Positions 1 through 64,000 of a stretch of DNA of 64,000 nucleotides are shown here, piece by piece; position 1 is the stretch's first letter, and every line of letters begins with the position of its first letter. The stretch covers positions 1,302,001 through 1,366,000 of the forward strand of contig NZ_JACJOT010000008.1 of the NCBI RefSeq assembly GCF_014695715.1. The letters are read 5' to 3'. A program made the position numbers and the translations under genes. The DNA is from Microcoleus sp. FACHB-68. Its GTDB lineage: Bacteria > Cyanobacteriota > Cyanobacteriia > Cyanobacteriales > Oscillatoriaceae. The notes below the pieces were generated by a model that did no database searches, was not told where the DNA came from, and was given only the letters and a program-made list of their open reading frames with translations.

Positions 1-1343
1 GCAAGCTTGATACCGGCAGTCTCAGAGGCTTACCAATGGGGCTGATCCCTTATCCCTCGTGAGTGCGCCGACAAAACAGCCGGTGATTGCAACACCCGTG
101 GTGTGACCGCCCAAGGCTTATATACAAGATATAAAATACTTTCAGGCTTTATAGTATAGGGTTTTGCCTGCTGAATTCCGTCCCAAGGTCAAAATTTACC
201 AAAAATTTATACCTTAAGGAGGATTCATAAATTTTTTATAAAGCTTTATGGTTGAGATCGGTTGTTAATGTGTTGGTTGTTAATCTCACCGCAGTTGCCT
301 AAAGCCTTGAGAGGTCTGTGCTGCCGGCAGTAACTTCCCATTGCGAATGCCGACCAAGCGGTAGCGTTTATCAGGATCTGTTGAGACTTTGTCGGAAAAT
401 AGGGAAAAAATAGAGGAAAGCGAGAGTTTACTCGTTTGCCGGCCAGAGTAAAAAATTTGAGGTTAATGTTTGGGGGTAAAAGTTTGCTCGATCTTGCCTG
501 TACCTTTACATTCTCAAGTATTTGTTTTGGTCTAATTTTGCAAATCTGTGGAAAAAACTCTCAGAAAAAAGTTTAATTCACACCGTTAATAATCTAGAAT
601 TAGATAAAAAAGTTGTTACAAATTAAATTTAAATTAAAAATTTTAAAAAATTCAGGCATTTTTTGTTAGGGTGTTATACATTGCATTCACCCTATTTTGA
701 AGTTCATTGTACTGACAAATTCGGTTAATTATCAGTGGTTTTTCGTTTCTAATCGTTAAAGAAACGAGAGCCAAAGTAATGTCATCTACCAATATTGTTC
801 ATTGGTATATCTTCAGGAATACCTTAAAACCCTTAAAACCCAAGTAATCTTGTTTTAGCAAAAAGTCTGGCTTGTGGGCCATTAAAAATTAGCACAAACG
901 CAATACCCAAACCGCTTAATACAGTTTTCCTGATTCGGTAAAGCCGCATTCCAGCTAAGTTGTATTGCCAATTACAAGCTAACTTTACAAAGGCTTAATT
1001 CTTCAGGTATAAACTTATGCAGTTTTTCATAAAAGAATCGAAGTAAGTGGCCATTATGTTTGTTCGGTATTGGTAGCAACCTCATCCTTTAGGCAGAAGA
1101 ATACAAAAAACTTAAATGATATTGTTTTCGTTAATGAGAGCAATCAAAAACAAAAGCTTAAAGCGAAGTTTTCCAGTCTGCAAAAGACAGCAATATCTAC
1201 TTCATTTAAGCTAAGCAAACGCTTCCTTCAAACTCATTCTTATGTACCGTTCTGGTAAAAACGCTCCCAGTGATGTTTGATAGCTAGCTGCTTTTGACAC
1301 TTCTAAAAAACAGCATCGAACGACTAAATATCTGAGGCTACTT
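1..1343. other. Long AT-rich spacer, no supported gene
   Basis: This is 1.3 kb upstream of the first recognisable gene. The first 180 bases are more GC-rich and could be the tail of a transcript or gene starting outside the window, but I see no coding reading there. The rest is AT-rich with many stops. A 62-codon reading at 1070-1258 has no Shine-Dalgarno site, low complexity and no recognisable domain, so I do not call it. Promoters for the glycosyltransferase operon probably lie here, but none can be placed with confidence. Confidence 0.5.
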
Positions 1344-2663
1344 ATGTCCCTGTACGAAGGTAAAATAACTGACGATCTCAGCAATGTTGTATCCAGAGCG
1401 GAATCTGCTCAAAAACTGGGCGATGAAGCGAGTTCCCAAGCTTCAGACAACGGCGTTCACAGCCCCGAAGACTCCCTTCCACAGGTGCCCGATCTCGTCT
1501 GCCTATGTCATTTGCGCTGGGATTTTGTCTACCAGCGGCCTCAACATCTGTTGAGCCGGTGTGCAAAAGCGCGGCGTGTGTTCTTGATCGAGGAACCAAT
1601 GTTTGGTGCTGAACCGGCAGGACGGTTGGATGTTAGCCGGCGCGAGAATGGGGTGTGGGTAGTTGTTCCGCATTTGCCGGAAGGGATGGATGAAGAGGCG
1701 GCAAGCACGCTTCAACAGGCACTCATTGACGAGCTATTTGCAAAACACAGCATTAATCAGTACATTTTATGGTATTACACCCCAATGGCGATGGCGTTCA
1801 CGCGGCATCTCAAGCCCTTGGCAGTTGTCTACGATTGCATGGATGAGCTTTCCGCCTTCAAAGGAGCACCACCGGCACTGAAAGAGCGCGAAGCCGAACT
1901 GTTCAAACGTGCAGACTTAGTATTTACCGGCGGGCATAGCCTTTACGAAGTCAAGCGCAACCAGCACCCCAACGCCCACCCATTTCCCAGCAGCATCGAA
2001 GCAGAGCATTTTGCACAAGCGCGGAACCTGTCAGAAGATCCGGCAGATCAGGCAGATATCCCCCACCCGCGCCTCGGTTTCTATGGGGTGATAGATGAAC
2101 GGATGAATCTCGAACTGCTTGCTGGTATTGCCGAAGCGCGTCCTGACTGGCATCTGGTGATTATTGGGCCGGTTGTCAAAATCGATCCCGCCGTCTTGCC
2201 GCGCCACCCAAACATTCACTATCTGGGCGGTAAATCTTATCAAGAATTGCCATCGTATCTGGCCGGCTGGGATGTCGCGTTGCTGCCATTTGCGCTGAAC
2301 GAGTCAACACGCTTTATTAGCCCGACCAAAACCCCAGAATATCTTGCTGCCGGTAAGCCGGTGGTGTCAACCTCCATCCGCGATGTGGTGCGTCCCTATG
2401 GGGAGCAAAACTTGGTAGCGATCGCAGATACCTCTGCCGAGTTCGTTAGCGCAGCAGAGGCGGCAATGAATCAGAATGCCGATGAATCAGCGCAATGGCT
2501 GAGTGAAGTTGATACCTTCCTCTCTCAAACGTCTTGGGATCGCACTTGGGGGCAGATGTTGCAACTGATCGAGTCTGTCATTAGCGATCGCATGGGATCG
2601 GCACAGGAGTTAGGGGCTTTGAAGGAAAATCGCAACACTGCTGCCTCAGTTCATCACGGATAG
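1344..2663 (+). CDS. TuaH-like family 1/4 glycosyltransferase
   Basis: A 439-aa cytosolic GT-B type glycosyltransferase that probably transfers a sugar from a nucleotide sugar during surface polysaccharide or cell-wall glycan synthesis. After a disordered acidic N-terminus, residues about 50-72 carry the WDFVYQRPQHLLSR-type motif typical of TuaH-like enzymes. Near residue 325 the donor-binding segment PTKTPEYLAAGKPVVST has the conserved acidic residue and the AAGKPVV turn of GT4-like enzymes. The ATG at 1344 is the first plausible start, with no strong Shine-Dalgarno site. It is followed 176 bp later by UDP-galactopyranose mutase, so a role in galactofuranose-containing glycan assembly is a reasonable inference. 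Acceptor and donor are unknown. Confidence 0.85.
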   Translation: MSLYEGKITDDLSNVVSRAESAQKLGDEASSQASDNGVHSPEDSLPQVPDLVCLCHLRWDFVYQRPQHLLSRCAKARRVFLIEEPMFGAEPAGRLDVSRRENGVWVVVPHLPEGMDEEAASTLQQALIDELFAKHSINQYILWYYTPMAMAFTRHLKPLAVVYDCMDELSAFKGAPPALKEREAELFKRADLVFTGGHSLYEVKRNQHPNAHPFPSSIEAEHFAQARNLSEDPADQADIPHPRLGFYGVIDERMNLELLAGIAEARPDWHLVIIGPVVKIDPAVLPRHPNIHYLGGKSYQELPSYLAGWDVALLPFALNESTRFISPTKTPEYLAAGKPVVSTSIRDVVRPYGEQNLVAIADTSAEFVSAAEAAMNQNADESAQWLSEVDTFLSQTSWDRTWGQMLQLIESVISDRMGSAQELGALKENRNTAASVHHG

Positions 2664-2839
2664 CAGCCAGTCAAGTTTGACCCCTTCGATTTAACGTTCC
2701 ACCGGCAGCGACTATTCCCGGCTGCGTCGGGAGCGATTTGTTCAACAATTTTCTGCTTTGAAGCGGCCTTTTCATCCTTTGATAGAAAGTGAGAAAAGTG
2801 AGTGGCCGCCTGATTAAATACAAAAAGTGAGGTACTTCA

Positions 2840-4072
2840 ATGTTCGATTATTTGATTGTGGGCGCAGGTTTTTCAGGAAGCGTGCTTGCCGACCGGCTGG
2901 CGCGTGAATGTAACAAAAAAGTTCTGATCGTTGACACGCGCAACCACATCGGGGGCAACGCCTATGATTGCTATGACGAATCTGGCCTTCTGATCCACAA
3001 ATACGGCCCGCATATCTTTCACACCAACTCCCGCGAAGTCTTCGAGTACCTCTCGGAATTTACCGAATGGCGACGTTACGAGCACCGAGTCATTGCCAGC
3101 GTTGATGGGCAACTCGTTCCCATCCCGATCAACCTCGACACCATCAATAAGCTGTACGGATTAAAACTGACTTCCTTCGAGGTCGAAGAGTTTTTCAAGT
3201 CCGTTGCTGAGCAAAAAGAATACATCCGCACCTCAGAAGATGTCGTTGTCAGCAAAGTCGGTCGGGAACTGTACGAGAAGTTTTTCCGCAATTACACCCG
3301 CAAACAATGGGGACTCGACCCATCCGAACTCGATAAGTCAGTGACGGCCCGCGTTCCCACCCGCACCAACCGCGACGATCGCTATTTCACAGACACCTAT
3401 CAAGCGATGCCGCTGCACGGCTACACCCGGATGTTTGAGCGGATGCTGACGCACCCCAACATCAAGATCATGCTCAACACCGACTACCGCGAGATTCAGA
3501 ACATTATTCCGTATCGGGAAATGATCTATTCCGGGCCGGTCGATGAATTCTTCAATTATCGCTTTGGGAAATTGCCTTATCGCTCCCTAGAGTTCAAGCA
3601 CGAAACCCACAATACGCCGGTTTATCAACCCCAGGCAGTGGTTAACTATCCCAACGAACATCTTTACACCCGCATTACCGAGTTCAAGTACCTGACCGGC
3701 CAAGAACATTCTAAAACAAGCATTGTTTACGAATTTCCCCGTGCAGAAGGCGACCCTTACTACCCCGTACCGCGCCCGGAAAATGCCGAAGTTTACAAGA
3801 AATACAAGGCGTTGGCTGACGCGACCCCAGGCGTGCATTTTGTAGGCCGGCTCGCAACTTACAAGTATTACAACATGGATCAAGTGGTGGCTCAGGCGCT
3901 GACGATCTACAAACAAATTCGCACCCAGCCACAAGAAGCCGGTGTGACAGATGTAGTCCAGAAGAAAATGGCTCCCGACATCACCCTGCCGCCGGCACTA
4001 GAAACCCCAGGACTTGCCCTTTCAAAATTGGAATCTCTAGGAGGCAACGGTAATGGTAAAGCCACTTCCTAA
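2840..4072 (+). CDS. glf: UDP-galactopyranose mutase
   Basis: A 410-aa flavoenzyme that interconverts UDP-galactopyranose and UDP-galactofuranose, the precursor of galactofuranose in surface glycans. The N-terminal FAD-binding Rossmann motif VGAGFSG is at residues 7-13, followed by the family's conserved GGNAYD and YGPHIFHT segments, WRRYEHRV, the RKQWG segment and the C-terminal VGRLATYKYYNMDQV segment that contacts FAD. About 390 residues is the usual length for bacterial enzymes; this one has a short extra C-terminus rich in Gly, Asn and Lys. The stop overlaps the next gene by 20 bp, so the two are translationally coupled. The presence of this gene implies a galactofuranose-containing product. 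Confidence 0.95.
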   Translation: MFDYLIVGAGFSGSVLADRLARECNKKVLIVDTRNHIGGNAYDCYDESGLLIHKYGPHIFHTNSREVFEYLSEFTEWRRYEHRVIASVDGQLVPIPINLDTINKLYGLKLTSFEVEEFFKSVAEQKEYIRTSEDVVVSKVGRELYEKFFRNYTRKQWGLDPSELDKSVTARVPTRTNRDDRYFTDTYQAMPLHGYTRMFERMLTHPNIKIMLNTDYREIQNIIPYREMIYSGPVDEFFNYRFGKLPYRSLEFKHETHNTPVYQPQAVVNYPNEHLYTRITEFKYLTGQEHSKTSIVYEFPRAEGDPYYPVPRPENAEVYKKYKALADATPGVHFVGRLATYKYYNMDQVVAQALTIYKQIRTQPQEAGVTDVVQKKMAPDITLPPALETPGLALSKLESLGGNGNGKATS

Positions 4073-6254
4073 CCCGCGCCTTGAAATGTGGGGCGGAGTG
4101 GAATGCACCGTTAACCGTGTACGCGACCAGTATTTCGACCAGTTAGAGCGAAACGGCCACGCAACGCGCCTAGAAGACCTCGATTTGTTTGCAGAGCTGG
4201 GGGTGTCTGCGCTGCGTTACCCCGTGATATGGGAGCGCACAGCCCCTAATAACGTGGAGGATGCCGACTGGTCCTGGGCGGATGAGCGACTCGGACGCTT
4301 GCGGGAACTGGGCATCCGCCCAATTGTGGGACTGGTTCATCACGGGAGTGGCCCTCCCCATACCAGTCTGATCGATCCGGCGTTTCCGGAGTTGCTGGGC
4401 CGGTTCGCCGGCGCAGTGGCCCAGCGCTATCCCTGGGTAGAAAGTTACACCCCGATCAATGAACCCCTGACAACGGCACGGTTCAGCGGACTGTACGGCC
4501 ACTGGTATCCGCATGGCTATGATGATGCGACCTTCCTGCGGGCTTTGATCGTAGAGTGTCAAGCTACTGTGCTGTCAATGCAGGCGATCCGGCAAGTAAA
4601 CCCCACGGCACAGCTAGTTCAAACTGAGGATTTATGTAAGGTTTTCAGTACGCCGCTGTTGGCGTATCAGGCAGAGTTTGAAAATGAGCGCCGGTGGCTG
4701 AGTTACGATCTGCTGTGCGGTCGTGTCAACCGTGACCATCCGCTTTGGAAGTATTTGCTGAAGGCCGGCATCGGTGAGGCTGAACTTGATTTCTTCCTTG
4801 AGCAGCCTTGTCCGCCCGATATTCTGGGAATTAACCATTACCTGACGAGCGATCGCTTTCTGGATGAGCGCCTGGAACGCTATCCAACGAGCACGCATGG
4901 AGGCAATGGCCGGCATAAGTACGCAGATGTCGAAGCCGTGCGTGTCTGTACTGAAGGGATAGCAGGGCCGCGCCGGCTACTGGCAGAGGCGTGGGAGCGT
5001 TACCATCTGCCGATGGCTGTAACCGAAGTCCATCACGGCTGCACGCGAGAGGAGCAACTGCGCTGGTTTTATGAAGTCTGGGGGGCTGCAGAAAGTCTGC
5101 GGCAGGAGGGAGTAGACGTGCGGGCGATCACAGCTTGGTCGCTCCTCGGTTCCTACGACTGGAACACCCTGGTGACTCGCCTCAGCGGTCATTATGAGCC
5201 AGGTGTGTTCGATCTGCGTTCCCCCCACCCCCGCCCAACCGCACTTGCCCGAATGCTGCGCGAGTTCTCTACTGGGGGCAAATATGAGCACCCTCTGCTT
5301 GAGATACCGGGTTGGTGGCACAGAACCCAGCGGCTGCTTTATCCAGCAGTGAGTTGTGAGGTTGAAAGGAAGCCCAATTGTGTGGAAGTTCAACAACACA
5401 GCAGAAATTCAGCCACGCCGCGCCCCCTAGCGATCATCGGAGCTAGAGGAACCCTGGGAAATGCCTTTGCTCGCCTATGCGAACTTCGAGGCATACCCTA
5501 CCACCTCTTAACCCGTCAGGAAATGGATATTGCTGATCCGGTTTCTGTGGATGCGGCGTTAAGTGAGTTGCAGCCTTGGGCAGTTGTGAATGCTGCCGGT
5601 TACGTTCGCGTGGACGATGCGGAACGCGAACCTCACAAATGCCTGCGCGAGAACGCTGAAGGGCCGGCAATTTTGGCGGCTGCGGCGCAAAAGCGGGGAG
5701 TCGCCTTGCTCACGTTCTCATCGGATCTCGTATTCGATGGAGCCACAATTTCACCATACGTCGAGAGTGATGCGGTTGGCCCGCTCAATGTCTACGGGCG
5801 CAGCAAAGCGGAAGCTGAGGTCAGGGTTTTACAGGCCCATCCTTCCTCGCTTGTGATCCGTACCAGTGCGTTCTTTGGGCCGTGGGACGATTATAACTTC
5901 GTGACCGTTGCCCTGCGAACGCTCTCTGCTGGGCATCCTTTCATGGCTGCAGAGGATGCGGTGATTTCGCCGACTTACGTCCCCGACTTGGTGAATGCCA
6001 GCTTGGATCTGTTAATTGATGGCGAGTATGGGTTGTGGCATTTGGCTAATCCAGATGCAATCGCTTGGGCTGATTTCGCACGGATGGCGGCTAAACTTGC
6101 CGGTGTTAGTGCCGGCCACGTTGATGCCCGTCCTGTCCGAGAACTCGGACTTGTCGCGCCCCGCCCCACTTACAGCGCTCTCAGCAGCGAACGCGGCGTG
6201 CTGCTTCCGTCTCTGGAAAATGCCTTTTTTCGCTATTTCCACGAGCGCCGGTGA
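4053..6254 (+). CDS. GH1-like glycosidase fused to RmlD-like dehydrorhamnose reductase
   Basis: A 733-aa two-domain protein. Residues 1 to about 420 form a glycoside hydrolase family 1 (beta-glucosidase-like) barrel with the acid/base motif TPINEP near residue 137 and a nucleophile-like VTEVHHG near residue 322, replacing the usual TENG. Residues about 458-733 form an extended SDR of the RmlD (dTDP-4-dehydrorhamnose reductase) type, with GARGTLG for nucleotide binding and YGRSK (YxxxK) near residue 580. The start lies 20 bp inside glf, preceded by a GAGG-containing stretch. Having the two activities on one chain suggests that a sugar released or bound by one domain is handled by the other, but this is inference. 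A sequencing fusion is unlikely, because the linker reads cleanly. Confidence 0.85.
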   Translation: MVKPLPNPRLEMWGGVECTVNRVRDQYFDQLERNGHATRLEDLDLFAELGVSALRYPVIWERTAPNNVEDADWSWADERLGRLRELGIRPIVGLVHHGSGPPHTSLIDPAFPELLGRFAGAVAQRYPWVESYTPINEPLTTARFSGLYGHWYPHGYDDATFLRALIVECQATVLSMQAIRQVNPTAQLVQTEDLCKVFSTPLLAYQAEFENERRWLSYDLLCGRVNRDHPLWKYLLKAGIGEAELDFFLEQPCPPDILGINHYLTSDRFLDERLERYPTSTHGGNGRHKYADVEAVRVCTEGIAGPRRLLAEAWERYHLPMAVTEVHHGCTREEQLRWFYEVWGAAESLRQEGVDVRAITAWSLLGSYDWNTLVTRLSGHYEPGVFDLRSPHPRPTALARMLREFSTGGKYEHPLLEIPGWWHRTQRLLYPAVSCEVERKPNCVEVQQHSRNSATPRPLAIIGARGTLGNAFARLCELRGIPYHLLTRQEMDIADPVSVDAALSELQPWAVVNAAGYVRVDDAEREPHKCLRENAEGPAILAAAAQKRGVALLTFSSDLVFDGATISPYVESDAVGPLNVYGRSKAEAEVRVLQAHPSSLVIRTSAFFGPWDDYNFVTVALRTLSAGHPFMAAEDAVISPTYVPDLVNASLDLLIDGEYGLWHLANPDAIAWADFARMAAKLAGVSAGHVDARPVRELGLVAPRPTYSALSSERGVLLPSLENAFFRYFHERR

Positions 6255-7033
6255 CACGAGAATGCAACCCAGCTAGAGAGAATTTCACACAACCTATTTT
6301 GTAGCGCTCTCTTAGAAGAAAGTTCAAAAGATGAAATTTCAATCAACTATTTCTACAAATCAGAAAAATAGTTGATTGACTCACTTTTGAATTTTTGATT
6401 TTTCTTACGGATCAGGCCGGCACTCTGTTTAGGTGGCCGGCTGCTTTGCTGTAACCTAATAGCAGAGCAGAGTTGCATTTAGCTAGCCAGATTACCGAAA
6501 ATTCTAAAAACACCTTTTATCTCGATTTAAAAGCTGGGAGTGAGTGTTCTCCATAGCTGCCATTTTATTGTGAAATTAGAAAACCTGAAGCCAGCCATAT
6601 TTTTCTCAAATAGTTCGCTTTCGCAATGTGGGCGTCTTCTGTTCACCTTTTTTAATTACTAATCACTAAAAATCTTATCTATTTTTAATGGCAGGCTTTT
6701 TAGCTAGCCACCCTATCAAATTGGAAAAGCCTTTAATAAAACAATGTATTCAAAATAACAAATAACTGTAGAGCCACATCTTCTTCCTCAAGATAGAGGA
6801 GTAAGTTTAACAGATCGCTTAAATTATTGGAATGGCAAACCAAATGTATTTTCAGCAAAATCAAGCTTAACCCTACTAGACTTGGCCGTAACCAAACAGA
6901 ACTGAAGAAGCTTAGTTGGTTAGCCTTGCAAAGATAAAACTTAGAAAAAGAAGTTTTGACTGTTGGTAATTCTGCGGTTTGCCGGCAGCTATGGAGCTTC
7001 TCAATTTCACTTTAGTCATTCAAAGGAGTCTGT
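6255..7033. other. Spacer between the glf operon and the STAS gene
   Basis: About 780 bp. It begins with a strong hairpin terminator (listed separately), followed by AT-rich DNA. A 46-codon stop-free stretch at 6768-6905 reads like normal protein but has no start codon, so it may be a gene remnant or chance. Otherwise I see nothing coding. Confidence 0.5.
6323..6403 (+). terminator. Two-part hairpin terminator after GH1-RmlD gene
   Basis: An outer 8-bp stem (6323-6330 with 6384-6391) encloses a perfect 13-bp inner stem (6340-6352 with 6366-6378). It is followed by TTTTTGATTTTTC. It lies 68 bp past the stop of the GH1-RmlD gene and is the likely operon end. Confidence 0.8.
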
Positions 7034-7411
7034 ATGAGTCTGGTTATAAAAGCGATCCAGTATCCCGAAAAGTTGGATAATAAGCGGATCGCCCAGTTTC
7101 ATCGAGAAATTGAATCCGTGGTTAATGCTGGCGCGAATATTATTCTGATCGACTTCAAAAATGTCTCTTTTATTAGCAGCCCAGGTTTAATTCCTTTAGT
7201 TTCAGCGTTTAGAAAAGTTAAAGTCGCTGGATGCAAATTTTTTGTCTGCTCTATGAACGCCCAAGTCAGAATGTTATTTGAGTTAACGGGTCTGAATCAA
7301 GTCTTTGAAACGTTTACTACTAATCGAGACGATTTCCAGAAGCCAGTTTTTTCAAAAAATCTCTCATTCAAACCTTCATCATTAAAAGTGAGTCATTTAG
7401 TCGAAAAATAA
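7034..7411 (+). CDS. STAS-domain protein (anti-sigma factor antagonist-like)
   Basis: A 125-aa soluble protein of the STAS fold, like SpoIIAA/RsbV, which usually binds an anti-sigma kinase or acts as a phosphorylatable partner switch. The central beta-strand and turn read IDFKNVSFISSPGLIPL near residues 44-60, with serines where the regulatory phospho-serine normally sits. The last 25 residues lie outside the domain. An AAGGAG Shine-Dalgarno site lies 5 nt before the ATG. No anti-sigma factor or phosphatase partner is nearby, so its partner is unknown. It is monocistronic, with a terminator downstream. Confidence 0.85.
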   Translation: MSLVIKAIQYPEKLDNKRIAQFHREIESVVNAGANIILIDFKNVSFISSPGLIPLVSAFRKVKVAGCKFFVCSMNAQVRMLFELTGLNQVFETFTTNRDDFQKPVFSKNLSFKPSSLKVSHLVEK

Positions 7412-7884
7412 TCATAAAACCAATTTTGTGAGTTGCTATCTTTGTACTCATTAAGATGAAGCTTTTAAAAATAAACCTAGAACTGCTCAGGCAAGCTAGG
7501 TTTTTATTTTTTTTATTCTGGATTGTCTGGCTATATCGGGCAGCGTCACACTGACTGCGGGAAGCCAATAGTCCAGAAAGTCGGAGATTTTTTGCAAAAG
7601 TCGTAGGTTTGAATAAAAGCCACACATAAAAACAGAGGGCTTATAAGGATTAACGTCTTTTGCAAGCGGTTGAGCAATGAATGGCGTGCTTTTTTTGTAT
7701 TCCAGCTCACAAAATAATGTTACAGATGCTCATTCCTTGAGATAGAAGGAAAAACAGAAAAATAGTGATTAGCTTTTGAAAAGTACGACTAAACAAAACA
7801 CAATACCTGTGTTCGTTTATAAGGTGTTGAGGCGGATAAAAAATAGAACGAGTGTTTTGATTAAAAACTGATCTGAGCGTGATC
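7412..7884. other. Spacer between STAS gene and ndhK
   Basis: About 470 bp containing the STAS terminator at 7473 and then AT-rich DNA with no supported gene. The promoter of the solitary ndhK is expected here but cannot be pinned down. Confidence 0.5.
7473..7512 (+). terminator. Rho-independent terminator of STAS gene
   Basis: AAACCTAG (7473-7480) pairs perfectly with CTAGGTTT (7496-7503) across a 15-nt loop, and the 3' arm runs into a long T tract. Confidence 0.85.
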
Positions 7885-8622
7885 ATGAGTCCTAACCCTA
7901 TCACTGACGATGGCTCATTGAACGGTGAACGCATCGCCTTCCCTGTTGAGCGATACCAGGTTACTCAAGAACTGTCTGAAAATGTCATTTTGACGACAGC
8001 AGACGATCTCTATAATTGGGCGAGACTCTCTAGCTTATGGCCTTTAATGTACGGCACAGCTTGCTGTTTCATTGAGTTTGCTGCCATGATTGGCTCCCGG
8101 TTTGACTTTGACAGGTTTGGCTTAATTCCTCGCGCTAGCCCTCGCCAAGCTGACGTGATTATTTTAGCCGGCACCCTCAACATGAAAATGTCTGCAGCAA
8201 CTCGTCGCCTTTACGATCAGATGCCAGAACCCAAGTATGTCATTGCAATGGGCGCGTGCATGATCACCGGCGGGATGTTTAGTGCTGATTCGCCTACAGC
8301 AATTCGAGGGGCTGATAAAATTCTTCCCATCGATGTTTATATACCTGGTTGTCCTCCCCGCCCAGAAGCGATCATGGATGCTCTGATTAAGCTTCGCAAA
8401 AAAATCTCCAATGAATCCTTTCAAGAGCGCGGCAGAATTCAGCAAACACATCGCTACTATACGGTTCGTCATAAGATGAAGCCGCTGTCACCTGTTCATA
8501 CAGGTGAATACTTAAATTCCTCGACTCGTAATAACCCGCCGAAGGAGTTAGGAGAGGCAATGGGAACCCTTGTCCCTCCAGCGCTTAAGGCAACCGAAAC
8601 CGAGGAAGCGGCTCGGACTTAG
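7885..8622 (+). CDS. ndhK: NDH-1 subunit K paralogue
   Basis: A 245-aa homologue of NdhK/NuoB, the subunit of photosynthetic NDH-1 that carries the terminal [4Fe-4S] cluster N2. Counting from the ATG at 7885, all four ligands are present: the tandem Cys pair in [11 protein letters not shown] (about residues 60-61), Cys in MGACMITGG (about 125) and Cys in PGCPPRPEA (about 156). The usual cyanobacterial gene order is ndhC-ndhK-ndhJ; here neither partner is adjacent, so this is probably a second, dispersed copy. Several positions that I recall as conserved differ, for example [15 protein letters not shown] in the middle. A GTG two codons upstream is an alternative start. It may be a spare or conditional subunit. 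Confidence 0.9.
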
Positions 8623-8827
8623 AAAATTAAGCTCAGGTTATTTTTTGGGATATACATTGCCGGCAGCGTCTCTTCCTTTAGGTGGATTTTTATCAAGAAG
8701 ACTACGCATAAAAATCTAAACTATGAGATTCTAGAAGCAGAACAAGCGTTGAAAAATTTATGTGGCTCAACTGACATTCATCAGCAGCCATCTGTCTAAA
8801 AGAAAAAAAGATTACCGAGTATTAAAA

Positions 8828-9829
8828 ATGTCAGAAAGCAAATCAACTATTTTAGTCACCGGCGGTGCCGGCTACATTGGCAGCCATGCTGTACTCGCTC
8901 TGCAGCAAGCCGGTTACGATCCGATCGTTCTTGACAATCTGGTGTACGGGCATCGAGAACTGGTTGAAGAGGTATTAAAAGTTAAGTTAATTGTCGGAGA
9001 TACTAACGACCGCGCCTTACTGGATAACCTCTTTGCCACTCACTCCATTGACGCTGTCATGCATTTTGCCGCCTATATTGCCGTCGGGGAATCCGTTACA
9101 GATCCAGGCAAATATTACCGCAACAACGTAAACGGAACGCTAACGCTTTTAGAAGCAATGGTGGCGGCGAATATCAAGCAATTTGTCTTCTCCTCCACTT
9201 GTGCGGTGTACGGAATGCCAAAAACGGTTCCGATGGCTGAAGATCACCCTCAAGATCCGATCAGTCCCTACGCAACCAGCAAGCAAATGGTGGAGCGTAT
9301 CTTAGCTGATTTCGATACCGCTTATGGCTTAAAATCAGTAGCTTTCCGCTATTTTAACGCTGCCGGCGCTGAGGCAAATGGCTTACTGGGAGAAGACCAC
9401 AACCCGGAAACTCATTTAATTCCTTTGGTATTACTAACTGCCTTGGGTAAACGAGAATCTGTCTCTATTTTTGGCACCGACTATCCGACTTCTGACGGCA
9501 CTTGCATTCGAGATTATATTCATGTGAGTGATTTAGCGCAAGCTCATGTTTTAGGCTTAGAATACTTGCAAAAAGGGGGAGATAGTAACGTATTTAATTT
9601 AGGAAATGGCAGCGGATTTACCGTCAGAGAAGTGATTGAATCGGCGCGTCAGATAACCGGCAAAGACATTAAAATCGTAGAAAGTGAGCGCAGAGCCGGC
9701 GACCCCCCTGCCTTAGTTGGAAGTAGCGACAAAGCCCGAAATATTTTAGGTTGGAATCCCCAGTATCCAGACATCAAAGAAATTCTCGCTCACGCATGGC
9801 AATGGCACCAAAAGCGACATATTAGCTAG
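8828..9829 (+). CDS. galE: UDP-glucose 4-epimerase
   Basis: A 333-aa extended SDR that interconverts UDP-glucose and UDP-galactose with tightly bound NAD+. It has the NAD-binding GGAGYIGS motif near the N-terminus, SSTCAVYG with the catalytic Ser/Thr, and SPYATSK supplying YxxxK. NAAGAEANG and the C-terminal RRAGDPPALVGSS are typical of GalE. I chose the ATG at 8828 because family homology begins right after it; a GTG at 8762 would add 22 unrelated residues. It heads a galactose locus (cupin, GH2, galT, galK follow), which supports the galactose-specific call over other 4-epimerases. Confidence 0.95.
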   Translation: MSESKSTILVTGGAGYIGSHAVLALQQAGYDPIVLDNLVYGHRELVEEVLKVKLIVGDTNDRALLDNLFATHSIDAVMHFAAYIAVGESVTDPGKYYRNNVNGTLTLLEAMVAANIKQFVFSSTCAVYGMPKTVPMAEDHPQDPISPYATSKQMVERILADFDTAYGLKSVAFRYFNAAGAEANGLLGEDHNPETHLIPLVLLTALGKRESVSIFGTDYPTSDGTCIRDYIHVSDLAQAHVLGLEYLQKGGDSNVFNLGNGSGFTVREVIESARQITGKDIKIVESERRAGDPPALVGSSDKARNILGWNPQYPDIKEILAHAWQWHQKRHIS

Positions 9830-9852
9830 GAGACAATACTGGGAATTTGGCA

Positions 9853-10242
9853 ATGCAACCTCAAGTTATTTTTGGAAATGCCGACACGGAAGGTGCCCCT
9901 CGCCGGGGTTGGTTTATGGGGCACTTTCTAGACCTTCCTGATGATCCTCGTTCCACTTCCGAGCTTGAAGTAAAATGGGCAATTCATGAAGCAGGAGAGG
10001 GAAGAAATCAGTGGGCGACAAATGCTGAAGCAACTACACTTTCTATCCTAATTAACGGGCGATTTTCTATTCAATTTCCCGACCAAGAATTTATGCTTTC
10101 TCGGGAGGGCGATTATGTTCTGTGGTGTCCGGGGGTGCCTCATACTTGGTTAGCCGAAGAAACTTCGACCATTCTTACCATCAGATGGCCATCAAAGCCT
10201 GGGGATAGTGTGGGAACGACTCGCGCCGGCACAGACAAATAA
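9853..10242 (+). CDS. Small cupin-domain protein
   Basis: A 129-aa single-domain cupin. The second cupin motif is clear in GDYVLWCPGVPHTWLAE (G, P, G and H in register); the first motif is degenerate, with NGRFSIQF as its strand, so metal binding is uncertain. It starts 23 bp after galE and precedes the GH2 and galT genes, so it is probably co-transcribed. It may bind or isomerise a sugar, or act as a sensor; the enzymatic role is not known. The ATG at 9853 is preferred over a TTG two codons earlier. Confidence 0.7.
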   Translation: MQPQVIFGNADTEGAPRRGWFMGHFLDLPDDPRSTSELEVKWAIHEAGEGRNQWATNAEATTLSILINGRFSIQFPDQEFMLSREGDYVLWCPGVPHTWLAEETSTILTIRWPSKPGDSVGTTRAGTDK

Positions 10243-10251
10243 ATAATGATG

Positions 10252-10312
10252 AGCTTGGAAATAAAACAGGGGAGCGAGATTATGTATGAGCTTGCTTACT
10301 TTTTTCCAAGCT
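10252..10312. repeat. Inverted repeat after the cupin gene
   Basis: AGCTTGGAAA (10252-10261) and TTTCCAAGCT (10303-10312) are perfect 10-bp arms around a 41-nt loop. The T run lies before the 3' arm rather than after it, so this is at best a partial terminator. It splits galE-cupin from the GH2-galT pair. Confidence 0.5.
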
Positions 10313-10445
10313 ATTAAGTTTTACAACAAATTCGCCGGAACCCTAGGCACAAACATGGAATAAAAATCTATTGTCAAGTTAGAGACCGTTAGACAAAAAC
10401 CTGACGCGGGAACTCTGACATAAATGTAGCTAGGATTGATGATCC

Positions 10446-12362
10446 ATGAGTTCGTTTGGTAAATGGCTTGAGAATTGTTACATACAACAGTCTGGTGAAG
10501 CCGGTAGCCAGAGTAATTTTGAATTAAGCAAAATGGCCTATCCACGCCCACAGTTACAACGCGCCAATTGGATGTCTCTTAACGGCCCGTGGAAGTTTAC
10601 TTATGACGACAATGGGCGATTTGTTCAACCTAGTGACATTTCCGAGTGGACGCACACCATTGAGGTGCCGTTTGCGCCGGAAACGACCCGCAGTGGCATA
10701 GGCGACACCGGCTTCCACCCCAATTGTTGGTACGAACGCGAATTTGACTTACCCCCAGGCGAAGGCAGAGTGCTGCTGCAATTTGCCGCAGTAGACTATC
10801 GCGCCCGTGTTTGGGTCAATGGTCAGTTCATCACAGAACATGAAGGCGGCAACACCCCGTTTACCGCCGATATGACTCACGTCATCAATGAAAATGGGCC
10901 GCAGCGGGTTACAGTCTGGGCGCAAGACGACCCCCAAGACTTAGCCAAACCCCGTGGCAAGCAAGATTGGCAGCTGGAACCGCACAGTATTTGGTATCCG
11001 CGTACAACCGGCATCTGGCAAACCGTTTGGGTTGAACGCGTTCCCCCCACCTATATCAAGAACATTCGCTGGACACCAGACTTTGATCGCTGGGAAATCG
11101 GGTTTGAAGCATTTGTTGCCGGCGAACCGTGTAATGATATCCAACTGAAGGTGAAACTCTCCTTCGGTTGCCAAATGCTCGTCAACGATACCTACGAAGT
11201 GCTCAACCGGGAAGTTCACCGACGCATCGCCCTTTCCGACCCAGGCATCGACGATTACCGCAACGAATTGCTCTGGAGTCCGGAAAAACCCACCTTGATC
11301 GACGCCGAGATTGAGCTGTGGTGTGATGGCAAACTGATGAATGTCGTTAAATCCTATACCGCAATGCGGTGTGTGGCGATCCAGCGTGACCGCTTCATGC
11401 TCAACGGGCGTCCGTACTATTTGCGCCTGGTTCTCGACCAAGGCTACTGGCCCGAAAGCTTCATGACCGCGCCCTCAGATGAGGCGTTGCGGCGGGATGT
11501 CGAGTTAGTCAAAGCGATGGGATTTAACGGGGTGCGGAAACACCAGAAAATTGAAGACCCCCGCTTTTTATACTGGGCAGACGTGCTAGGTTTGCTCGTT
11601 TGGGAAGAAATGCCCAGCGCCTACCGCTTCACCCCGAAAGCCGTGGAACGCATTACGAAGGAATGGGCGGAGGTCATTGAGCGGGATGTCAGCCACCCCT
11701 GTATCGTGGTGTGGGTGCCCTTCAATGAATCTTGGGGCGTTCCGAATTTAACAGAAAGCGCCGCGCACCGGAACTATGTGCAAGCGCTGTATCACTTAAC
11801 CAAAACCCTCGATCCGACGCGCCCGGTGATCGGCAACGACGGCTGGGAAAGTACAGATACCGACATAATCGCCATTCACGATTACGACAACAAACCCCAG
11901 CGATTAGAAAAGCGCTACGGGCCTCAAGTTGACCTGACGAAACTGTTCGACCGGCAGCGTCCCGGCGGGCGCATCCTCACCCTCGACGGCCACCCCCACC
12001 AAGGGCAGCCGGTGATGCTGACAGAGTTTGGCGGCATTGCCTATGCCGGTCGCGAAGCACCCGAAGCGGAGAAAGTCTGGGGATATGTGCGGGCAGAGGA
12101 AATTTCAGAACTGCAATTGCGTTACACAGCGCTGTTGGAAGTGGTGAACAGAATTGAGATGTTCAGCGGATTCTGTTACACACAGTTAACAGATACATTT
12201 CAGGAAGCCAATGGCCTACTGTATGGCGACCGCACACCCAAGTTTCCCATTGAAGCAATCGCAGCGGCAACTTTAGGAGGAGAGGAAGAGGACGATGTAT
12301 TCTGTGGAACGATTAAAGCCGGATGGCCGCAAGCTGACCCTATACAGTCGGTTCCCCATTGA
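10446..12362 (+). CDS. GH2 beta-galactosidase/glucuronidase-like enzyme
   Basis: A 638-aa family 2 glycoside hydrolase without a signal peptide, so it is probably cytoplasmic. The order is the N-terminal jelly-roll sugar-binding domain (residues about 45-200), an immunoglobulin-like domain (about 205-300) and a TIM barrel. The acid/base Glu is in VPFNESWG near residue 427 and the nucleophile Glu is in MLTEFGG near residue 524. With galE, galT and galK around it, release of galactose from a beta-galactoside is the most likely job; beta-glucuronidase or beta-mannosidase activity cannot be excluded from sequence. Its last 68 bp overlap galT. Confidence 0.85.
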   Translation: MSSFGKWLENCYIQQSGEAGSQSNFELSKMAYPRPQLQRANWMSLNGPWKFTYDDNGRFVQPSDISEWTHTIEVPFAPETTRSGIGDTGFHPNCWYEREFDLPPGEGRVLLQFAAVDYRARVWVNGQFITEHEGGNTPFTADMTHVINENGPQRVTVWAQDDPQDLAKPRGKQDWQLEPHSIWYPRTTGIWQTVWVERVPPTYIKNIRWTPDFDRWEIGFEAFVAGEPCNDIQLKVKLSFGCQMLVNDTYEVLNREVHRRIALSDPGIDDYRNELLWSPEKPTLIDAEIELWCDGKLMNVVKSYTAMRCVAIQRDRFMLNGRPYYLRLVLDQGYWPESFMTAPSDEALRRDVELVKAMGFNGVRKHQKIEDPRFLYWADVLGLLVWEEMPSAYRFTPKAVERITKEWAEVIERDVSHPCIVVWVPFNESWGVPNLTESAAHRNYVQALYHLTKTLDPTRPVIGNDGWESTDTDIIAIHDYDNKPQRLEKRYGPQVDLTKLFDRQRPGGRILTLDGHPHQGQPVMLTEFGGIAYAGREAPEAEKVWGYVRAEEISELQLRYTALLEVVNRIEMFSGFCYTQLTDTFQEANGLLYGDRTPKFPIEAIAAATLGGEEEDDVFCGTIKAGWPQADPIQSVPH

Positions 12363-13395
12363 CCCCGACATAGAAGCCACCAGTCCTAGTGATGAGCCGG
12401 TGCAGGCGAACCCTCACCTGCGCTGGCATCCCTTGCGAGGGGAATGGATCGCCTATGCCAGCCACCGGCAAGGGCGCACGTTTATGCCGCCGCCGGAATA
12501 CAACCCCTTGGCACCAACCATCAATCCTCAGTTTCCTACGGAACTACCCCAAGGGAAATATGATGTGGCGGTGTTCGACAACCGCTTTCCCTCGCTGGCG
12601 CTGGCGGCCAAAAATCCGCCGGCCAGCATTGTGGAGACGCTGCCGGCAAATGGGGCGTGTGAGGTTGTGGTATTCACGCAAGATCCGGAAGCCACTTTCG
12701 GTTCCCTGCCACTGGATCACCTGGAACTGCTGTTGCAAGTCTGGGCAGATCGGACACGGGCGATTGGAGAAAATCCGCACATTCAATATGTGCTGCCGTT
12801 TGAGAACCGAGGTGTAGAAATGGGGGTGACGTTGTTGCATCCCCACGGACAAATCTACGCCTATCCCTTGGTGCCGCCGGTGCCGGCAAAAATGCTGGAA
12901 TGTCAGCAAGCCTATTACCGGCAACACCAACGGGGTGTACTGGAAGATTTAATTCAAAAGGAAATTGCAGACAAACAGCGGATTATTTATCTGGATGAAC
13001 ACGCCATCGCTTTCGTGCCGGTGTGTGCGCGTTATCCGTATGAAGTGTGGGTTGCCCCGATCAAGCCGGTTGCCACGTTTGGGGATCTAACGCCACAACA
13101 GCGTCAAGGACTCGCCAGAGCTTTAAAGACCGTCACCCTCAAATATGATGGGATGTGGCACCGGCCTTTCCCTTACTTGATGGCGTGGTTTCAAGCGCCG
13201 ACAGATGGGCAGCCGCATCCCGAAGCACATCTGCACGCAGAGTTTTATCCGCCCTACCGGACAAGTGAACGCCTTAAATATTTGGCGGGAACTGAACTGG
13301 CAGCAGGGTTGTTTGCGAACGATGCTTTGCCAGAGGAAAAAGCCAAAGATTTACAGGCAGTTGTCGTGAATATCGAAACGCCGGTGGCTTTATGA
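12295..13395 (+). CDS. galT: Galactose-1-phosphate uridylyltransferase
   Basis: A 366-aa HIT-superfamily enzyme of the Leloir pathway that moves UMP from UDP-glucose to galactose-1-phosphate. The active-site His-Pro-His is in LLHPHGQIY near residues 181-187, and HLHAEFYPP near the C-terminus matches the second conserved His segment. The start is supported by an AGGAGGAGAGG Shine-Dalgarno stretch at about 12273-12284, inside the GH2 gene, giving a 68-bp overlap in another frame and hence coupled translation. Starting later would remove conserved N-terminal residues. The product feeds GalE, encoded upstream. Confidence 0.95.
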   Translation: MYSVERLKPDGRKLTLYSRFPIDPDIEATSPSDEPVQANPHLRWHPLRGEWIAYASHRQGRTFMPPPEYNPLAPTINPQFPTELPQGKYDVAVFDNRFPSLALAAKNPPASIVETLPANGACEVVVFTQDPEATFGSLPLDHLELLLQVWADRTRAIGENPHIQYVLPFENRGVEMGVTLLHPHGQIYAYPLVPPVPAKMLECQQAYYRQHQRGVLEDLIQKEIADKQRIIYLDEHAIAFVPVCARYPYEVWVAPIKPVATFGDLTPQQRQGLARALKTVTLKYDGMWHRPFPYLMAWFQAPTDGQPHPEAHLHAEFYPPYRTSERLKYLAGTELAAGLFANDALPEEKAKDLQAVVVNIETPVAL

Positions 13396-13421
13396 TCCGC
13401 CTTTAAGGATTGGAAAAAGAT

Positions 13422-13450
13422 CCCCCCACGCCACCCTAGTGGGGGGCTTT
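13422..13450 (+). terminator. Hairpin terminator after galT
   Basis: CCCCCCAC (13422-13429) pairs with GTGGGGGG (13439-13446) over a 9-nt loop, followed by CTTTCAATT. The very GC-rich stem with a modest T run probably ends most galT transcripts. Confidence 0.7.
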
Positions 13451-13512
13451 CAATTCCCCTTAATCAGGTGTCTAGAAAAATTGAAAATGCAGCAGTACAA
13501 TCGAGAAAGCCT

Positions 13513-14613
13513 ATGAATCGATTCACTGAAGAAGTCTCCACGAAGCTTGCGTTAATCCGCAACGCCCTGAGTGAAACCGAGGCGCAAGGTGTGCGACTGC
13601 GCGGCACAGATTGGTTTGCTTGGGCAACTGCCGGCGCATCTAACACGGTACTGCTCACTGCAGAAACCGGCGTGGCAGAAGTGCTAGTGACTGCCGGTGA
13701 CGCCTGGGTTCTCACCGATGAAATTGAAGCGCAACGCTTTAAGGATGAAGAACTGCCCAATAATTTCAAGGTACACGTTAATCCTTGGGCGGATGCAGCT
13801 GCCCGTGAGTCTTTCGTGCGCGAAGTGACCCATGACGGGAAAGTTTTAAGCGACCGGCCTATTGCTCATGTCGAGAAGCGATTGCCTGAGTCTTTACAAC
13901 TGCACAAGAAAGTGCTGATGTCAAGTGAATTGGAGCGATATCGCGAAGTGGGGCGCAAGGCAAGCGAAGCGATGACAGAAGTGCTTTTAGCCGCCAAACC
14001 GACTTGGACAGAATACCAACTAGCCGGTGCCGGTGCTGAGGCGTTGTGGGCAAGGGGGCTGCATCCAGCGCTGACTTTGGTTGCCGGTGACAGGCGGTTG
14101 CCGCTTTATCGGCACGCAACAGCAACCGGCGAATCCCTCGGACGGCAAGCGATGCTGGTGTTTTGCGCCAGGGGATACGGAGTTTATGCCAATCTCACCC
14201 GATTTGTTTCATTTGGAAAACTTCCAGATAAAGACGCTCAATTGCACCAGCACGTTCGCGAAATTGAATCGCTAGCCTTGGCAGCTTGTCAACCAGAAAC
14301 GCCCCTCAATCAGGTTTACAAAACTCTGGAACAAGCTTATCACCAGCACGGTTATCCCCAAGCAATTTATCAGCATCACCAGGGAGGAACGACTGGATAT
14401 TTGTCGCGAGAAGTTGTGGCAAATCCTAATACGGACGAGTCCTTAAAAGAAAATATGGCGATGGCTTGGAATCCCAGTTTGCCTGGGGCAAAAATTGAGG
14501 ATACTTTTGTAATTCTTGAAGGTGGGAAGTTAGAAAATTTAACTTTCGATCCTAATTGGCCAAGTGTTGAAGTTGAAGGAAGGCAGCGCCCGGTGCCGGT
14601 GGAGGTTACATAA
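13513..14613 (+). CDS. M24 (Xaa-Pro peptidase-like) protein, probably catalytically dead
   Basis: A 366-aa protein with a creatinase-like N-terminal domain (residues about 1-140) and an M24 pita-bread C-terminal domain. In active aminopeptidase P and prolidase, two metals are held by Asp, Asp, His, Glu, Glu. Here the segment matching the two Asp reads LVFCARGYGVYANLTR, so the first Asp is Phe and the second Asn. The segment matching the first Glu reads AMAWNPS (Glu to Asn). Only the last Glu in KIEDTFVIL and a His in HHQGGTTGY remain. It is therefore probably a binding or scaffold protein, not a peptidase. The ATG at 13513 is preferred over a GTG at 13468. Confidence 0.75.
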   Translation: MNRFTEEVSTKLALIRNALSETEAQGVRLRGTDWFAWATAGASNTVLLTAETGVAEVLVTAGDAWVLTDEIEAQRFKDEELPNNFKVHVNPWADAAARESFVREVTHDGKVLSDRPIAHVEKRLPESLQLHKKVLMSSELERYREVGRKASEAMTEVLLAAKPTWTEYQLAGAGAEALWARGLHPALTLVAGDRRLPLYRHATATGESLGRQAMLVFCARGYGVYANLTRFVSFGKLPDKDAQLHQHVREIESLALAACQPETPLNQVYKTLEQAYHQHGYPQAIYQHHQGGTTGYLSREVVANPNTDESLKENMAMAWNPSLPGAKIEDTFVILEGGKLENLTFDPNWPSVEVEGRQRPVPVEVT

Positions 14614-14635
14614 TTTCTGATTATGTTGCATTCGA

Positions 14636-14681
14636 GTTTTTTAATAGCACTGTCCGGTTGTGGATGGTGCTATTAAAAAAC
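14636..14681. repeat. Perfect 15-bp inverted repeat
   Basis: Positions 14636-14650 and 14667-14681 are exact reverse complements with a 16-nt loop. The arms run from a T6 tract through AATAGCAC, so T runs are on the outer 5' side and A runs on the outer 3' side. Neither strand has the usual U tract after the stem, although the stem's own A-U pairs may serve. Confidence 0.75.
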
Positions 14682-14719
14682 TTTACGTTATCTCTGCTCT
14701 ATCTCGTAAAAACAAGATA

Positions 14720-15397
14720 ATGGGAGAAAAGCAGAGAAGATCAACAGCAAAGGTTCGGAAAATGGATGAAGTCGTCAAAAAAATAGCTGCCTTGGGTTTA
14801 CCAGGTATCATCCTGGTAGGGACGATGGCTGCGACAGGTTTGACAGGAGCGGCTGCGATAACAGCAGCTTTGGCATTTCTGGGCGGCCCAGCAGGAATGC
14901 TAGGCGGCATTGCTATGCTAGGTTTGACGGGATTGATTGCAGATGCTCTGACAAAAATGGGGCTGGAGGACTTGCTGACAGCGATTTATTGCCAAAGGCG
15001 TTTATCTGCGCCACACGGGCAACTGTTAGAGGAGATTGAGACGTTATCCCTGTTTGATGGCGACATAAAACAAAGGCTCAAGCTGACTGTGACAGATGGC
15101 TGCGGCTGTTCGGCAGTGAGCGGGGAAGGCATTTCAGATATTACCAGGGAGGCTCTCGCCATTTTAGAAGCTGTCCCAGGAATAACACCGGCACATCACA
15201 GGGATTTTAATAGTTCCAATCCGATTATGAGGCTCAGGGATGGGACAGCGGTTAGAGCTTGGAAAAACCCCCTCGGCGTTGACCACATTTTTTTAGGCGC
15301 ACCCGATGGCAGAATGATTTATGGCGGCTACGTTGGCTGGATTCACAGTGAAGACTTGAATCAGGCGCTCTCGCAGATGAGACGAGAGTTGACATAA
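14720..15397 (+). CDS. Unknown protein with Gly/Ala-rich membrane hairpin
   Basis: A 225-aa protein (211 aa if it starts at 14762) that I do not recognise. Residues about 20-70 form a long hydrophobic, Gly/Ala-rich stretch (AALGLPGIILVGTMAATG, then LAFLGGPAGMLGGIAMLG) able to make two or three membrane helices. The C-terminal 130 residues are soluble and contain a GCGCS cluster and the segment GVDHIFLGAPDGRMIYGGY. The hydrophobic part looks like holin- or ISG12-type Gly-rich segments, but this is only a resemblance. A GTG at 14660 lies in the loop of the upstream inverted repeat and is an unlikely start. It sits between the M24 protein and galK. Confidence 0.6.
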   Translation: MGEKQRRSTAKVRKMDEVVKKIAALGLPGIILVGTMAATGLTGAAAITAALAFLGGPAGMLGGIAMLGLTGLIADALTKMGLEDLLTAIYCQRRLSAPHGQLLEEIETLSLFDGDIKQRLKLTVTDGCGCSAVSGEGISDITREALAILEAVPGITPAHHRDFNSSNPIMRLRDGTAVRAWKNPLGVDHIFLGAPDGRMIYGGYVGWIHSEDLNQALSQMRRELT

Positions 15398-15576
15398 CCA
15401 TCCCCGACAATAAAGGATTTTCTTTGCATTTAACTGCGTGTGCCGGCCTTCATCGCCTCATCAATTTCCTCTAGTAACGCTGCCACAAACCGCGTCGGCA
15501 AGGGCACGTTTGTATAGCCCCAAACTTCTGTTTAAAAGGTAATCGTTGCAGTGCTTTTTATTAGCAAAACAGTATT

Positions 15577-16647
15577 ATGAATTTTCAAGAAATATTTGGT
15601 CAAGAACCGGCAATAGAAGCCAGTGCGCCCGGACGCGTCAATTTACTCGGAGAACATACCGACTACAATGATGGATTCGTCTTGCCAACGACGATCCCTC
15701 AACGCACGACGGTACAGTTAGGTTTGAGTGGGGATAAACAGCACCACTTCTACTCGCAAAATTTAGACGAACGGGTAACAATTTCACAAAGTGATCCCAC
15801 CCCGTCTGGGTTCGCTAGTTATATATTTGGGTGCATCCGGCTATTAGAAAAAGAAGGCTACACGATCCCGGCTGTGAATGTGTACGTCAATTCATTAGTG
15901 CCGATGGGTTGCGGTTTGTCTAGTAGTGCGGCTTTGGAAGTGGCGACGCTGCGAGCACTGCGCGAACTTTTAAATCTGCCTCTTGATGATGTGCGGCTGG
16001 CGCAAATCGCACAGCAAGTGGAAATTCAGTATGCCGGTTTAAACTGCGGCATTATGGATCAAATGGCATCAAGTTTAGCCGGCACCGATTCGATGCTATT
16101 TCTGGATACACGCACCCTAGAGCGGCGAGTGTTGCCTTTTCCTGCCGGCGCAGAAATCCTCGTCATTGATAGTGGCGTGCATCACGAACTCGCCGCAGGA
16201 AGCGGTTACAATCAGCGTCGGGCTGAATGTGAAGAGGCAGCGCACCTGCTAGGTGTAAAAGCCCTTAGAGATATTACCGATCCGCAACTTACAGAGTCCT
16301 TACCCGAATTGCTAGCCCAGCGGGCGCGTCACGTCATTACGGAAGATAACCGCGTGCTAGAGGCTGTGGAAGGGGTGTCAGCCCAGCGATTTGGAGAGTT
16401 AATGAATGCTTCCCACACCAGCCAGCGCGATGATTACGAAGTTTCAGTGCCGGCAGTCGATAGCCTAGCGGCAATTTTACAAGAAACCCCCGGCGTCTTT
16501 GGTGCACGCCTCACAGGTGGCGGTTTTGGGGGTGCCTGCGTCGCTTTAGTGGAAACGGGTAAAGGTGCAGAGATCGCTAAAAATGTGTTGGAACATTATA
16601 ATAGTGCCGGTCACACAGGACGCGTATTAGTTTGCCCAGAATTGTAA
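15577..16647 (+). CDS. galK: Galactokinase
   Basis: A 356-aa GHMP-family kinase that makes galactose-1-phosphate from galactose and ATP. It has the galactokinase signature GRVNLLGEHTDYNDG (about residues 20-34), the ATP-binding GCGLSSSAALE (about 112-122), NCGIMDQMASS with the catalytic Asp, and the C-terminal GGGFGGACVAL (about 316). About 350-380 residues is normal. It lies 180 bp after the unknown membrane-hairpin gene and completes a local galE-galT-galK set, giving a full Leloir pathway within 8 kb. A hairpin terminator follows. Confidence 0.95.
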   Translation: MNFQEIFGQEPAIEASAPGRVNLLGEHTDYNDGFVLPTTIPQRTTVQLGLSGDKQHHFYSQNLDERVTISQSDPTPSGFASYIFGCIRLLEKEGYTIPAVNVYVNSLVPMGCGLSSSAALEVATLRALRELLNLPLDDVRLAQIAQQVEIQYAGLNCGIMDQMASSLAGTDSMLFLDTRTLERRVLPFPAGAEILVIDSGVHHELAAGSGYNQRRAECEEAAHLLGVKALRDITDPQLTESLPELLAQRARHVITEDNRVLEAVEGVSAQRFGELMNASHTSQRDDYEVSVPAVDSLAAILQETPGVFGARLTGGGFGGACVALVETGKGAEIAKNVLEHYNSAGHTGRVLVCPEL

Positions 16648-16746
16648 CAGCATCAAACCAATAAACCTCTAGCAAAAACCGATCAACACATCCCAAATCA
16701 TCTAGAGACACCTAGGCTGTTCGGTCAAAGAAAATTGTAAGTTCAG

Positions 16747-16778
16747 AAACCCGGCTTCTTGAAGAAACCGGGTTTTTT
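16747..16778 (+). terminator. Rho-independent terminator of galK
   Basis: AAACCCGG (16747-16754) pairs with CCGGGTTT (16768-16775), with a nested CTTC/GAAG stem inside, followed by a T run. It ends the galactose locus. Confidence 0.9.
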
Positions 16779-16836
16779 AAGTGCCTTGGAACCCCACACT
16801 AGGCGGAGCAAATCAACTAAAAGAAAGTCCAGTTAA

Positions 16837-18006
16837 TTAATAGCGAAACACCGCTGCTAACGGAGCCTCAGCCGGCACTTTTTCAGGTTCCACTGCATAA
16901 ACAGTGCCACCGTTCAAAATCGTTTGAATCGCTGCGGAATTCAATAAATCGTCATCACCGACTTCTGCCTCTTGATGGATCTCAATGGTATTCGTATCGC
17001 GATTAAATGTTCCCCACTGCTGAACGCCCACCGCGACAAATAATTCCTCAACTCGCCCGTAATAAGCAGCCGGCACCGCTTCTTTCAAGTCAGTGGAAGT
17101 TTTTTCAGTAATTGCCGCCAGTTCCTGATATCGTTCCATTGCCTCTTGCTGCGCTTGCAAGAATATAGGTTCCACTATTGGCAAAGCTTGCTCTTGTAAC
17201 TCTTCTGGCTTCAAGTGTTCAGGATTGCCGGTGATGCCTTCAGCAACAAGATGCGGGTAAGTATTCGCTTCGCGGTAAATTGGGAACAGATACTCAACGC
17301 CGGCTAGCACTAAAGGCGCTTTCCTGTTTCTCAAAAATTCGTGCAGGGCATGATCAATCATGTGAAAATATTGCTCGATATCCTGTTGGCTCTTATCCTG
17401 ATCTGGACTGCCTTGGCCGTGAAAACTTCCTGCGTGTTGAAAGGAATTATTCGTGCCGCCTTTTGATGTACTGATGCGAAACTGTCCGTCTTTGGCAGTT
17501 GGATCATATTGCAGCGCATCATCCATACTCTTCGGTAAGTTTTCTACTTCAACTTCTGTGGCACTGGATCGCGTGCATTCCAGCAGTCTAACCTGCTGTT
17601 GACTCAGCGCTAAGACATAAAATAGTCCATCGCCGGTGAGCAGTGGCATTAAGGGTTTGAGATGGAAATTATCTGCGACAACGACTAATTCGTCAAAACT
17701 CAGCGGTGAGCGATAGTAGTGGAAAAAATCAGGGGCAATAAAAATTGCTAACCCATTGTTTTGGTTTTCCCAGAAAGTTGCTTCATCGATTTCTTGGAGA
17801 GCCGGCTCTAGCATTTTCCTAATTTCTGTTTTTTCAAAGCCAAACTCTTCTAATTTATCTTCTGCTTCCCGCACTAAGTTTTTAAAACGTACGGGATTTT
17901 GTTGAATTTCTTGCCCAACTCGATAGATGGGCATATAAATTGAAACGCTTACTCCTGTCGGTTGTTCAACTAGATTTTTAAGTTCTTCTACAGACAGTAA
18001 AGTCAT
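16837..18006 (-). CDS. baeRF-type archaeo-eukaryotic release factor-like protein
   Basis: A 389-aa protein resembling the bacterial baeRF3-like families, which share the fold of the eRF1/Pelota peptidyl-tRNA hydrolase domains. Typical segments are VSIYMPIYRVGQEIQQNPVR near the N-terminus (the family usually has a LY-P-R/K patch for RNA or ribosome binding), GLAIFIAPD, and LFYVLALSQQQVRLLECTR in the middle domain. The ATG at 18006 is supported by AAGGAG about 8 nt upstream on this strand; an upstream start at 18075 adds 23 unconvincing residues. A role in ribosome rescue or stress response is inferred from the fold, not shown. It is convergent with galK. Confidence 0.75.
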   Translation of the reverse strand: MTLLSVEELKNLVEQPTGVSVSIYMPIYRVGQEIQQNPVRFKNLVREAEDKLEEFGFEKTEIRKMLEPALQEIDEATFWENQNNGLAIFIAPDFFHYYRSPLSFDELVVVADNFHLKPLMPLLTGDGLFYVLALSQQQVRLLECTRSSATEVEVENLPKSMDDALQYDPTAKDGQFRISTSKGGTNNSFQHAGSFHGQGSPDQDKSQQDIEQYFHMIDHALHEFLRNRKAPLVLAGVEYLFPIYREANTYPHLVAEGITGNPEHLKPEELQEQALPIVEPIFLQAQQEAMERYQELAAITEKTSTDLKEAVPAAYYGRVEELFVAVGVQQWGTFNRDTNTIEIHQEAEVGDDDLLNSAAIQTILNGGTVYAVEPEKVPAEAPLAAVFRY

Positions 18007-18446
18007 GGGTTTGACTCCTTGTTCAAGTGCTGTTATGTAATGGAGTGAAATAGATGCAAAGGACTCCACAAACATTCAATACGTCTCTTAAGCTTTAACC
18101 CGGCAAAATATTGATATTTTCTCTAGTAGCCACTTCTTCACGCGCCGGCATTACCTGAGACTATTTTGATAAGCTTATCTCTGCAATTGAAGCTGATGCG
18201 TCTATCTAAAGAATGACGTTTTATGATAATTCCAGTTTTTAATGAATGTTAAATATTGTAAAATAATTAGATAAAACAAATTTTTAGTATCAATTTTTAT
18301 TGTATTTATCAATACAAGCAAACTTAAATTAAAATTACGCCTCTTGGGAGAAGTTTCAAACAGTTAAAAGTATTAAGTTTTCTTCAAGCGATAATCTGCT
18401 TTGGCTAACGCCATGCTCATACATTGGGAGTCAGCTAGGATGCGTT
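18007..18446. other. Divergent AT-rich spacer
   Basis: About 440 bp between two divergently transcribed genes, strongly AT-rich at 18230-18340. It should hold promoters for both, but I can place no specific site and see no gene. Confidence 0.5.
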
Positions 18447-19301
18447 ATGAGTGAAATAAAAACGATTGTTCTACCCATCGGTCGGGAACAGCCGGATGTG
18501 GAAAATGGCTCGATCTTCTTTGTGGGAACGGCAACGGTTATCCTGCGTTATGCAGGATTCACAATTCTAACTGACCCGAACTTCCTCCATCAGGGCGATC
18601 ACGTACATTTAGGTTATGGAATTCGCGCGACGCGAACCACAAATCCAGCGATAGAGATTGAGGAGTTACCACCCATAGACTTACTCGTGCTTTCGCATAT
18701 GCATGAGGATCATTTTGATCGCGTGGCAGAGGAAAAGCTGGATAAAAGGATTCCGATTGTTAGCACGCAGCACGCTATCGCTAAGCTGAATAAGAAAGGA
18801 TTTAATTCAACTTACGCCCTGGAAACTTGGGAAAAAATAACCTTTACAAAAGGTGAAGAAAAACTTTGTATTAGTGCGATGCCGGGTACACATGGCCCTG
18901 CTTTTCTTTCCGCTGCCTTGCCGCCGGTGATGGGGAGTATGCTGGAGTTTCAAACACCTGCCGGCAAGACTCGCTTTCGCCTTTACATTACGGGAGATAC
19001 GCTGATTACGGAACAGTTGAAAGAGATTCCTAAGCGGTACTCTGATATTGATTTAGGGCTGCTGCACTTGGGAGGAACAATGGTTTTTGGTGTGTTACTG
19101 ACGATGGATGCAAAACAAGGCGTAGAAGCGATTCAAATTATCGCACCCCAGACAGCTATCCCCATTCACTATAACGATTACACGGTGTTTAAATCGCCAC
19201 TTGAAGACTTTATGAAGGCAGTGTCAGCAGCCGGCCTTGAAGAACGAGTGAAATATTTAAGCCACGGGGACACTTACACATTTAAAGTGTCGGCAACTTA
19301 A
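18447..19301 (+). CDS. Metallo-beta-lactamase-fold hydrolase (UlaG-like)
   Basis: A 284-aa cytosolic metallo-beta-lactamase-fold protein. The metal-binding motif is LSHMHEDHFD (HxHxDH) near residue 83, with further ligands in PGTHGP, ITGDT (the Asp bridging the metals) and IPIHYNDY near the C-terminus. It most resembles the UlaG and L-ascorbate-6-phosphate lactonase-like branch, whose bacterial members mostly have unknown substrates. AGGA sits about 10 nt upstream of the ATG. It has no functional neighbours; convergent genes follow. Confidence 0.85.
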   Translation: MSEIKTIVLPIGREQPDVENGSIFFVGTATVILRYAGFTILTDPNFLHQGDHVHLGYGIRATRTTNPAIEIEELPPIDLLVLSHMHEDHFDRVAEEKLDKRIPIVSTQHAIAKLNKKGFNSTYALETWEKITFTKGEEKLCISAMPGTHGPAFLSAALPPVMGSMLEFQTPAGKTRFRLYITGDTLITEQLKEIPKRYSDIDLGLLHLGGTMVFGVLLTMDAKQGVEAIQIIAPQTAIPIHYNDYTVFKSPLEDFMKAVSAAGLEERVKYLSHGDTYTFKVSAT

Positions 19302-19506
19302 TCGCCACAAATGCAAAAAATACGCTCAAGAGAAAGTTTTGTTAACTATCTCCAAGCGCTTTACTGTTTGATGATACCTCTTACAGAGAGCCAGTTATTT
19401 TGCCGGCAGAACTGAATTTAAGCATCCAATTCATTTGTGGGGCAAGCATTCTGCCGGTTTTATATCTGCCACTGCAAGAGGTATATATTTGCGAAAATTA
19501 TCGGCT

Positions 19507-19896
19507 TTAATTTCCACTCACGGCATCACCGGCACTCTCCAAAGCACGCTGTGGCGCTTCAAGGATTTCACCGGCTTTGTCTTTCACCGAACCAAAAAAC
19601 TCTTTGGTACTCTCAGGAACCGGCTGATCAAGATTCAACCTTTCACGGAGGGTTTCACCCAAGTTTTTACCGTTAGTATTTGGAGGGAGCGGTTTCTGAG
19701 GGATGGAACTTCCTGGGCTAGAAGCCTTGTCAATTTCGTAAGCAGTGCCCTCTGGGGTCACGGCACCGGCAGCCAGTGCTTGAGTTGCGTTGCTGGCGAT
19801 AAAGGGCGCACTCAAAAATAGGGCGGTTGCTACCAGGAAAACGCTCAAAACTTGGCGCAAGCGAAGATTTTTTAGCAGTGAAATGACTTGTTTCAT
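19507..19896 (-). CDS. Small exported protein
   Basis: A 129-aa protein with a Lys/Arg-rich start followed by a hydrophobic segment (LSVFLVATALFLSAPFIA) and an ALAAG-type cleavage site, so it is exported or anchored. The mature part is hydrophilic, with a C-terminal amphipathic stretch (FFGSVKDKAGEILEAPQRAL) like those of small cyanobacterial stress proteins. The ATG at 19896 is fixed by AAGGAG 7 nt upstream; a TTG further upstream is unlikely. I know no function. Confidence 0.65.
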   Translation of the reverse strand: MKQVISLLKNLRLRQVLSVFLVATALFLSAPFIASNATQALAAGAVTPEGTAYEIDKASSPGSSIPQKPLPPNTNGKNLGETLRERLNLDQPVPESTKEFFGSVKDKAGEILEAPQRALESAGDAVSGN

Positions 19897-20255
19897 TGAA
19901 TGACTCCTTTTCAATTTTTTCGGCTTTAGTACAACTTTAACACAATTGTCTTTCTTGTTTTGAAAATTATTATTTTTCAGGGAGTCTTAATCAAGAACGA
20001 ACGGGTAGGCGAACCCCTTAAAAAAATTGATTTTACCATTTTAAATACGGTGAGGGGTGAAGCCTCATTAAGTGGTTGCTTCCCTAACTAACCGTTAACA
20101 TAAATAACGGCAAAAGATGGAACCTTTGCCGGCAAACCGCTTTCAGTGTTTGACTTTTTTATTAAGGCTGGCGTTGCTAACATGGTTGCCGCCAAGGCTC
20201 CCAAACCGGCAACGCCAGCCTACTGCACCAACTTCGTTGCCGTAATTGAGTGAGG
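19897..20255. other. Spacer with stem-loop
   Basis: About 360 bp between two minus-strand genes. It holds the perfect 12-bp stem at 20166-20220 (separate entry) and otherwise no coding signal. Confidence 0.5.
20166..20220 (-). terminator. 12-bp stem-loop downstream of SDR gene
   Basis: GGCTGGCGTTGC (20166-20177) is the exact reverse complement of 20209-20220, with a 31-nt loop. It lies 35 bp past the SDR stop on the minus strand. There is no U tract on that strand, so it may stabilise the mRNA end or terminate only weakly. Confidence 0.5.
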
Positions 20256-21269
20256 CTAAATTTGATTGGGATTGGTGAAGGCGGCTGCTGCCAGCAACGC
20301 TGCCACTCCCAAGACAGTGCCGGCAATTGCCACTGCCGGATTCAGCATTATCCAGTCAGATAAGCTGGGGATTGTCAAGTGACCAAAATCTCCCTGCACT
20401 CGGTCATAACCGGCCATTGGCTCAAACAAATTGTCCGGCGCATCCTCAGACTTTGGCTCAGGAGTTCGCTGTCCCGGAAAAGCGATGAGTAGCAACAGCA
20501 GATCCACCAGCCCAGGTGAAAGCCGTTGCAGCACATCCAGCACTCGACCGACATCCCCCACAATGTAGTCACGAGTTGGATGCTCAGCGACGTGGAGGAT
20601 CGCATCCGCAACCAATTTGGGGTCGTAGTAGGGTGGAATTCCTGTGGGTTTTACGCCTAACTTGGTGCGAACGTGATTGTAGTAGGGCGTGTTGATCACT
20701 GCGGGTTTGATACTCGTGACACTGATGGGGATTTTTTCGTGTTGGAGTTCCACGCGCAGGGATTCAACGAAGCCTTCAACGCCGTGCTTTGCTGCTGAAT
20801 AAGGGCTTTGCAGCGGCACAGATCGCCGGCCTTCCATTGAGGAAATGTGAATCAACGCCCCCCGCCCTTCTCGTTTGAGATGGGGGAGCGCTGCCATTGC
20901 CCCGTATACTTGCCCCATCAAGGTAACGTCGATGACGCGCTGAAATTCTTCTGGGGTAATTTGGTCAAAGGTGGCGAGGACGCCGGTGGCTGCGAGGTGA
21001 ACCCAGGTATCGAGCCGGCCATAAACTTCTATCGCTTTGTCGGCAATCGCTTGCACCTGAGCGAAATCTGCTACATCAGCGGTAATCGCCACAGCCACAC
21101 CGCCGGCATTTTGGATCTCGCGCACTAAGGACTCTAACCCTGATTGGCTGCGAGCCGAAACCACCAATTTTGCCCCTCGTGCGGCGAACTGTAAGGCAGT
21201 CTGACGCCCGATGCCGCTGGAGGCTCCAACGACTGCGACAACCTGCTGGTTTATCGGCTTCAGTTGCAT
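20256..21269 (-). CDS. SDR-family oxidoreductase with C-terminal membrane anchor
   Basis: A 337-aa classical short-chain dehydrogenase. The cofactor motif GASSGIG is at residues 16-22, SARS after beta-strand 2 suggests NADP(H), and the catalytic Ser (HISSMEG) and YSAAK (YxxxK, near residue 156) are intact. After the Rossmann domain, about 80 extra residues end in a hydrophobic helix (IAGTVLGVAALLAAAAF), so it is probably tethered to a membrane. AAGGAG lies 9-10 nt upstream of the ATG. The substrate is unknown; many such proteins are annotated only as SDR family. Confidence 0.9.
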   Translation of the reverse strand: MQLKPINQQVVAVVGASSGIGRQTALQFAARGAKLVVSARSQSGLESLVREIQNAGGVAVAITADVADFAQVQAIADKAIEVYGRLDTWVHLAATGVLATFDQITPEEFQRVIDVTLMGQVYGAMAALPHLKREGRGALIHISSMEGRRSVPLQSPYSAAKHGVEGFVESLRVELQHEKIPISVTSIKPAVINTPYYNHVRTKLGVKPTGIPPYYDPKLVADAILHVAEHPTRDYIVGDVGRVLDVLQRLSPGLVDLLLLLIAFPGQRTPEPKSEDAPDNLFEPMAGYDRVQGDFGHLTIPSLSDWIMLNPAVAIAGTVLGVAALLAAAAFTNPNQI

Positions 21270-21398
21270 TAAATCGCGCTCCTTGTTTGTTGTGAATTTG
21301 TTTTTCTCGCTCAGGCGATAGCTGCCGGCCCGCTTTTGATCAATTGGAACCGGCAGCCTAAAGAAGATGTAACGATTGGGGATTTTCCGAAGGTGTTT

Positions 21399-22664
21399 TT
21401 ATCCCTCTGGAGTCATGCTCCGAGCCATTTGTAGATGCTCTTCTAGGAGTGGTAGCTTCTCGGCTGCCCAGGCTTTCAAATCTTGAGCCTGTCCTTGTTG
21501 AGTTTGGCTTTGGAACAAGGAGACATCCTGGGTGTGAGCCTTGACCATTTCTTGCATATAAGCTGAGTCAAACTCTCTCCCGGAAAGCTTGGACAATCGC
21601 TCTATCTTTGCTCGGTTTTCTTCGCCCATATCTGTTGGCAAAGTCAGACCTTTTTGGCGAGCTAATTGTGTCAGTTCTTGCGTTGCTTGGGTGTGATGAT
21701 CAATCATCATTTGCCCAAACTCTTTGACTGCATCACTTGTAGCTTTTTCTGTTGCGAGTTGACCAAGTTGGATTTCGGCTATGTTATCTTGGGCGGCTTT
21801 CATCACGAAATCCCTGTCTGCGGTGCTCAGAGAACTTTGGGAATTTCCCCTAGCAGGATTGTTCGTTCCCCCTGCCGGCGCATTCATTGTGCCTGGAGTA
21901 TTGCTGCCGCCACCTTGGCGCTGCATGGTGCCTGGGGTGTTGCTGCCTTCACCTTGGCGCTGCATGGTGCCTGGGGTATTGCTGCCTTCACCTTGGCGCT
22001 GCATGGTGCCTGGGGTATTGCTGCCTTCACCTTGGCGCTGCATGGTGCCTGGGGTGTTGCTGCCTTCACCTTGGCGCTGCATGGTGCCTGGGGTGTTGCT
22101 GCCTTCACCTTGGCGCTGCATGGTGCCTGGAGTGTTGCTGCCTTCACCTTGGCGCTGCAGGGTGCCTGGAGTGTTGCTGCCTTCACCTTGCTGCAGCCTG
22201 CGTGGAGCGTTAGTCTCCCCTGCCGGCGCGTTGATATTTTCTGGGATATTCGTGTCTGTTGCCGGCCCGCCGCTGTTACTTGGGCCATTGGTGCCTTCAC
22301 GCTGACGCATCCCTCTTGGGGTGTTCATCTGTCCTGCCGGCTCATCCATTGTGTCTGGGGTGATGACGCCGCCGTCCTCCTGGCGCATCGTGCCCGGAGC
22401 GTCACTACCCTCACCCTGCCGCATCCTCTCAGGAGTGTTCATTGTATCTCCAGTTTCACCCGTGGTGCCTGGAGTGTTCATGGTGTCTCCAGTTTCACCC
22501 GTGGTGCCTGGAGTATTCTGAGCAATCTCTAAACGTTGAGAGACAGATGGGTTAACAGTGCGGGGTGTTGCAATCTGTGCCAATACCGGCAGACTGCTCA
22601 AGGAACTGACACTGGCAATTCCCAGAAACCCAGCTAGTTTCTTGAGGCTATTTTTGCGACTCAT
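21399..22664 (-). CDS. Exported DUF4142 protein with a 13-residue tandem repeat
   Basis: A 421-aa protein. An N-terminal signal peptide ends near LPVLAQ. A Gly/Thr/Pro/Gln-rich region follows with seven near-identical 13-residue units (SNTPGTMQRQGEG type). The C-terminal 130 residues are a DUF4142 domain (ferritin-like four-helix bundle) with ADRDFVMKAAQDNIAEIQLG and MIDHHTQATQEL. DUF4142 proteins are generally periplasmic and of unknown function. The ATG at 22664 directly precedes the signal peptide; a TTG at 22691 is less likely. The linker may span the envelope or bind a polymer. Confidence 0.85.
   Translation of the reverse strand: MSRKNSLKKLAGFLGIASVSSLSSLPVLAQIATPRTVNPSVSQRLEIAQNTPGTTGETGDTMNTPGTTGETGDTMNTPERMRQGEGSDAPGTMRQEDGGVITPDTMDEPAGQMNTPRGMRQREGTNGPSNSGGPATDTNIPENINAPAGETNAPRRLQQGEGSNTPGTLQRQGEGSNTPGTMQRQGEGSNTPGTMQRQGEGSNTPGTMQRQGEGSNTPGTMQRQGEGSNTPGTMQRQGEGSNTPGTMQRQGGGSNTPGTMNAPAGGTNNPARGNSQSSLSTADRDFVMKAAQDNIAEIQLGQLATEKATSDAVKEFGQMMIDHHTQATQELTQLARQKGLTLPTDMGEENRAKIERLSKLSGREFDSAYMQEMVKAHTQDVSLFQSQTQQGQAQDLKAWAAEKLPLLEEHLQMARSMTPEG
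21890..22190. repeat. 39-bp minisatellite inside the DUF4142 gene
   Basis: Seven tandem 39-bp units with the CATGGTGCCTGG core (first near 21922, then every 39 bp; the last has CAGGGTGCCTGG). The units are almost identical, differing mainly at a GTATT/GTGTT site. Copy number is likely to vary between strains. Confidence 0.9.
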
Positions 22665-22828
22665 TGTTTTATCTACCTTTGATTTTTTCAAGTGCTAAAT
22701 GGCTATGCACCCTGCCTTGAAAGATCGGAATTTTCGGAGCTTTTGAATCCGTCGTCGATTGAATTTTTGTCGCTATTAACAGCGGAGCTGGAAGTCAGCA
22801 ATACCGGCAGCCTATTCGCTAAATCGCT

Positions 22829-23890
22829 CTAACGGTAAGGAATGACTTCTTCACGTTGAACGACTGGTTTTGATTTGCGGAATAAATTGGCTAATCCACC
22901 TAAGCCGAGTAAACCGAGCAAGCCCCAATTGGAAGCGCGGCTTTTCCGGCGAGTTGTTGCAGCTTCAGTCGCACCATAAGGAGTTGTGGTGGGGCTGGGC
23001 GAGATGGTAGTGGTGGTGGTTGTGGTGCGAGTGGTACTCGGCGTGGGGGTTGTGCCTAAACCGCTTGGCGTGGTGGTGGTGCTTCCCGGCGTGATCGTGG
23101 TGGTGCTTCCCGGCGTTGTGGTGGTGTTTAAACCGCTCGGTGTCGTGGTGCTGCCGGTGCCGGTGCCTAAACCGCTCGGTGTCGTGGTGCTGCCGGTGCC
23201 GGTGCCTAAACCGCTCGGTGTCGTGGTGCTGCCGGTGCTTCCCGGAGTTGTGGTGGTGTCGGTGCCGGTGCCTAAACCGCTCGGTGTGGTGGTGTCTATG
23301 TCTGTGTCTGTATCACCGGGAGTGGAAGTCGTGCCTAAACCATCCGGACTGGTGGTGGTATCTGTCCCTAAACCACTCGGTGTGGTGCTGCCGGCTCCTG
23401 TGTCATCGGGCGTGTCGGTGTCTAAACCGCTTGGTGTGGTGGTGTCGGTGCCTAAACCGCTCGGTGTCGTGGTGCCGGTGCCATCCGGGCTGGTGGTGGT
23501 ATCTGTTCCTAAACCACTGCCGGTTCCTAAACCACTGCCGGTTCCTGAGCCGGTGCCAGATCCTGAGCCGGTGCCAGATCCTGAACCTGTGGGGCTAGTA
23601 GAATTCGTGCCGGTGCTACCGCCATCGTTGGTGGTGCCGGCTCCTGAGCGGGTGGGGCTTGTGGTGGTTCCTGTCCCTGAGCCGGTGCCGGTTCCTAAAC
23701 CACTGCCGGTTCCTGAGCCGGTGCCAGTTCCTGAGCCGGTGCCAGCTCCTGAGCCGGTGCCAGCTCCTGATCCACTACCGGCACCCCCAGCGCCTGACTG
23801 GGCAGAGGCAGGCAAATCTAAAGGCAGACTGGCTACAGCTATAGTAAAAGCACCCGCACAAACAATTTTCAACAAGTTAGAAGGTTTCAT
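22829..23890 (-). CDS. Exported Gly/Thr/Ser-rich protein with WGxxGxxG-type C-terminus
   Basis: A 353-aa protein. The signal peptide spans residues 1-30 and ends near ASAQ. Residues 31 to about 300 are low-complexity GTGSG, TTTPSGLGT and TTTTP repeats. The C-terminus has NWGLLGLLGLGGLANLFRKS: a WGxxGxxG segment, a hydrophobic helix and basic residues, the layout of a C-terminal sorting or anchoring signal. The start is supported by AGAGGAA about 9 nt upstream of the ATG. It is probably a cell-surface or sheath protein. The opposite strand is also open for 325 codons because of the repeats, and that reading is not a gene. Confidence 0.75.
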   Translation of the reverse strand: MKPSNLLKIVCAGAFTIAVASLPLDLPASAQSGAGGAGSGSGAGTGSGAGTGSGTGTGSGTGSGLGTGTGSGTGTTTSPTRSGAGTTNDGGSTGTNSTSPTGSGSGTGSGSGTGSGTGSGLGTGSGLGTDTTTSPDGTGTTTPSGLGTDTTTPSGLDTDTPDDTGAGSTTPSGLGTDTTTSPDGLGTTSTPGDTDTDIDTTTPSGLGTGTDTTTTPGSTGSTTTPSGLGTGTGSTTTPSGLGTGTGSTTTPSGLNTTTTPGSTTTITPGSTTTTPSGLGTTPTPSTTRTTTTTTTISPSPTTTPYGATEAATTRRKSRASNWGLLGLLGLGGLANLFRKSKPVVQREEVIPYR

Positions 23891-24556
23891 AATCTACATT
23901 CCTCTGGGCTTTAACATTTTTGACCGTTCTGTCTTTCTAAATCAGCTTTGTCTATTGAAGTAGCTGCTACATTTAAGCAAGCTTTTCCAAACATTTTTGA
24001 CAAGGCTTCCAGGGTGTTACCTGCCTGGAACGGGCGAACTCACAAGCCTGAAGAACCGTTCAATCTGCGCTCAAGTAAGTGGCAATCTGGACGGCCCTCG
24101 CTGCAAGTTTGATTATTCCCCCTTAAGCTATGACTAATGCCTTGGTTTCGCCTACAGCCTGTAGGAGGATTTCGCTGTTTTCACAATCCGCCCTCCGGTG
24201 TATGTATTTTGGTTTTTCCAAAGAATTCTGAGGCTCAGTTAAATCCCCTTCGGGCTTGAGTCTGATAGCTTTTTGTGAAACTGGATTTTTGGGGACGCTG
24301 TTCGTCTTCTGATTCGCCTCACAAATTACTTTTGTCCTTCATCCTCAGCCTTCAAGAAGCACTGATCCTCTAATGGCACTTCTATCAAAGGAAGTAATTC
24401 AAAGTTAAGTTAACTTGTAATTAAGATAACTTTTAGTCAGAAAGTCGTCACACTTGATTCGATGCCGGCGGCACCTAACTGTTAACACGTAGTGTTCCCC
24501 CACCATTCGGAACAGTCTGGCAAAAAGATGAAAAATAAATATTTCAAACTGCCAGA
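23891..24556. other. Spacer upstream of the low-complexity gene
   Basis: About 670 bp. It contains a small perfect hairpin (CCTACA at 24151-24156 with TGTAGG at 24160-24165). No coding region is supported. The promoter of the minus-strand low-complexity gene should lie near its left end. Confidence 0.5.
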
Positions 24557-26287
24557 TTATTTCTGTGCTGCTTTCACAATACACTCCGAGGGCAGAATTA
24601 TAAAACCTTCTTGATTGAAAACAGAACATTGCTCGGCGACGCGGGACAAAGCCGGCACTGCGCCTTGCTGCAATCTATTACTAGCATCAATTGCTACTTG
24701 ATACTGTCGCCGCCAGCGATTTGCTGTGATATATTCTGGCGTAAAAGCGGAGTTATCGAGCAGCCAAAAATCGACTTTGTACTTTTGAATGAGCTGCTGT
24801 GCCGGCGTTAAATCCTGGCTGTACTGAGCTTCAATCAATTCCAGCACTCGTTCCCGAAATTGGCGATAATAGCCGGCATGGTAGGGAATCGCGTATTCCC
24901 GCCCAACTAAAATGGAGCGTCCAGAAAAGGAGGGAATGTTATTGGCTTCTTCCGCAATCGATGCGATCAGAGTGTCTTTGGGTTGTTGTTGAAAAAACTC
25001 ATATAAAGCCGGAGTTTGTCCCACAGCATAATCACTTTTTGGGAAGGTTTTAACCAAGCTGGGATAAATTAAAATTATCACAATTATTACGCAAGAAAGC
25101 ACTCCTAGCAATAAAAATATTTTTGATTTATTACCTTTCGAGATAGAATTCTTGAGTGTTTCTAAAACTGCTTCTAAGAGGATGATTAAGGTGATGCCGG
25201 CGGCAATTGCTAAGACAATTCGCAGGCTGTGTTGGGTATACCGGCTGGGCAGATGAAGTTTGAATAAAACAGCATGAGCAGCCAAAAACATGGCGAGGGA
25301 AGCCAGAAGAATTTGAGGTAAAACAGTGATGCCGGCACGCAATTCTTTGAGTAACGGAAAGCGAGACGGATAGCGGAGCAAAATCGGCAGCAATACCGCA
25401 CTCCAGATAGGAATCGGCAAGCGAGAGGGCAAGATGCCGCTACCTCGCCCATCCAGCCAAAAGTTTAAAGGATCTTCGTGGAAAAAAGGTGTGCGCCCTT
25501 TGGGTAAGAATTCTGGCAGTATTCTCGCTTCTGCTGGGGTGATCACGGGGCCATATTCACTCGCATTTAAAGCGTAGGGCAACATAATCAAAAAAGCAAT
25601 GGCTAATCCGACTGCACAAAACCAATATTCTTTTCGATTTTGGGGCAGTTGAATACGCCCTTTTGAGAAGTTAATGAGTTGCAGAATTAAGAGTCCGGCG
25701 CAGATGAATACATATTGGGGATAAAATAGTCCTAAAAGGGCAATAGCGATGCCGGTGCCTATAAAGGATCGGCGGAGTAAATAATATAAAAATGCTACAA
25801 ATAGAGGGTAAACAAAGGCTCTAGGGGTTGCGGAGATTAAGTCATCTTTCATCCACAAGCTTTGATTGAGCAGCAATGAGGAGAGAAAGCCGGCTGCCGG
25901 TATGGGCAAGATTTGTATTGTAGAGGCGAAACAGTAGCCGGTGGTGATTAATCCTAATACCATTGGCAGGAGTTTATGCAGCATCATGGGTTCGATGCCG
26001 GCTGCGTTTATCAGTTGATAAAGGGTGGTGTATCCCCAAGGTGCAACTGATTGAAAGTAGTTGGCGATTAAATCGTTGGGAAATAGTTCTGGATCGCTAA
26101 AGCGTTGCATCCAAAATACGTGTTGTCTGGCATCGTCTTGCACGATGTATTCACTGCTAAAAGCTTGTTGCAATGCGAGAAGTGCGTAAATACATGAGAA
26201 TGTTAGGCTTAAGCTGAACCAGAATATTAGTTGGGATCGGGAGGGTTTGGTTTGGGTTAAAAGTTTATGTAGTTGGGTGATCAGCAT
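24557..26287 (-). CDS. Multi-TM GT-C-like protein, paralogue A
   Basis: A 576-aa inner-membrane protein with about ten hydrophobic segments and a C-terminal soluble domain. The first outer loop carries VQDDARQHVFWMQRF; an acidic pair at this place is the hallmark of GT-C glycosyltransferases, which use lipid-phosphate sugars. Other shared segments are LWMKDDLISATPRAF, LHLPSRYTQHSLRI and FFQQQPKDT. Two close paralogues lie nearby (28063-29835 and 29879-31681), with a GT39-like gene between. GT-C membership is inferred from topology and the acidic motif; I recognise no characterised homologue. The small periplasmic C-terminal domain (about 150 aa) may bind the acceptor. Confidence 0.65.
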   Translation of the reverse strand: MLITQLHKLLTQTKPSRSQLIFWFSLSLTFSCIYALLALQQAFSSEYIVQDDARQHVFWMQRFSDPELFPNDLIANYFQSVAPWGYTTLYQLINAAGIEPMMLHKLLPMVLGLITTGYCFASTIQILPIPAAGFLSSLLLNQSLWMKDDLISATPRAFVYPLFVAFLYYLLRRSFIGTGIAIALLGLFYPQYVFICAGLLILQLINFSKGRIQLPQNRKEYWFCAVGLAIAFLIMLPYALNASEYGPVITPAEARILPEFLPKGRTPFFHEDPLNFWLDGRGSGILPSRLPIPIWSAVLLPILLRYPSRFPLLKELRAGITVLPQILLASLAMFLAAHAVLFKLHLPSRYTQHSLRIVLAIAAGITLIILLEAVLETLKNSISKGNKSKIFLLLGVLSCVIIVIILIYPSLVKTFPKSDYAVGQTPALYEFFQQQPKDTLIASIAEEANNIPSFSGRSILVGREYAIPYHAGYYRQFRERVLELIEAQYSQDLTPAQQLIQKYKVDFWLLDNSAFTPEYITANRWRRQYQVAIDASNRLQQGAVPALSRVAEQCSVFNQEGFIILPSECIVKAAQK

Positions 26288-26310
26288 GGGGATTTTTTAT
26301 TCTATTTTTT

Positions 26311-26350
26311 AACCGCAGATAAACGCAGATAAACGCAGATAAACGCAGAT
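26311..26350. repeat. Decanucleotide tandem array, 4 units
   Basis: Four consecutive 10-bp units of the form AAACGCAGAT (first unit AACCGCAGAT), between the two membrane-protein genes. A degenerate inverted counterpart is at 33831-33870. Confidence 0.9.
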
Positions 26351-26367
26351 ATTTTTTGGGTGGGTGT

Positions 26368-28005
26368 TTAAGGGTTTGAGATGGGTGATTTTTTTAATTT
26401 CCATAGCCAGAAGTTTTGGTTGTTTAATAGTAGTTCTGTTTGGCGTTTTTGCTGGGCTTCGATTCCTTTAATTAAGGTTTGGGAAGGACTGAATATAAAT
26501 ATATCGCTGAAGCCGGCTGGGATTTTAGGGATTTCGGGTTCAAGGACTAATTGCAGTTTGACTTTTGGATCGAGGAGGTAGCTGAGAGATAGCATCCGGC
26601 AAGTAAAACAATCACCCAGGATAGGGGAATTATCACTAATCAGAAGTGGGTTAGGTGTTTGGTTGACTATTTTGGCGATTTGGGGCAGATATTGGTTTTT
26701 GGAGGGGCTTTTGTTCCACCAAAATTGGGCTTGAGAACTGATGGCGCAGGAGAGTATTCCGCTTAAGGCTAGGGCAATTAGAATCAAGTGCCAAAGTTTT
26801 TGGTTGCGGGGATGTCTGGAGATGGGTATTTGAGTGGCGATAAGGTAAGCAACAGTGAGTTGAATACCTAAATAATAGGGAATTAGATATCGGGCGGTGG
26901 TGGATCGTAGTCCTCCTAAAATTAAATCAGGAAGGATTAAAGCGAGTGCCGGCACTCCCATCAATATTAGGATAAATAACCAAACTTTTTGGGGGGTATG
27001 CCGGCACAAAAAATAAATTGAATAGGCAATTATAAATAATATAGCGATACTGGGAGGGTTTAAGGATTTATAGCCGGTATTTAAATCGAAAAAAATATTG
27101 CTTGTGTGAACTAGCAACCGCTGTAGTAAAAAACCAAAAGCTACTTTTTGATTTGTCCAAGCAGCGCTCGTTTGAAGCCGGTTTAAATTAGCAACTGTCA
27201 CCCAAAGCCAGGGAGAAAAAGCAAGAATGCCGGCGGATAAAGCGATGAGATAAATTTTAACGGTTTTATTCCAGCGGAAATTTTCGGTTTTTAAGAAATA
27301 AATGCCTTGGGCAATTGTTACGAACCAAGCAAAGAGAAAGGTATAAAGATTAAGCGCTAGGGTGGCGGCATAAATACCCCAATGTAGTTTAGTTTGAACG
27401 CGCATGGCTCGCAATAATGCGGCACTTGATAGTAAAGTGGTAACAGTCCATAAACTATATTCTCGTGCTTCTTGTGCGTAGAGAACGTGGAAGGGAGAAA
27501 CAGCCATGAGTGCAATGGCAATCCATGCGACTAACGGCGACTCAAATAATTCTATGCACAACCAATAAAGAGCCGGAAATACTAACAAGCTAATTAAGGC
27601 AGATAAAGTTCTTGGTGTTGCTAGAGAATGACCCAACTGCTGCACCCAATATCGCGCCATTATATAATAAAGGGGTGGGTGTTGGGGAGATTCTATGGCT
27701 AAAGAGTTTAGAGTGCCGGCTAAGCCTTTTTCTGGATTGGGTTGTTGATATTTCTGCAAACTTGCAACGCTAATTACTTCACTATTGTAGAGTTGTTGGA
27801 TTGCTTCGGCTTCGGTATGTCCGGAAATTCGCAAGGATGTGTAAGTTTCATCAATCCAATATATTTTTTTATCAATATTGAGAAACCTGAAATAAACACC
27901 AAAAATCAACAAAATTGTAATTAAAAATGTTAAGCAAGTTTGTTGCAAAGCTCGACTTTGCCCCATCTTTCTATTAATTTCTCGCACCCGATCAAGATAA
28001 TTCAT
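26368..28005 (-). CDS. Glycosyltransferase family 39-like membrane protein
   Basis: A 545-aa polytopic protein of the ArnT/PMT (GT39) type, which transfers a sugar from polyprenyl phosphate outside the membrane. After the first TM helix the loop reads KIYWIDETYTSLRISGH, with the Asp-Glu pair typical of the family, and later QHPPLYYIMARYW, a GT39 hallmark. Around ten more TM segments and a soluble C-terminus follow. It lies within the paralogue cluster, 80 bp from paralogue A and 57 bp from paralogue B, all on one strand. Substrate is unknown; nearby polyprenyl-phosphate GT2 enzymes could make its donor. Confidence 0.8.
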   Translation of the reverse strand: MNYLDRVREINRKMGQSRALQQTCLTFLITILLIFGVYFRFLNIDKKIYWIDETYTSLRISGHTEAEAIQQLYNSEVISVASLQKYQQPNPEKGLAGTLNSLAIESPQHPPLYYIMARYWVQQLGHSLATPRTLSALISLLVFPALYWLCIELFESPLVAWIAIALMAVSPFHVLYAQEAREYSLWTVTTLLSSAALLRAMRVQTKLHWGIYAATLALNLYTFLFAWFVTIAQGIYFLKTENFRWNKTVKIYLIALSAGILAFSPWLWVTVANLNRLQTSAAWTNQKVAFGFLLQRLLVHTSNIFFDLNTGYKSLNPPSIAILFIIAYSIYFLCRHTPQKVWLFILILMGVPALALILPDLILGGLRSTTARYLIPYYLGIQLTVAYLIATQIPISRHPRNQKLWHLILIALALSGILSCAISSQAQFWWNKSPSKNQYLPQIAKIVNQTPNPLLISDNSPILGDCFTCRMLSLSYLLDPKVKLQLVLEPEIPKIPAGFSDIFIFSPSQTLIKGIEAQQKRQTELLLNNQNFWLWKLKKSPISNP

Positions 28006-28062
28006 TCAATTGTTTTTATTTAGGGCTTTCGGCTTCAATTTTTTCGCCTAGAATTTCAAGGT

Positions 28063-29835
28063 TTACTTTTCTTGAGCTTTTAAAAGACAGTCTGAACTTA
28101 AGACAATCAAGTTTTTTCTGTCGAATACAGAACATTGCTGTAGAAGATTTTCTAAAACCGGCTTTCTTTTATCCTTCATTTTTTCAATTGCTTCGCCGGC
28201 TGCCGGCTGGTATTGCATTACCCATTTATTTTTTGCCACATAATTTGGTTTAAAAGCATTTTTATCTAGCAACCAAAAATCTACACCAGATTTCTGAATA
28301 AAATTTTTAACCTCGACTAAATTTAAGCTGTATTGAGCGCGAATCAAATCGAGGACTCGCTGGCGGAATTGCCGGTAGTAGCCTAAATGATAGGGAATAG
28401 CATATTGATTGCCAACCCAAATCGAGCGCTGAGCAAATGTGGGTATCCTGTCAATTTCATCGGCGACAGACGCAATCACAATGTCTTTGGGTTGCTGTTG
28501 AAAAAAATCATAGAGTGCCGGCATTTGACCTATCTTATACGCAGTTCTGGGAAAATAAGGCACAAAATAAGGATAAAATAGTAAAATTAAAAGTACGGAA
28601 AGAAACGGAAAAAGAAACAAAGCGTTTTTTTGAGAAGTTGAGGGTTTACCTGTTACCTTTCTCAACAGCGCATCTAATATAACAGTTATAGCGATGCCGG
28701 CTGAAATTGCCATCACAATTCGCAGGCTATGTTGACTATACCGGCTGGGGAGATGAAGTTTAAACAAGACAGCATGAGCGGCAATAAACATTGCCAGGGA
28801 AGCTAAGCCGACTTGAGGCAGTAAAAAAATGTTGGTTTTTAGCTGTTTAATTAAAGGAAACTGGGAGGGAAATTTTGCTAACACCGGCAGCGATAATCCC
28901 ACCGCAAACATTACGGGAAAATACTTAAATGGCAACCAACTCCACTCTAAGGGAAAGAAGCCGCTGCGCTGTGCATATAGCCAAAATTTCCAAGAGTTGG
29001 GAAGGAAAAAATCACTTCTCCCACTCGCTGAGAATTCTAGCATTTTCCTCGCTTCTGCACCTGTAATTATCGGGCCAAATTCTGAGGCTTTTAAGGCATA
29101 AGGTAACATCACGAGCAACGCCACAGCCAAGCCGACTCCACAGAATAAATAATCGCCTCGATCTTGAGAAAAAGTAGGATGCCAAATGCCAAATTTTGCG
29201 TGTTTTATCCATTTCAGCCATTGCAAAATTAGGATGCCGGTGCAGAGAAACACAGACTGCGGATAAAATAATCCTAATAAGACGATTGTTACACCTGCCG
29301 GCAGCAATGAGCGCCGCAAAAAATAGTACAAAAATGCTGTGAATAATGGGTAGAAAAAAGCCCTTGGCGTGGCAGATGCTAAATCATCTTTCATCCAGAG
29401 ATTTTGATTGAGCAGCAGCGAGGCAACAAATCCAGAAAACGGCACCGGCAGCATTTCCACCGCACAGCCGAAGCAGTAGCCGGTGGTGATTAATCCCAGC
29501 ACAGTGGGTAAGAATTTATTCAGCAGTAGGGGATTCATTCCTAACTGTGCAAATAGCTGATAAAAAGCCGTGTAGCCGGCAGGCGCAACGGATTGGAAAT
29601 AATCGGTAATTAGATCATTAGGAAATAATTGCGGATCGAGAAACCGCTGCATCCAAAATACGTGCTGCCGCGCATCATCCTGCACAACATATTCACTGCC
29701 AAACGCTTGCCGCAGCCCTAAAAATCCATAAAGGGTTGCAAAAGTCAAGCTCAAAGAAAACCAAAAAATCCACTGAGATTTGGTAGGTTTAGCCGTTGGG
29801 GCAGTAAAAAAATTGTGCAAATGCGCGATTAGCAT
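28063..29835 (-). CDS. Multi-TM GT-C-like protein, paralogue B
   Basis: A 590-aa homologue of the 24557-26287 product. It has the same VQDDARQHVFWMQRF outer-loop motif, LWMKDDLASATPRAF, LHLPSRYSQHSLRI and FFQQQPKD segments, and a C-terminal soluble domain with YAIPYHLGYYRQFRQR. It also has GQMPALYDFF. Gene order and strand suggest one transcription unit with its paralogues. It has diverged enough from A and C that a different acceptor or donor for each copy is plausible, but that is inference. Confidence 0.65.
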   Translation of the reverse strand: MLIAHLHNFFTAPTAKPTKSQWIFWFSLSLTFATLYGFLGLRQAFGSEYVVQDDARQHVFWMQRFLDPQLFPNDLITDYFQSVAPAGYTAFYQLFAQLGMNPLLLNKFLPTVLGLITTGYCFGCAVEMLPVPFSGFVASLLLNQNLWMKDDLASATPRAFFYPLFTAFLYYFLRRSLLPAGVTIVLLGLFYPQSVFLCTGILILQWLKWIKHAKFGIWHPTFSQDRGDYLFCGVGLAVALLVMLPYALKASEFGPIITGAEARKMLEFSASGRSDFFLPNSWKFWLYAQRSGFFPLEWSWLPFKYFPVMFAVGLSLPVLAKFPSQFPLIKQLKTNIFLLPQVGLASLAMFIAAHAVLFKLHLPSRYSQHSLRIVMAISAGIAITVILDALLRKVTGKPSTSQKNALFLFPFLSVLLILLFYPYFVPYFPRTAYKIGQMPALYDFFQQQPKDIVIASVADEIDRIPTFAQRSIWVGNQYAIPYHLGYYRQFRQRVLDLIRAQYSLNLVEVKNFIQKSGVDFWLLDKNAFKPNYVAKNKWVMQYQPAAGEAIEKMKDKRKPVLENLLQQCSVFDRKNLIVLSSDCLLKAQEK

Positions 29836-29878
29836 GGCGTGACAGAATAAAGCCTTAAAAAGTTAAATTTGTCAAATT

Positions 29879-31681
29879 TTAATTCTTAATTGAATTAACA
29901 ATACATTCTGCCTGGAGAACAACCAATCCTTGAGGTTGCAAAACGCTGCAGCGCTCTGTGACACCGGCTAAAGCTGGAACCGCACCTTGCTGCACTCTTG
30001 TTTTTGCTTCTAAATATGCCGGCTCATACTGCTTAATCCAAATACTGGTGTGAGAATCATCCTCCTCTAAAAAAGCAAAATATTCCGGTTTCAGCGCTTT
30101 CGCATCTATTAGCCAAAAATCTATCCCATACTTTTCTATAAAGCTTCGGACTTGTTTAGGATCAGGACTATATTGAGCGCGAATTAAATCGCTCGTGCGC
30201 TGCCGAATTTCGGCGTAGTAACGAGTATGGTAAGGAATTGCGTACTCCCGTGCTGTTAAAACTGAGCGTTTGGTAAATGTGGGAATATTACTGGCTTCTC
30301 CCGTTAAAGACGCAATGGTAATATCTTTGGGTTGTTGTTGAAAAAACTGATAAAGTTCGGGCATTTTACCCACTTCGTAACCGGCTCTCGGAAATTTCTT
30401 TAAGGAACTTGGGTAAAGAATGAAGGTAGCCCCTAATAGGACAGTTAAACTCAGTGCTAATAGCGGAGGGAAGAAGGGGAAACGATGAAGGGAAAATTTA
30501 CCCCGCTTTTCTCTCTTTCCTTTTGCCCAAGAAAAAAGAGCATCTAATAAAACCGTAACTGCAATGCCGGCTGAAAGTGCCATTAACATTCGCAAGTTAT
30601 GTTGCGTATACCGGCTGGGAAGATAAAGCTTAAACAGCAAGGCATGAGAGGCAATAAACCAAAACGTCGAAACCAGTAAGATTTGGGGTAATATTGCAAT
30701 GCCTTTTGTGATTTGGGTTGCCAGGGGAAAGCGGGAAGGAAATTTTAACAAAACCGGCAATAATAACCCGACTCCGAGCAAAATAAGAAAATAACTATGG
30801 GGTAATTTGTACCATTCTCTTGGAAAAAAGCCGCTGCGATCTCCCCATAACCAAAACTTCGAGAAATGATTGCGGAAAAAATCACTCCGTCCGGCTTTGG
30901 AAAACTCTAACATTGTTCGGGCTTGAGCGCCGGTGACGACAGGGCCAAATTCTGAGGCTTCTAAGGCGTAAGGTAACATCACCACCAGCGCCATCCCCAA
31001 GCCGGCGGCAACAAACCCAAAATCGCGCCGATCTTTACATAGACGGGGACGCCAGCCTTCCCAACGCACTAACTGCAAAATGAGCACGCCGGCTGAAATC
31101 AGCACGCATTGCGGGTAAAACAACCCTTGCAGGGCGATCGCCGCGAGGCAGGGAAACAGCGATCGCCGCATCAAATAGTATAAAAACGCGAGAAACAGCG
31201 GATACAGAAACGCCCTAGGGGTGGCTGAGGCGATGTCATCCTTCATCCACAAATTTTGATTCAGCAGCAGTGTGGCGATAAACCCAGCCGCCGGCACCGG
31301 CAAGATTTCCATCACGCAGGCAAAACAATAGCCGGTGGTGAGTAATACCAGGGCGAAGGGCAAGATTTTACTGAAAAACAGGGGATTGACGCCGAGGGTG
31401 GCAAACAGCCGGTAAAAAGCGCTATATCCAGCCGGCGCAGAGGATTGATAGTAATTGGCAATCCAATCATTCGGGAATAACTGGGGATCGATGAAGCGCT
31501 GCATCCAAAATACGTGCTGCACGGCATCGTCTTGCACGACATACTCGCTGCCAAAGGCTTGCTGTAGCCCCAAAAAGCTGTAAATCACCGCAAAAGTCAG
31601 GCTTAACGTCAACCAAAACACCAATGGCGATGATGATTTGCCGAGTGGGGCGCTTAAAAATCTGTGCAAATGCGATATCAT
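29879..31681 (-). CDS. Multi-TM GT-C-like protein, paralogue C
   Basis: A 600-aa third copy, first in the minus-strand cluster. The outer-loop motif here is VQDDAVQHVFWMQRF, with Arg-to-Val between the acidic pair and Gln. LWMKDDIASATPRAF, LYLPSRYTQHNLRM and FFQQQPKDI are kept. The C-terminal domain has an insertion (LEEDDSHTSIWIKQYEP) compared with A and B. It begins 190 bp from a divergent GT2 gene, and the promoter of the cluster probably lies in that gap. Confidence 0.65.
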   Translation of the reverse strand: MISHLHRFLSAPLGKSSSPLVFWLTLSLTFAVIYSFLGLQQAFGSEYVVQDDAVQHVFWMQRFIDPQLFPNDWIANYYQSSAPAGYSAFYRLFATLGVNPLFFSKILPFALVLLTTGYCFACVMEILPVPAAGFIATLLLNQNLWMKDDIASATPRAFLYPLFLAFLYYLMRRSLFPCLAAIALQGLFYPQCVLISAGVLILQLVRWEGWRPRLCKDRRDFGFVAAGLGMALVVMLPYALEASEFGPVVTGAQARTMLEFSKAGRSDFFRNHFSKFWLWGDRSGFFPREWYKLPHSYFLILLGVGLLLPVLLKFPSRFPLATQITKGIAILPQILLVSTFWFIASHALLFKLYLPSRYTQHNLRMLMALSAGIAVTVLLDALFSWAKGKREKRGKFSLHRFPFFPPLLALSLTVLLGATFILYPSSLKKFPRAGYEVGKMPELYQFFQQQPKDITIASLTGEASNIPTFTKRSVLTAREYAIPYHTRYYAEIRQRTSDLIRAQYSPDPKQVRSFIEKYGIDFWLIDAKALKPEYFAFLEEDDSHTSIWIKQYEPAYLEAKTRVQQGAVPALAGVTERCSVLQPQGLVVLQAECIVNSIKN

Positions 31682-31873
31682 ATCAATTTTGAATTTTGAA
31701 TGCGTGGATTTGGGAGCGCTTAAGCAAGCTGAAATTGGTATTCTAAGTAATTTAATTCATGCAAGGTTATAACAAATTCAGATGATAGCGGTCAGACAGA
31801 GGAATGAAAGGCTCAAATCAGAATAGTATATGGGGGTGATGGAATAAATGTAAGCAGGAGTGGAAGACAAGTC

Positions 31874-32800
31874 ATGGGCGAAGGCAAGATATTGGGTGAA
31901 GAAGGAAACCCAACCGCTCAAAATTTAGGAGCGATTTGTCCGGCTTTTTCGCTCGTGCTGCCGGTTTATAACGAAGAATTAGGCATTACGACAACGCTGG
32001 ATCACCTTCAGGAAACGCTTCAGGGTGTTGGCAGCAAGTATGAACTCGTTGTTGTAAACGATGGTTCTACAGACAGAAGCGGTGAAATTTTACGCGCTCG
32101 TTCTGATATCCGGCTCGTCGAACACCCGCGAAATCGGGGATATGGTGCCGCACTGAAAACCGGAATTCAACACGCTCAGTATCCCTTAATTGTTATTACA
32201 GATGCGGATGGCACTTATCCGAATGAGCGAATTCCCGAATTAGTTGCACTGGCGATGCACGCAGATATGGTTGTCGGCGCGAGAATCGGGGCAAACGTTC
32301 AGTATTCCAATATCCGGAAAATTCCTAAGTGGTTCCTCGTTCATTTTGCCCAATGGGTGGTAAGGCGTCGGATTCCTGATTTGAATAGCGGGTTGCGAGT
32401 TTTTCACAAAAGCGTTGTCGAGCGATTTCTCAATATTTTGCCCGACACATTTAGTTTTACAACGACGATCACGCTGGCAATGCTAACGAACCATTATTTG
32501 GTTCATTACGAGCCAATTGACTATCGATTTCGGGTGGGTAAAAGTAAGATTAAACCGATCCGCGATACGTTAGGTTTTATTCAGTTAATTCTCAGAACCG
32601 GCGTGTATTTTGCACCGCTGAGAGTGTTTTTGCCCGTAGCCGGTATATTCTTTGCCGGCTTCCTCTTCACACTTTTTCAAGATATCTTTGTTCGGGAAGA
32701 TTTAACAGAGAGAACACTTATTCTCTTTGTCGCTGCTACCCAGATCGCGATGTTTTCGCTTCTAGCAGACATGATTGATAAACGTAATATGCGGTTGTAA
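31874..32800 (+). CDS. GT2 polyprenyl-phosphate glycosyltransferase
   Basis: A 308-aa family 2 glycosyltransferase of the dolichyl-phosphate-mannose synthase type. It has LVLPVYNEE, VVVNDGSTDRS, the DADGTYP (DxD-like) metal site, and a long helical tail with two C-terminal TM segments (residues about 245-300). It likely makes a polyprenyl-phosphate sugar in the inner leaflet, the donor type used by GT-C enzymes such as those encoded on the other strand. GGAG lies upstream of the ATG. It is divergent from paralogue C and convergent with the flippase-like gene. Confidence 0.85.
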   Translation: MGEGKILGEEGNPTAQNLGAICPAFSLVLPVYNEELGITTTLDHLQETLQGVGSKYELVVVNDGSTDRSGEILRARSDIRLVEHPRNRGYGAALKTGIQHAQYPLIVITDADGTYPNERIPELVALAMHADMVVGARIGANVQYSNIRKIPKWFLVHFAQWVVRRRIPDLNSGLRVFHKSVVERFLNILPDTFSFTTTITLAMLTNHYLVHYEPIDYRFRVGKSKIKPIRDTLGFIQLILRTGVYFAPLRVFLPVAGIFFAGFLFTLFQDIFVREDLTERTLILFVAATQIAMFSLLADMIDKRNMRL

Positions 32801-32833
32801 AATCAGGGAGCAATCTTGCCTTGCCGGCTCAAA

Positions 32834-33775
32834 TTAAACTTTACCGCGCACCGCTGTTAAATATTGCCCTAAAAAAGGCAAGCCGGCAAGGGCAGGAATG
32901 ACATAGCGCGACGTACAAAGTAACCCCAGCGCCGCAGCAGTTGGCGCATTAAAATAAGGCTGGTAAAACAAAATCAACGCCGCATCACGAGTACCCACAC
33001 CGGCAAACGTCAGCGGCAGCAAACCAGCCAAAATCGCCAGGGGAGAAAGGGCAAGATTTGCCAGAAAAGGCGTCCAAGCATTGAGTGCGAGAATAAAAAA
33101 CCAAATTTGTAATAGATGGCAAAACCAGATAAAAATAGAAGTGCCGGTGATGATCGCTAGCTGACGTTTATCGCTCCAAAAATAATCGTGCATTTCTGAC
33201 CAGGAGAAGCGCATTTTGTCAAGTTTAACTTTGAGTTTTTTAGGAGCAAACCGGCTCAAAATCGTAAAAAATAACTGGGCAAGCCGGCGAGAACTTAACA
33301 ACAGTACACCCGCCAGCAAGCCGGTAGAAACCCCAGCCGTCATCAGCCAAAACAAAACATCCTTGTGCCGGTAAAATATTAACCCAAACACACACCAAAG
33401 CAACAGCGACAACATATCGCAAGCCTTCTCAAACACCACCAGCGACAGAGACAGGGAACCGCTCAAATGTCCCTTATCTCGCATAAAATAAGCCTTCGCA
33501 ATATCCCCCATCTTCGAGGGCAGCACCATATTCAACGTGCTCGCAGCCAGAATTAAACCATTCGCCTCACCAAAACCCAACCCTCTGCCGGTGGGCATCA
33601 ACTGTTGCAAACGCCATGAAGTCAACATCGTCAACGGCACCACCATACCCAGACTAATTGCCATCCAAATAACATTACAATTTTGAAAAACCCTAATTAG
33701 CCCAAGAAAATCAATTTTAGAATAAATAACCGCCAAAATAATCAGGCTAACAGCCAAAGAAATAACTCGTTTCAT
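32834..33775 (-). CDS. Flippase-like (LPG synthase TM / AglD2-YbhN) membrane protein
   Basis: A 313-aa protein with about eight TM helices of the lysylphosphatidylglycerol synthase TM family, also called the flippase-like domain. Typical segments are GLGFGEANGLILAASTLNMVLPSKMGDIAKAYFM and FAGVGTRDAALILFY (GxGxRE-like). There is no soluble aminoacyl-transferase domain, so it is not an aminoacyl lipid synthase. It may help move a lipid-linked sugar or have an accessory role; neighbours favour polyprenyl-linked glycan synthesis. Confidence 0.75.
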   Translation of the reverse strand: MKRVISLAVSLIILAVIYSKIDFLGLIRVFQNCNVIWMAISLGMVVPLTMLTSWRLQQLMPTGRGLGFGEANGLILAASTLNMVLPSKMGDIAKAYFMRDKGHLSGSLSLSLVVFEKACDMLSLLLWCVFGLIFYRHKDVLFWLMTAGVSTGLLAGVLLLSSRRLAQLFFTILSRFAPKKLKVKLDKMRFSWSEMHDYFWSDKRQLAIITGTSIFIWFCHLLQIWFFILALNAWTPFLANLALSPLAILAGLLPLTFAGVGTRDAALILFYQPYFNAPTAAALGLLCTSRYVIPALAGLPFLGQYLTAVRGKV

Positions 33776-33830
33776 ATATTAACCATCATCCCTCAACCAT
33801 TACCCATTCCCCTATCCCCCAACCCTAAAC

Positions 33831-33870
33831 CCATCTGTATCCATCTGTGTTTATCTGTGTGCATCTGTGG
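33831..33870. repeat. Decanucleotide tandem array, 4 degenerate units
   Basis: Four 10-bp units of the type CCATCTGTGT / TTATCTGTGT. Read on the other strand these are ACACAGATNN, the same family as the units at 26311-26350. The array lies between the flippase-like and Uma2 genes. Confidence 0.85.
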
Positions 33871-33880
33871 TTAAAAAATC

Positions 33881-34594
33881 TTACTCCTCCCTCAACTCAA
33901 AATCAACCCGCTCATACATTTCACTCAAAGCAATTGTAAAATTTATCGAAGACAAAGTTAAAACAGCATCCGCCGATTCATAGTAACTCAACAGCCATTT
34001 GCCCTCAGAAGTTTTAGAAAATTGTTCAACATGAAACCTATATTGGTCAATCAGGATATATTCTTTAAACTCAGGAATTGAGCGATAACAATCAAACTTG
34101 TCGCCTCTGTCATAGTTTTTCGTTGATTTTGATAAAACTTCAACAATTATTAGTGGATTCGTTACAGTATCCGTACGATTTTCATAATAAACCGGCTCCC
34201 CTTCAATCACCATAATATCTGGATAAGTGTACAATTTATAATGCGTCATCCACAAGCGCACATCGTTCATAAAAACGCGATAATTTTGCCGGCGAAAAGC
34301 AAAATGTAAATTAGCGTAAAGATTTCCTATGATTTGGTTATGATTAGTGGTGCCGCCTGTCATGGGTACGATTTCTCCATTTCTGTACTCACTTTTGTAT
34401 TCAGCCGCTTCCTCCAGCGCCAAATACTCTTCAGGCGTGTAATAACGTTTTTCTGTTTGTGCCGGCATCATATCTTCCTCCCAATGTAGTGGAACGATCT
34501 CACCATTCCTGTACTCACTTTTGTATTCAGCCGCTTCCTCCAGCGCCAAATACTCTTCAGGGGTGTAATAGCGTTTTGGTGGCGGTTCTTGCAT
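33881..34594 (-). CDS. Uma2 (DUF820) family nuclease-like protein with duplicated N-terminus
   Basis: A 237-aa protein of the PD-(D/E)XK-like Uma2 family, very common in cyanobacteria. The core has YPDIMVIEGEPVYY with the catalytic Asp and IIVEVLSKST with the E-x-K-like motif. Unusually, the N-terminal module KRYYTPEEYLALEEAAEYK (about 28 residues in full) occurs twice, at about residues 7-35 and 49-77. The DNA copies are nearly identical. Without the extra copy the protein would have the family's usual length of about 190. ATG 34594 is preferred to a GTG at 34606; translation could also start at the internal ATG pair before the second copy. Function is probably linked to mobile DNA or repair. 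Confidence 0.8.
   Translation of the reverse strand: MQEPPPKRYYTPEEYLALEEAAEYKSEYRNGEIVPLHWEEDMMPAQTEKRYYTPEEYLALEEAAEYKSEYRNGEIVPMTGGTTNHNQIIGNLYANLHFAFRRQNYRVFMNDVRLWMTHYKLYTYPDIMVIEGEPVYYENRTDTVTNPLIIVEVLSKSTKNYDRGDKFDCYRSIPEFKEYILIDQYRFHVEQFSKTSEGKWLLSYYESADAVLTLSSINFTIALSEMYERVDFELREE
34380..34580. repeat. Tandem duplication inside the Uma2 gene
   Basis: Segments at about 34384-34455 and 34514-34577 match over roughly 65 bp with only a few differences (GCGTGTAATAA versus GGGTGTAATAG). The spacing is about 130 bp, consistent with a recent slippage or unequal-crossover event. Confidence 0.85.
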
Positions 34595-34621
34595 AAAAAA
34601 TGACACAACTTAACTTAATCT

Positions 34622-35152
34622 TTATTGAATCCTGGAAACAGCCTTAACCGAAGTTGCCAAAATTTTCCCTTGAATTAACTCAAACCTAATAGTTTCAGCA
34701 GAAGTGCTACGGATTTTTTGACCTTGAAATGAAACTTCCTCATTAACATTAAAAGCCGCAGTGGCAGTTTTTCCATCCGGGCTAACTTGAACTTTTAAAT
34801 TTGAATAGGAACCGTTGTAGTTCTGCATCATCTGAAATCCCTGTTCCAAATACTGGCGATACTCTTGCCGTTTCAAACGAAGTGTCTGAGAACCAGACGC
34901 AGCCTGAACAGTTATTTCAATCGCAACATTAGGAGACATAAAGTTAGTAATTGTCTCAGCATTTTTATTTTTTGTAGCAACCCTCATTTGCTCCAGAATA
35001 TTGCGGATTTGAGTTTCAGTAATTTTCTGCGTTTGTTGAGTTGCTTGTGCTGTGAAATTCGGGAGCGATGCCTTCGCTGATACTGGGCCAACCAGACATA
35101 AACTCAGTGCCAAACCGGCCAAAATCGCTTTGGTATAAACGCTCAAATACAT
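34622..35152 (-). CDS. Exported NTF2-like / SnoaL-like protein
   Basis: A 176-aa protein with a signal peptide (ILAGLALSLCLVGPVSAKA). The mature domain, residues about 45-170, has the alpha-then-antiparallel-strand pattern of NTF2/SnoaL-like cone folds (EQMRVATKNKNAETITNFMS; TATAAFNVNEEVSFQG). These folds bind small ligands or dimerise; no catalytic residues can be assigned. The ATG at 35152 is fixed by AAAGGAG 8 nt upstream. Earlier in-frame starts add residues that would precede the signal peptide. Confidence 0.7.
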   Translation of the reverse strand: MYLSVYTKAILAGLALSLCLVGPVSAKASLPNFTAQATQQTQKITETQIRNILEQMRVATKNKNAETITNFMSPNVAIEITVQAASGSQTLRLKRQEYRQYLEQGFQMMQNYNGSYSNLKVQVSPDGKTATAAFNVNEEVSFQGQKIRSTSAETIRFELIQGKILATSVKAVSRIQ

Positions 35153-35382
35153 AACGTGTTCTCCTTTGCCTTGATCATTGATGGAATCTAATGGGATAAA
35201 ATGAATTGTAGCGACAAAAAGACCGCACATAGCTGATCGGCACTATTTTTCAAGTCCCTCAGCAATATTATGAATATAACCAATCGCTTTTGGTATGAGA
35301 ATTTTGCCTATTTCGCCTCAGCGAGATAGACAAATATTCGCTAATGTAAATCAAAAACTCACTAAAACAAAGCCGGCACTCA

Positions 35383-36240
35383 CTAGCGCCCTTGCAAACG
35401 CGGCTGCACAATACGAGCAAATTCTTCGCGTCCGTCCTGAAGATTTGCCGGCACACCATTCGGGTATTTATCCGCGATCAAACCCTGTAAACGTTCAACC
35501 CGGTTGCCTGGGTTTGGGTGAGAACTTAAAAACTCTGGCGGTGCTCCCCCACTCCTTGCCGCCTCGAATATCTTCATCACCTCGATCAACCCCCTCGGAT
35601 CGTAACCGGCTTCACTCATAAACCGCACACCCAGCCGATCACTCTCCAACTCATCCTCGCGTCCATAACGCAAACTCACCATTTGGTTAACAGCCTGCGC
35701 GAGCACTGCCCCCTGCCTTCCACCCCCCTGTTCATCCGTCGTTGCCACACCAACAGCCGTTACCAGCGCCCCACCAAGCTGCTGTTTTGCCAAGTGTTCA
35801 GCCCCATGCCGGCCTATAACGTGACCGACTTCGTGGCCCAGTACACCCGCTAGTTGAGCTTCCGAATTCATCTTTTTTAGCAACGCAACCGTAACAAAAA
35901 CCTGCCCCCCAGGCAGGGCAAACGCATTCACCGTCTTCGCATCAGCCAGCAAATGAAATTCAAAGGGATAAGGTGAACTAGAAGCCACCGACTGTTTCAC
36001 TACCCGCTGTCCTACCTGATCGATATAAGCTTGCAGCTGCTCATCTGGGTAAAGACCCCCAAACTGTTGTGCGATTCTCTGCCGGCCCTGAAGCCCAAGT
36101 GCCACCTCTTCCCTGGGTGAGAGTTTTACCCGCTGCTTTTCCCCTGTGATCGGGTTTTCTACCGTACTCGTGAAATAACTAATTAGCCCAAAAAACGCGA
36201 CTAAAAGCCCCAACCCCATACGGAATAACAATCGGTTCAC
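35383..36240 (-). CDS. M48 family metallopeptidase (Ste24/HtpX-like), membrane-anchored
   Basis: A 285-aa zinc protease with one N-terminal TM helix (RMGLGLLVAFFGLISYF) and a periplasm-facing catalytic domain. The motif LGHEVGHVIGRH contains HExxH near residue 145, and the third ligand Glu is in the ELESDRLGVRFM segment. This matches BepA/LoiP-like M48C peptidases that act on envelope proteins. The start is uncertain: the GTG at 36240 has GGGAG about 8 nt upstream and I prefer it, while a TTG at 36264 would add 8 residues and an ATG at 36219 would trim the helix. Confidence 0.85.
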   Translation of the reverse strand: MNRLLFRMGLGLLVAFFGLISYFTSTVENPITGEKQRVKLSPREEVALGLQGRQRIAQQFGGLYPDEQLQAYIDQVGQRVVKQSVASSSPYPFEFHLLADAKTVNAFALPGGQVFVTVALLKKMNSEAQLAGVLGHEVGHVIGRHGAEHLAKQQLGGALVTAVGVATTDEQGGGRQGAVLAQAVNQMVSLRYGREDELESDRLGVRFMSEAGYDPRGLIEVMKIFEAARSGGAPPEFLSSHPNPGNRVERLQGLIADKYPNGVPANLQDGREEFARIVQPRLQGR

Positions 36241-36424
36241 TGCTTTTCTCCCATTGGTTGCCAAATTCCTGGTCAGGAGACTACCATGCAGCTACTAAAT
36301 CTGACATCTGTCTTAAGGTGACTTTTGCCGCCGGCATTCCTATTTCACTGTAGATTGCCCTTAAGGTTCTGACAATTTTTCAGCTTGAGAAAACCAGCCA
36401 AAATTAAAAATTAACCCTTAATAT

Positions 36425-38059
36425 TTATAACCGGCGCTCCACTTTTAACGGTTCACCGGGCGCGAGTTTTTTAACTTCATCCGTGAGGTCTAACCAAGGC
36501 TGTAATTGACCTAACTGAAACGTGCGACTCATCACCACATAAATTGAAGTTTGGTCGCAACCAATGCCGGCAGCCACCACCTTTTGCCAGGAGTCTGCTT
36601 GCAATTCATCTGTGACAATCCATCGACCATTTTCCCACCGCAACCGGCGCGTGAAACGAAAGGGCGCATCTTGCTTGCCGGTGATTAACATTTTTTGCAA
36701 TAACTTGCGAATTAAGTTCGGAAAAAACCGCCCGAAACCAAGCATCACGACCCGCAATAAAATTAATTTTGCTGGCGTCATTTGTTGCTGTTTCGCCCAC
36801 CCCAACTGACCTTGAATTGTAATTTCTTCTTGATCGAGCTGGACTTGATACGGGCCAATTAAATGCCCCACCGCATTTTTAACAGAGTTTCCTTCACGTA
36901 CCAATACAGAAAACTGCGTATCAGAAGCAACCAACTTGCGATCACGAAACAGTTTAAACACCCCACCTTTATTAACCGCTAAATACAGTTCTGTAGAGAC
37001 ACGAGAACTTTTGTCTATGCGGCTGATATCGTCATCAAAACTGCGGTCAATTAAAAGTTGAGCTTCGGGCAACCAAACACGACTGCTGGGACGAGGAATC
37101 GGTGTGGGTCGTTCGGGCGCAAAATCCCGCCAAGCGAGTAAATAATTCCAGGTATGATGACCAATGATGTGATCATCCGAGTGAGAAGCCGCCAAACCGG
37201 CAGCCAATCCTTGCAAAAAATAATCATTAATTCTTAGGGCATCTGGTAGCCAGCGACCGGCTAATTCAAACCCGTGGGGGAAAAAATTGTAAGTGTTGCG
37301 ACTTGCATATTCACCGCCATAAGATCCATCCGGGTGCATAAAATGGCCGGCTAACTCAACCGCTTTTGTAATGACTTCCTTCAACCTCACATCCGGTTTT
37401 AATTGGTGAATTTTAGCCAAACAGGAAATGGTCAGGGTATGGTATCCCGGATCGCAACCCTCGTATTCCTGAAACCAGCCTTCTTTACTTTGCCAATCTA
37501 GCACCCGTTCTAAACGTATCGCTTTTGCTCGTTTCCACTTCGAGGTTTTTAATAGCTGAGAAAGCAATTCTAGACACAACACAATTAAAGCTTGGTGGTT
37601 TGTTAGTTGCCCACTTTCATTGTGATTTGCTAACCAATCAGCCCGTTTTTCAAAAAACCTTACCGCCTCATCACTATATAGACCCATTAGCAAATAACTT
37701 TCGATACAAGCTAGTAGGGAAAAAGCCGCCGCCCCGCCGGCCCGTTCATAGGGAAAATAATCATCACAAGACCCATCTGCATGGGCGCTGCGGGCTGCGT
37801 AAAGAATGCCGGCTTCTACGAAATCCCGAATCACCGGCTGCCGATAAAAAGGGTTATTTGGCACGTTTGTATCGTAAGCCAAAGCCAAGGGCCAAACAAA
37901 CTCCTGAGACATCCCACTGGGAAAATCTATAATTTTGTAATGCCAGAAGTTGCGGTCAAAGCAACCATAAGTCGGGCTGTGGCGATTACGATCTAACAGC
38001 GTTAAAATTTTCGGAATTTGTGCCAATGCCTCACGGGCAAACAAGTCTCTCATAGCCAT
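36425..38059 (-). CDS. Alpha/alpha-toroid protein, heparinase II/III-like
   Basis: A 544-aa protein, probably cytoplasmic because no signal peptide is visible. The first 300 residues are helical with regularly spaced aromatic and Gly motifs (DYFPYERAGGAAAFSLLA, EGWFQEYEGCDPGYHT, HPDGSYGGEYASRNTYNF), typical of toroids in polysaccharide lyases or hydrolases. The C-terminal 200 residues look like a beta sandwich. This architecture resembles heparinase II/III-type lyases, but I cannot assign catalytic residues. It lies with glycosyltransferase genes on the same strand, so a role in surface polysaccharide remodelling is possible. Confidence 0.55.
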   Translation of the reverse strand: MAMRDLFAREALAQIPKILTLLDRNRHSPTYGCFDRNFWHYKIIDFPSGMSQEFVWPLALAYDTNVPNNPFYRQPVIRDFVEAGILYAARSAHADGSCDDYFPYERAGGAAAFSLLACIESYLLMGLYSDEAVRFFEKRADWLANHNESGQLTNHQALIVLCLELLSQLLKTSKWKRAKAIRLERVLDWQSKEGWFQEYEGCDPGYHTLTISCLAKIHQLKPDVRLKEVITKAVELAGHFMHPDGSYGGEYASRNTYNFFPHGFELAGRWLPDALRINDYFLQGLAAGLAASHSDDHIIGHHTWNYLLAWRDFAPERPTPIPRPSSRVWLPEAQLLIDRSFDDDISRIDKSSRVSTELYLAVNKGGVFKLFRDRKLVASDTQFSVLVREGNSVKNAVGHLIGPYQVQLDQEEITIQGQLGWAKQQQMTPAKLILLRVVMLGFGRFFPNLIRKLLQKMLITGKQDAPFRFTRRLRWENGRWIVTDELQADSWQKVVAAGIGCDQTSIYVVMSRTFQLGQLQPWLDLTDEVKKLAPGEPLKVERRL

Positions 38060-38179
38060 TTTAAATTTTAGATATTAGATTTTAAATTACGCTTACCAGA
38101 AAATTGATACTTAATACTTTACAACTTTATAAACTCATAATTTCTTTAACTCTTCCACTCAGGACTCAGCCCTCCCTTT

Positions 38180-39124
38180 TTATCCCCTAAAATCCTTGCG
38201 TCGCAGTCGCAGTTGAATTTCTTCCATCAGTTTACGGTTGGCTGCCAGTAAATCAGCAACTAACCCTAAAATCCATAACTGAAAGCCCATCAAAATTAAA
38301 ATGCTAGCCAGAATTAAACTGGGAATTCGAGTGCGTTCAGTGCCGGCAAAAAAGTAAATTAGCCAGCGAATGCCAAGAGTTACACCCATACTAAACGGTA
38401 CGCTCCCTAAGAATAAGAAAAAGCGGAGTGGTTTGTATACCATGAAAATCCGCAAGATCGTAAATAGGGAACGTAGCACATAGGAAGGAATGCTCTTGAC
38501 CAAGCGGGAGGATCGTAACACGCCATTGGTGCGAACCGGCACAGAGGTGATAGCCATCCCTTTTTGGCCGGCTTGAATAATGGTTTCTAAGGTATAGGTA
38601 TATTCATTAAAGACATTTAACTGCATCGCCGCCTCCCGGCTAAAGGCGCGAAAGCCACTAGGCGCGTCGGGGATATTGGTATTGCTAGCAAGGCGCACCA
38701 CCCAACTGCCCAACTTCTGCAAGAATTTTTTAGCCGGCGAAAAGTGTTTGATTTCTGTAATGGGGCGTGCTCCCACCACAATTTCAGCTTGCCCTAACAG
38801 AATAGGCCGGATCAGCTGAGGAATATCCTCCGCACAATACTGATTATCCGCATCCGTGTTGACAATGATATCAGCACCGGCTTTCAGCGAAGCTTCTAGC
38901 CCCGCCATAAACGCTTTTGCTAACCCCTGGTTGCAGGAAAGACGAATAATATGTTCGACACCACACTCCTTCGCCACTTCAACCGTGCGATCTTGGCTGC
39001 CATCATCAACCACCAGCCACTCAATGTGATCCACCCCAGGCAGTTGGCGCGGTAAGGCTGCTAGCGTGACGCCTAGGGTATTTTCCTCGTTGTAGCAAGG
39101 AATTTGGATAATCAGTTTCGTCAT
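38180..39124 (-). CDS. GT2 glycosyltransferase with C-terminal TM helices
   Basis: A 314-aa family 2 glycosyltransferase. IIQIPCYNEENTL, WLVVDDGSQDRT and NTDADNQY (DxD) form the nucleotide-sugar site, and DAPSGFRAFSREAA is a conserved acceptor-side segment. The last 90 residues hold two TM helices, as in polyprenyl-phosphate glucosyl or mannosyl transferases of the GtrB type. It is 120 bp upstream of the toroid gene on the same strand, and distinct from the GT2 at 31874. It probably makes a lipid-linked donor for the local GT-C enzymes. Confidence 0.85.
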   Translation of the reverse strand: MTKLIIQIPCYNEENTLGVTLAALPRQLPGVDHIEWLVVDDGSQDRTVEVAKECGVEHIIRLSCNQGLAKAFMAGLEASLKAGADIIVNTDADNQYCAEDIPQLIRPILLGQAEIVVGARPITEIKHFSPAKKFLQKLGSWVVRLASNTNIPDAPSGFRAFSREAAMQLNVFNEYTYTLETIIQAGQKGMAITSVPVRTNGVLRSSRLVKSIPSYVLRSLFTILRIFMVYKPLRFFLFLGSVPFSMGVTLGIRWLIYFFAGTERTRIPSLILASILILMGFQLWILGLVADLLAANRKLMEEIQLRLRRKDFRG

Positions 39125-39701
39125 GGGTTCAGAGGTGCTTGCTGCCCAGATTTTAGTTGCAGCCGGTGACTTTCCACACTAGCCGGTTATGAGTTGCGCC
39201 AACTCAATTGTGTGCGGCAACCGATCAGACTCTATTTAATCAGTTAACGCTCGTGCATTCACAAAGCCTTTAAACAATTCACTCAGGGGCGTATCTCCCA
39301 ACCGCAGGGTTGCTGCTTCACTGACTTTCTACGCACCCCACAAGGCACCCTAAAAACATCTTAAGTGTGCTTAGCATTTTTAGCTGATGTCTGTGGTATG
39401 TTGTCGAAAGTCTTAAGAATGACAATTTGGTATGAACTTAAAGGTTAATTCTAGCGTCTTCTTTTGCAGAATCAATAGGGTGCAATTCGTCATGTTAATG
39501 TCATCAATAATTTTTACCGTTATTAAGCTTTTAACCCGGCTCGTTCAAAACGTAACTGTTAAGTTGCAGAGCGTGCTGTCTTGCTTCCTACCAAGTCCTG
39601 AATTCAACGTTCTGTACAGATTTCCCTCCAAAGAGGTGTTAAAGCACCCGTAAACCTATCAGATCCCTATTCCCTGTACCTCGGAGCGGCTGATTAAGTG
39701 T
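39125..39701. other. Divergent spacer
   Basis: About 580 bp between divergently transcribed GT2 and GT28-like genes. A 73-codon reading at 39432-39653 starts without a clear ribosome-binding site and has no recognisable domain, so I do not call it. Otherwise I see nothing. Confidence 0.5.
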
Positions 39702-41003
39702 ATGATTCAGGAACAGACTTTAAATATTGAAATCCCCCAATCCTTACTGACTTCTTTGACATCTCTCCCTTCAACTGAACCTTGGCTGATCTACGCCCTT
39801 GGCGGCGGGTGGGGTCATTTAGTTCGCTCTCTGAGCTTCGGTCGAATTGCAGCAATTCATAGGCCGGTGATTATTCTCTGCAATAGTCCTTATGCGGCTC
39901 ACTTATTGCAATATGAAGCTTCTGATCGCCTGGTCTATGCTGATTCATTCCTTGCAAAGGAAACCGTAAAGATACAAAAACAAAAAGAAGAACCAGACGA
40001 CTGTTTAGGATTGCTTTCTACTTTGTCAATGTTGCCTTTCTCAGAAAATTTACGTTTCACCCTTGAGGATTCAGAATTATTAGGAGCAACTGATCCATTG
40101 CCAATTGTGGAAGGTTGTTATCTCCATGTCATTTCACCCATCGCATCATCTAGCGCCATTAAAAATCAGGTGCGTCAAATGCTGGCAGAGGAGCAGTATG
40201 AGTGTGTAATTGTAGATACTTTCCCCAGAGGACTTGGCGGAGAACTGGCAGAGATATTGCCTCAATTGAGCGCCTCGAAAGTTTTAATTCATCGAGACAT
40301 TAATCCGGATTATGTTATTGCTAAGAATTTGCCGGATTTCGTTGCAGATAACTTTGATTTAGTAATTGTGCCGGGAGAAGGTGAGGAGATGCCTTTGGCA
40401 GAACTTCCCCAGGTTCGACATACTGCGCCGTGGTTGATCCGCAGCGCCGGCGAACTGCCAGATGTCATTCATGCGCGGACTTTATTGGGTTTAAATCCCA
40501 CTGACACTAACCCGTTGATTGTGATCTGCGCTGCCGGTCGTGCTGAAGAGTTAAGCTTGTATGGCAACTTGACACGAGTGCTGGCTGAATCGTTGCCTGG
40601 AGTGACGGTGCGGTGTTTAGCGCCAGAGTGTCCAGAAAATTGTCCGGCAGAATTGTGGGTGTTTCACTGGCCGGGAATTGAATGTTTGCCGGCAGCGGAT
40701 GTGGTGGTGGGAGGTGCCGGTTATAACACTTTTTATGAATGTCTCTCTGTGGGTGTTCCTTTGGTGGCGTTTGCTTTTAAACGTCAGTACGATCGGCAGG
40801 AAATGCGTGTGCTACGGTGGATAGAGAATCAAGTAACCGTGCCGGTGAAGCTGGTTGAAAGTGTAGAGGGTGCACTCTCGGCTGTTTGCGATTTCCTCAA
40901 TCAGGCTAACAAATCAATATCCTCAACCAAAATTCCAAAAGCGTACCTTAATGGTGCTGCCGGTGCTGTCAAACTGATTGAGCAAATTGTCAGCTATAGC
41001 TGA
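39702..41003 (+). CDS. MurG/GT28-like glycosyltransferase
   Basis: A 433-aa soluble GT-B glycosyltransferase. The N-terminal Gly-rich loop ALGGGWGHLVRSLSFG near residues 30-46 is the acceptor-side signature of MurG-like and DGD synthase-like enzymes, and the C-terminal donor site VVVGGAGYNTFYECLSVGVPLVAF near residue 340 matches the Glyco_tran_28_C domain. Some family members glycosylate lipids or small molecules. It is 133 bp before the ExoD-like gene, so the two may be co-transcribed. Donor and acceptor are unknown. Confidence 0.8.
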   Translation: MIQEQTLNIEIPQSLLTSLTSLPSTEPWLIYALGGGWGHLVRSLSFGRIAAIHRPVIILCNSPYAAHLLQYEASDRLVYADSFLAKETVKIQKQKEEPDDCLGLLSTLSMLPFSENLRFTLEDSELLGATDPLPIVEGCYLHVISPIASSSAIKNQVRQMLAEEQYECVIVDTFPRGLGGELAEILPQLSASKVLIHRDINPDYVIAKNLPDFVADNFDLVIVPGEGEEMPLAELPQVRHTAPWLIRSAGELPDVIHARTLLGLNPTDTNPLIVICAAGRAEELSLYGNLTRVLAESLPGVTVRCLAPECPENCPAELWVFHWPGIECLPAADVVVGGAGYNTFYECLSVGVPLVAFAFKRQYDRQEMRVLRWIENQVTVPVKLVESVEGALSAVCDFLNQANKSISSTKIPKAYLNGAAGAVKLIEQIVSYS

Positions 41004-41136
41004 TGCCGGTGTCTGCGAATTCTTTACTTTTTATCAATTGCATCGGGTGTTTCTGCAAGCCATTTACCAGATTGCTATCATTAAAACTTAAAGAGTTTTA
41101 CGATCAGCGAAAAGCCAATCACGAATTTAGGTTTCT

Positions 41137-41742
41137 ATGCCGTTGAAATTTTCTCAGGATATTGAGTCACTTCTCAAACGATTATCCGAAACTTCTCTTA
41201 CCCTCGCAGATATTATCACAGAAACAAAGGAACGGGGATTTAGCCTAGTTATTGGCTTGATTACGTTACCCTTTTTGTTTCCCATGCCACCCGGATTGAC
41301 TGCTGTTTTAGGGATCGGCAGCTTGCTTTTAGCTGCACAGATGGCCCTAGGCCGGCGCACCCCTTGGCTGCCAAAAAAAGTTGCTCAGTTTCAATTTCCC
41401 CACGCATTTGTCCTACTACTGTTAAAAAATCTCAAGAAAATCACCCGCATTTTGGAAAAATTGACCAAGCGCCGGTTGCCGCGAATCGCAGACAATCCCC
41501 GCGTTTGGCAAATGAATGGAGTTTGTATTGCTTGGCTGACGCTGTTACTGATGTTGCCAATTCCTTTTACAAACCCGATCCCCACGATTGGAATTTTGCT
41601 GTTTGTTGTTGCGACTTTAGAATCGGATGGTTTATTAATTTGTATTAGCTATATCTTGACTCTTTTAATTACCTTGTTGTTTGCGTTCATTATTTATACT
41701 CTCTGGCACACACCCGGTCTATTACAAAATCTGTTTCAATAA
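41137..41742 (+). CDS. ExoD-like exopolysaccharide synthesis protein
   Basis: A 201-aa inner-membrane protein of the ExoD family, with about four TM helices. The hallmark segment GFSLVIGLITLPFLFPMPPGLT (residues about 32-53, positively charged flanks) and the repeat-like LMLPIPFTNPIPTIGILLF near residue 145 are clear. ExoD in rhizobia affects exopolysaccharide production and alkali tolerance; the molecular role is unknown. It fits the surrounding glycan genes. Confidence 0.85.
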   Translation: MPLKFSQDIESLLKRLSETSLTLADIITETKERGFSLVIGLITLPFLFPMPPGLTAVLGIGSLLLAAQMALGRRTPWLPKKVAQFQFPHAFVLLLLKNLKKITRILEKLTKRRLPRIADNPRVWQMNGVCIAWLTLLLMLPIPFTNPIPTIGILLFVVATLESDGLLICISYILTLLITLLFAFIIYTLWHTPGLLQNLFQ

Positions 41743-41756
41743 CACCCTTGACACTT

Positions 41757-42100
41757 GATGATGTTACGTGCTATGTTCTTACGCAATGACATCTAAGATC
41801 AGCATCCAGCTTAAAACGTGGGCTGCTGTCTCAGATGCGGTATAAAACGGCGGTTCTTGCTCTAGTAAGGTACAGACGCCATCGTCAGAAGCCTTACTAG
41901 CTATAAGTCTCAAACCCTATTGAGAACCGAACAAATAGCAATTTGTGATCTAGCAAAGTACAGAGGTACTTGTCAAAAGGGTTACTAGATCTAATCGAGG
42001 TTATACCTTCGATGACAAAGAATTGCTACCAAGTAATACCGCACCTGAGACATCAGCTCACACCTAGCACCACTTAAACGTGTTCGCTTAGTGTGAGTTG
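41757..42100 (+). ncRNA. Candidate structured RNA upstream of HNH gene
   Basis: No coding gene fits here, yet the strand folds remarkably well. A closing helix pairs 41822-41843 with 42036-42057 (20 of 22 positions). Inside are a perfect 9-bp stem (41862-41870/41892-41900) with a nested GACG/CGTC, a 5-bp hairpin (41908-41925), a 6-bp hairpin (41931-41946), a 7-bp stem (41947-41953/41985-41991) containing AAGTAC/GTACTT, and ATCGAGG/CCTTCGAT (41994-42013). Loop AACCCT (41913-41918) is the exact complement of AGGGTT (41978-41983), a likely pseudoknot. A 3' hairpin pairs 42057-42068 with 42086-42097. The layout recalls HEARO/omega RNAs beside HNH ORFs, but identity with those is not established. 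Not recognised as RNase P RNA, tmRNA, 6S or a group I/II intron. Confidence 0.65.
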
Positions 42101-42300
42101 TTCTCATTTTATGGACTTGTATTTGGGAAATTATCCCTATATCCTGAGTAATCCAGCAGTAGCATTCTTTACTACTTCTGAATTGCCGTTATTGGGAAAT
42201 ATTTCTCTGTTGCAAGTCTTTTGAGCAAAACTCCGTGAGTGCTAGATGCGTAATCTACCAAAGCTGTCATGTAAATAAATCGCAAAAAGGAAGCGTAAAC

Positions 42301-42558
42301 ATGGCAAAAAAGAGTTCAAAGCGAATGAGTTCAAAGCAAAAGCGCAATGCAAGAGAGAAACTCATCGCTTTAGACGGTTCATATTGTGCTTGGTGCGGGA
42401 AAGAACTACTTGAAGATCAGTTAACAATTGACCACTTTACTCCCTTAAGCAAAGGCGGATCTAACTCTTTTGAAAACTTGCGGCTTGCTTGTTCGCCGTG
42501 CAACAAGTGGCGCGGAAATAGTCGATTCCCTCCTGGCTGGAAACCCGTAACCTGTTGA
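42301..42558 (+). CDS. Small stand-alone HNH endonuclease
   Basis: An 85-aa basic protein. Residues 1-24 are Lys/Arg/Ser-rich, and the remainder is an HNH treble-clef fold: Cys29 and Cys32 (CAWC), the catalytic Asp44-His45 (TIDHFTPLSKGG), Asn59 in FENLRLAC, and Cys64/Cys67 (CSPCN). There is no RuvC, helicase or intron-maturase domain. ATG 42301 is fixed by AAGGAAG 7 nt upstream; an upstream GTG at 42235 has no such site. It follows the structured RNA by about 200 nt and ends in its own hairpin, so RNA and gene look like one unit. It may be a homing-type nuclease. Confidence 0.85.
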   Translation: MAKKSSKRMSSKQKRNAREKLIALDGSYCAWCGKELLEDQLTIDHFTPLSKGGSNSFENLRLACSPCNKWRGNSRFPPGWKPVTC

Positions 42559-42593
42559 TAACCGGCACCCAAAACTTGTAAAAATATTTATTA

Positions 42594-42620
42594 GGCGGGT
42601 AGGTATCCTACCTGCCCTTT
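42594..42620 (+). terminator. Hairpin terminator after HNH gene
   Basis: GGCGGGTAGG (42594-42603) pairs with CCTACCTGCC (42607-42616), one G-U, over a 3-nt loop, then CTTT. It ends the HNH transcript 36 bp past its stop and precedes rnc by about 40 bp. Confidence 0.75.
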
Positions 42621-42658
42621 CCGTGCGGTGAATGAACTTAGCAAGAAAAGAGATAACA

Positions 42659-43342
42659 ATGACAAAAATTCCACAATTTAAAGATGAATCTCTTTTGCGC
42701 CTTGCACTAACTCATCGTTCTTATGTTAACGAACACCCGGATGAACGTGAAAACAATGAGCGTTTAGAATTTTTAGGGGATGCTGTGCTGGGTTATTTGG
42801 TCGGTGAACTGCTTTATAAGCGTTATGATGATATGACCGAGGCGCAACTAACGCGCTTGCGCTCTGCTTTGGTAGACGAAAAGCAGTTAGCAAAATTTGC
42901 AAGTCAGCTAGGCATCGGTGATTTAATGCGGCTAGGTAAAGGCGCAGATAAAGATGGAGGCCGGCAAAACCCATCATTGCTCAGTGATACCTTTGAAGCG
43001 ATTATCGGCGCGTACTTTCTCGATTCAACAATTACTCCAGTTCGTGCTTTTATAAATAAGCTATTTATTCCTGTAGCAGACAGCATTATTTTTCCCGATT
43101 CTGATGAAGACCCTAAGAATCTCGTAGACTCGAAAAATCGGTTTCAACAATGGGCGCTAGCAAAATTTGGGCAAAATCCTGACTATGCAATTATTGATGA
43201 GGATGGGCCGGCACACGCGAAAGAGTTCACGGCTGAAGTGTATGTTAAAGGAAAAATGTACGGAGTTGGCAAGGGCCGGCGCAAACAAGATGCTGAAAAA
43301 CGAGCTGCTGAAGTGGCATTGAGAAAGGTTGGTTTGGTGTAA
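42659..43342 (+). CDS. rnc: Ribonuclease III
   Basis: A 227-aa double-strand-specific endoribonuclease for rRNA, mRNA and antisense processing. The catalytic domain has the family signature NNERLEFLGDAVLG near residue 31 and the second acidic site DTFEAIIGAYFLDS near residue 110. A C-terminal dsRNA-binding domain ends in GKGRRKQDAEKRAAEVAL. I chose ATG 42659 because the conserved domain starts about 9 residues after it; an ATG at 42632 is an alternative that adds 9 residues. Cyanobacteria often carry more than one RNase III, so this may not be the only copy. Confidence 0.95.
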   Translation: MTKIPQFKDESLLRLALTHRSYVNEHPDERENNERLEFLGDAVLGYLVGELLYKRYDDMTEAQLTRLRSALVDEKQLAKFASQLGIGDLMRLGKGADKDGGRQNPSLLSDTFEAIIGAYFLDSTITPVRAFINKLFIPVADSIIFPDSDEDPKNLVDSKNRFQQWALAKFGQNPDYAIIDEDGPAHAKEFTAEVYVKGKMYGVGKGRRKQDAEKRAAEVALRKVGLV

Positions 43343-43737
43343 TTCTAAAATAGCTGCTTATTGCTGAAGGAAAACAGTGGATTACTATTAAAAAAAATCA
43401 TAGCGAATTTTTTATTCAGTTTTCCATAATGCGAAACTTGCATAAGTTAGCTTTTTGTTTTAAAACCGCAGATGATAGCCCAGCTTGCCGTTAGGTTTAT
43501 GCAGGTAAATGCCGATAAGCTTAATGATTAAAAATGTCTTTAATTGTGGGATTATAAGATTTTTATTTAAACACAAACGGCTTTTTTACTAAATTCGCCG
43601 AAAGAAAACTTAACTCTGGCAAATGTCATCAAATCTTTAACCTTTAGAAATACTGAAGATTTAAAAAAAAATGAAGTTTTTTAAGGCTTTCGGGGTGATG
43701 ATCTAGAGTGGGTGTTTATACAGGAGGTATGACTAAC
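43343..43737. other. Spacer between rnc and the first TPR gene
   Basis: About 390 bp, AT-rich, with no supported gene. AAACCGCAGATGATAG near 43463 resembles one unit of the CGCAGAT decamer family seen at 26311. Confidence 0.5.
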
Positions 43738-45210
43738 GTGAGTGCAATCCACGATGAAAAATTAGAGCTAGAACCAAATAGCAATAGGGATTTATACCGG
43801 GAAGGTAATGCTTTTCTGGATAGAGGCCGCTACGAAGAAGCGATTGCCAGTTATGACAAAGCTTTAGAACAGGAACCGGCAGACTATTGGGTGTGGTATA
43901 ACCGGGGCATCGCTTTGGATGAATTAAACCGGCACGAAGAAGCAGCCGCCAGCTTTGGAAAAGCCTTGGAATTGCGCCCGGACGACTACTGGGCAACTTA
44001 CCAGCGCGGCGAGGCTTACCGGCACGCACGCTGCTACGAAGATGCCCTTGCCAGCTACAATCGAGCGGTGGAACTGCGGCCCAAAGACTACTGGGCGTGG
44101 TATAAACGGGGATGTGTGGCGTTGTATGACTTGCACCGGCATGAAGATGCCCTCACCAGTTTTGAGAAAGCCATTGAAAACCGCTGGTGGGACTACTGGG
44201 CATACTACCGGCGCAGTGAAACCTTGCACCAGATGGGACGCTATGAAGAGGCTTTGGTAAGCTACAGCGAAGTGCTGGAAATGAGACCCAATGACGCTGC
44301 CGGCTGGTACAATCGCGCTCAATTACTCGACGATTTAGGCCGGCATGAAGACGCCCTCGTTAGCTATGATTGCGCCCTCGATATTAACCCCGAAATCACC
44401 GAAGCTTGGTATTTGCGGGGCTTAGCGCTGGGAAATTTAGGAAGTTACGGAAAAGCCATTGCCAGCTTCGAGAAAGTGCTGGAATTGCAACCCAATCACC
44501 CAGAAGCTTTACTCAACCGCGCCATTACCCTAGATGAATTAGAATGCCCGGAAGAGTCCCTCGCCGGCTTTGATCAACTTCTCACAATTCAACCCGACAA
44601 CCCAGAAGCTTGGTTTAACCGGGGCATTGCCTTGGGCCACTTAGGCCGGCATGAAGAGGCCATTGCCAGTTACGAACACGCTTTAAAATGGCAACCAAAC
44701 TATCCAGAAGCCTGGAATAACCGGGGCATGGCATTCGATGAGTTAGGCCGGTACGAAGCGGCTATTGCCAGTTATGATCAAGCCTTAGCCCGCCGGCCTG
44801 ATTACGCCAGAGCACTGAATAACCGAGGCATTGCCCTTGCTAAATTAGGCTGTGCCGACGATGCGATTGCCAGCTACGATCAGGCTTTAAAATGCCCCCC
44901 AGACTATCCCGAAGCTTGGACTTGGAACAACCGCGCCCAAGCATTGCGGCAATTAGGTCGCATTGAAGACGCCCTTGCCAGTTACGATCAATCAATGGAG
45001 ATTGAACCGGAAGAACCGGATACTTGGTACGGTCAAGCTTGCTGCTATGCCTTACAGGGAAATGTGCAACAGGCAATTGAGAAATTAGAACAAGCAATTT
45101 TGATCGATCCCGATCAATACCGGCATCTTGCCGGCAATACTTCAGATTTTGACAGCATTCGATCATCCGAACAATTTCAGGCTTTGATTGCAGGAAAAAG
45201 TCACCATTGA
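43738..45210 (+). CDS. TPR-repeat protein, 13 repeats
   Basis: A 490-aa protein made almost entirely of thirteen 34-residue tetratricopeptide repeats with the consensus YxRGxALxxLGRxEEAIASYDKALE, many ending in the distinctive DYWAWY. It has no catalytic domain and no signal peptide. The last repeat starts with ACCYALQGNVQQAIE and is followed by a short FDSIRSSEQFQALI tail shared with the three other TPR proteins here. It likely forms a superhelical scaffold for protein partners. Start choice: AGGAGG at 43722-43727 is only 1 nt from ATG 43729 but 10 nt from GTG 43738, so the GTG is favoured. Confidence 0.85.
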   Translation: MSAIHDEKLELEPNSNRDLYREGNAFLDRGRYEEAIASYDKALEQEPADYWVWYNRGIALDELNRHEEAAASFGKALELRPDDYWATYQRGEAYRHARCYEDALASYNRAVELRPKDYWAWYKRGCVALYDLHRHEDALTSFEKAIENRWWDYWAYYRRSETLHQMGRYEEALVSYSEVLEMRPNDAAGWYNRAQLLDDLGRHEDALVSYDCALDINPEITEAWYLRGLALGNLGSYGKAIASFEKVLELQPNHPEALLNRAITLDELECPEESLAGFDQLLTIQPDNPEAWFNRGIALGHLGRHEEAIASYEHALKWQPNYPEAWNNRGMAFDELGRYEAAIASYDQALARRPDYARALNNRGIALAKLGCADDAIASYDQALKCPPDYPEAWTWNNRAQALRQLGRIEDALASYDQSMEIEPEEPDTWYGQACCYALQGNVQQAIEKLEQAILIDPDQYRHLAGNTSDFDSIRSSEQFQALIAGKSHH

Positions 45211-45383
45211 GAAGAGAAATTCTGAATGGGTGAGTGTGTGAATTTTAAAAGAGATTCTTCCATTCAAAATTCACCCATTCAAAATTATTTTCCCTTCACT
45301 TTGGATTGTGCTTAAGGGTAACACTTTCAAAGTTCAGTTCCCCTTATACTCAATTCAAAATTGCACTACTGCTGGGGGTTTAG

Positions 45384-46313
45384 ATGAGCCACAAAGAAGA
45401 ATCTCAAGCCTTGGAAATACAGGGTAGCGTCTTAGAAGACCCCACCCCCACGGCAGCCATGAACGCCGGCGAAAAGCAAGCACCGGCAGCCGGCACAAAT
45501 GAGTATCTGGATTACTACAAACGCGGTAGCGTCCTCCACAATGCAGGCCGGCTTGAAGACGCTTTGGCTAGCTACGACCAAGCCTTAGAATTACGACCGG
45601 ATGATTATTGGGCTTGGTATCAGCGCGGCAACGTCCTCGACGACTTAGGCCGGCATGAAGAAGCGGTTACCAGCTACAACAAAGCCCTGGAAGTGCGCCC
45701 GGATGACTACTGGGCTTGGTATCATCGCGGCATCGCCTTACAAGACTTAAAATGTTACGAACAATCTCTCGCTAGCTACGAAAAAGCCTTAGAATTACGA
45801 CCAAATGACTACTGGGCTTGGTATCAGCGCGGCATCGCCCTAGATGATTTAGGCCGGCTAGAAGATGCCCTCACCTCCTTCGACAAAGCCCTAGACATCA
45901 AACCCCATGACTACTGGGCACAATACCGGCGTGGGGAAGCGCTGCGTCATGCCGGCGATTATGAAGCCGCAATTACCAGCTACAATCAAGCTTTAGAAAT
46001 CAAGCAGGATGATTACTGGGCATGGCATCGGCGAGGTCTGGCCCAGGAACGCTTAGGTCGCATTGAAGACGCCCTTGCCAGTTTTGACAAAGCCCTGGAA
46101 ACGAAACCGAATGACCCGGAAGCGTGTTATGACAAGGCTTGCTGTTATGCCGGTTTGGGTAATGTTGAGAAGGCGATCCAAAACTTGCGCTACGCCATCA
46201 ATCAAAATCCTGACCTTTACAGCAAACTTGCTAAAAAAGACGCAAAATTTAACGCCATTCGCAGAGATAATCGGTTTTTGACGTTAATAGAAGGTAACGA
46301 GGGGAATGATTGA
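45384..46313 (+). CDS. TPR-repeat protein, 7 repeats
   Basis: A 309-aa paralogue of the previous product. After a 45-residue polar N-terminus come seven TPR units, five of which end in DYWAW or DYWAQ, and the shared C-terminal ACCYAGLGNVEKAIQNLRYAI module followed by KFNAIRRDNRFLTLIEG. It lies 173 bp after the first TPR gene. Same scaffold role inferred. Partners are unknown. Confidence 0.85.
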   Translation: MSHKEESQALEIQGSVLEDPTPTAAMNAGEKQAPAAGTNEYLDYYKRGSVLHNAGRLEDALASYDQALELRPDDYWAWYQRGNVLDDLGRHEEAVTSYNKALEVRPDDYWAWYHRGIALQDLKCYEQSLASYEKALELRPNDYWAWYQRGIALDDLGRLEDALTSFDKALDIKPHDYWAQYRRGEALRHAGDYEAAITSYNQALEIKQDDYWAWHRRGLAQERLGRIEDALASFDKALETKPNDPEACYDKACCYAGLGNVEKAIQNLRYAINQNPDLYSKLAKKDAKFNAIRRDNRFLTLIEGNEGND

Positions 46314-46317
46314 TAGG

Positions 46318-46344
46318 GGCATGGGGGATTGGGCATGGGGGATT
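46318..46344. repeat. Short direct repeat
   Basis: GGCATGGGGGATT occurs at 46318-46330 and 46332-46344, just after the second TPR gene. A slippage-prone G-rich stretch of a type common in cyanobacterial spacers. Confidence 0.7.
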
Positions 46345-46445
46345 TTCACGCCCTCTGTCCTTCCTAGTCCTTAGCTTCTAGTCCCTAGCTACTCCCAATT
46401 CTCATATACTGAGAATTAGAAGCTATTCCGTGTACCGCTGTCTTT

Positions 46446-47444
46446 ATGAGTCCCTATCAAGCCTTTCACGCGCTACGCATCCCTAGCGGTCATAATGACG
46501 TAATGGCGAGTTATAACAAAAATTTGGAATGCCGGCCCGATGGCTACTGGGCTTTGTATCAGCGCGGGAATGCCCTGCGGCAGGCGGGTCTTTATGAGGA
46601 CGCCCTTGATAGCTATGAAGAAGCCTTAGCCTGCCGGTCAGATGACTACCGCGCTTGGCATCAGCGTGGAAACGTACTGGCAGAATTACGCCGGTATAAC
46701 GATGGCATTGCCAGCTATGACAAAGCGTTGGCGCTAAAACCGGCATACTACTGGAGTTGGTATCAGCGGGGTCATGCATTGCGTAATGCGGGCCGGTATC
46801 GCGACGCCGTTGCCAGCTTCAACAAAGCTTTGGAAATTCGACCGGATGACTACTGGGCTTTGTATCACCGGGCAAGCATTTTCCTGTATAACTTGAACCG
46901 ATCTGAGGAAGCGCTTGCCGGCTACGATCAAGCTTTGGAACTCAGGCCAAAAGACTACTGGAGTTGGTACAGGCGGGGTATCGCACTGTTTGGCCTGAGT
47001 CGCTATCAAGATGCCATTGCCAGCTATGACAAAGCCTTAGAATTCAGGCCGCGCGACTATTGGGCCATTTACCGGCAGGGCGATGCCTTACTGTGGTTAG
47101 GCCGGTATGAGGATGCTATTGCCGGTTATGATCGCGCCGTCGATATTCAACCCGACTACCCAGACGCCTGGGTTTATCGGGGTCTGGCGTTGCAGCTTTC
47201 AGGCAGAACTCGCGATGCCATTGCCAGCTATGATCAAGCGCTGGAACTCGATTCCTATGTCTCCGATGCCTGGTATGGCAAGGCTTGCTGTTATGCCTCA
47301 CAAGGTGATGTGCGGCGGACAATCGAACACCTGCAAAAAGCGTTTGAGCTGAGTCCTGATGAGTACCGGCAGCCAGCCACCGCTGAGCCGGCTTTTGATG
47401 CGATTCGCGCTTCTGAGCAGTTTCAGGCATTGCTGCAAGATTAA
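46446..47444 (+). CDS. TPR-repeat protein, 8 repeats
   Basis: A 332-aa third paralogue with one partial and eight full TPR units, again rich in DYWALY or DYWSWY ends. The C-terminal module KACCYASQGDVRRTIEHLQK and the tail FDAIRASEQFQALLQD match the other two. The ATG at 46446 precedes about 20 residues not similar to TPR; an ATG at 46503 would begin almost at the repeats. The three adjacent copies probably arose by gene duplication. Confidence 0.8.
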   Translation: MSPYQAFHALRIPSGHNDVMASYNKNLECRPDGYWALYQRGNALRQAGLYEDALDSYEEALACRSDDYRAWHQRGNVLAELRRYNDGIASYDKALALKPAYYWSWYQRGHALRNAGRYRDAVASFNKALEIRPDDYWALYHRASIFLYNLNRSEEALAGYDQALELRPKDYWSWYRRGIALFGLSRYQDAIASYDKALEFRPRDYWAIYRQGDALLWLGRYEDAIAGYDRAVDIQPDYPDAWVYRGLALQLSGRTRDAIASYDQALELDSYVSDAWYGKACCYASQGDVRRTIEHLQKAFELSPDEYRQPATAEPAFDAIRASEQFQALLQD

Positions 47445-48013
47445 TCCTATAGATAAGTCTGTCGGCTAGAGCAACGCGAAACTTAACGTTGACAAGCATT
47501 TGAAACGTTGAGTTGAGAACCCTCCGTTTCACTGCGCCCAACCTACCTCAAATGGTGTCGCGCCTGCTTTTCTTCAGCCACTCTCCCACTCAGGACTCAG
47601 CACTCCCCAGAGGCCGTTCGCCAGCAAAGTATTAAATAAACTTTTGATTTCTTCCAATTTTATAAGTTAATCAACTCGATGTTTGTCAATAAAAAGTCCC
47701 AATTAGATTTTTTGCTTTCTCTCAAATGTTGATTTAAAAAGCAACAAACCGAGTCGATTTGCGCTATAATTAAAAAGGTTGTAAAACCCTACAAAATGCG
47801 TAAATTTAAAGCCTATATAAATCAGTAAATTCACTCGTTTGAGTGAGGGGTATTTCCCATAGAATATAGGGAGTTCCGAGCGAAGACTCAAACAAAGCTC
47901 GCTCTCCAAAAATTGGAAAGCTAAGTTGTTTCACCGACGTATTTAAACAAATATTCGGTTGATTGAATTCAAGTGAATCCCCAAGCAGAAATGCAGAGTC
48001 AACGCAGGCATGA
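47445..48013. other. Spacer after the TPR cluster
   Basis: About 570 bp. It contains a 16-bp segment (CCACTCAGGACTCAGC, 47586-47601) identical to 38155-38170. AT-rich DNA follows. No gene is supported. Confidence 0.5.
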
Positions 48014-48613
48014 ATGATGAATAATAAGCGCTTAATAGATCTCATCGAACCCCGCACCCTTAATATCACCCTGTCTGATATTGCTCAGGGGGTGAGAAGG
48101 CCGATCGAGCAACTTTATTTTCCCCGGCCTAAACCGGAAGACGAAACACCAGAAGATGCCTGGAAATGGGCGGCGCTGTTTCTAATTGTCGTGTCGGGTG
48201 AGGGAGGCCGGTTTGGCAGCTATCGCTCCTTGCCGTGCTGGTTGGAAGCAGTAAAGGAATTACTCTCTAACTGTGATAATTGGCGAGTTTTAGAAGAACT
48301 AATTTTGCTCGTAGAAAGTGACTTGGAAACCTATCGCTACTCAGAAATACAGCGGGAGCGGTTGCGGGATTACTTAGATGAGCAAAAGTACAGGGTGAAA
48401 GACTTAAAAGAGCAAAATGCGGGGCTAGATAGTGCTTGGGAGTGGGCAAAAGGTTGGGTGCCGGTACTCAAATCTTGTCTGAATGAAGAATCACTAAATA
48501 TTGCCTTGCAACTCTACAAATCCCAGAAATCTCAGTTTGAAGAGTATCCAGAAGTTCTAGAGTGGGTGCTGCAAATTGGGCGAGAACAGCGGGCGTCTTT
48601 GCGGAGTTTGTAA
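48014..48613 (+). CDS. Unknown acidic helical protein
   Basis: A 199-aa soluble protein that I do not recognise. It is mostly alpha-helical, with conserved-looking Trp residues (DAWKWAALFLIVVSGEGG; AWEWAKGWVPVLKSCL) and charged C-terminal helices. There is no signal peptide or membrane segment. Either ATG at 48014 or 48017 could start it, and no strong Shine-Dalgarno site is visible. Codon use and the hairpin after its stop support a real gene. Neighbours give no clue to function. Confidence 0.6.
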   Translation: MMNNKRLIDLIEPRTLNITLSDIAQGVRRPIEQLYFPRPKPEDETPEDAWKWAALFLIVVSGEGGRFGSYRSLPCWLEAVKELLSNCDNWRVLEELILLVESDLETYRYSEIQRERLRDYLDEQKYRVKDLKEQNAGLDSAWEWAKGWVPVLKSCLNEESLNIALQLYKSQKSQFEEYPEVLEWVLQIGREQRASLRSL

Positions 48614-49163
48614 ACGTTTCGGTGGGCTTTCAGAAGCGAATTCTGAGGCAATAAAAATCAAGGTTATTGGCAAGCCGGCTATAAAATTTGTAAGATTTAA
48701 AGTCCGCAGGGGTGGACTTTGCTTTTATAGCCGTGCTTTCAATTCAAAAATATTTATTTAGATAAAATTTTATATTCACTAAAAGCAACACCGGCAGGCT
48801 GATTCATTTTATCGTCTGCCGGCAGTTTTATTGCTCAATCACTGTCACTCCTTTTTGGTCGGTTAATCTAAAATCAAGTTTCTCACAAAACTTGCTGCTT
48901 CTCATCTATTCCCAAAAATGTTAAATCATCCACATAAGTTGATTCTTGTTCAGATATTACTTTAAAAAATATTGCGAATTCCTTGGCTACAAAAAAAACG
49001 TGCTTTAATAGATGGAAATCAAAAAAGCGGGTTGTGCAATTGTAGCAAAAATAACCTTAGTAATCTGCTCCAACGATTGTCTCTTAAATTTAGAAACTTA
49101 GTAAACCTTTTTTGTTAAAATTTTTCTCTAAATAAAATTAAACCCTCATTCTTCACAAAATAA
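48614..49163. other. Spacer with two hairpins
   Basis: About 550 bp. The terminator at 48699 and a second hairpin at 48791-48822 lie in the first 210 bp. The rest is AT-rich with no gene supported. Confidence 0.5.
48699..48727 (+). terminator. Terminator after the unknown acidic protein
   Basis: AAAGTCC (48699-48705) pairs with GGACTTT (48714-48720), followed by GCTTTTA. A second hairpin, CCGGCAG (48791-48797) with CTGCCGG (48816-48822) then CAGTTTTA, may back it up. Confidence 0.75.
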
Positions 49164-50426
49164 ATGAATTCTAACAGTCCCACTCAACTTTTGCAGACAG
49201 GCTTTCGCGTCGCTTTGGGAGGTGCTCTTAGCTTGATCGAACTGCTGGGAAACTCACAAAAACGACAAGACAATCTCACCCAAGTCCAGCAAGAATTGGA
49301 TCAAGTTGTCCAAGAATTAGCTAAAAAAGGTGAACTTTTGGAGCGAGAAGCTCTAAACTTTGTGGAAACGTTGCTCCCCCAAAATAAGCCGGCTTCAAAA
49401 TCTCATGATTACATCGAACGTGCCAGTGAGCAATGTTTTCGTCAGCCTTTCGATATCAAAGGAACGAACCTTTATGGCTTTGTATTAGAAGGAAGTCTGC
49501 ACAAGTTACAACAACTGTGTGATAAATATCTCAACGATCCAGCTAACGGAAAAGTTCACTACCGGCCAGCGACCCATTATATTATTCTGACCTTTGGAAC
49601 CCTAGAATCCTTAAGTTCAAGAGATAAACCCGACCGCGATAGGGGTTATATTGACGAGCAAGAAGTTGTGATTTGGATGCTGACAATGGTTGGCCAACAA
49701 ATCGGGCCGGTGTTTAAAGTAGACCGCATGGCTTGGTTTGTCCCTTATATTTTTGTCAGTAATTCACCGGCATTAGTTTCGGGACGTGAAGTTTATGGAA
49801 TTCCCAAAGAACTCGGAGGATTTCAAATTCCGCCGGCTAATACGGAACCCGAATGCTTGACTTTACACGCTCATACCTGGAAAACGCTGACCGCGCAAAC
49901 CGAGGCAAAATGGGAAAAACTGATCGAAGTTTTACACATAAAGAAGAACAGCGAAGCTCAATCTCCTAAAATCTGGGCAACCTATAACGAGGCTGTTAGA
50001 GATATCGCAGACTTGCTGTTAGGGGATAACAATACTATCGAAATTCCCGGCTTAGGCTTGCCAATTCATCTACTAGAATATCTCATCGAAGCTGAAGTTC
50101 CGGTTGTTATGTTAAAGCAGTTCCGCGATGCAAAAGATGGCCAAAAAGCTTGTTACCAAGAAATTTTAGAAATTCCGATGAAACTCTCACGATTTCATGG
50201 GGGCCGGCTGCTAAGTGTTGGTGGCTTGAGCGAAAAATTTAAAGTTAGCATCTACAATTTTGCCAGTCACCCGATTGTCAGCGAATTGGGGTTAATAAGA
50301 GGCCAAATGCCGGCAGAAGACCCGATAAATTTACCAGTCAAGCTGGCGTTTGAGCTGAACTTTGACTTCACAGTTGAAGATGCCAAAGTAATTTGGAAAG
50401 CTTCTGAAAAATCAAGTTGCCAGTAA
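49164..50426 (+). CDS. Acetoacetate decarboxylase-like protein with helical N-terminus
   Basis: A 420-aa protein. Residues 1 to about 85 are a predicted amphipathic coiled region (GGALSLIELLGNSQKRQDN, then QQELDQVVQELAKKGELLER). The remainder matches the acetoacetate decarboxylase-like fold: FVPYIFVSNSPALVSGREVYGIPKELGGF is its signature, followed by a large insertion before PVVMLKQFRDAKDG, where a Lys could be the Schiff-base residue. It starts 77 bp before a large FAD-dependent enzyme gene, so the pair is probably one operon. Whether it decarboxylates anything is unknown; some relatives only bind ligands. Confidence 0.75.
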   Translation: MNSNSPTQLLQTGFRVALGGALSLIELLGNSQKRQDNLTQVQQELDQVVQELAKKGELLEREALNFVETLLPQNKPASKSHDYIERASEQCFRQPFDIKGTNLYGFVLEGSLHKLQQLCDKYLNDPANGKVHYRPATHYIILTFGTLESLSSRDKPDRDRGYIDEQEVVIWMLTMVGQQIGPVFKVDRMAWFVPYIFVSNSPALVSGREVYGIPKELGGFQIPPANTEPECLTLHAHTWKTLTAQTEAKWEKLIEVLHIKKNSEAQSPKIWATYNEAVRDIADLLLGDNNTIEIPGLGLPIHLLEYLIEAEVPVVMLKQFRDAKDGQKACYQEILEIPMKLSRFHGGRLLSVGGLSEKFKVSIYNFASHPIVSELGLIRGQMPAEDPINLPVKLAFELNFDFTVEDAKVIWKASEKSSCQ

Positions 50427-50502
50427 AACACAGCAAAATTTTAACCGTTTGTCCTAAATTTTCAATCGCAGCCGTCCTCACAAATTAAACACATAAATAG
50501 CA

Positions 50503-52818
50503 ATGTCTGAAGCTACTGAAACCAAAAAAATTGTGTTGTTAGGAGGAGGAATGGCGTCCCTAACAACAGCATTTGAACTCACCAACCAGCCGGGATGGAA
50601 TGCTAATTACGACATTACTATCTATCAAACAGGTTGGCGTTTGGGTGGTAAGGGGGCAAGCGGACGCAACGTGCGGCCTCACGAACCCTATTGCGAACCA
50701 AACTATCGCATTGAAGAACACGGATTACATATCTTTTTTGGATTTTACCAGAATGCTTTTCAAGTGATGAAGCAGTGCTACGATGAACTGGGATATGATG
50801 GCCCATTTACGTCAGTAGAAGATGCTTTCAAACCCCACAGTCTGATTGTTCTCCAAGAGTATCTAAATGGCAAGTGGGTTCAATGGCCACTCAATTTTCC
50901 CACGAATAAATTACTGCCTTGGGAAGCTGGGGGAATAGCTACTTTATGGGAGCATATTTGGACAACACTTAAATTGATGCATGAGAGTTATGAAGATTTA
51001 ACTGTTTTGAATTCTAGCCTGTCAGTTGATAGCGTTTCTAATTTGCAAACAACCCCAACGTGGTTAGAACGCTTGATCAAACAAATAGACTTGGGTTGGG
51101 CAACGTTAAAATTAACTTCAGAAACCGCACTTTTTCACTTTCCTGATAAGCTGGTTCAGTTACTCCTTCACTCACCAGAACGTTGGTGGGAGTGGTTTGA
51201 AAATACTACAAAAGAGATCGGAACGATTTTGGAGAAAACAGAGTTAACCTCTGAGGGAACGTTCCTTTATCTCGCTTACAAACTGGCCGAATCTCTTTCT
51301 AACAACCCCAGAACTCACCGCATCGAACATCACAGAATTATTAAAAAACTCATCGAGCGCTTCATGGAGGGGTTCCAGCTCAAAATAGACCAAGCTATCG
51401 AGCTGGATGCTAACACTTTTCGGCTAGTAACTCTCCTAGATTTGGGCGCTGCCAATATCCGGGGTTTAATCGCAGATGAGATAGTTTTTCATGGCTCTCT
51501 AGATCCTTTAGATGAGTTTGATTATAGAGATTGGCTGCGGAAACATGGCGCACGAGAAACAACCCTCAATTCAGCGTTTGTTCGGGTGTTATACGATCTC
51601 GTTTACGCTTTTCCGGGAGGCAATATCCAACAACCCGAACTGGCAGCCGGCACAGCTATTCGCATCCTAACAACTGTGATTTTCCAATACAAAGGGGCGA
51701 TTATGTGGAAAATGCAGGCCGGCATGGGAGATACCATCTTCGCCCCACTTTACAAGGTGCTAAAGCGGCGAGGCGTTAAGTTTAAATTCTTTCATCGAGT
51801 TAAACAGCTCCACCTTTCTGAAGACGGGAAATCGATTGAGCGCATTAGCATTGGCCGGCAGGTCAATTTGATAGACAAAAATCAAGAATACGACCCGTTA
51901 ATTCAAGTAAAAAGACTGCTGTGCTGGCCCAGTGAGCCACGATACGAACAAATCGAAGAAGGCGAAAAACTGCAACAAGAAAACATCAATCTGGAATCTT
52001 TCTGGAGTCCGTGGACTGATGTGGAAGAAGTGAATCTTAAAGCCGGCGAAGATTTTGATATCGCAGTTCTCGGCATTTCTCTGGGCGGTTTGCCGGCGAT
52101 TTGCTCTGAACTGATTCAGGCGAATCAAAAATGGCGCGATATGATATCAAAAATCCAGACAGTGGCAACTCAGGGAGGGCAGATATGGCTCAAAGACAAT
52201 TTGCGGCAACTGGGATGGAAAATCGCCAGTCCTGTTGTGGGCGCATACGTCGAACCTTTAGATACCTATGCTGATATGAGCGTTCTGCTTGAACGAGAAA
52301 ATTGGCCTAGCGAACATTATCCCTATAACGTTGCCTATTTTACAGGTGTAATTGCAGATCCGGGAATTCCCCCCAGTCATGAATATGATTTCCCAGAAAA
52401 AGTTCAGAAACAAGTCGATAAACAGGCGATTAATTTCCTCCAAAATCATATCGGACATCTGTGGCCAAAAGCCACAACTGCAGAAAATCCTCAAGGACTG
52501 AATTGGGATTTACTTGTTGATTTGGAAAACCGCCAAGGAGAGGAACGATATCATGCTCAATACTGGCAAGCCGGTATTAATCCATCAGATCGTTACGTGC
52601 TTTCTGTTCCCGGCAGCACTAAATATCGTCTCAAAACAGATGAATCTGGCTTTGATCATCTCTATCTGACGGGCGACTGGATAAACAACGGTTATAATTC
52701 GGGATGTATCGAAGCAACCGTGATGTCAGGAATGCAGACTGCACAGGCGATTTTAAAGCAGCGCTTTCAAACAAAGTACCAAAAAGAAATTCTTAATGAG
52801 AGAGATTCTTGGATTTGA
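50503..52818 (+). CDS. FAD-dependent amine oxidase/desaturase-like enzyme
   Basis: A 771-aa flavoprotein. The N-terminal dinucleotide-binding motif reads VLLGGGMASLTTAFEL (residues about 11-26), followed by the GRLGGK-like TGWRLGGKGASGRN typical of phytoene desaturase and hydroxysqualene dehydroxylase relatives. EHGLHIFFGFYQNAF and the C-terminal LTGDWINNGYNSGCIEATVMSGMQ (FAD-binding) fit the same group. At 771 residues it is longer than the usual 450-550, with extra helical regions at about 130-300. Pairing with the decarboxylase-like gene suggests oxidation of a lipid or isoprenoid-like substrate followed by a further step. The true substrate is not evident. Confidence 0.8.
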   Translation: MSEATETKKIVLLGGGMASLTTAFELTNQPGWNANYDITIYQTGWRLGGKGASGRNVRPHEPYCEPNYRIEEHGLHIFFGFYQNAFQVMKQCYDELGYDGPFTSVEDAFKPHSLIVLQEYLNGKWVQWPLNFPTNKLLPWEAGGIATLWEHIWTTLKLMHESYEDLTVLNSSLSVDSVSNLQTTPTWLERLIKQIDLGWATLKLTSETALFHFPDKLVQLLLHSPERWWEWFENTTKEIGTILEKTELTSEGTFLYLAYKLAESLSNNPRTHRIEHHRIIKKLIERFMEGFQLKIDQAIELDANTFRLVTLLDLGAANIRGLIADEIVFHGSLDPLDEFDYRDWLRKHGARETTLNSAFVRVLYDLVYAFPGGNIQQPELAAGTAIRILTTVIFQYKGAIMWKMQAGMGDTIFAPLYKVLKRRGVKFKFFHRVKQLHLSEDGKSIERISIGRQVNLIDKNQEYDPLIQVKRLLCWPSEPRYEQIEEGEKLQQENINLESFWSPWTDVEEVNLKAGEDFDIAVLGISLGGLPAICSELIQANQKWRDMISKIQTVATQGGQIWLKDNLRQLGWKIASPVVGAYVEPLDTYADMSVLLERENWPSEHYPYNVAYFTGVIADPGIPPSHEYDFPEKVQKQVDKQAINFLQNHIGHLWPKATTAENPQGLNWDLLVDLENRQGEERYHAQYWQAGINPSDRYVLSVPGSTKYRLKTDESGFDHLYLTGDWINNGYNSGCIEATVMSGMQTAQAILKQRFQTKYQKEILNERDSWI

Positions 52819-52826
52819 AAAAGCGG

Positions 52827-52847
52827 GGAGGGAAGCCTGATCCCTCC
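52827..52847 (+). terminator. Hairpin after FAD enzyme gene
   Basis: GGAGGGA (52827-52833) pairs with TCCCTCC (52841-52847) over a 7-nt loop, just past the stop; only a weak T run follows. Confidence 0.55.
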
Positions 52848-53027
52848 TATTTCAGAGAAAATCCCGTTTTTACTTATATCCCAGTAGGGGCAGATAATTC
52901 GGGTAATCTATCTTTTGCTTCACACATAAATTATGACACCGAATGCTATGCCCTCTGGGTAAGCTGAGCTAACGCGCCTACAGTCAACAAAAACTGCAAA
53001 TAACAACTTAATAAAAATATCAAAATT

Positions 53028-56000
53028 ATGCTGAATCTATCAGGATACACTCTAACCGAGAAAATCTATCAAGGGCAAAAAACAGTTATTTATCGCGGGT
53101 ATAAGCACCCAGAGCGACAGCCGGTTATCGTTAAGAGTCTGGCAGCCGAGTTGCCTCATCCTCTGGATATTGCCAGTTTTAAACATCAATACGAAATTTT
53201 AAACAACTTAGATGTACCCGGAGTCGTAAAGCTTTTAGGTCTGGAAAGATATCGAAACAGTTTTGTTCTCATCATGGAAGATTTTGGAGGGCAATCACTG
53301 ACCGAATTTATGAGGTCTAAAAAGATTAATTTAAAAGAATTTTTACAAATTGGCATTCAAATTACAGAAATTTTAGGAAAATTGCACAAAAAAGGCATTA
53401 TTCATAAAGATATTAAACCGCAAAACATTCTAATTAATCCCAGCACTAATCAAATAAAAATTACAGATTTTAGCATTTCATCACGCCTTGATAAAGAAAC
53501 ACACGCAATTGCTCACACCAATGCTTTGGAAGGCACCTTCGCCTATATTTCGCCAGAGCAAACTGGAAGAATGAATCGGTCGCTTGATTACCGCACTGAT
53601 TTTTACTCTTTGGGCGTTACTTTCTACGAAATCTTAACGGGTGAACTGCCTTTCAAGAGTAACGATCCAATGGAATTGCTACACTGTCATATTGCCAGAC
53701 TGCCGGTGCCTCCCTGTGAGCGAAACCCTCTTATTCCCCCTGTGGTTTCATCTATCGTGATGAAGTTACTGTCCAAAACTGCAGAAGAGCGATTTCAAAC
53801 GGCTGAAGGGCTAAAGGCTGATTTAGAAGAGTGTCTATTTCAACTGCAAACAACTGGCAAAATTGACAGCTTTTCACTCGGTGGTAAAGACTTATCGAGT
53901 CAACTTCTTATCCCACAAAAACTTTACGGGCGTGAGCGGGAAGTGCAAACCCTGATGGACGCCTTTGATCGCGTAGCGTGTCTGCAAGAAAAAGAAGTTA
54001 ACACCGGCACGACTGAATTAATGCTGGTTTCTGGTTATTCAGGGATTGGCAAGACAAGTGTCGTTAACGAAATACACAAGCCTATCCTAGGGGCGCATGG
54101 TTATTTTATTGCCGGCAAGTTTGATCAATATAAGAAAAACATTCCTTACGCCGCGATCATTCAAGCGTTTCAATCCTTGATAGAACAAATTTTAACAGAA
54201 AGCTCTGAAAAGCTGGCTGTTTGGAAAGCAACTCTTTTAGCCGCACTGGGTGAAAACGGTCAGCTGATTATTGATGTTATTCCCGAAGTTGAACTGATTA
54301 TTGGAAAACAACAAGATGTTCCGCAGCTAGGGCTATCTGAATCTCAAAATAGATTCAATCGGCTTTTCAAAGAATTCATCAATGTCTTGGCCACAAAAGA
54401 CCACCCGCTCGTTCTATTTTTAGACGATCTTCAGTGGGTAGATTCTGCCTCGCTCAATTTAATTCAACTGCTATTATGTGATCCTGATAGTAAATACTTA
54501 TTGATGATTGGGGCATATCGAGATAACGAAGTTACCCCTACACATCCCTTCATAAAAACATTAGAGAATATTCAGCAAAGTGGGGCGACTGTTAATCAGA
54601 TTGTTCTTCAGCCTTTGGCTCTTAGTCATGTCAATCAGCTTGTTTCTGATACCCTTAAGGATTCAAATCGATCACAATTGCTTGCTCAGTTGCTCTTTAA
54701 CAAAACTAGAGGAAATCCTTTTTTCTTGACACAATTATTCCAAACTCTGCATTCTGAACAGTTGCTAATCTTTGATTTTAACACCGGCAGATGGCAGTGG
54801 GACTACGAGCAAATTCAAGGAATTGGCATTACAGATTGCAATGTTGTCGAACTGGTTGCGAGAAATCTCAGTAAATTGCCCGAAGTAACACAGACGGCTT
54901 TAAAGTTAGCTGCTTGCATTGGCAACTCGTTTAACTTAGAGACTCTGAGTGTGATCAATGAGGAATCGGCTTCCATTACAGCCGCTCAGCTTTGGCCGGC
55001 ACTTCAGGCCGGTTTATTGCTGCCGCTCTCGCAAAATTACAAAATACCACTGCTTTTTTTACCCGAAGAACTGAACGCGATTCCCTTAAGAGATTCAAAG
55101 GTTGACTGTAAGTTTTTGCATGACAGGGTTCAGCAAGCCGCCTACTCCTTCATTCCAGAATCGGAGAAAAAAGCCACTCATTTTAAAATCGGCCAGTTAT
55201 TACTAAAGAACACCACCCCAGAAGAGCGAAAAGAAAATGTTTTTGCCCTGGTTAATCAACTAAATTTTGGCACAGACTTACTTGCGGAGCAGGCAGAAAA
55301 AGATGAGCTAGCTGCTTTAAATTTAATAGCCGGTCAGAAAGCGCTGGCAGCAACAGCGTATGAAGCTGCCGTCAAATACTTAAATATTGGCCTTGAACTC
55401 CTCACGCCTGATAGCTGGCAAACTCAGTATGAACTAACACTGGAACTTTATGTAAAAGCAGTGGAAGCGGAATATTTAAATATTAACTTCGAGCGGTCTG
55501 AACAGCTAGCCAATATTGTTTTACAACACGCAGCTAATTTGCTCGATAAAGTCAAGGTTTATGAGCTAAATATTCAATCTTATGTCGCTCAAAACCAATT
55601 AATTAAAGCCGTCGATACGGGAATTTTTGTCGTAGAAATGCTGGGGGTTTCTCTTGCTCACCCAGATGCCGGCAGGGAGATCATTGAGTTACCAACCCTC
55701 AAAGATATAGAACAGTTTCCAGAAATGACGGCTCCCGATAAATTGGCGGCGCTTCGGCTTCTCATCACAATTTCTGGGCCGGCTTCTTACGGTAAGCCGG
55801 AATTGTTTCTACCCATTGTTTTAACTCAACTCAATCTGTGTCTCCAACACGGTCATTCGGCTCTGGCTGCTTACGTTTACAGTATTTATGGTTTGCTTTT
55901 GTGTGCCGCGCTGGGGAACCTGAATGCCGGCTATCATTCGGGGCAGCTTGCTCTTAAGCTGCTAGAGCGTTTCCGCGCTAAAGAACTCAAAGCTAAAGTT

Positions 56001-58526
56001 TACACACTCTTTAATGTAACGACACGACACTGGAAAAAGCTGGCTAGGGAAACCATTGCACCCTTACAGGAAGGCGTTCAAAGTGGGTTAGAAACTGGAG
56101 ATTTAGAATATGCCGGTTACTGTGCGCTGAACTGTTGCGCTCATGTATTTTTAGTCGGTGAGTATTTAGAAACTGTCGAAAAAGTTCAATCTGAATACTT
56201 CGCACTCTTGCTCAAACTCAAGCAAGAATTTCAAATCAACTATGTGAAAATTTGGAGACAGCTTGCTTTAAATCTTTCTGGAAATGTCACCGATAAATAT
56301 CGATTAATTGGTGAAAGTTTCAATGAAACTGAAATGTTACCTCATTTGGAAAAAACGAATAATCGGCTGTCGATTTTTGTAACTTATTTAGCAAAAACAA
56401 TTCTCTGTTACTTGTTCAAAGATTACGCAGCAGCGATTGAAAATGCTGCCATTGCTGAAAAAGATAGCATTTCCGCACCGGGACACATGACGGTTGCCGT
56501 TCACAATTTTTACTACTCACTGGCGCTACTGGCTCAGTATCCTAATCTTGAAGCAGACGAGCAAGAAAAATGCCTTTCTATCGTGGCATCGAATCAAGAA
56601 AAGTTAAAAGTTTGGGCGTCATCTGCACCATCCAACTATAAACATAAATATGAGTTAGTAGAAGCGGAAAAAGCCAGACTTTTAGGACAAAATTGGGAAG
56701 CAATGGAGCATTATGACCAGGCCATTGCCGGCGCGAAAAAATTTAGTTATATTCAAGAGGAAGCGCTGGCTTACGAACGAGCAGCAGAATTTTATTTAGC
56801 TGCCGGCAGAGAAGAAATTGGCCAGACTTATATAAAATCTGCATACTACGGCTATGTGCACTGGGGAGCGCAAACGAAAGTTGAAGATTTAGAGTCACAA
56901 TATCCCCAAATTGTTGCCCGGATATTCGCTAGTAAAATTGCTTGTGTCGAGGAAAATATAACGACGACCTCGACAACGGGCGCGGCTGGGGAGGTGCTGG
57001 ATTTCGCAGCTGTGATCAAAGCCACAACTGCTTTGTCTGGAGAGATAGTGATAGATAATTTGCTCAAAAAGTTGATGAAAATCACTTTAGAAAATGCTGG
57101 AGCGCAGAAAGGTTATTTAATTTTAGAAAACAATGGAGAGTTGGTGATAGAAGCATCAGGAGAGATGGGTAAGGATGAAACTATCTTGCTACCATCGTTG
57201 CCAGTGTCGGCTTTTCAGAATCTCCCTATCTCTCTTCTCAATTATGTAAAAGTAACTCGAAAACCTGTCGTTTTAAACAATGCAGCTAGTGAAGGAATTT
57301 TCACAAGAGATGCTTATATCATTAAAACCCAGCCGAAGTCAGTTTTGACTATGGCGATTGCTAACCAGGGAAAATTCATCGGTTTAGTTTATTTAGAGAA
57401 CAATCTGGCTGTGGGTGCTTTTACCCCTCAACGATTAGAAGTTTTAAAGCTTCTTGCTTCTGGAGCGGCGATTTCTTTAGAAAATGCTCGTCTCTATGCC
57501 CATTTAGAATCTGCTAATCAACGATTGGAGGAATACAGTCAAACTTTAGAGGTGAAAGTTCAGGAAAGAACACTGGAGTTACAAGAAAAAAATGAGCGGC
57601 TGCAACAAACTTTTCAAGAATTGCAGTGGACTCAATCTCAGTTGATCCAAACAGAAAAAATGTCTTCTTTGGGACATCTGGTTGCTGGAATCGCCCATGA
57701 AATTAACAACCCCATTAATTTTATTCATGGAAATCTGGCTTACGCAACTGAATATACCGAACAACTGCTACAGTTGCTCACACTTTATCGCCAGACTTAC
57801 CCCACAGCTACGCCTGAAATTGAAGCTGAACTAGAGGCGATTGACTTTAATTTTATAAAGGAAGATCAGCCGAAATTACTGGAGTCGATGAAGACGGGGG
57901 CTGAGCGCATTCGCACAATTGTTTTAAGTTTGCGGAATTTTTCGCGGTTAGATGAATCTTCCATGAAGCCAGTGGATATTCACGAAGGCTTGGAAAGTAC
58001 GTTGCTAATCTTGCAAAACCGGCTCAAAATTGATGCCGGCCAAACTAGCATTTCTGTCAGAAAAGAATACGGCAATTTACCGCTAGTGGAATGTTATGCA
58101 GGGGAACTGAATCAGGTGTTTATGAATATTCTTAACAATGCCATTGATGCGTTGGAACAGCGTTTTGGGCATTGGCTTAAAGATGAAACGATAGATTCTT
58201 CAACCACTCCCCACATCCGGATTCGCACGGAAGTTACAACCGGCGAACGCATAATTATCCGTATTGCCGACAACGGTTCCGGCATGAGAAAGGAAGTGCA
58301 GCAACGAATATTTGACCCGTTCTTTACAACCAAGCCTGTGGGTTCTGGACCCGGCTTAGGGCTGAGTATTAGCTATCAAATTGTGGTAGAAAAGCACGGC
58401 GGCGTCTTGAAGTGTGTTTCAACATCTCAAGAGGGAACAGAATTTATCATTGAAATTCCTCAAAATCAGCAGCGCCGGCATCTGTATCGCTTCTCAAAAA
58501 ATTCTGCCGGTAATACAGTCAATTAG
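53028..58526 (+). CDS. Hybrid Ser/Thr kinase - AAA ATPase - GAF - histidine kinase
   Basis: An 1832-aa signalling protein. Order: Ser/Thr kinase (residues about 8-280, HKDIKPQNIL near 125, DFS in place of DFG, GTFAYISPEQTGR); AAA/STAND ATPase (Walker A GYSGIGKTS near 336, Walker B LVLFLDDLQWVD); a long helical TPR-like middle; GAF domain (about 1340-1480); coiled coil; and histidine kinase with GHLVAGIAHEINNP (H-box, His near 1556), NQVFMNILNNAIDAL (N-box), IADNGSGM (G1) and PGLGLSIS (G2). It is the cyanobacterial 'multi-kinase' type, cytoplasmic, with no TM segments. The input signal and response regulator are unknown; none lies adjacent. The atypical DFS is seen in this family. Confidence 0.93.
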   Translation: MLNLSGYTLTEKIYQGQKTVIYRGYKHPERQPVIVKSLAAELPHPLDIASFKHQYEILNNLDVPGVVKLLGLERYRNSFVLIMEDFGGQSLTEFMRSKKINLKEFLQIGIQITEILGKLHKKGIIHKDIKPQNILINPSTNQIKITDFSISSRLDKETHAIAHTNALEGTFAYISPEQTGRMNRSLDYRTDFYSLGVTFYEILTGELPFKSNDPMELLHCHIARLPVPPCERNPLIPPVVSSIVMKLLSKTAEERFQTAEGLKADLEECLFQLQTTGKIDSFSLGGKDLSSQLLIPQKLYGREREVQTLMDAFDRVACLQEKEVNTGTTELMLVSGYSGIGKTSVVNEIHKPILGAHGYFIAGKFDQYKKNIPYAAIIQAFQSLIEQILTESSEKLAVWKATLLAALGENGQLIIDVIPEVELIIGKQQDVPQLGLSESQNRFNRLFKEFINVLATKDHPLVLFLDDLQWVDSASLNLIQLLLCDPDSKYLLMIGAYRDNEVTPTHPFIKTLENIQQSGATVNQIVLQPLALSHVNQLVSDTLKDSNRSQLLAQLLFNKTRGNPFFLTQLFQTLHSEQLLIFDFNTGRWQWDYEQIQGIGITDCNVVELVARNLSKLPEVTQTALKLAACIGNSFNLETLSVINEESASITAAQLWPALQAGLLLPLSQNYKIPLLFLPEELNAIPLRDSKVDCKFLHDRVQQAAYSFIPESEKKATHFKIGQLLLKNTTPEERKENVFALVNQLNFGTDLLAEQAEKDELAALNLIAGQKALAATAYEAAVKYLNIGLELLTPDSWQTQYELTLELYVKAVEAEYLNINFERSEQLANIVLQHAANLLDKVKVYELNIQSYVAQNQLIKAVDTGIFVVEMLGVSLAHPDAGREIIELPTLKDIEQFPEMTAPDKLAALRLLITISGPASYGKPELFLPIVLTQLNLCLQHGHSALAAYVYSIYGLLLCAALGNLNAGYHSGQLALKLLERFRAKELKAKVYTLFNVTTRHWKKLARETIAPLQEGVQSGLETGDLEYAGYCALNCCAHVFLVGEYLETVEKVQSEYFALLLKLKQEFQINYVKIWRQLALNLSGNVTDKYRLIGESFNETEMLPHLEKTNNRLSIFVTYLAKTILCYLFKDYAAAIENAAIAEKDSISAPGHMTVAVHNFYYSLALLAQYPNLEADEQEKCLSIVASNQEKLKVWASSAPSNYKHKYELVEAEKARLLGQNWEAMEHYDQAIAGAKKFSYIQEEALAYERAAEFYLAAGREEIGQTYIKSAYYGYVHWGAQTKVEDLESQYPQIVARIFASKIACVEENITTTSTTGAAGEVLDFAAVIKATTALSGEIVIDNLLKKLMKITLENAGAQKGYLILENNGELVIEASGEMGKDETILLPSLPVSAFQNLPISLLNYVKVTRKPVVLNNAASEGIFTRDAYIIKTQPKSVLTMAIANQGKFIGLVYLENNLAVGAFTPQRLEVLKLLASGAAISLENARLYAHLESANQRLEEYSQTLEVKVQERTLELQEKNERLQQTFQELQWTQSQLIQTEKMSSLGHLVAGIAHEINNPINFIHGNLAYATEYTEQLLQLLTLYRQTYPTATPEIEAELEAIDFNFIKEDQPKLLESMKTGAERIRTIVLSLRNFSRLDESSMKPVDIHEGLESTLLILQNRLKIDAGQTSISVRKEYGNLPLVECYAGELNQVFMNILNNAIDALEQRFGHWLKDETIDSSTTPHIRIRTEVTTGERIIIRIADNGSGMRKEVQQRIFDPFFTTKPVGSGPGLGLSISYQIVVEKHGGVLKCVSTSQEGTEFIIEIPQNQQRRHLYRFSKNSAGNTVN

Positions 58527-58826
58527 TTGTAGTTTTAAAGCCTCACACCCTCACGTTCACATCTAAAAGTACAAGATAAAGCGGTTTTTCACGAGGTAAG
58601 GAATACGCACAAATAAAACAATAAGTCAAGGTATCCGCTCCCTCAAACCGGCCCACTTAACAGATATGCAATGATGCAGTAATTACCTAAGCAGGTAGCG
58701 AGCGCGGTGCTTTTCTGCTAAATTTGCATCGTTAAGTCGCTACCAAGATTAATCTAGAAGTAGAAGCCCTTCTATTTCATCGGGAAAATCCCAGCAAACC
58801 TAAAAAATTGCTAACAACTTACTAGA
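58527..58826. other. Spacer upstream of PIN gene
   Basis: About 300 bp with no gene. It contains no clear operator, although PIN/antitoxin pairs are often self-regulated from such a spot. Confidence 0.4.
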
Positions 58827-59306
58827 ATGAAAAGCCGCATCCTTCGGGTTTATGCCGATACATCTGTGTTTTGCGGCATCTGTGACGAGGAATTTGAACA
58901 AGCGAGTCGAGCCTTTTTCCGTCAAGTTCAGAGTGGGCGCTTCCGCCTCGTCACCTCCGTAGTTGTGCAAAATGAAATAGAGCCGGCACCGGCAGAGGTT
59001 CGGGAACTCTTTGAAAAAATCCTTGGCATTGCAGGAATTGTTAACCTAACTGAAAGTGTTCTGCAACTTCAGCAAGCTTACCTAGATGCAGCAATTGTTA
59101 CCCCAACCCTAACCATCGATGCCCTTCATGTTGCAATGGCTACCGTCTCCGAGTGTTCTGCCCTTGTGAGTTGGGACTTTCAGCACATCGTCCATTTTAA
59201 AAAAATTCGCCTATATAACGCGATTAATTTATTGGAAGGATACTCTCAAATTGCCATTTACTCACCTGTGCAAGTCATTCCTTATGAAGACGAACAAGAA
59301 ATTTGA
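58827..59306 (+). CDS. PIN-domain ribonuclease (VapC-like toxin)
   Basis: A 159-aa PIN-domain protein. The acidic active-site residues are in VYADTSVFCG (Asp near residue 10), VVVQNEIE (Glu), TIDALHVAMA (Asp) and SWDFQHI (Asp), so a Mg2+-dependent RNase is likely. It overlaps the next small gene by 23 bp, the usual coupling of toxin-antitoxin pairs. The toxin-first order is the reverse of canonical vapBC. A target RNA cannot be named. Confidence 0.88.
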   Translation: MKSRILRVYADTSVFCGICDEEFEQASRAFFRQVQSGRFRLVTSVVVQNEIEPAPAEVRELFEKILGIAGIVNLTESVLQLQQAYLDAAIVTPTLTIDALHVAMATVSECSALVSWDFQHIVHFKKIRLYNAINLLEGYSQIAIYSPVQVIPYEDEQEI

Positions 59307-59670
59307 TTGTGTAAAAATGAAACGTCAGGGCAGCGAGGGCATTTTAGATAAAATTAAAGACATGAACCCAGAAGATCAGCTAGCTTACTGGCAGAAACAC
59401 ACAGAAGCTTTGCGGAAGCGCCAGCAAACTAAACGCCGGGATAACTTAAATGCCGGCTTGATAGCGGTTGATTCTCCCACCGTCAGCTTTCCCACTCAAA
59501 CAAAAACATTCGACTGCGTGCGGATGAAAAGAGCGGGAAATCAAAAAATATTTGAAATAATAAAAGATATGACCCTAGAAGAAGAACTCGCTTACTGGCA
59601 AGAAGCCACGGAAAAACTGCGCCGGCAGCAACAAGCTGTTCGCCGGCACAACCTGGTTTCAGGCAACTAA
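59284..59670 (+). CDS. Antitoxin-like protein with two tandem copies of one module
   Basis: A 128-aa protein consisting of the same 50-residue module twice: KKFDCVKMKRQGSEGILDKI through RRDNL, and KTFDCVRMKRAGNQKIFEII through RRHNL. Each has FDCVxMKRxG, a helical IKDMxxEExLAYWQ segment and a basic LRxxQQxxRR tail. Single-module versions are typical small partners of cyanobacterial PIN toxins. The ATG at 59284 overlaps the toxin's 3' end; an earlier start at 59251 is less likely. Duplication might allow one antitoxin to bind two toxins. Confidence 0.75.
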   Translation: MKTNKKFDCVKMKRQGSEGILDKIKDMNPEDQLAYWQKHTEALRKRQQTKRRDNLNAGLIAVDSPTVSFPTQTKTFDCVRMKRAGNQKIFEIIKDMTLEEELAYWQEATEKLRRQQQAVRRHNLVSGN

Positions 59671-59678
59671 ATCTAGCA

Positions 59679-60452
59679 ATGGAAAACTTACGCTCCCTTG
59701 AAGAAGCCCTTATGCAATACGATCAGCACCTTACCACTCACCCAGACGACTACAAAGCTTGGAACAACCGAGGCGTTGCCTTAGAAAAATTGGGTCGCTA
59801 TCAGGATGCGATCGCCAGCTACGACAAAGCTTTAGCCCTCAAACCCGATCTTGCCGAAACCTGGAACAACCGAGGCATTGCACTCACCGAACTTAACCGC
59901 GATCAAGACGCACTAAGATGCTACGACCAAGCTTTAACCCTACAACCAAATCTATCTCAAGCTTGGAACAATCGGGGGGTTTCTCTGCGGAAACTTGGTC
60001 GCTACCAAGCAGCCGTTGCCAGCCATGACAAAGCCATCGCCATTCAACCTAACGACTGGCAAGCTTGGAACAGTCGCGGCATCGCTTTGTATGAATCAGG
60101 TCGTTACCGAGACGCACTCACCAGCTACGACAAATCTTTAGTGATTAAACCCAACAATTGCGAAACTTGGACAAATCGAGGCAATGCCTTGGGGAAACTG
60201 GGTCGCTATGAAAACGCAATTGATAGCTACGGCGAAGCTTTAGCAATCGAACCAAATCAAGCGCTAATTTGGTATAACAAAGCTTGCTGTTACGCACTGC
60301 AGCGTCAAGTAAATCTAGCCGTTGAAAGTCTGCAAATTGCTCTTAATTTAAACCCTGAAAGATATCTAGAAATGGCAAAAATAGACTCAGATTTTGATAA
60401 AATTCGGCGAGATGTAAGGTTTCGAGTTTTACTTCGAGGGCCAGTCAGTTAA
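59679..60452 (+). CDS. TPR-repeat protein, 6 repeats
   Basis: A 257-aa TPR protein starting 8 bp after the antitoxin-like gene, so it is probably co-transcribed with it. It has one partial and six full units (NNRGVALEKLGRYQDAIASYDKALALKP type) and the KACCYALQRQVNLAVESLQIAL module with the DFDKIRRDVRFRVLLRG tail found in the TPR cluster at 43.7-47.4 kb. Unlike that cluster it mainly lacks DYWAWY ends. It may be an interaction scaffold, and a link to the toxin pair is only positional. Confidence 0.85.
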   Translation: MENLRSLEEALMQYDQHLTTHPDDYKAWNNRGVALEKLGRYQDAIASYDKALALKPDLAETWNNRGIALTELNRDQDALRCYDQALTLQPNLSQAWNNRGVSLRKLGRYQAAVASHDKAIAIQPNDWQAWNSRGIALYESGRYRDALTSYDKSLVIKPNNCETWTNRGNALGKLGRYENAIDSYGEALAIEPNQALIWYNKACCYALQRQVNLAVESLQIALNLNPERYLEMAKIDSDFDKIRRDVRFRVLLRGPVS

Positions 60453-60787
60453 CCGTTTAATGCCGGCAGCTACGAAAGATAAAAAAGCAATTAAAATTTA
60501 TAACTTTATGAAGTCGGCTTACAAAACTTAGTTTTTTTCAGTTTTGCATAAATTTCGTAATTTAAAATCGGCAACTAGAAGAACAGCAACAATCGGAGTT
60601 AACGTTTGTCTAAGTTTGATAAATAAGCTAAAGCGCATCTAATTCGCTACTTTATGGGAACAAATCGAAATCGGTAAATTCTTCCCCCCCTCCCCCACTC
60701 TTCCCCTCTCCCCCTCAATCTCGACAGATAAAATAAAACAGTTGCTTATAAGATACGGATATCTGCTGTTTTGAATGGTAAAGCATA
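60453..60787. other. Spacer with C-rich stretch
   Basis: About 335 bp. A C/T-rich stretch near 60682-60718 (runs of CCCCCC and CCCTC) sits before the M32 gene; otherwise AT-rich, no gene. Confidence 0.5.
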
Positions 60788-62338
60788 ATGCTTATGTCTT
60801 CTGATGCCGCTAGCATGAAAACCCTCGCAAAGAGCGACCCTAAATTTCTAGAACTGAAAACTCGTCTGACAGAGATCGACGACATCGAATCAGCAGCGGC
60901 ATTGCTGCACTGGGATCAAGCCACTTATATGCCCGTCGGCGGCGCACCGGCACGAGGTCGCCAACTCGCCACTTTGCGGCAAATCGCCCACCAAAAATTT
61001 ACCGATCCCACCATCGGGCAACTGCTAGAAGATTTAAAACCCTACGAAGACAGCCTCTCCTACGACTCCAACGAAGCCAGCCTCATCCGGATCGCCCGCC
61101 TCAACTACAACCGATCCGTTTGCGTACCGGCATCCTTCATGGCAGAACTTTCTCACCACCGATCCGCATCCTACGAAGCTTGGGCGAAAGCGCGACCGGC
61201 CAACGACTTTTCTATTGTTCAACCTTACTTGGAAAAAACCCTAGATTTAAGCCGCGAATTGGCCGGCTTTTTTCCCGGATACGAGCATATCGCTGACCCA
61301 CTGATTGACTTTTCAGATGCCGGCATGAAAGCATCTACCCTGCGACAGATATTTAGCCGGCTCAGGCAAGAACTCGTGCCCATTGTCGAGCAAATCACCT
61401 CCCAACCGGCAGCCGATGATGCCTTCCTGCACCAGCATTTTCCCGAAACCAAGCAACTAGAATTTAGCCGTAGGATCATTGAGCGCATCGGCTACGACTT
61501 CAAACGAGGCCGGCAAGACAAAACCCTGCATCCCTTCATGACCCGATTTTCCACCGGCGATGTTCGTATCACCACCCGCGTCTACGAAAACGATCTGGGA
61601 CAAGGACTATTCAGCAGCATCCACGAAGCCGGTCACGCCATGTACGAACAAGGCATCTCCCGTGAATTTGAAGGCACCCCCCTAGCCAGTGGCGTCTCCT
61701 CCGGCGTCCACGAAAGCCAATCTCGCCTCTGGGAGAACCTCGTCGGGCGCAGCCGGGGTTTTTGGGAATGCTTCTATCCCCAACTGCAAGGCGTCTTCCT
61801 CAGAGAACTTGGCAATGTTTCCATCAACAAATTTTACCGGGCAATTAACAAAGTCGCCCGCTCCCTAATCCGTACCGACGCCGACGAAGTCACCTACAAC
61901 CTGCACGTCACCATTCGCTTCGATTTAGAATTAGCCATGCTCGAAGGTTCCCTGCCGGTGCGCGACCTCCCCGAAGCCTGGAACGAGCGTTACCGCAGCG
62001 ATCTCGGCCTCGTCCCCACAACAGACAGCGAAGGCGTCATGCAAGACGTACATTGGTACAGTGGCGTGATTGGCGGGATGTTTCAAGGCTACACCCTCGG
62101 CAACCTGATGAGCGCCCAGTTTTATGAAACAGCCCTCAATATCAATCCAGAAATTCCCGTTGATATTGAGCGAGGCAATTTCACCAGCCTGCATCAGTGG
62201 CTTCAAGAAAACATCTACCAGCACGGACGCAAATACACCGCAGATGAATTGCTTGAGCGCGTCACGGGCAGTCCTTTGAGCGTCGAACCCTTTATCCGCT
62301 ACATCCGGGGCAAATACAGTGAACTCTACTCGCTGTAA
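60788..62338 (+). CDS. M32 carboxypeptidase (Taq-type)
   Basis: A 516-aa cytosolic zinc carboxypeptidase of family M32 that trims residues from peptide C-termini. The metal-binding HExxH is SIHEAGHAMYEQG near residue 280 and GVSSGVHESQSRLWENLVGRS supplies the third ligand (HESQSRxWE, a family hallmark). DADEVTYNLHVTIRFDLE is the conserved C-terminal helix segment. About 500 residues is normal. ATG 60788 or 60794 could start it. It is monocistronic with spacers on both sides. Confidence 0.93.
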   Translation: MLMSSDAASMKTLAKSDPKFLELKTRLTEIDDIESAAALLHWDQATYMPVGGAPARGRQLATLRQIAHQKFTDPTIGQLLEDLKPYEDSLSYDSNEASLIRIARLNYNRSVCVPASFMAELSHHRSASYEAWAKARPANDFSIVQPYLEKTLDLSRELAGFFPGYEHIADPLIDFSDAGMKASTLRQIFSRLRQELVPIVEQITSQPAADDAFLHQHFPETKQLEFSRRIIERIGYDFKRGRQDKTLHPFMTRFSTGDVRITTRVYENDLGQGLFSSIHEAGHAMYEQGISREFEGTPLASGVSSGVHESQSRLWENLVGRSRGFWECFYPQLQGVFLRELGNVSINKFYRAINKVARSLIRTDADEVTYNLHVTIRFDLELAMLEGSLPVRDLPEAWNERYRSDLGLVPTTDSEGVMQDVHWYSGVIGGMFQGYTLGNLMSAQFYETALNINPEIPVDIERGNFTSLHQWLQENIYQHGRKYTADELLERVTGSPLSVEPFIRYIRGKYSELYSL

Positions 62339-62446
62339 AAAGTGTGAGATTTTAACGCTTTTTATACTACAGAGGGAGTCCCCCTCAGGGCAGCATTTTG
62401 TAACTTAGTGGTTGTAAAAGCTATTAATTTCTACAGGGGAGGCTTC

Positions 62447-64000
62447 ATGTCTGATTTGTTACAAACTGTTATCGAAAGTAGTGAAAAAAGCGATCTTCGG
62501 CAATTTATCAGTGATATCCGACAACAAGAAAAGCGATATTTACTCAGAAATGACATCCTAACTGCCTTCGCCGACTTCTGCATCAATTACCAAAAGCCCG
62601 AAGCGTTTGCTGATTCTTCCGTTTTAGGTAAATTTATTTACGAAACTCAGGAAATTATCATTGAGGAGGACAGTATCTGTCTGATCGTGCGCCCCAAAAT
62701 TGCCTCTCAAGAAATTTACCGGCTCACAGATGACTTGAAAGTTGAACGGCTGAGTGCCGAAGAGTTACTGGATGTGCGCGATCTTTTTGTCAAGCACTTC
62801 CACCCCCACGAAGGAGATGTATTCGAGATTGATTTTGGGCCGTTTTACGATTACTCCCCCACTATTCGCGACCCGAAAAACATTGGTAAAGGAGTGCAAT
62901 TCCTCAACCGATATTTATCTAGTAAACTGTTTCAAGACCCCAAACAGTGGCTAGCGGCGCTGTATGATTTCTTGAGCGTCCACAGCTACAATGGCATTCA
63001 ACTGCTGATTAACGAACGCATTAAAAACCAGCAGCAGCTTTCTGATCGGATCAAGCAAGCGATCAAATTTGTCGGTGCTCGCCCAGGGGATGAACCCTAC
63101 GAAAACTTCCGCTTGGATCTGCAAGTGATGGGCTTTGAACCGGGATGGGGTAACACTGCCGGCAGGGTACGCGAAACGTTGGAAATTCTCGATGAACTGA
63201 TTGACTCGCCTGACGATGCCGTTCTCGAAGCTTTCATCTCCCGCATTCCGATGATCTTTCGCATCGTTTTGGTGTCTGTGCATGGCTGGTTTGGCCAAGA
63301 AGGAGTTCTAGGCCGGCCTGACACCGGCGGCCAAGTTGTCTACGTCCTCGACCAAGCCAAAAGCCTAGAAACTCAACTGCAAGAGGAACTCTCCCTAGCC
63401 GGTTTAGATGCCTTCGGTGCCCAGCCCAAAGTCATCATTCTCAGCCGGCTGATCCCCAACAGTGACGGCACCCGCTGTAACCAGCGCCTGGAAAAAGTTC
63501 ATGGAACCGATAATGCTTGGATTTTGCGCGTTCCCTTCCGCGATTTTAATTCCAACCTCACCCAACACTGGATTTCGCGGTTTGAAATTTGGCCTTATCT
63601 GGAAACTTACGCCATTGATGCCGAAAAAGAACTGCTGGCAGAATTTCAAGGCCGGCCTGACTTTATCATCGGCAACTACTCTGATGGCAACTTAGTCGCC
63701 TTCCTGCTAGCGCGTCGCCTCCAGGTTACTCAGTGCATTGTCGCCCACGCCCTAGAAAAATCTAAATACTTGTTTAGTAACCTTTACTGGCAAGAATCGG
63801 AAAAGGCGTACCACTTCTCCCTGCAGTTCACCGTCGATTTGATTGCGATGAACGCCGCCAATTTTATCATCAGCAGCACTTATCAAGAAATTGTGGGAAC
63901 GCCAGATAGTGTAGGGCAATATGAGTCTTACAAGTGCTTCACCATGCCGGATTTGTATCACGTCGTTAATGGAATTGAGCTGTTCAGTCCCAAATTTAAC
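62447..64000 (+). CDS. susA: Sucrose synthase (5' part, runs off the window)
   Basis: The first 518 codons of a sucrose synthase, reversible converter of sucrose plus UDP (or ADP) to fructose and NDP-glucose. AGGGGAGG ends 4 nt before the ATG. The N-terminal 250 residues are the sucrose-synthase regulatory part ([20 protein letters not shown] is typical), and the GT-B core begins with [28 protein letters not shown] near residue 278. The reading frame is open to the last base, ending at [11 protein letters not shown], and the full protein is normally about 800 residues. It may connect sucrose to the galactose and glycan pathways here through UDP-glucose. Confidence 0.95.

Follow-up and report, generated by a model that had tools for sequence, protein, structure and literature searches.

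The long hairpin described here precedes a gene pair consisting of an exchangeable nuclease gene and the ribonuclease III gene (rnc), and it marks this pair and not one of the two genes alone. We consider it somewhat better than an even bet (probability of roughly 55%) that the hairpin serves as 5' leader to an operon made up of the nuclease gene and rnc and that it is a target of RNase III, which would provide feedback on the operon with the nuclease as co-expressed and replaceable constituent. The locus is located in a stretch of 64,000 nucleotides of the Microcoleus sp. FACHB-68 genome, which is called the window throughout this paper.

Architecture of the window locus

The spacer between the stop of the ExoD gene (41742) and the start of the HNH gene (42301) comprises 558 nt and not about 340 nt, as indicated in a first-pass annotation of this DNA. 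The leader and the genes behind it involve the following features:

41748..41777, + strand: promoter-like site of the sigma-70 type, TTGACA-18-TATGTT, its second hexamer preceded by TG; the one such site found in 41650-42720
41818..42061, + strand: HP1, a long RNA hairpin closed by the helix of 41818-41843 with 42036-42061 (24 of 26 positions paired)
41828..41833, + strand: GUCUCA, 5' half of the basal helix motif (3' half UGAGAC at 42046-42051); same letters in the other hairpin type
41844..42035, + strand: variable HP1 interior, five hairpins in the window; from the comparison of seven genomes
42057..42097, + strand: small hairpin CUCACAC..GUGUGAG, seen by eye; both halves in seven of seven genomes (GUGUGGG in G449)
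42096..42234 (about), + strand: HP2, second long hairpin, 47 chained pairs, z -5.4
42301..42558, + strand: HNH nuclease gene, 85 aa plus stop; above the Pfam cut-offs for HNH, HNH_5 and HNH_4
42594..42616, + strand: stem-loop between HNH and rnc with a weak T run; kept in G001 and G002
42659..43342, + strand: rnc for ribonuclease III (227 aa, with 42632 as alternative start); 230 bits with NCBIfam TIGR02191 (cut-off 166.25)

The closing helix reported in the first-pass annotation (41822-41843 with 42036-42057) does pair at 20 of 22 positions, and the five hairpins within it are present in the minimum free energy structure. Folding of the HP1 region (261 nt) yielded -94.9 kcal/mol compared with a shuffled mean of -58.3 (z -8.07), and none of 200 shuffles was as low. 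For the entire leader a z-value of -6.66 was obtained with 0 of 100 shuffles equally low. The small hairpin at 42057-42097 overlaps the last five bases of HP1 and, judged from its letters, would compete with them. A pseudoknot-type match (AACCCT/AGGGTT) had also been proposed. It exists at 41913-41918 with 41978-41983, but the HP1 interior that holds it differs or is missing in five of the seven genomes with a window-type leader. A conserved open reading frame of about 37 codons starting from the ATG at 42111 inside HP2 was considered and dropped, because its conservation follows the HP2 helix. Tandem Repeats Finder returned 0 rows for window positions 41700-42650 at score 30, and the relatives were viewed by eye.

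The 85-aa open reading frame at 42301-42558 is a real HNH gene, as the first-pass annotation had proposed, with Pfam matches to HNH and HNH_5. By eye, the protein is of the H-N-N type and carries two CxxC pairs. Its NCBIfam matches (IscB, Cas9d, TIGR02646, Cas9, PtuB) all remained below cut-off, with IscB and Cas9d scoring best; the IscB model covers the protein only at model positions 179-238 of 314 and yielded 45.2 bits compared with a cut-off of 175. The best 25 of 49 PADLOC matches mainly involved the HNH part of the PtuB and Cas9 models, and neither Pfam nor NCBIfam detected a second domain such as RuvC in the 85 residues. By its amino acid sequence, the protein is an HNH domain of the IscB/Cas9/PtuB kind that stands alone. 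It shares the domain family with the HNH parts of PtuB/retron and Cas9/IscB proteins, which are among its best matches, but it differs from them by its scores below the NCBIfam cut-offs and by consisting of the HNH domain only.

Directly downstream of the HNH gene lies rnc, which is absent from the first-pass annotation and which decides the interpretation of the locus. Its product carries an RNase III domain and a dsRBD, both above cut-off. The genome contains two RNase III-domain matches, of which the one at this locus is the stronger and the other (contig C15) reaches 54.5 bits. The gap between HNH and rnc measures 100 nt and holds the stem-loop at 42594-42616. This stem-loop, which the first-pass annotation had taken for a terminator, misses the terminator consensus, and 0 terminators were found in 41650-42720. 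Downstream of rnc, window positions 43708-47444 carry three consecutive genes for TPR-repeat-like proteins (by eye).

When the window leader was compared with Rfam, no match was obtained at gathering score, and six weak matches near the leader were all far below their gathering scores. HEARO (RF02033) did not match 41600-42700 with E-values up to 10, and at gathering score there was no RF02033 match in the window leader, in L009-L011 or in 18 further loci. Rfam introns (group I/II) did not match the leader either. The sole Rfam match among the leader and locus scans was an unrelated c-di-AMP riboswitch (RF00379, 64.5 bits, L066:5367-5582), located about 1.1 kb downstream of HNH in Anabaena sp. 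4-3.

Open reading frames of HEARO/omega elements encode PLMP plus RuvC (IscB/IsrB) or PLMP plus HNH (IshB). Of these, IsrB has no HNH domain and the relative with HNH alone is IshB, which makes the earlier wording of RuvC-HNH proteins such as IsrB inaccurate. The window locus resembles these systems in that a structured RNA lies just upstream of an HNH open reading frame of the IscB/Cas9 kind, and one might therefore think of the omega/HEARO RNA of a decayed IscB, IsrB or IshB element. We consider this reading extremely improbable, since Rfam and HEARO gave no match within the limits described above, the 85-aa product holds the HNH domain only, the locus adjoins rnc in many families and the hairpin is retained when an NYN gene replaces HNH. 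There is also no sign of mobility: one place was found per genome (in the window's genome and in 30 genomes matched by the covariance model described below) and phages and plasmids gave no match. Together with the lack of an Rfam match and of RuvC, this speaks against the mobile RNA-guided element that the first-pass annotation had envisaged.

Hairpin families and their conservation at the RNA level

A DNA search detected the window-type leader in four of 100 relatives (window's genome included) and in four of 20 genomes of the family of G070, with G070 counted again, which gives a total of seven genomes. In these genomes two flanking blocks are kept, and the HP1 interior is common only to pairs of close genomes or is absent. 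It is the same in the window and G002, different in G001 and in G070/G442, and nearly or wholly gone in G457 and G449. HP1 lengths amount to 244, 246, 165, 165, 165, 86 and 64 nt, and the closing helix of 26 positions is retained throughout. Within this helix, changes on both sides were observed at three positions, one C-U mismatch is constant in all seven genomes and one position is paired in two of seven only. For HP2 (six sequences), 90.2% of the aligned cells were paired and both-side changes were found in eight of 46 pairs, compared with 4.7 in shuffles and 2-4 in slid controls. The number of further pair types in HP2 was no better than in shuffles (196 of 500 as high).

When the phylum was searched with the 3' part of the leader, 13 of 386 genomes gave hits, which were the window's own and 12 weak short matches. 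One of them (G318) was rejected as a chance match, since it lies inside a 427-aa open reading frame unrelated to HNH or rnc; the remaining 11 were all short, with E-values of 0.0008-0.009. Elsewhere in the window's genome the leader was not found. Phages and plasmids gave no match to the leader DNA, a search that targets of about 20 nt would escape, and in three viral contigs a 16-mer of the 3' arm was present and the 5' arm absent. A mobile element or phage origin of the leader was rejected, since the genome, phage and plasmid searches yielded nothing for it.

The leaders of Phormidesmis, Acaryochloris, Calothrix, Chamaesiphon, Richelia, Stenomitos, Lyngbya and others have one hairpin of about 164 nt in common. 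A covariance model built from 15 leaders of this family matched 30 of 388 genomes of the class at one place each. Behind these 30 hairpins we found HNH plus rnc in 24 cases, NYN plus rnc in four, a 219-aa open reading frame plus rnc in one and a transposase-like open reading frame in one. The latter (L171:3-1310, - strand, G678; assigned by eye) occupies the place of the nuclease gene. The model did not detect the window hairpin, nor those of L015, L017, L022, L063, L101, L155, L163 and L201, and thus there are at least two kinds of hairpin. The GUCUCA/UGAGAC foot is common to both kinds. Within the ~164-nt family, GUCUCA is present in 29 of 36 sequences and the other seven carry GUCUUA/UAAGAC, a compensated change; in L018/L066 the motif reads GUCGCA/UGCGAC.

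In an alignment of 36 sequences of the ~164-nt family, from which duplicate loci and the lowest-scoring rows (L199, L200, L162, L018/L066) had been excluded, 93.3% of the cells were paired and the mean column identity was 68% across families. Both-side changes occurred in 32 of 53 pairs compared with 18.5 in shuffles and 10-15 in slid controls; since the structure was derived from 15 of the 36 rows, it had an advantage in the comparison with the slid controls. The number of both-side-change cells was 167 compared with 56.5. These counts say nothing on the association with neighbouring genes, because most of the sequences were found with the model of the same hairpin. The first-pass annotation was right in that the RNA is structured, covaries and is not due to chance, and in its tie to a nuclease, but a HEARO/omega-type or mobile RNA-guided element is not supported.

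The promoter-like site upstream of the window hairpin is no evidence when taken alone, because 2.1 such sites are expected in shuffles of 41650-42720. Across 48 loci, some of which are related rows, an exact TTGACA was present at most 110 nt upstream of the hairpin in 38 (expected 2.4), and in 27 of the 48 a distance of 29-34 nt separates the end of the best-fitting second hexamer from the hairpin. From these positions an RNA that starts just before the hairpin is expected, and for the window the predicted start is close to 41784. In the same set, with the same kinship among rows, folding favours the sense strand in 42 of 48 loci. The window and G002 belong to the other six; in both, the antisense strand folds slightly better.

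These data bear on the question of whether the repeat acts as DNA, i.e. as a cruciform, a MITE or a nuclease target. The long inverted repeat as such would fit, the antisense strand also scores with the covariance model (both palindrome strands match it, giving 93 rows, and one strand per locus was used), the HP1 interior turns over by insertion and deletion, and antisense folding is better in six of 48 loci with the window among them. However, sense folding is better in the other 42, G-U cells outnumber A-C cells (294 vs. 50) in a structure that was fitted to the sense strand, TTGACA lies upstream at a near-fixed distance and the hairpin occupies one place per genome. A DNA palindrome is therefore very improbable in our judgment.

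Linkage to the nuclease–rnc pair and exchange of the nuclease

Among 24 close HNH homologues (L012-L035; relatives and window), 13 are accompanied by rnc in the same orientation at a distance of up to 1.5 kb, and in one the HNH is fused to a dsRBD. The leader z-values of the rnc-linked loci go down to -15.3 among the rows listed, and the lowest of the ten unlinked ones is -4.2. Two of the unlinked homologues, L029 (G006) and L032 (G003), carry one in-frame TAG each and are possibly pseudogenes.

A scan of 84,980 genomes with an alignment of 13 HNH proteins of this kind returned 61 loci, 48 of which are cyanobacterial. We defined a long hairpin as a chain of at least 40 pairs with z of -3 or lower in the 450 nt before HNH. 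By this definition, 14 of 16 rnc-linked HNH loci chosen by protein have a long hairpin compared with two of 32 unlinked ones (Fisher 3e-8, a value that ignores kinship among rows that are not independent). HNH genes retained without the RNA, which the first-pass annotation had named as evidence against its proposal, do occur, namely among the genes that do not adjoin rnc (30 of 32 lack a long hairpin). One linked locus, L064, lies at the threshold (40 pairs, z -3.2). Among the linked loci, only the fusion L069 (HNH–dsRBD) and L101 (29 pairs, z -5.1) lack a long hairpin; the two unlinked loci with one are L108, which by its appearance is a different repeat, and L110 (Lyngbya aestuarii), where a member of the hairpin family precedes HNH and no rnc was found in the 4 kb downstream. 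HNH homologues are also present on three Nostocaceae plasmids that are predicted to be conjugative (AP018310, AP018182, NZ_CP117771), and that of the Nostoc carneum plasmid (L082) neither adjoins rnc nor has a long hairpin.

The reverse comparison started from 30 rnc loci (relatives and window), in which NYN genes were sought with six NYN proteins from hairpin loci. Six of these loci have HNH upstream, four NYN and 20 neither; three of the ten nuclease-linked loci belong to the window's genus, window included. The same hairpin criterion was applied within 1.5 kb upstream, with only the 220-nt segment holding the longest chain being scored, and a long hairpin was present in seven of ten loci with HNH or NYN compared with 0 of 20 without. 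Split by nuclease, there were three of six HNH loci, each of them from the genus of the window, and four of four NYN loci, the latter including L166, which was re-examined with more upstream DNA as L201. The criterion was missed by the HNH–rnc loci L144 (44 pairs, z -1.4), L159 (57 pairs, z -2.7) and L156, which carries a distant HNH (36% identity). Among the 20 rnc genes without slot nuclease, L143 just misses the criterion (39 pairs, z -3.7). The 450 nt upstream of rnc in L142 and L147 of this group are strongly structured (z -7.5 and -6.0) and form shorter strong hairpins. In G053, the NYN–rnc linkage prompted a look further upstream, and the hairpin predicted from it was found (64 chained pairs, z -11.8). 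From the HNH-chosen and the rnc-chosen counts we conclude that the long hairpin marks the nuclease–rnc pair and not HNH or rnc alone, and since 0 of 20 rnc genes without slot nuclease have one, it is not a general rnc operator.

The distance between the slot gene, i.e. the gene between hairpin and rnc, and rnc itself varies. In 14 of 51 loci the two overlap or are at most 35 nt apart, which supports one transcript there. In the other 37 the gap is at least 45 nt (45-224, one 964), many of these gaps carrying a stem-loop and some a promoter-like site (by eye). For such loci, the window included, co-transcription of slot gene and rnc is a presumption.

Among the 74 rows of an RNase III tree, 42 form a well-supported group (100/100) made up of 34 HNH-linked rows, seven NYN-linked rows and one row with the 219-aa open reading frame (L177, labelled 'none'). 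Two of the NYN rows are the same locus and many rows of this group were found via the hairpin model; all of its 41 distinct loci have a long hairpin. The starred branches force at least three changes for NYN. The window rnc and its type are among 29 other rows, 18 of them without slot nuclease. This pattern suggests that the hairpin stayed while HNH and NYN replaced each other and that an unrelated nuclease has taken over the slot on more than one occasion. Other slot contents are rarer. G457 has hairpin and rnc without an HNH or NYN gene, and in G449 the minimal 64-nt hairpin precedes, at a contig end, a RelE/YoeB-like open reading frame (L169:1748-2041) that remains below curated cut-offs. 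Searches of Pfam, PADLOC and NCBIfam at E 0.01 left the 219-aa open reading frame of L177 (745-1401, - strand) without a match; its N-terminal residues are similar to those of the HNH proteins. In L201 of G053 (2097-2785), antitoxin-like and PIN-toxin-like open reading frames, VapBC-like by eye, lie between NYN and rnc.

A fusion protein of 165 aa, in which HNH is joined to the C-terminal dsRNA-binding part of RNase III, is encoded in L020 (1210-1704, - strand) and in L069 (Prochloron didemni). As proof of a partnership between HNH and RNase III this finding is weakened, because it may be a simple deletion in an HNH–rnc operon and because the fusion leader has no long hairpin.

With RNase III, an IscB/Cas9d-like HNH (below cut-off) and a long double-stranded RNA side by side, one may ask whether RNase III dices the hairpin and whether the IscB/Cas9-type HNH uses the pieces as guides. 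The HNH–dsRBD fusion and the differences in the window-type HP1 interior between lineages would be compatible with such a module. We regard it as very improbable, however. The ~164-nt hairpin is conserved throughout between families (at the column identity given above) and thus carries no freely varying guide; the window leader matched neither phages and plasmids nor the rest of the genome, with the above restriction for targets of about 20 nt; NYN replaces HNH behind the same hairpin family; and 85 aa would leave little space for a guide-binding part.

Proposed control of the operon by RNase III

A long double-stranded RNA leader that heads an operon ending in RNase III points to cutting by this enzyme and to feedback, as for E. 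coli rnc. E. coli RNase III cuts its own 5' UTR, and titration by abundant targets is the stated logic (PMC8708148, PMC5371410). In rncO of the rnc–era leader described there, the 5' end of an operon with the RNase III gene is likewise structured and double-stranded, and a long double-stranded structure in this position is also what we find here, with HNH and the 100-nt gap intervening in the window. The likeness concerns the layout. Here, the hairpin measures 64-246 nt (about 164 in the other type), has a conserved foot motif, and a nuclease gene precedes rnc.

On this basis we propose that transcripts from the putative promoter just upstream would form a very long hairpin, or two of them, which RNase III, the last product of the operon, would bind and cut. 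Leader cutting would expose the mRNA to decay and could keep RNase III and its partner nuclease at a defined level. While the enzyme is occupied by other double-stranded RNA (rRNA precursors, antisense duplexes, foreign dsRNA), the leader would remain uncut and the operon would be boosted. The slot gene, HNH here and NYN elsewhere, would encode a nuclease that is regulated together with RNase III, can be replaced and probably belongs to the same RNA pathway.

The main rival reading holds that the nuclease is what has to be controlled. RNase III cutting of the leader would keep a harmful nuclease of the HNH, NYN or RelE type off, and loss or overload of RNase III, e.g. during phage infection, would free it. 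This would agree with the unrelated contents of the slot (HNH, NYN, one RelE/YoeB-like open reading frame below cut-off, one of 219 aa) and with the hairpin–HNH arrangement without rnc in Lyngbya. The lack of a long hairpin before rnc without slot gene (0 of 20), together with L110 and G449, also suggests that the nuclease may be the controlled component. Moreover, RNase III is essential in B. subtilis via its action on prophage toxin genes, according to the part of a review on cyanobacterial RNA decay used here (PMC10989914). On the other hand, G457 retains hairpin and rnc without HNH or NYN, and the PADLOC matches of the HNH (best 25 of 49) are mainly to the HNH part of PtuB/Cas9; the toxicity that this reading supposes is hypothetical. 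The linked rnc is also the stronger RNase III match in the window's genome, which would be unusual for an accessory module. We consider such a toxin-like or guard module possible at low probability. A related proposal, which we regard as doubtful, is a dsRNA-response module of three parts (hairpin, RNase III and a swappable nuclease), in which the hairpin would report free RNase III activity; foreign or excess dsRNA would titrate the enzyme, leave the hairpin uncut and thereby release the nuclease (HNH, NYN, perhaps RelE).

Two other known arrangements resemble the operon that we propose. The type III toxin–antitoxin system ToxIN also has an RNA element before a nuclease gene under one promoter, but here the window leader lacks tandem repeats, the hairpin is long and an RNase III gene is attached. 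In the Mini-III (mrnC)–rlmB–rae1 (NYN) cluster of Firmicutes an NYN nuclease lies beside an RNase III-family gene, but here the RNase III is canonical with a dsRBD, a hairpin leader is present and HNH can replace NYN. The three RNase III homologues of Synechococcus 7002 are reportedly the subject of a paper. Searches of the literature on cyanobacterial RNase III/rnc, HNH, NYN and IscB relatives gave nothing on this locus among the matches listed, and the passages used of the above review (PMC10989914) give one to three RNase III genes per species and name no nuclease partner. These literature searches and the Rfam release searched suggest that the hairpin family is new.

Taken together, a cyanobacterial RNase III gene is tied to interchangeable nucleases by a family of hairpin RNAs that has no counterpart in the Rfam release searched. 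If RNase III cuts the hairpin, this would be a second, independently built RNase III operator beside that of E. coli, and it would offer a direct handle on why some cyanobacterial rnc genes have a nuclease partner. If the nuclease is freed when RNase III is overloaded, the locus would represent a bacterial dsRNA alarm built around RNase III.
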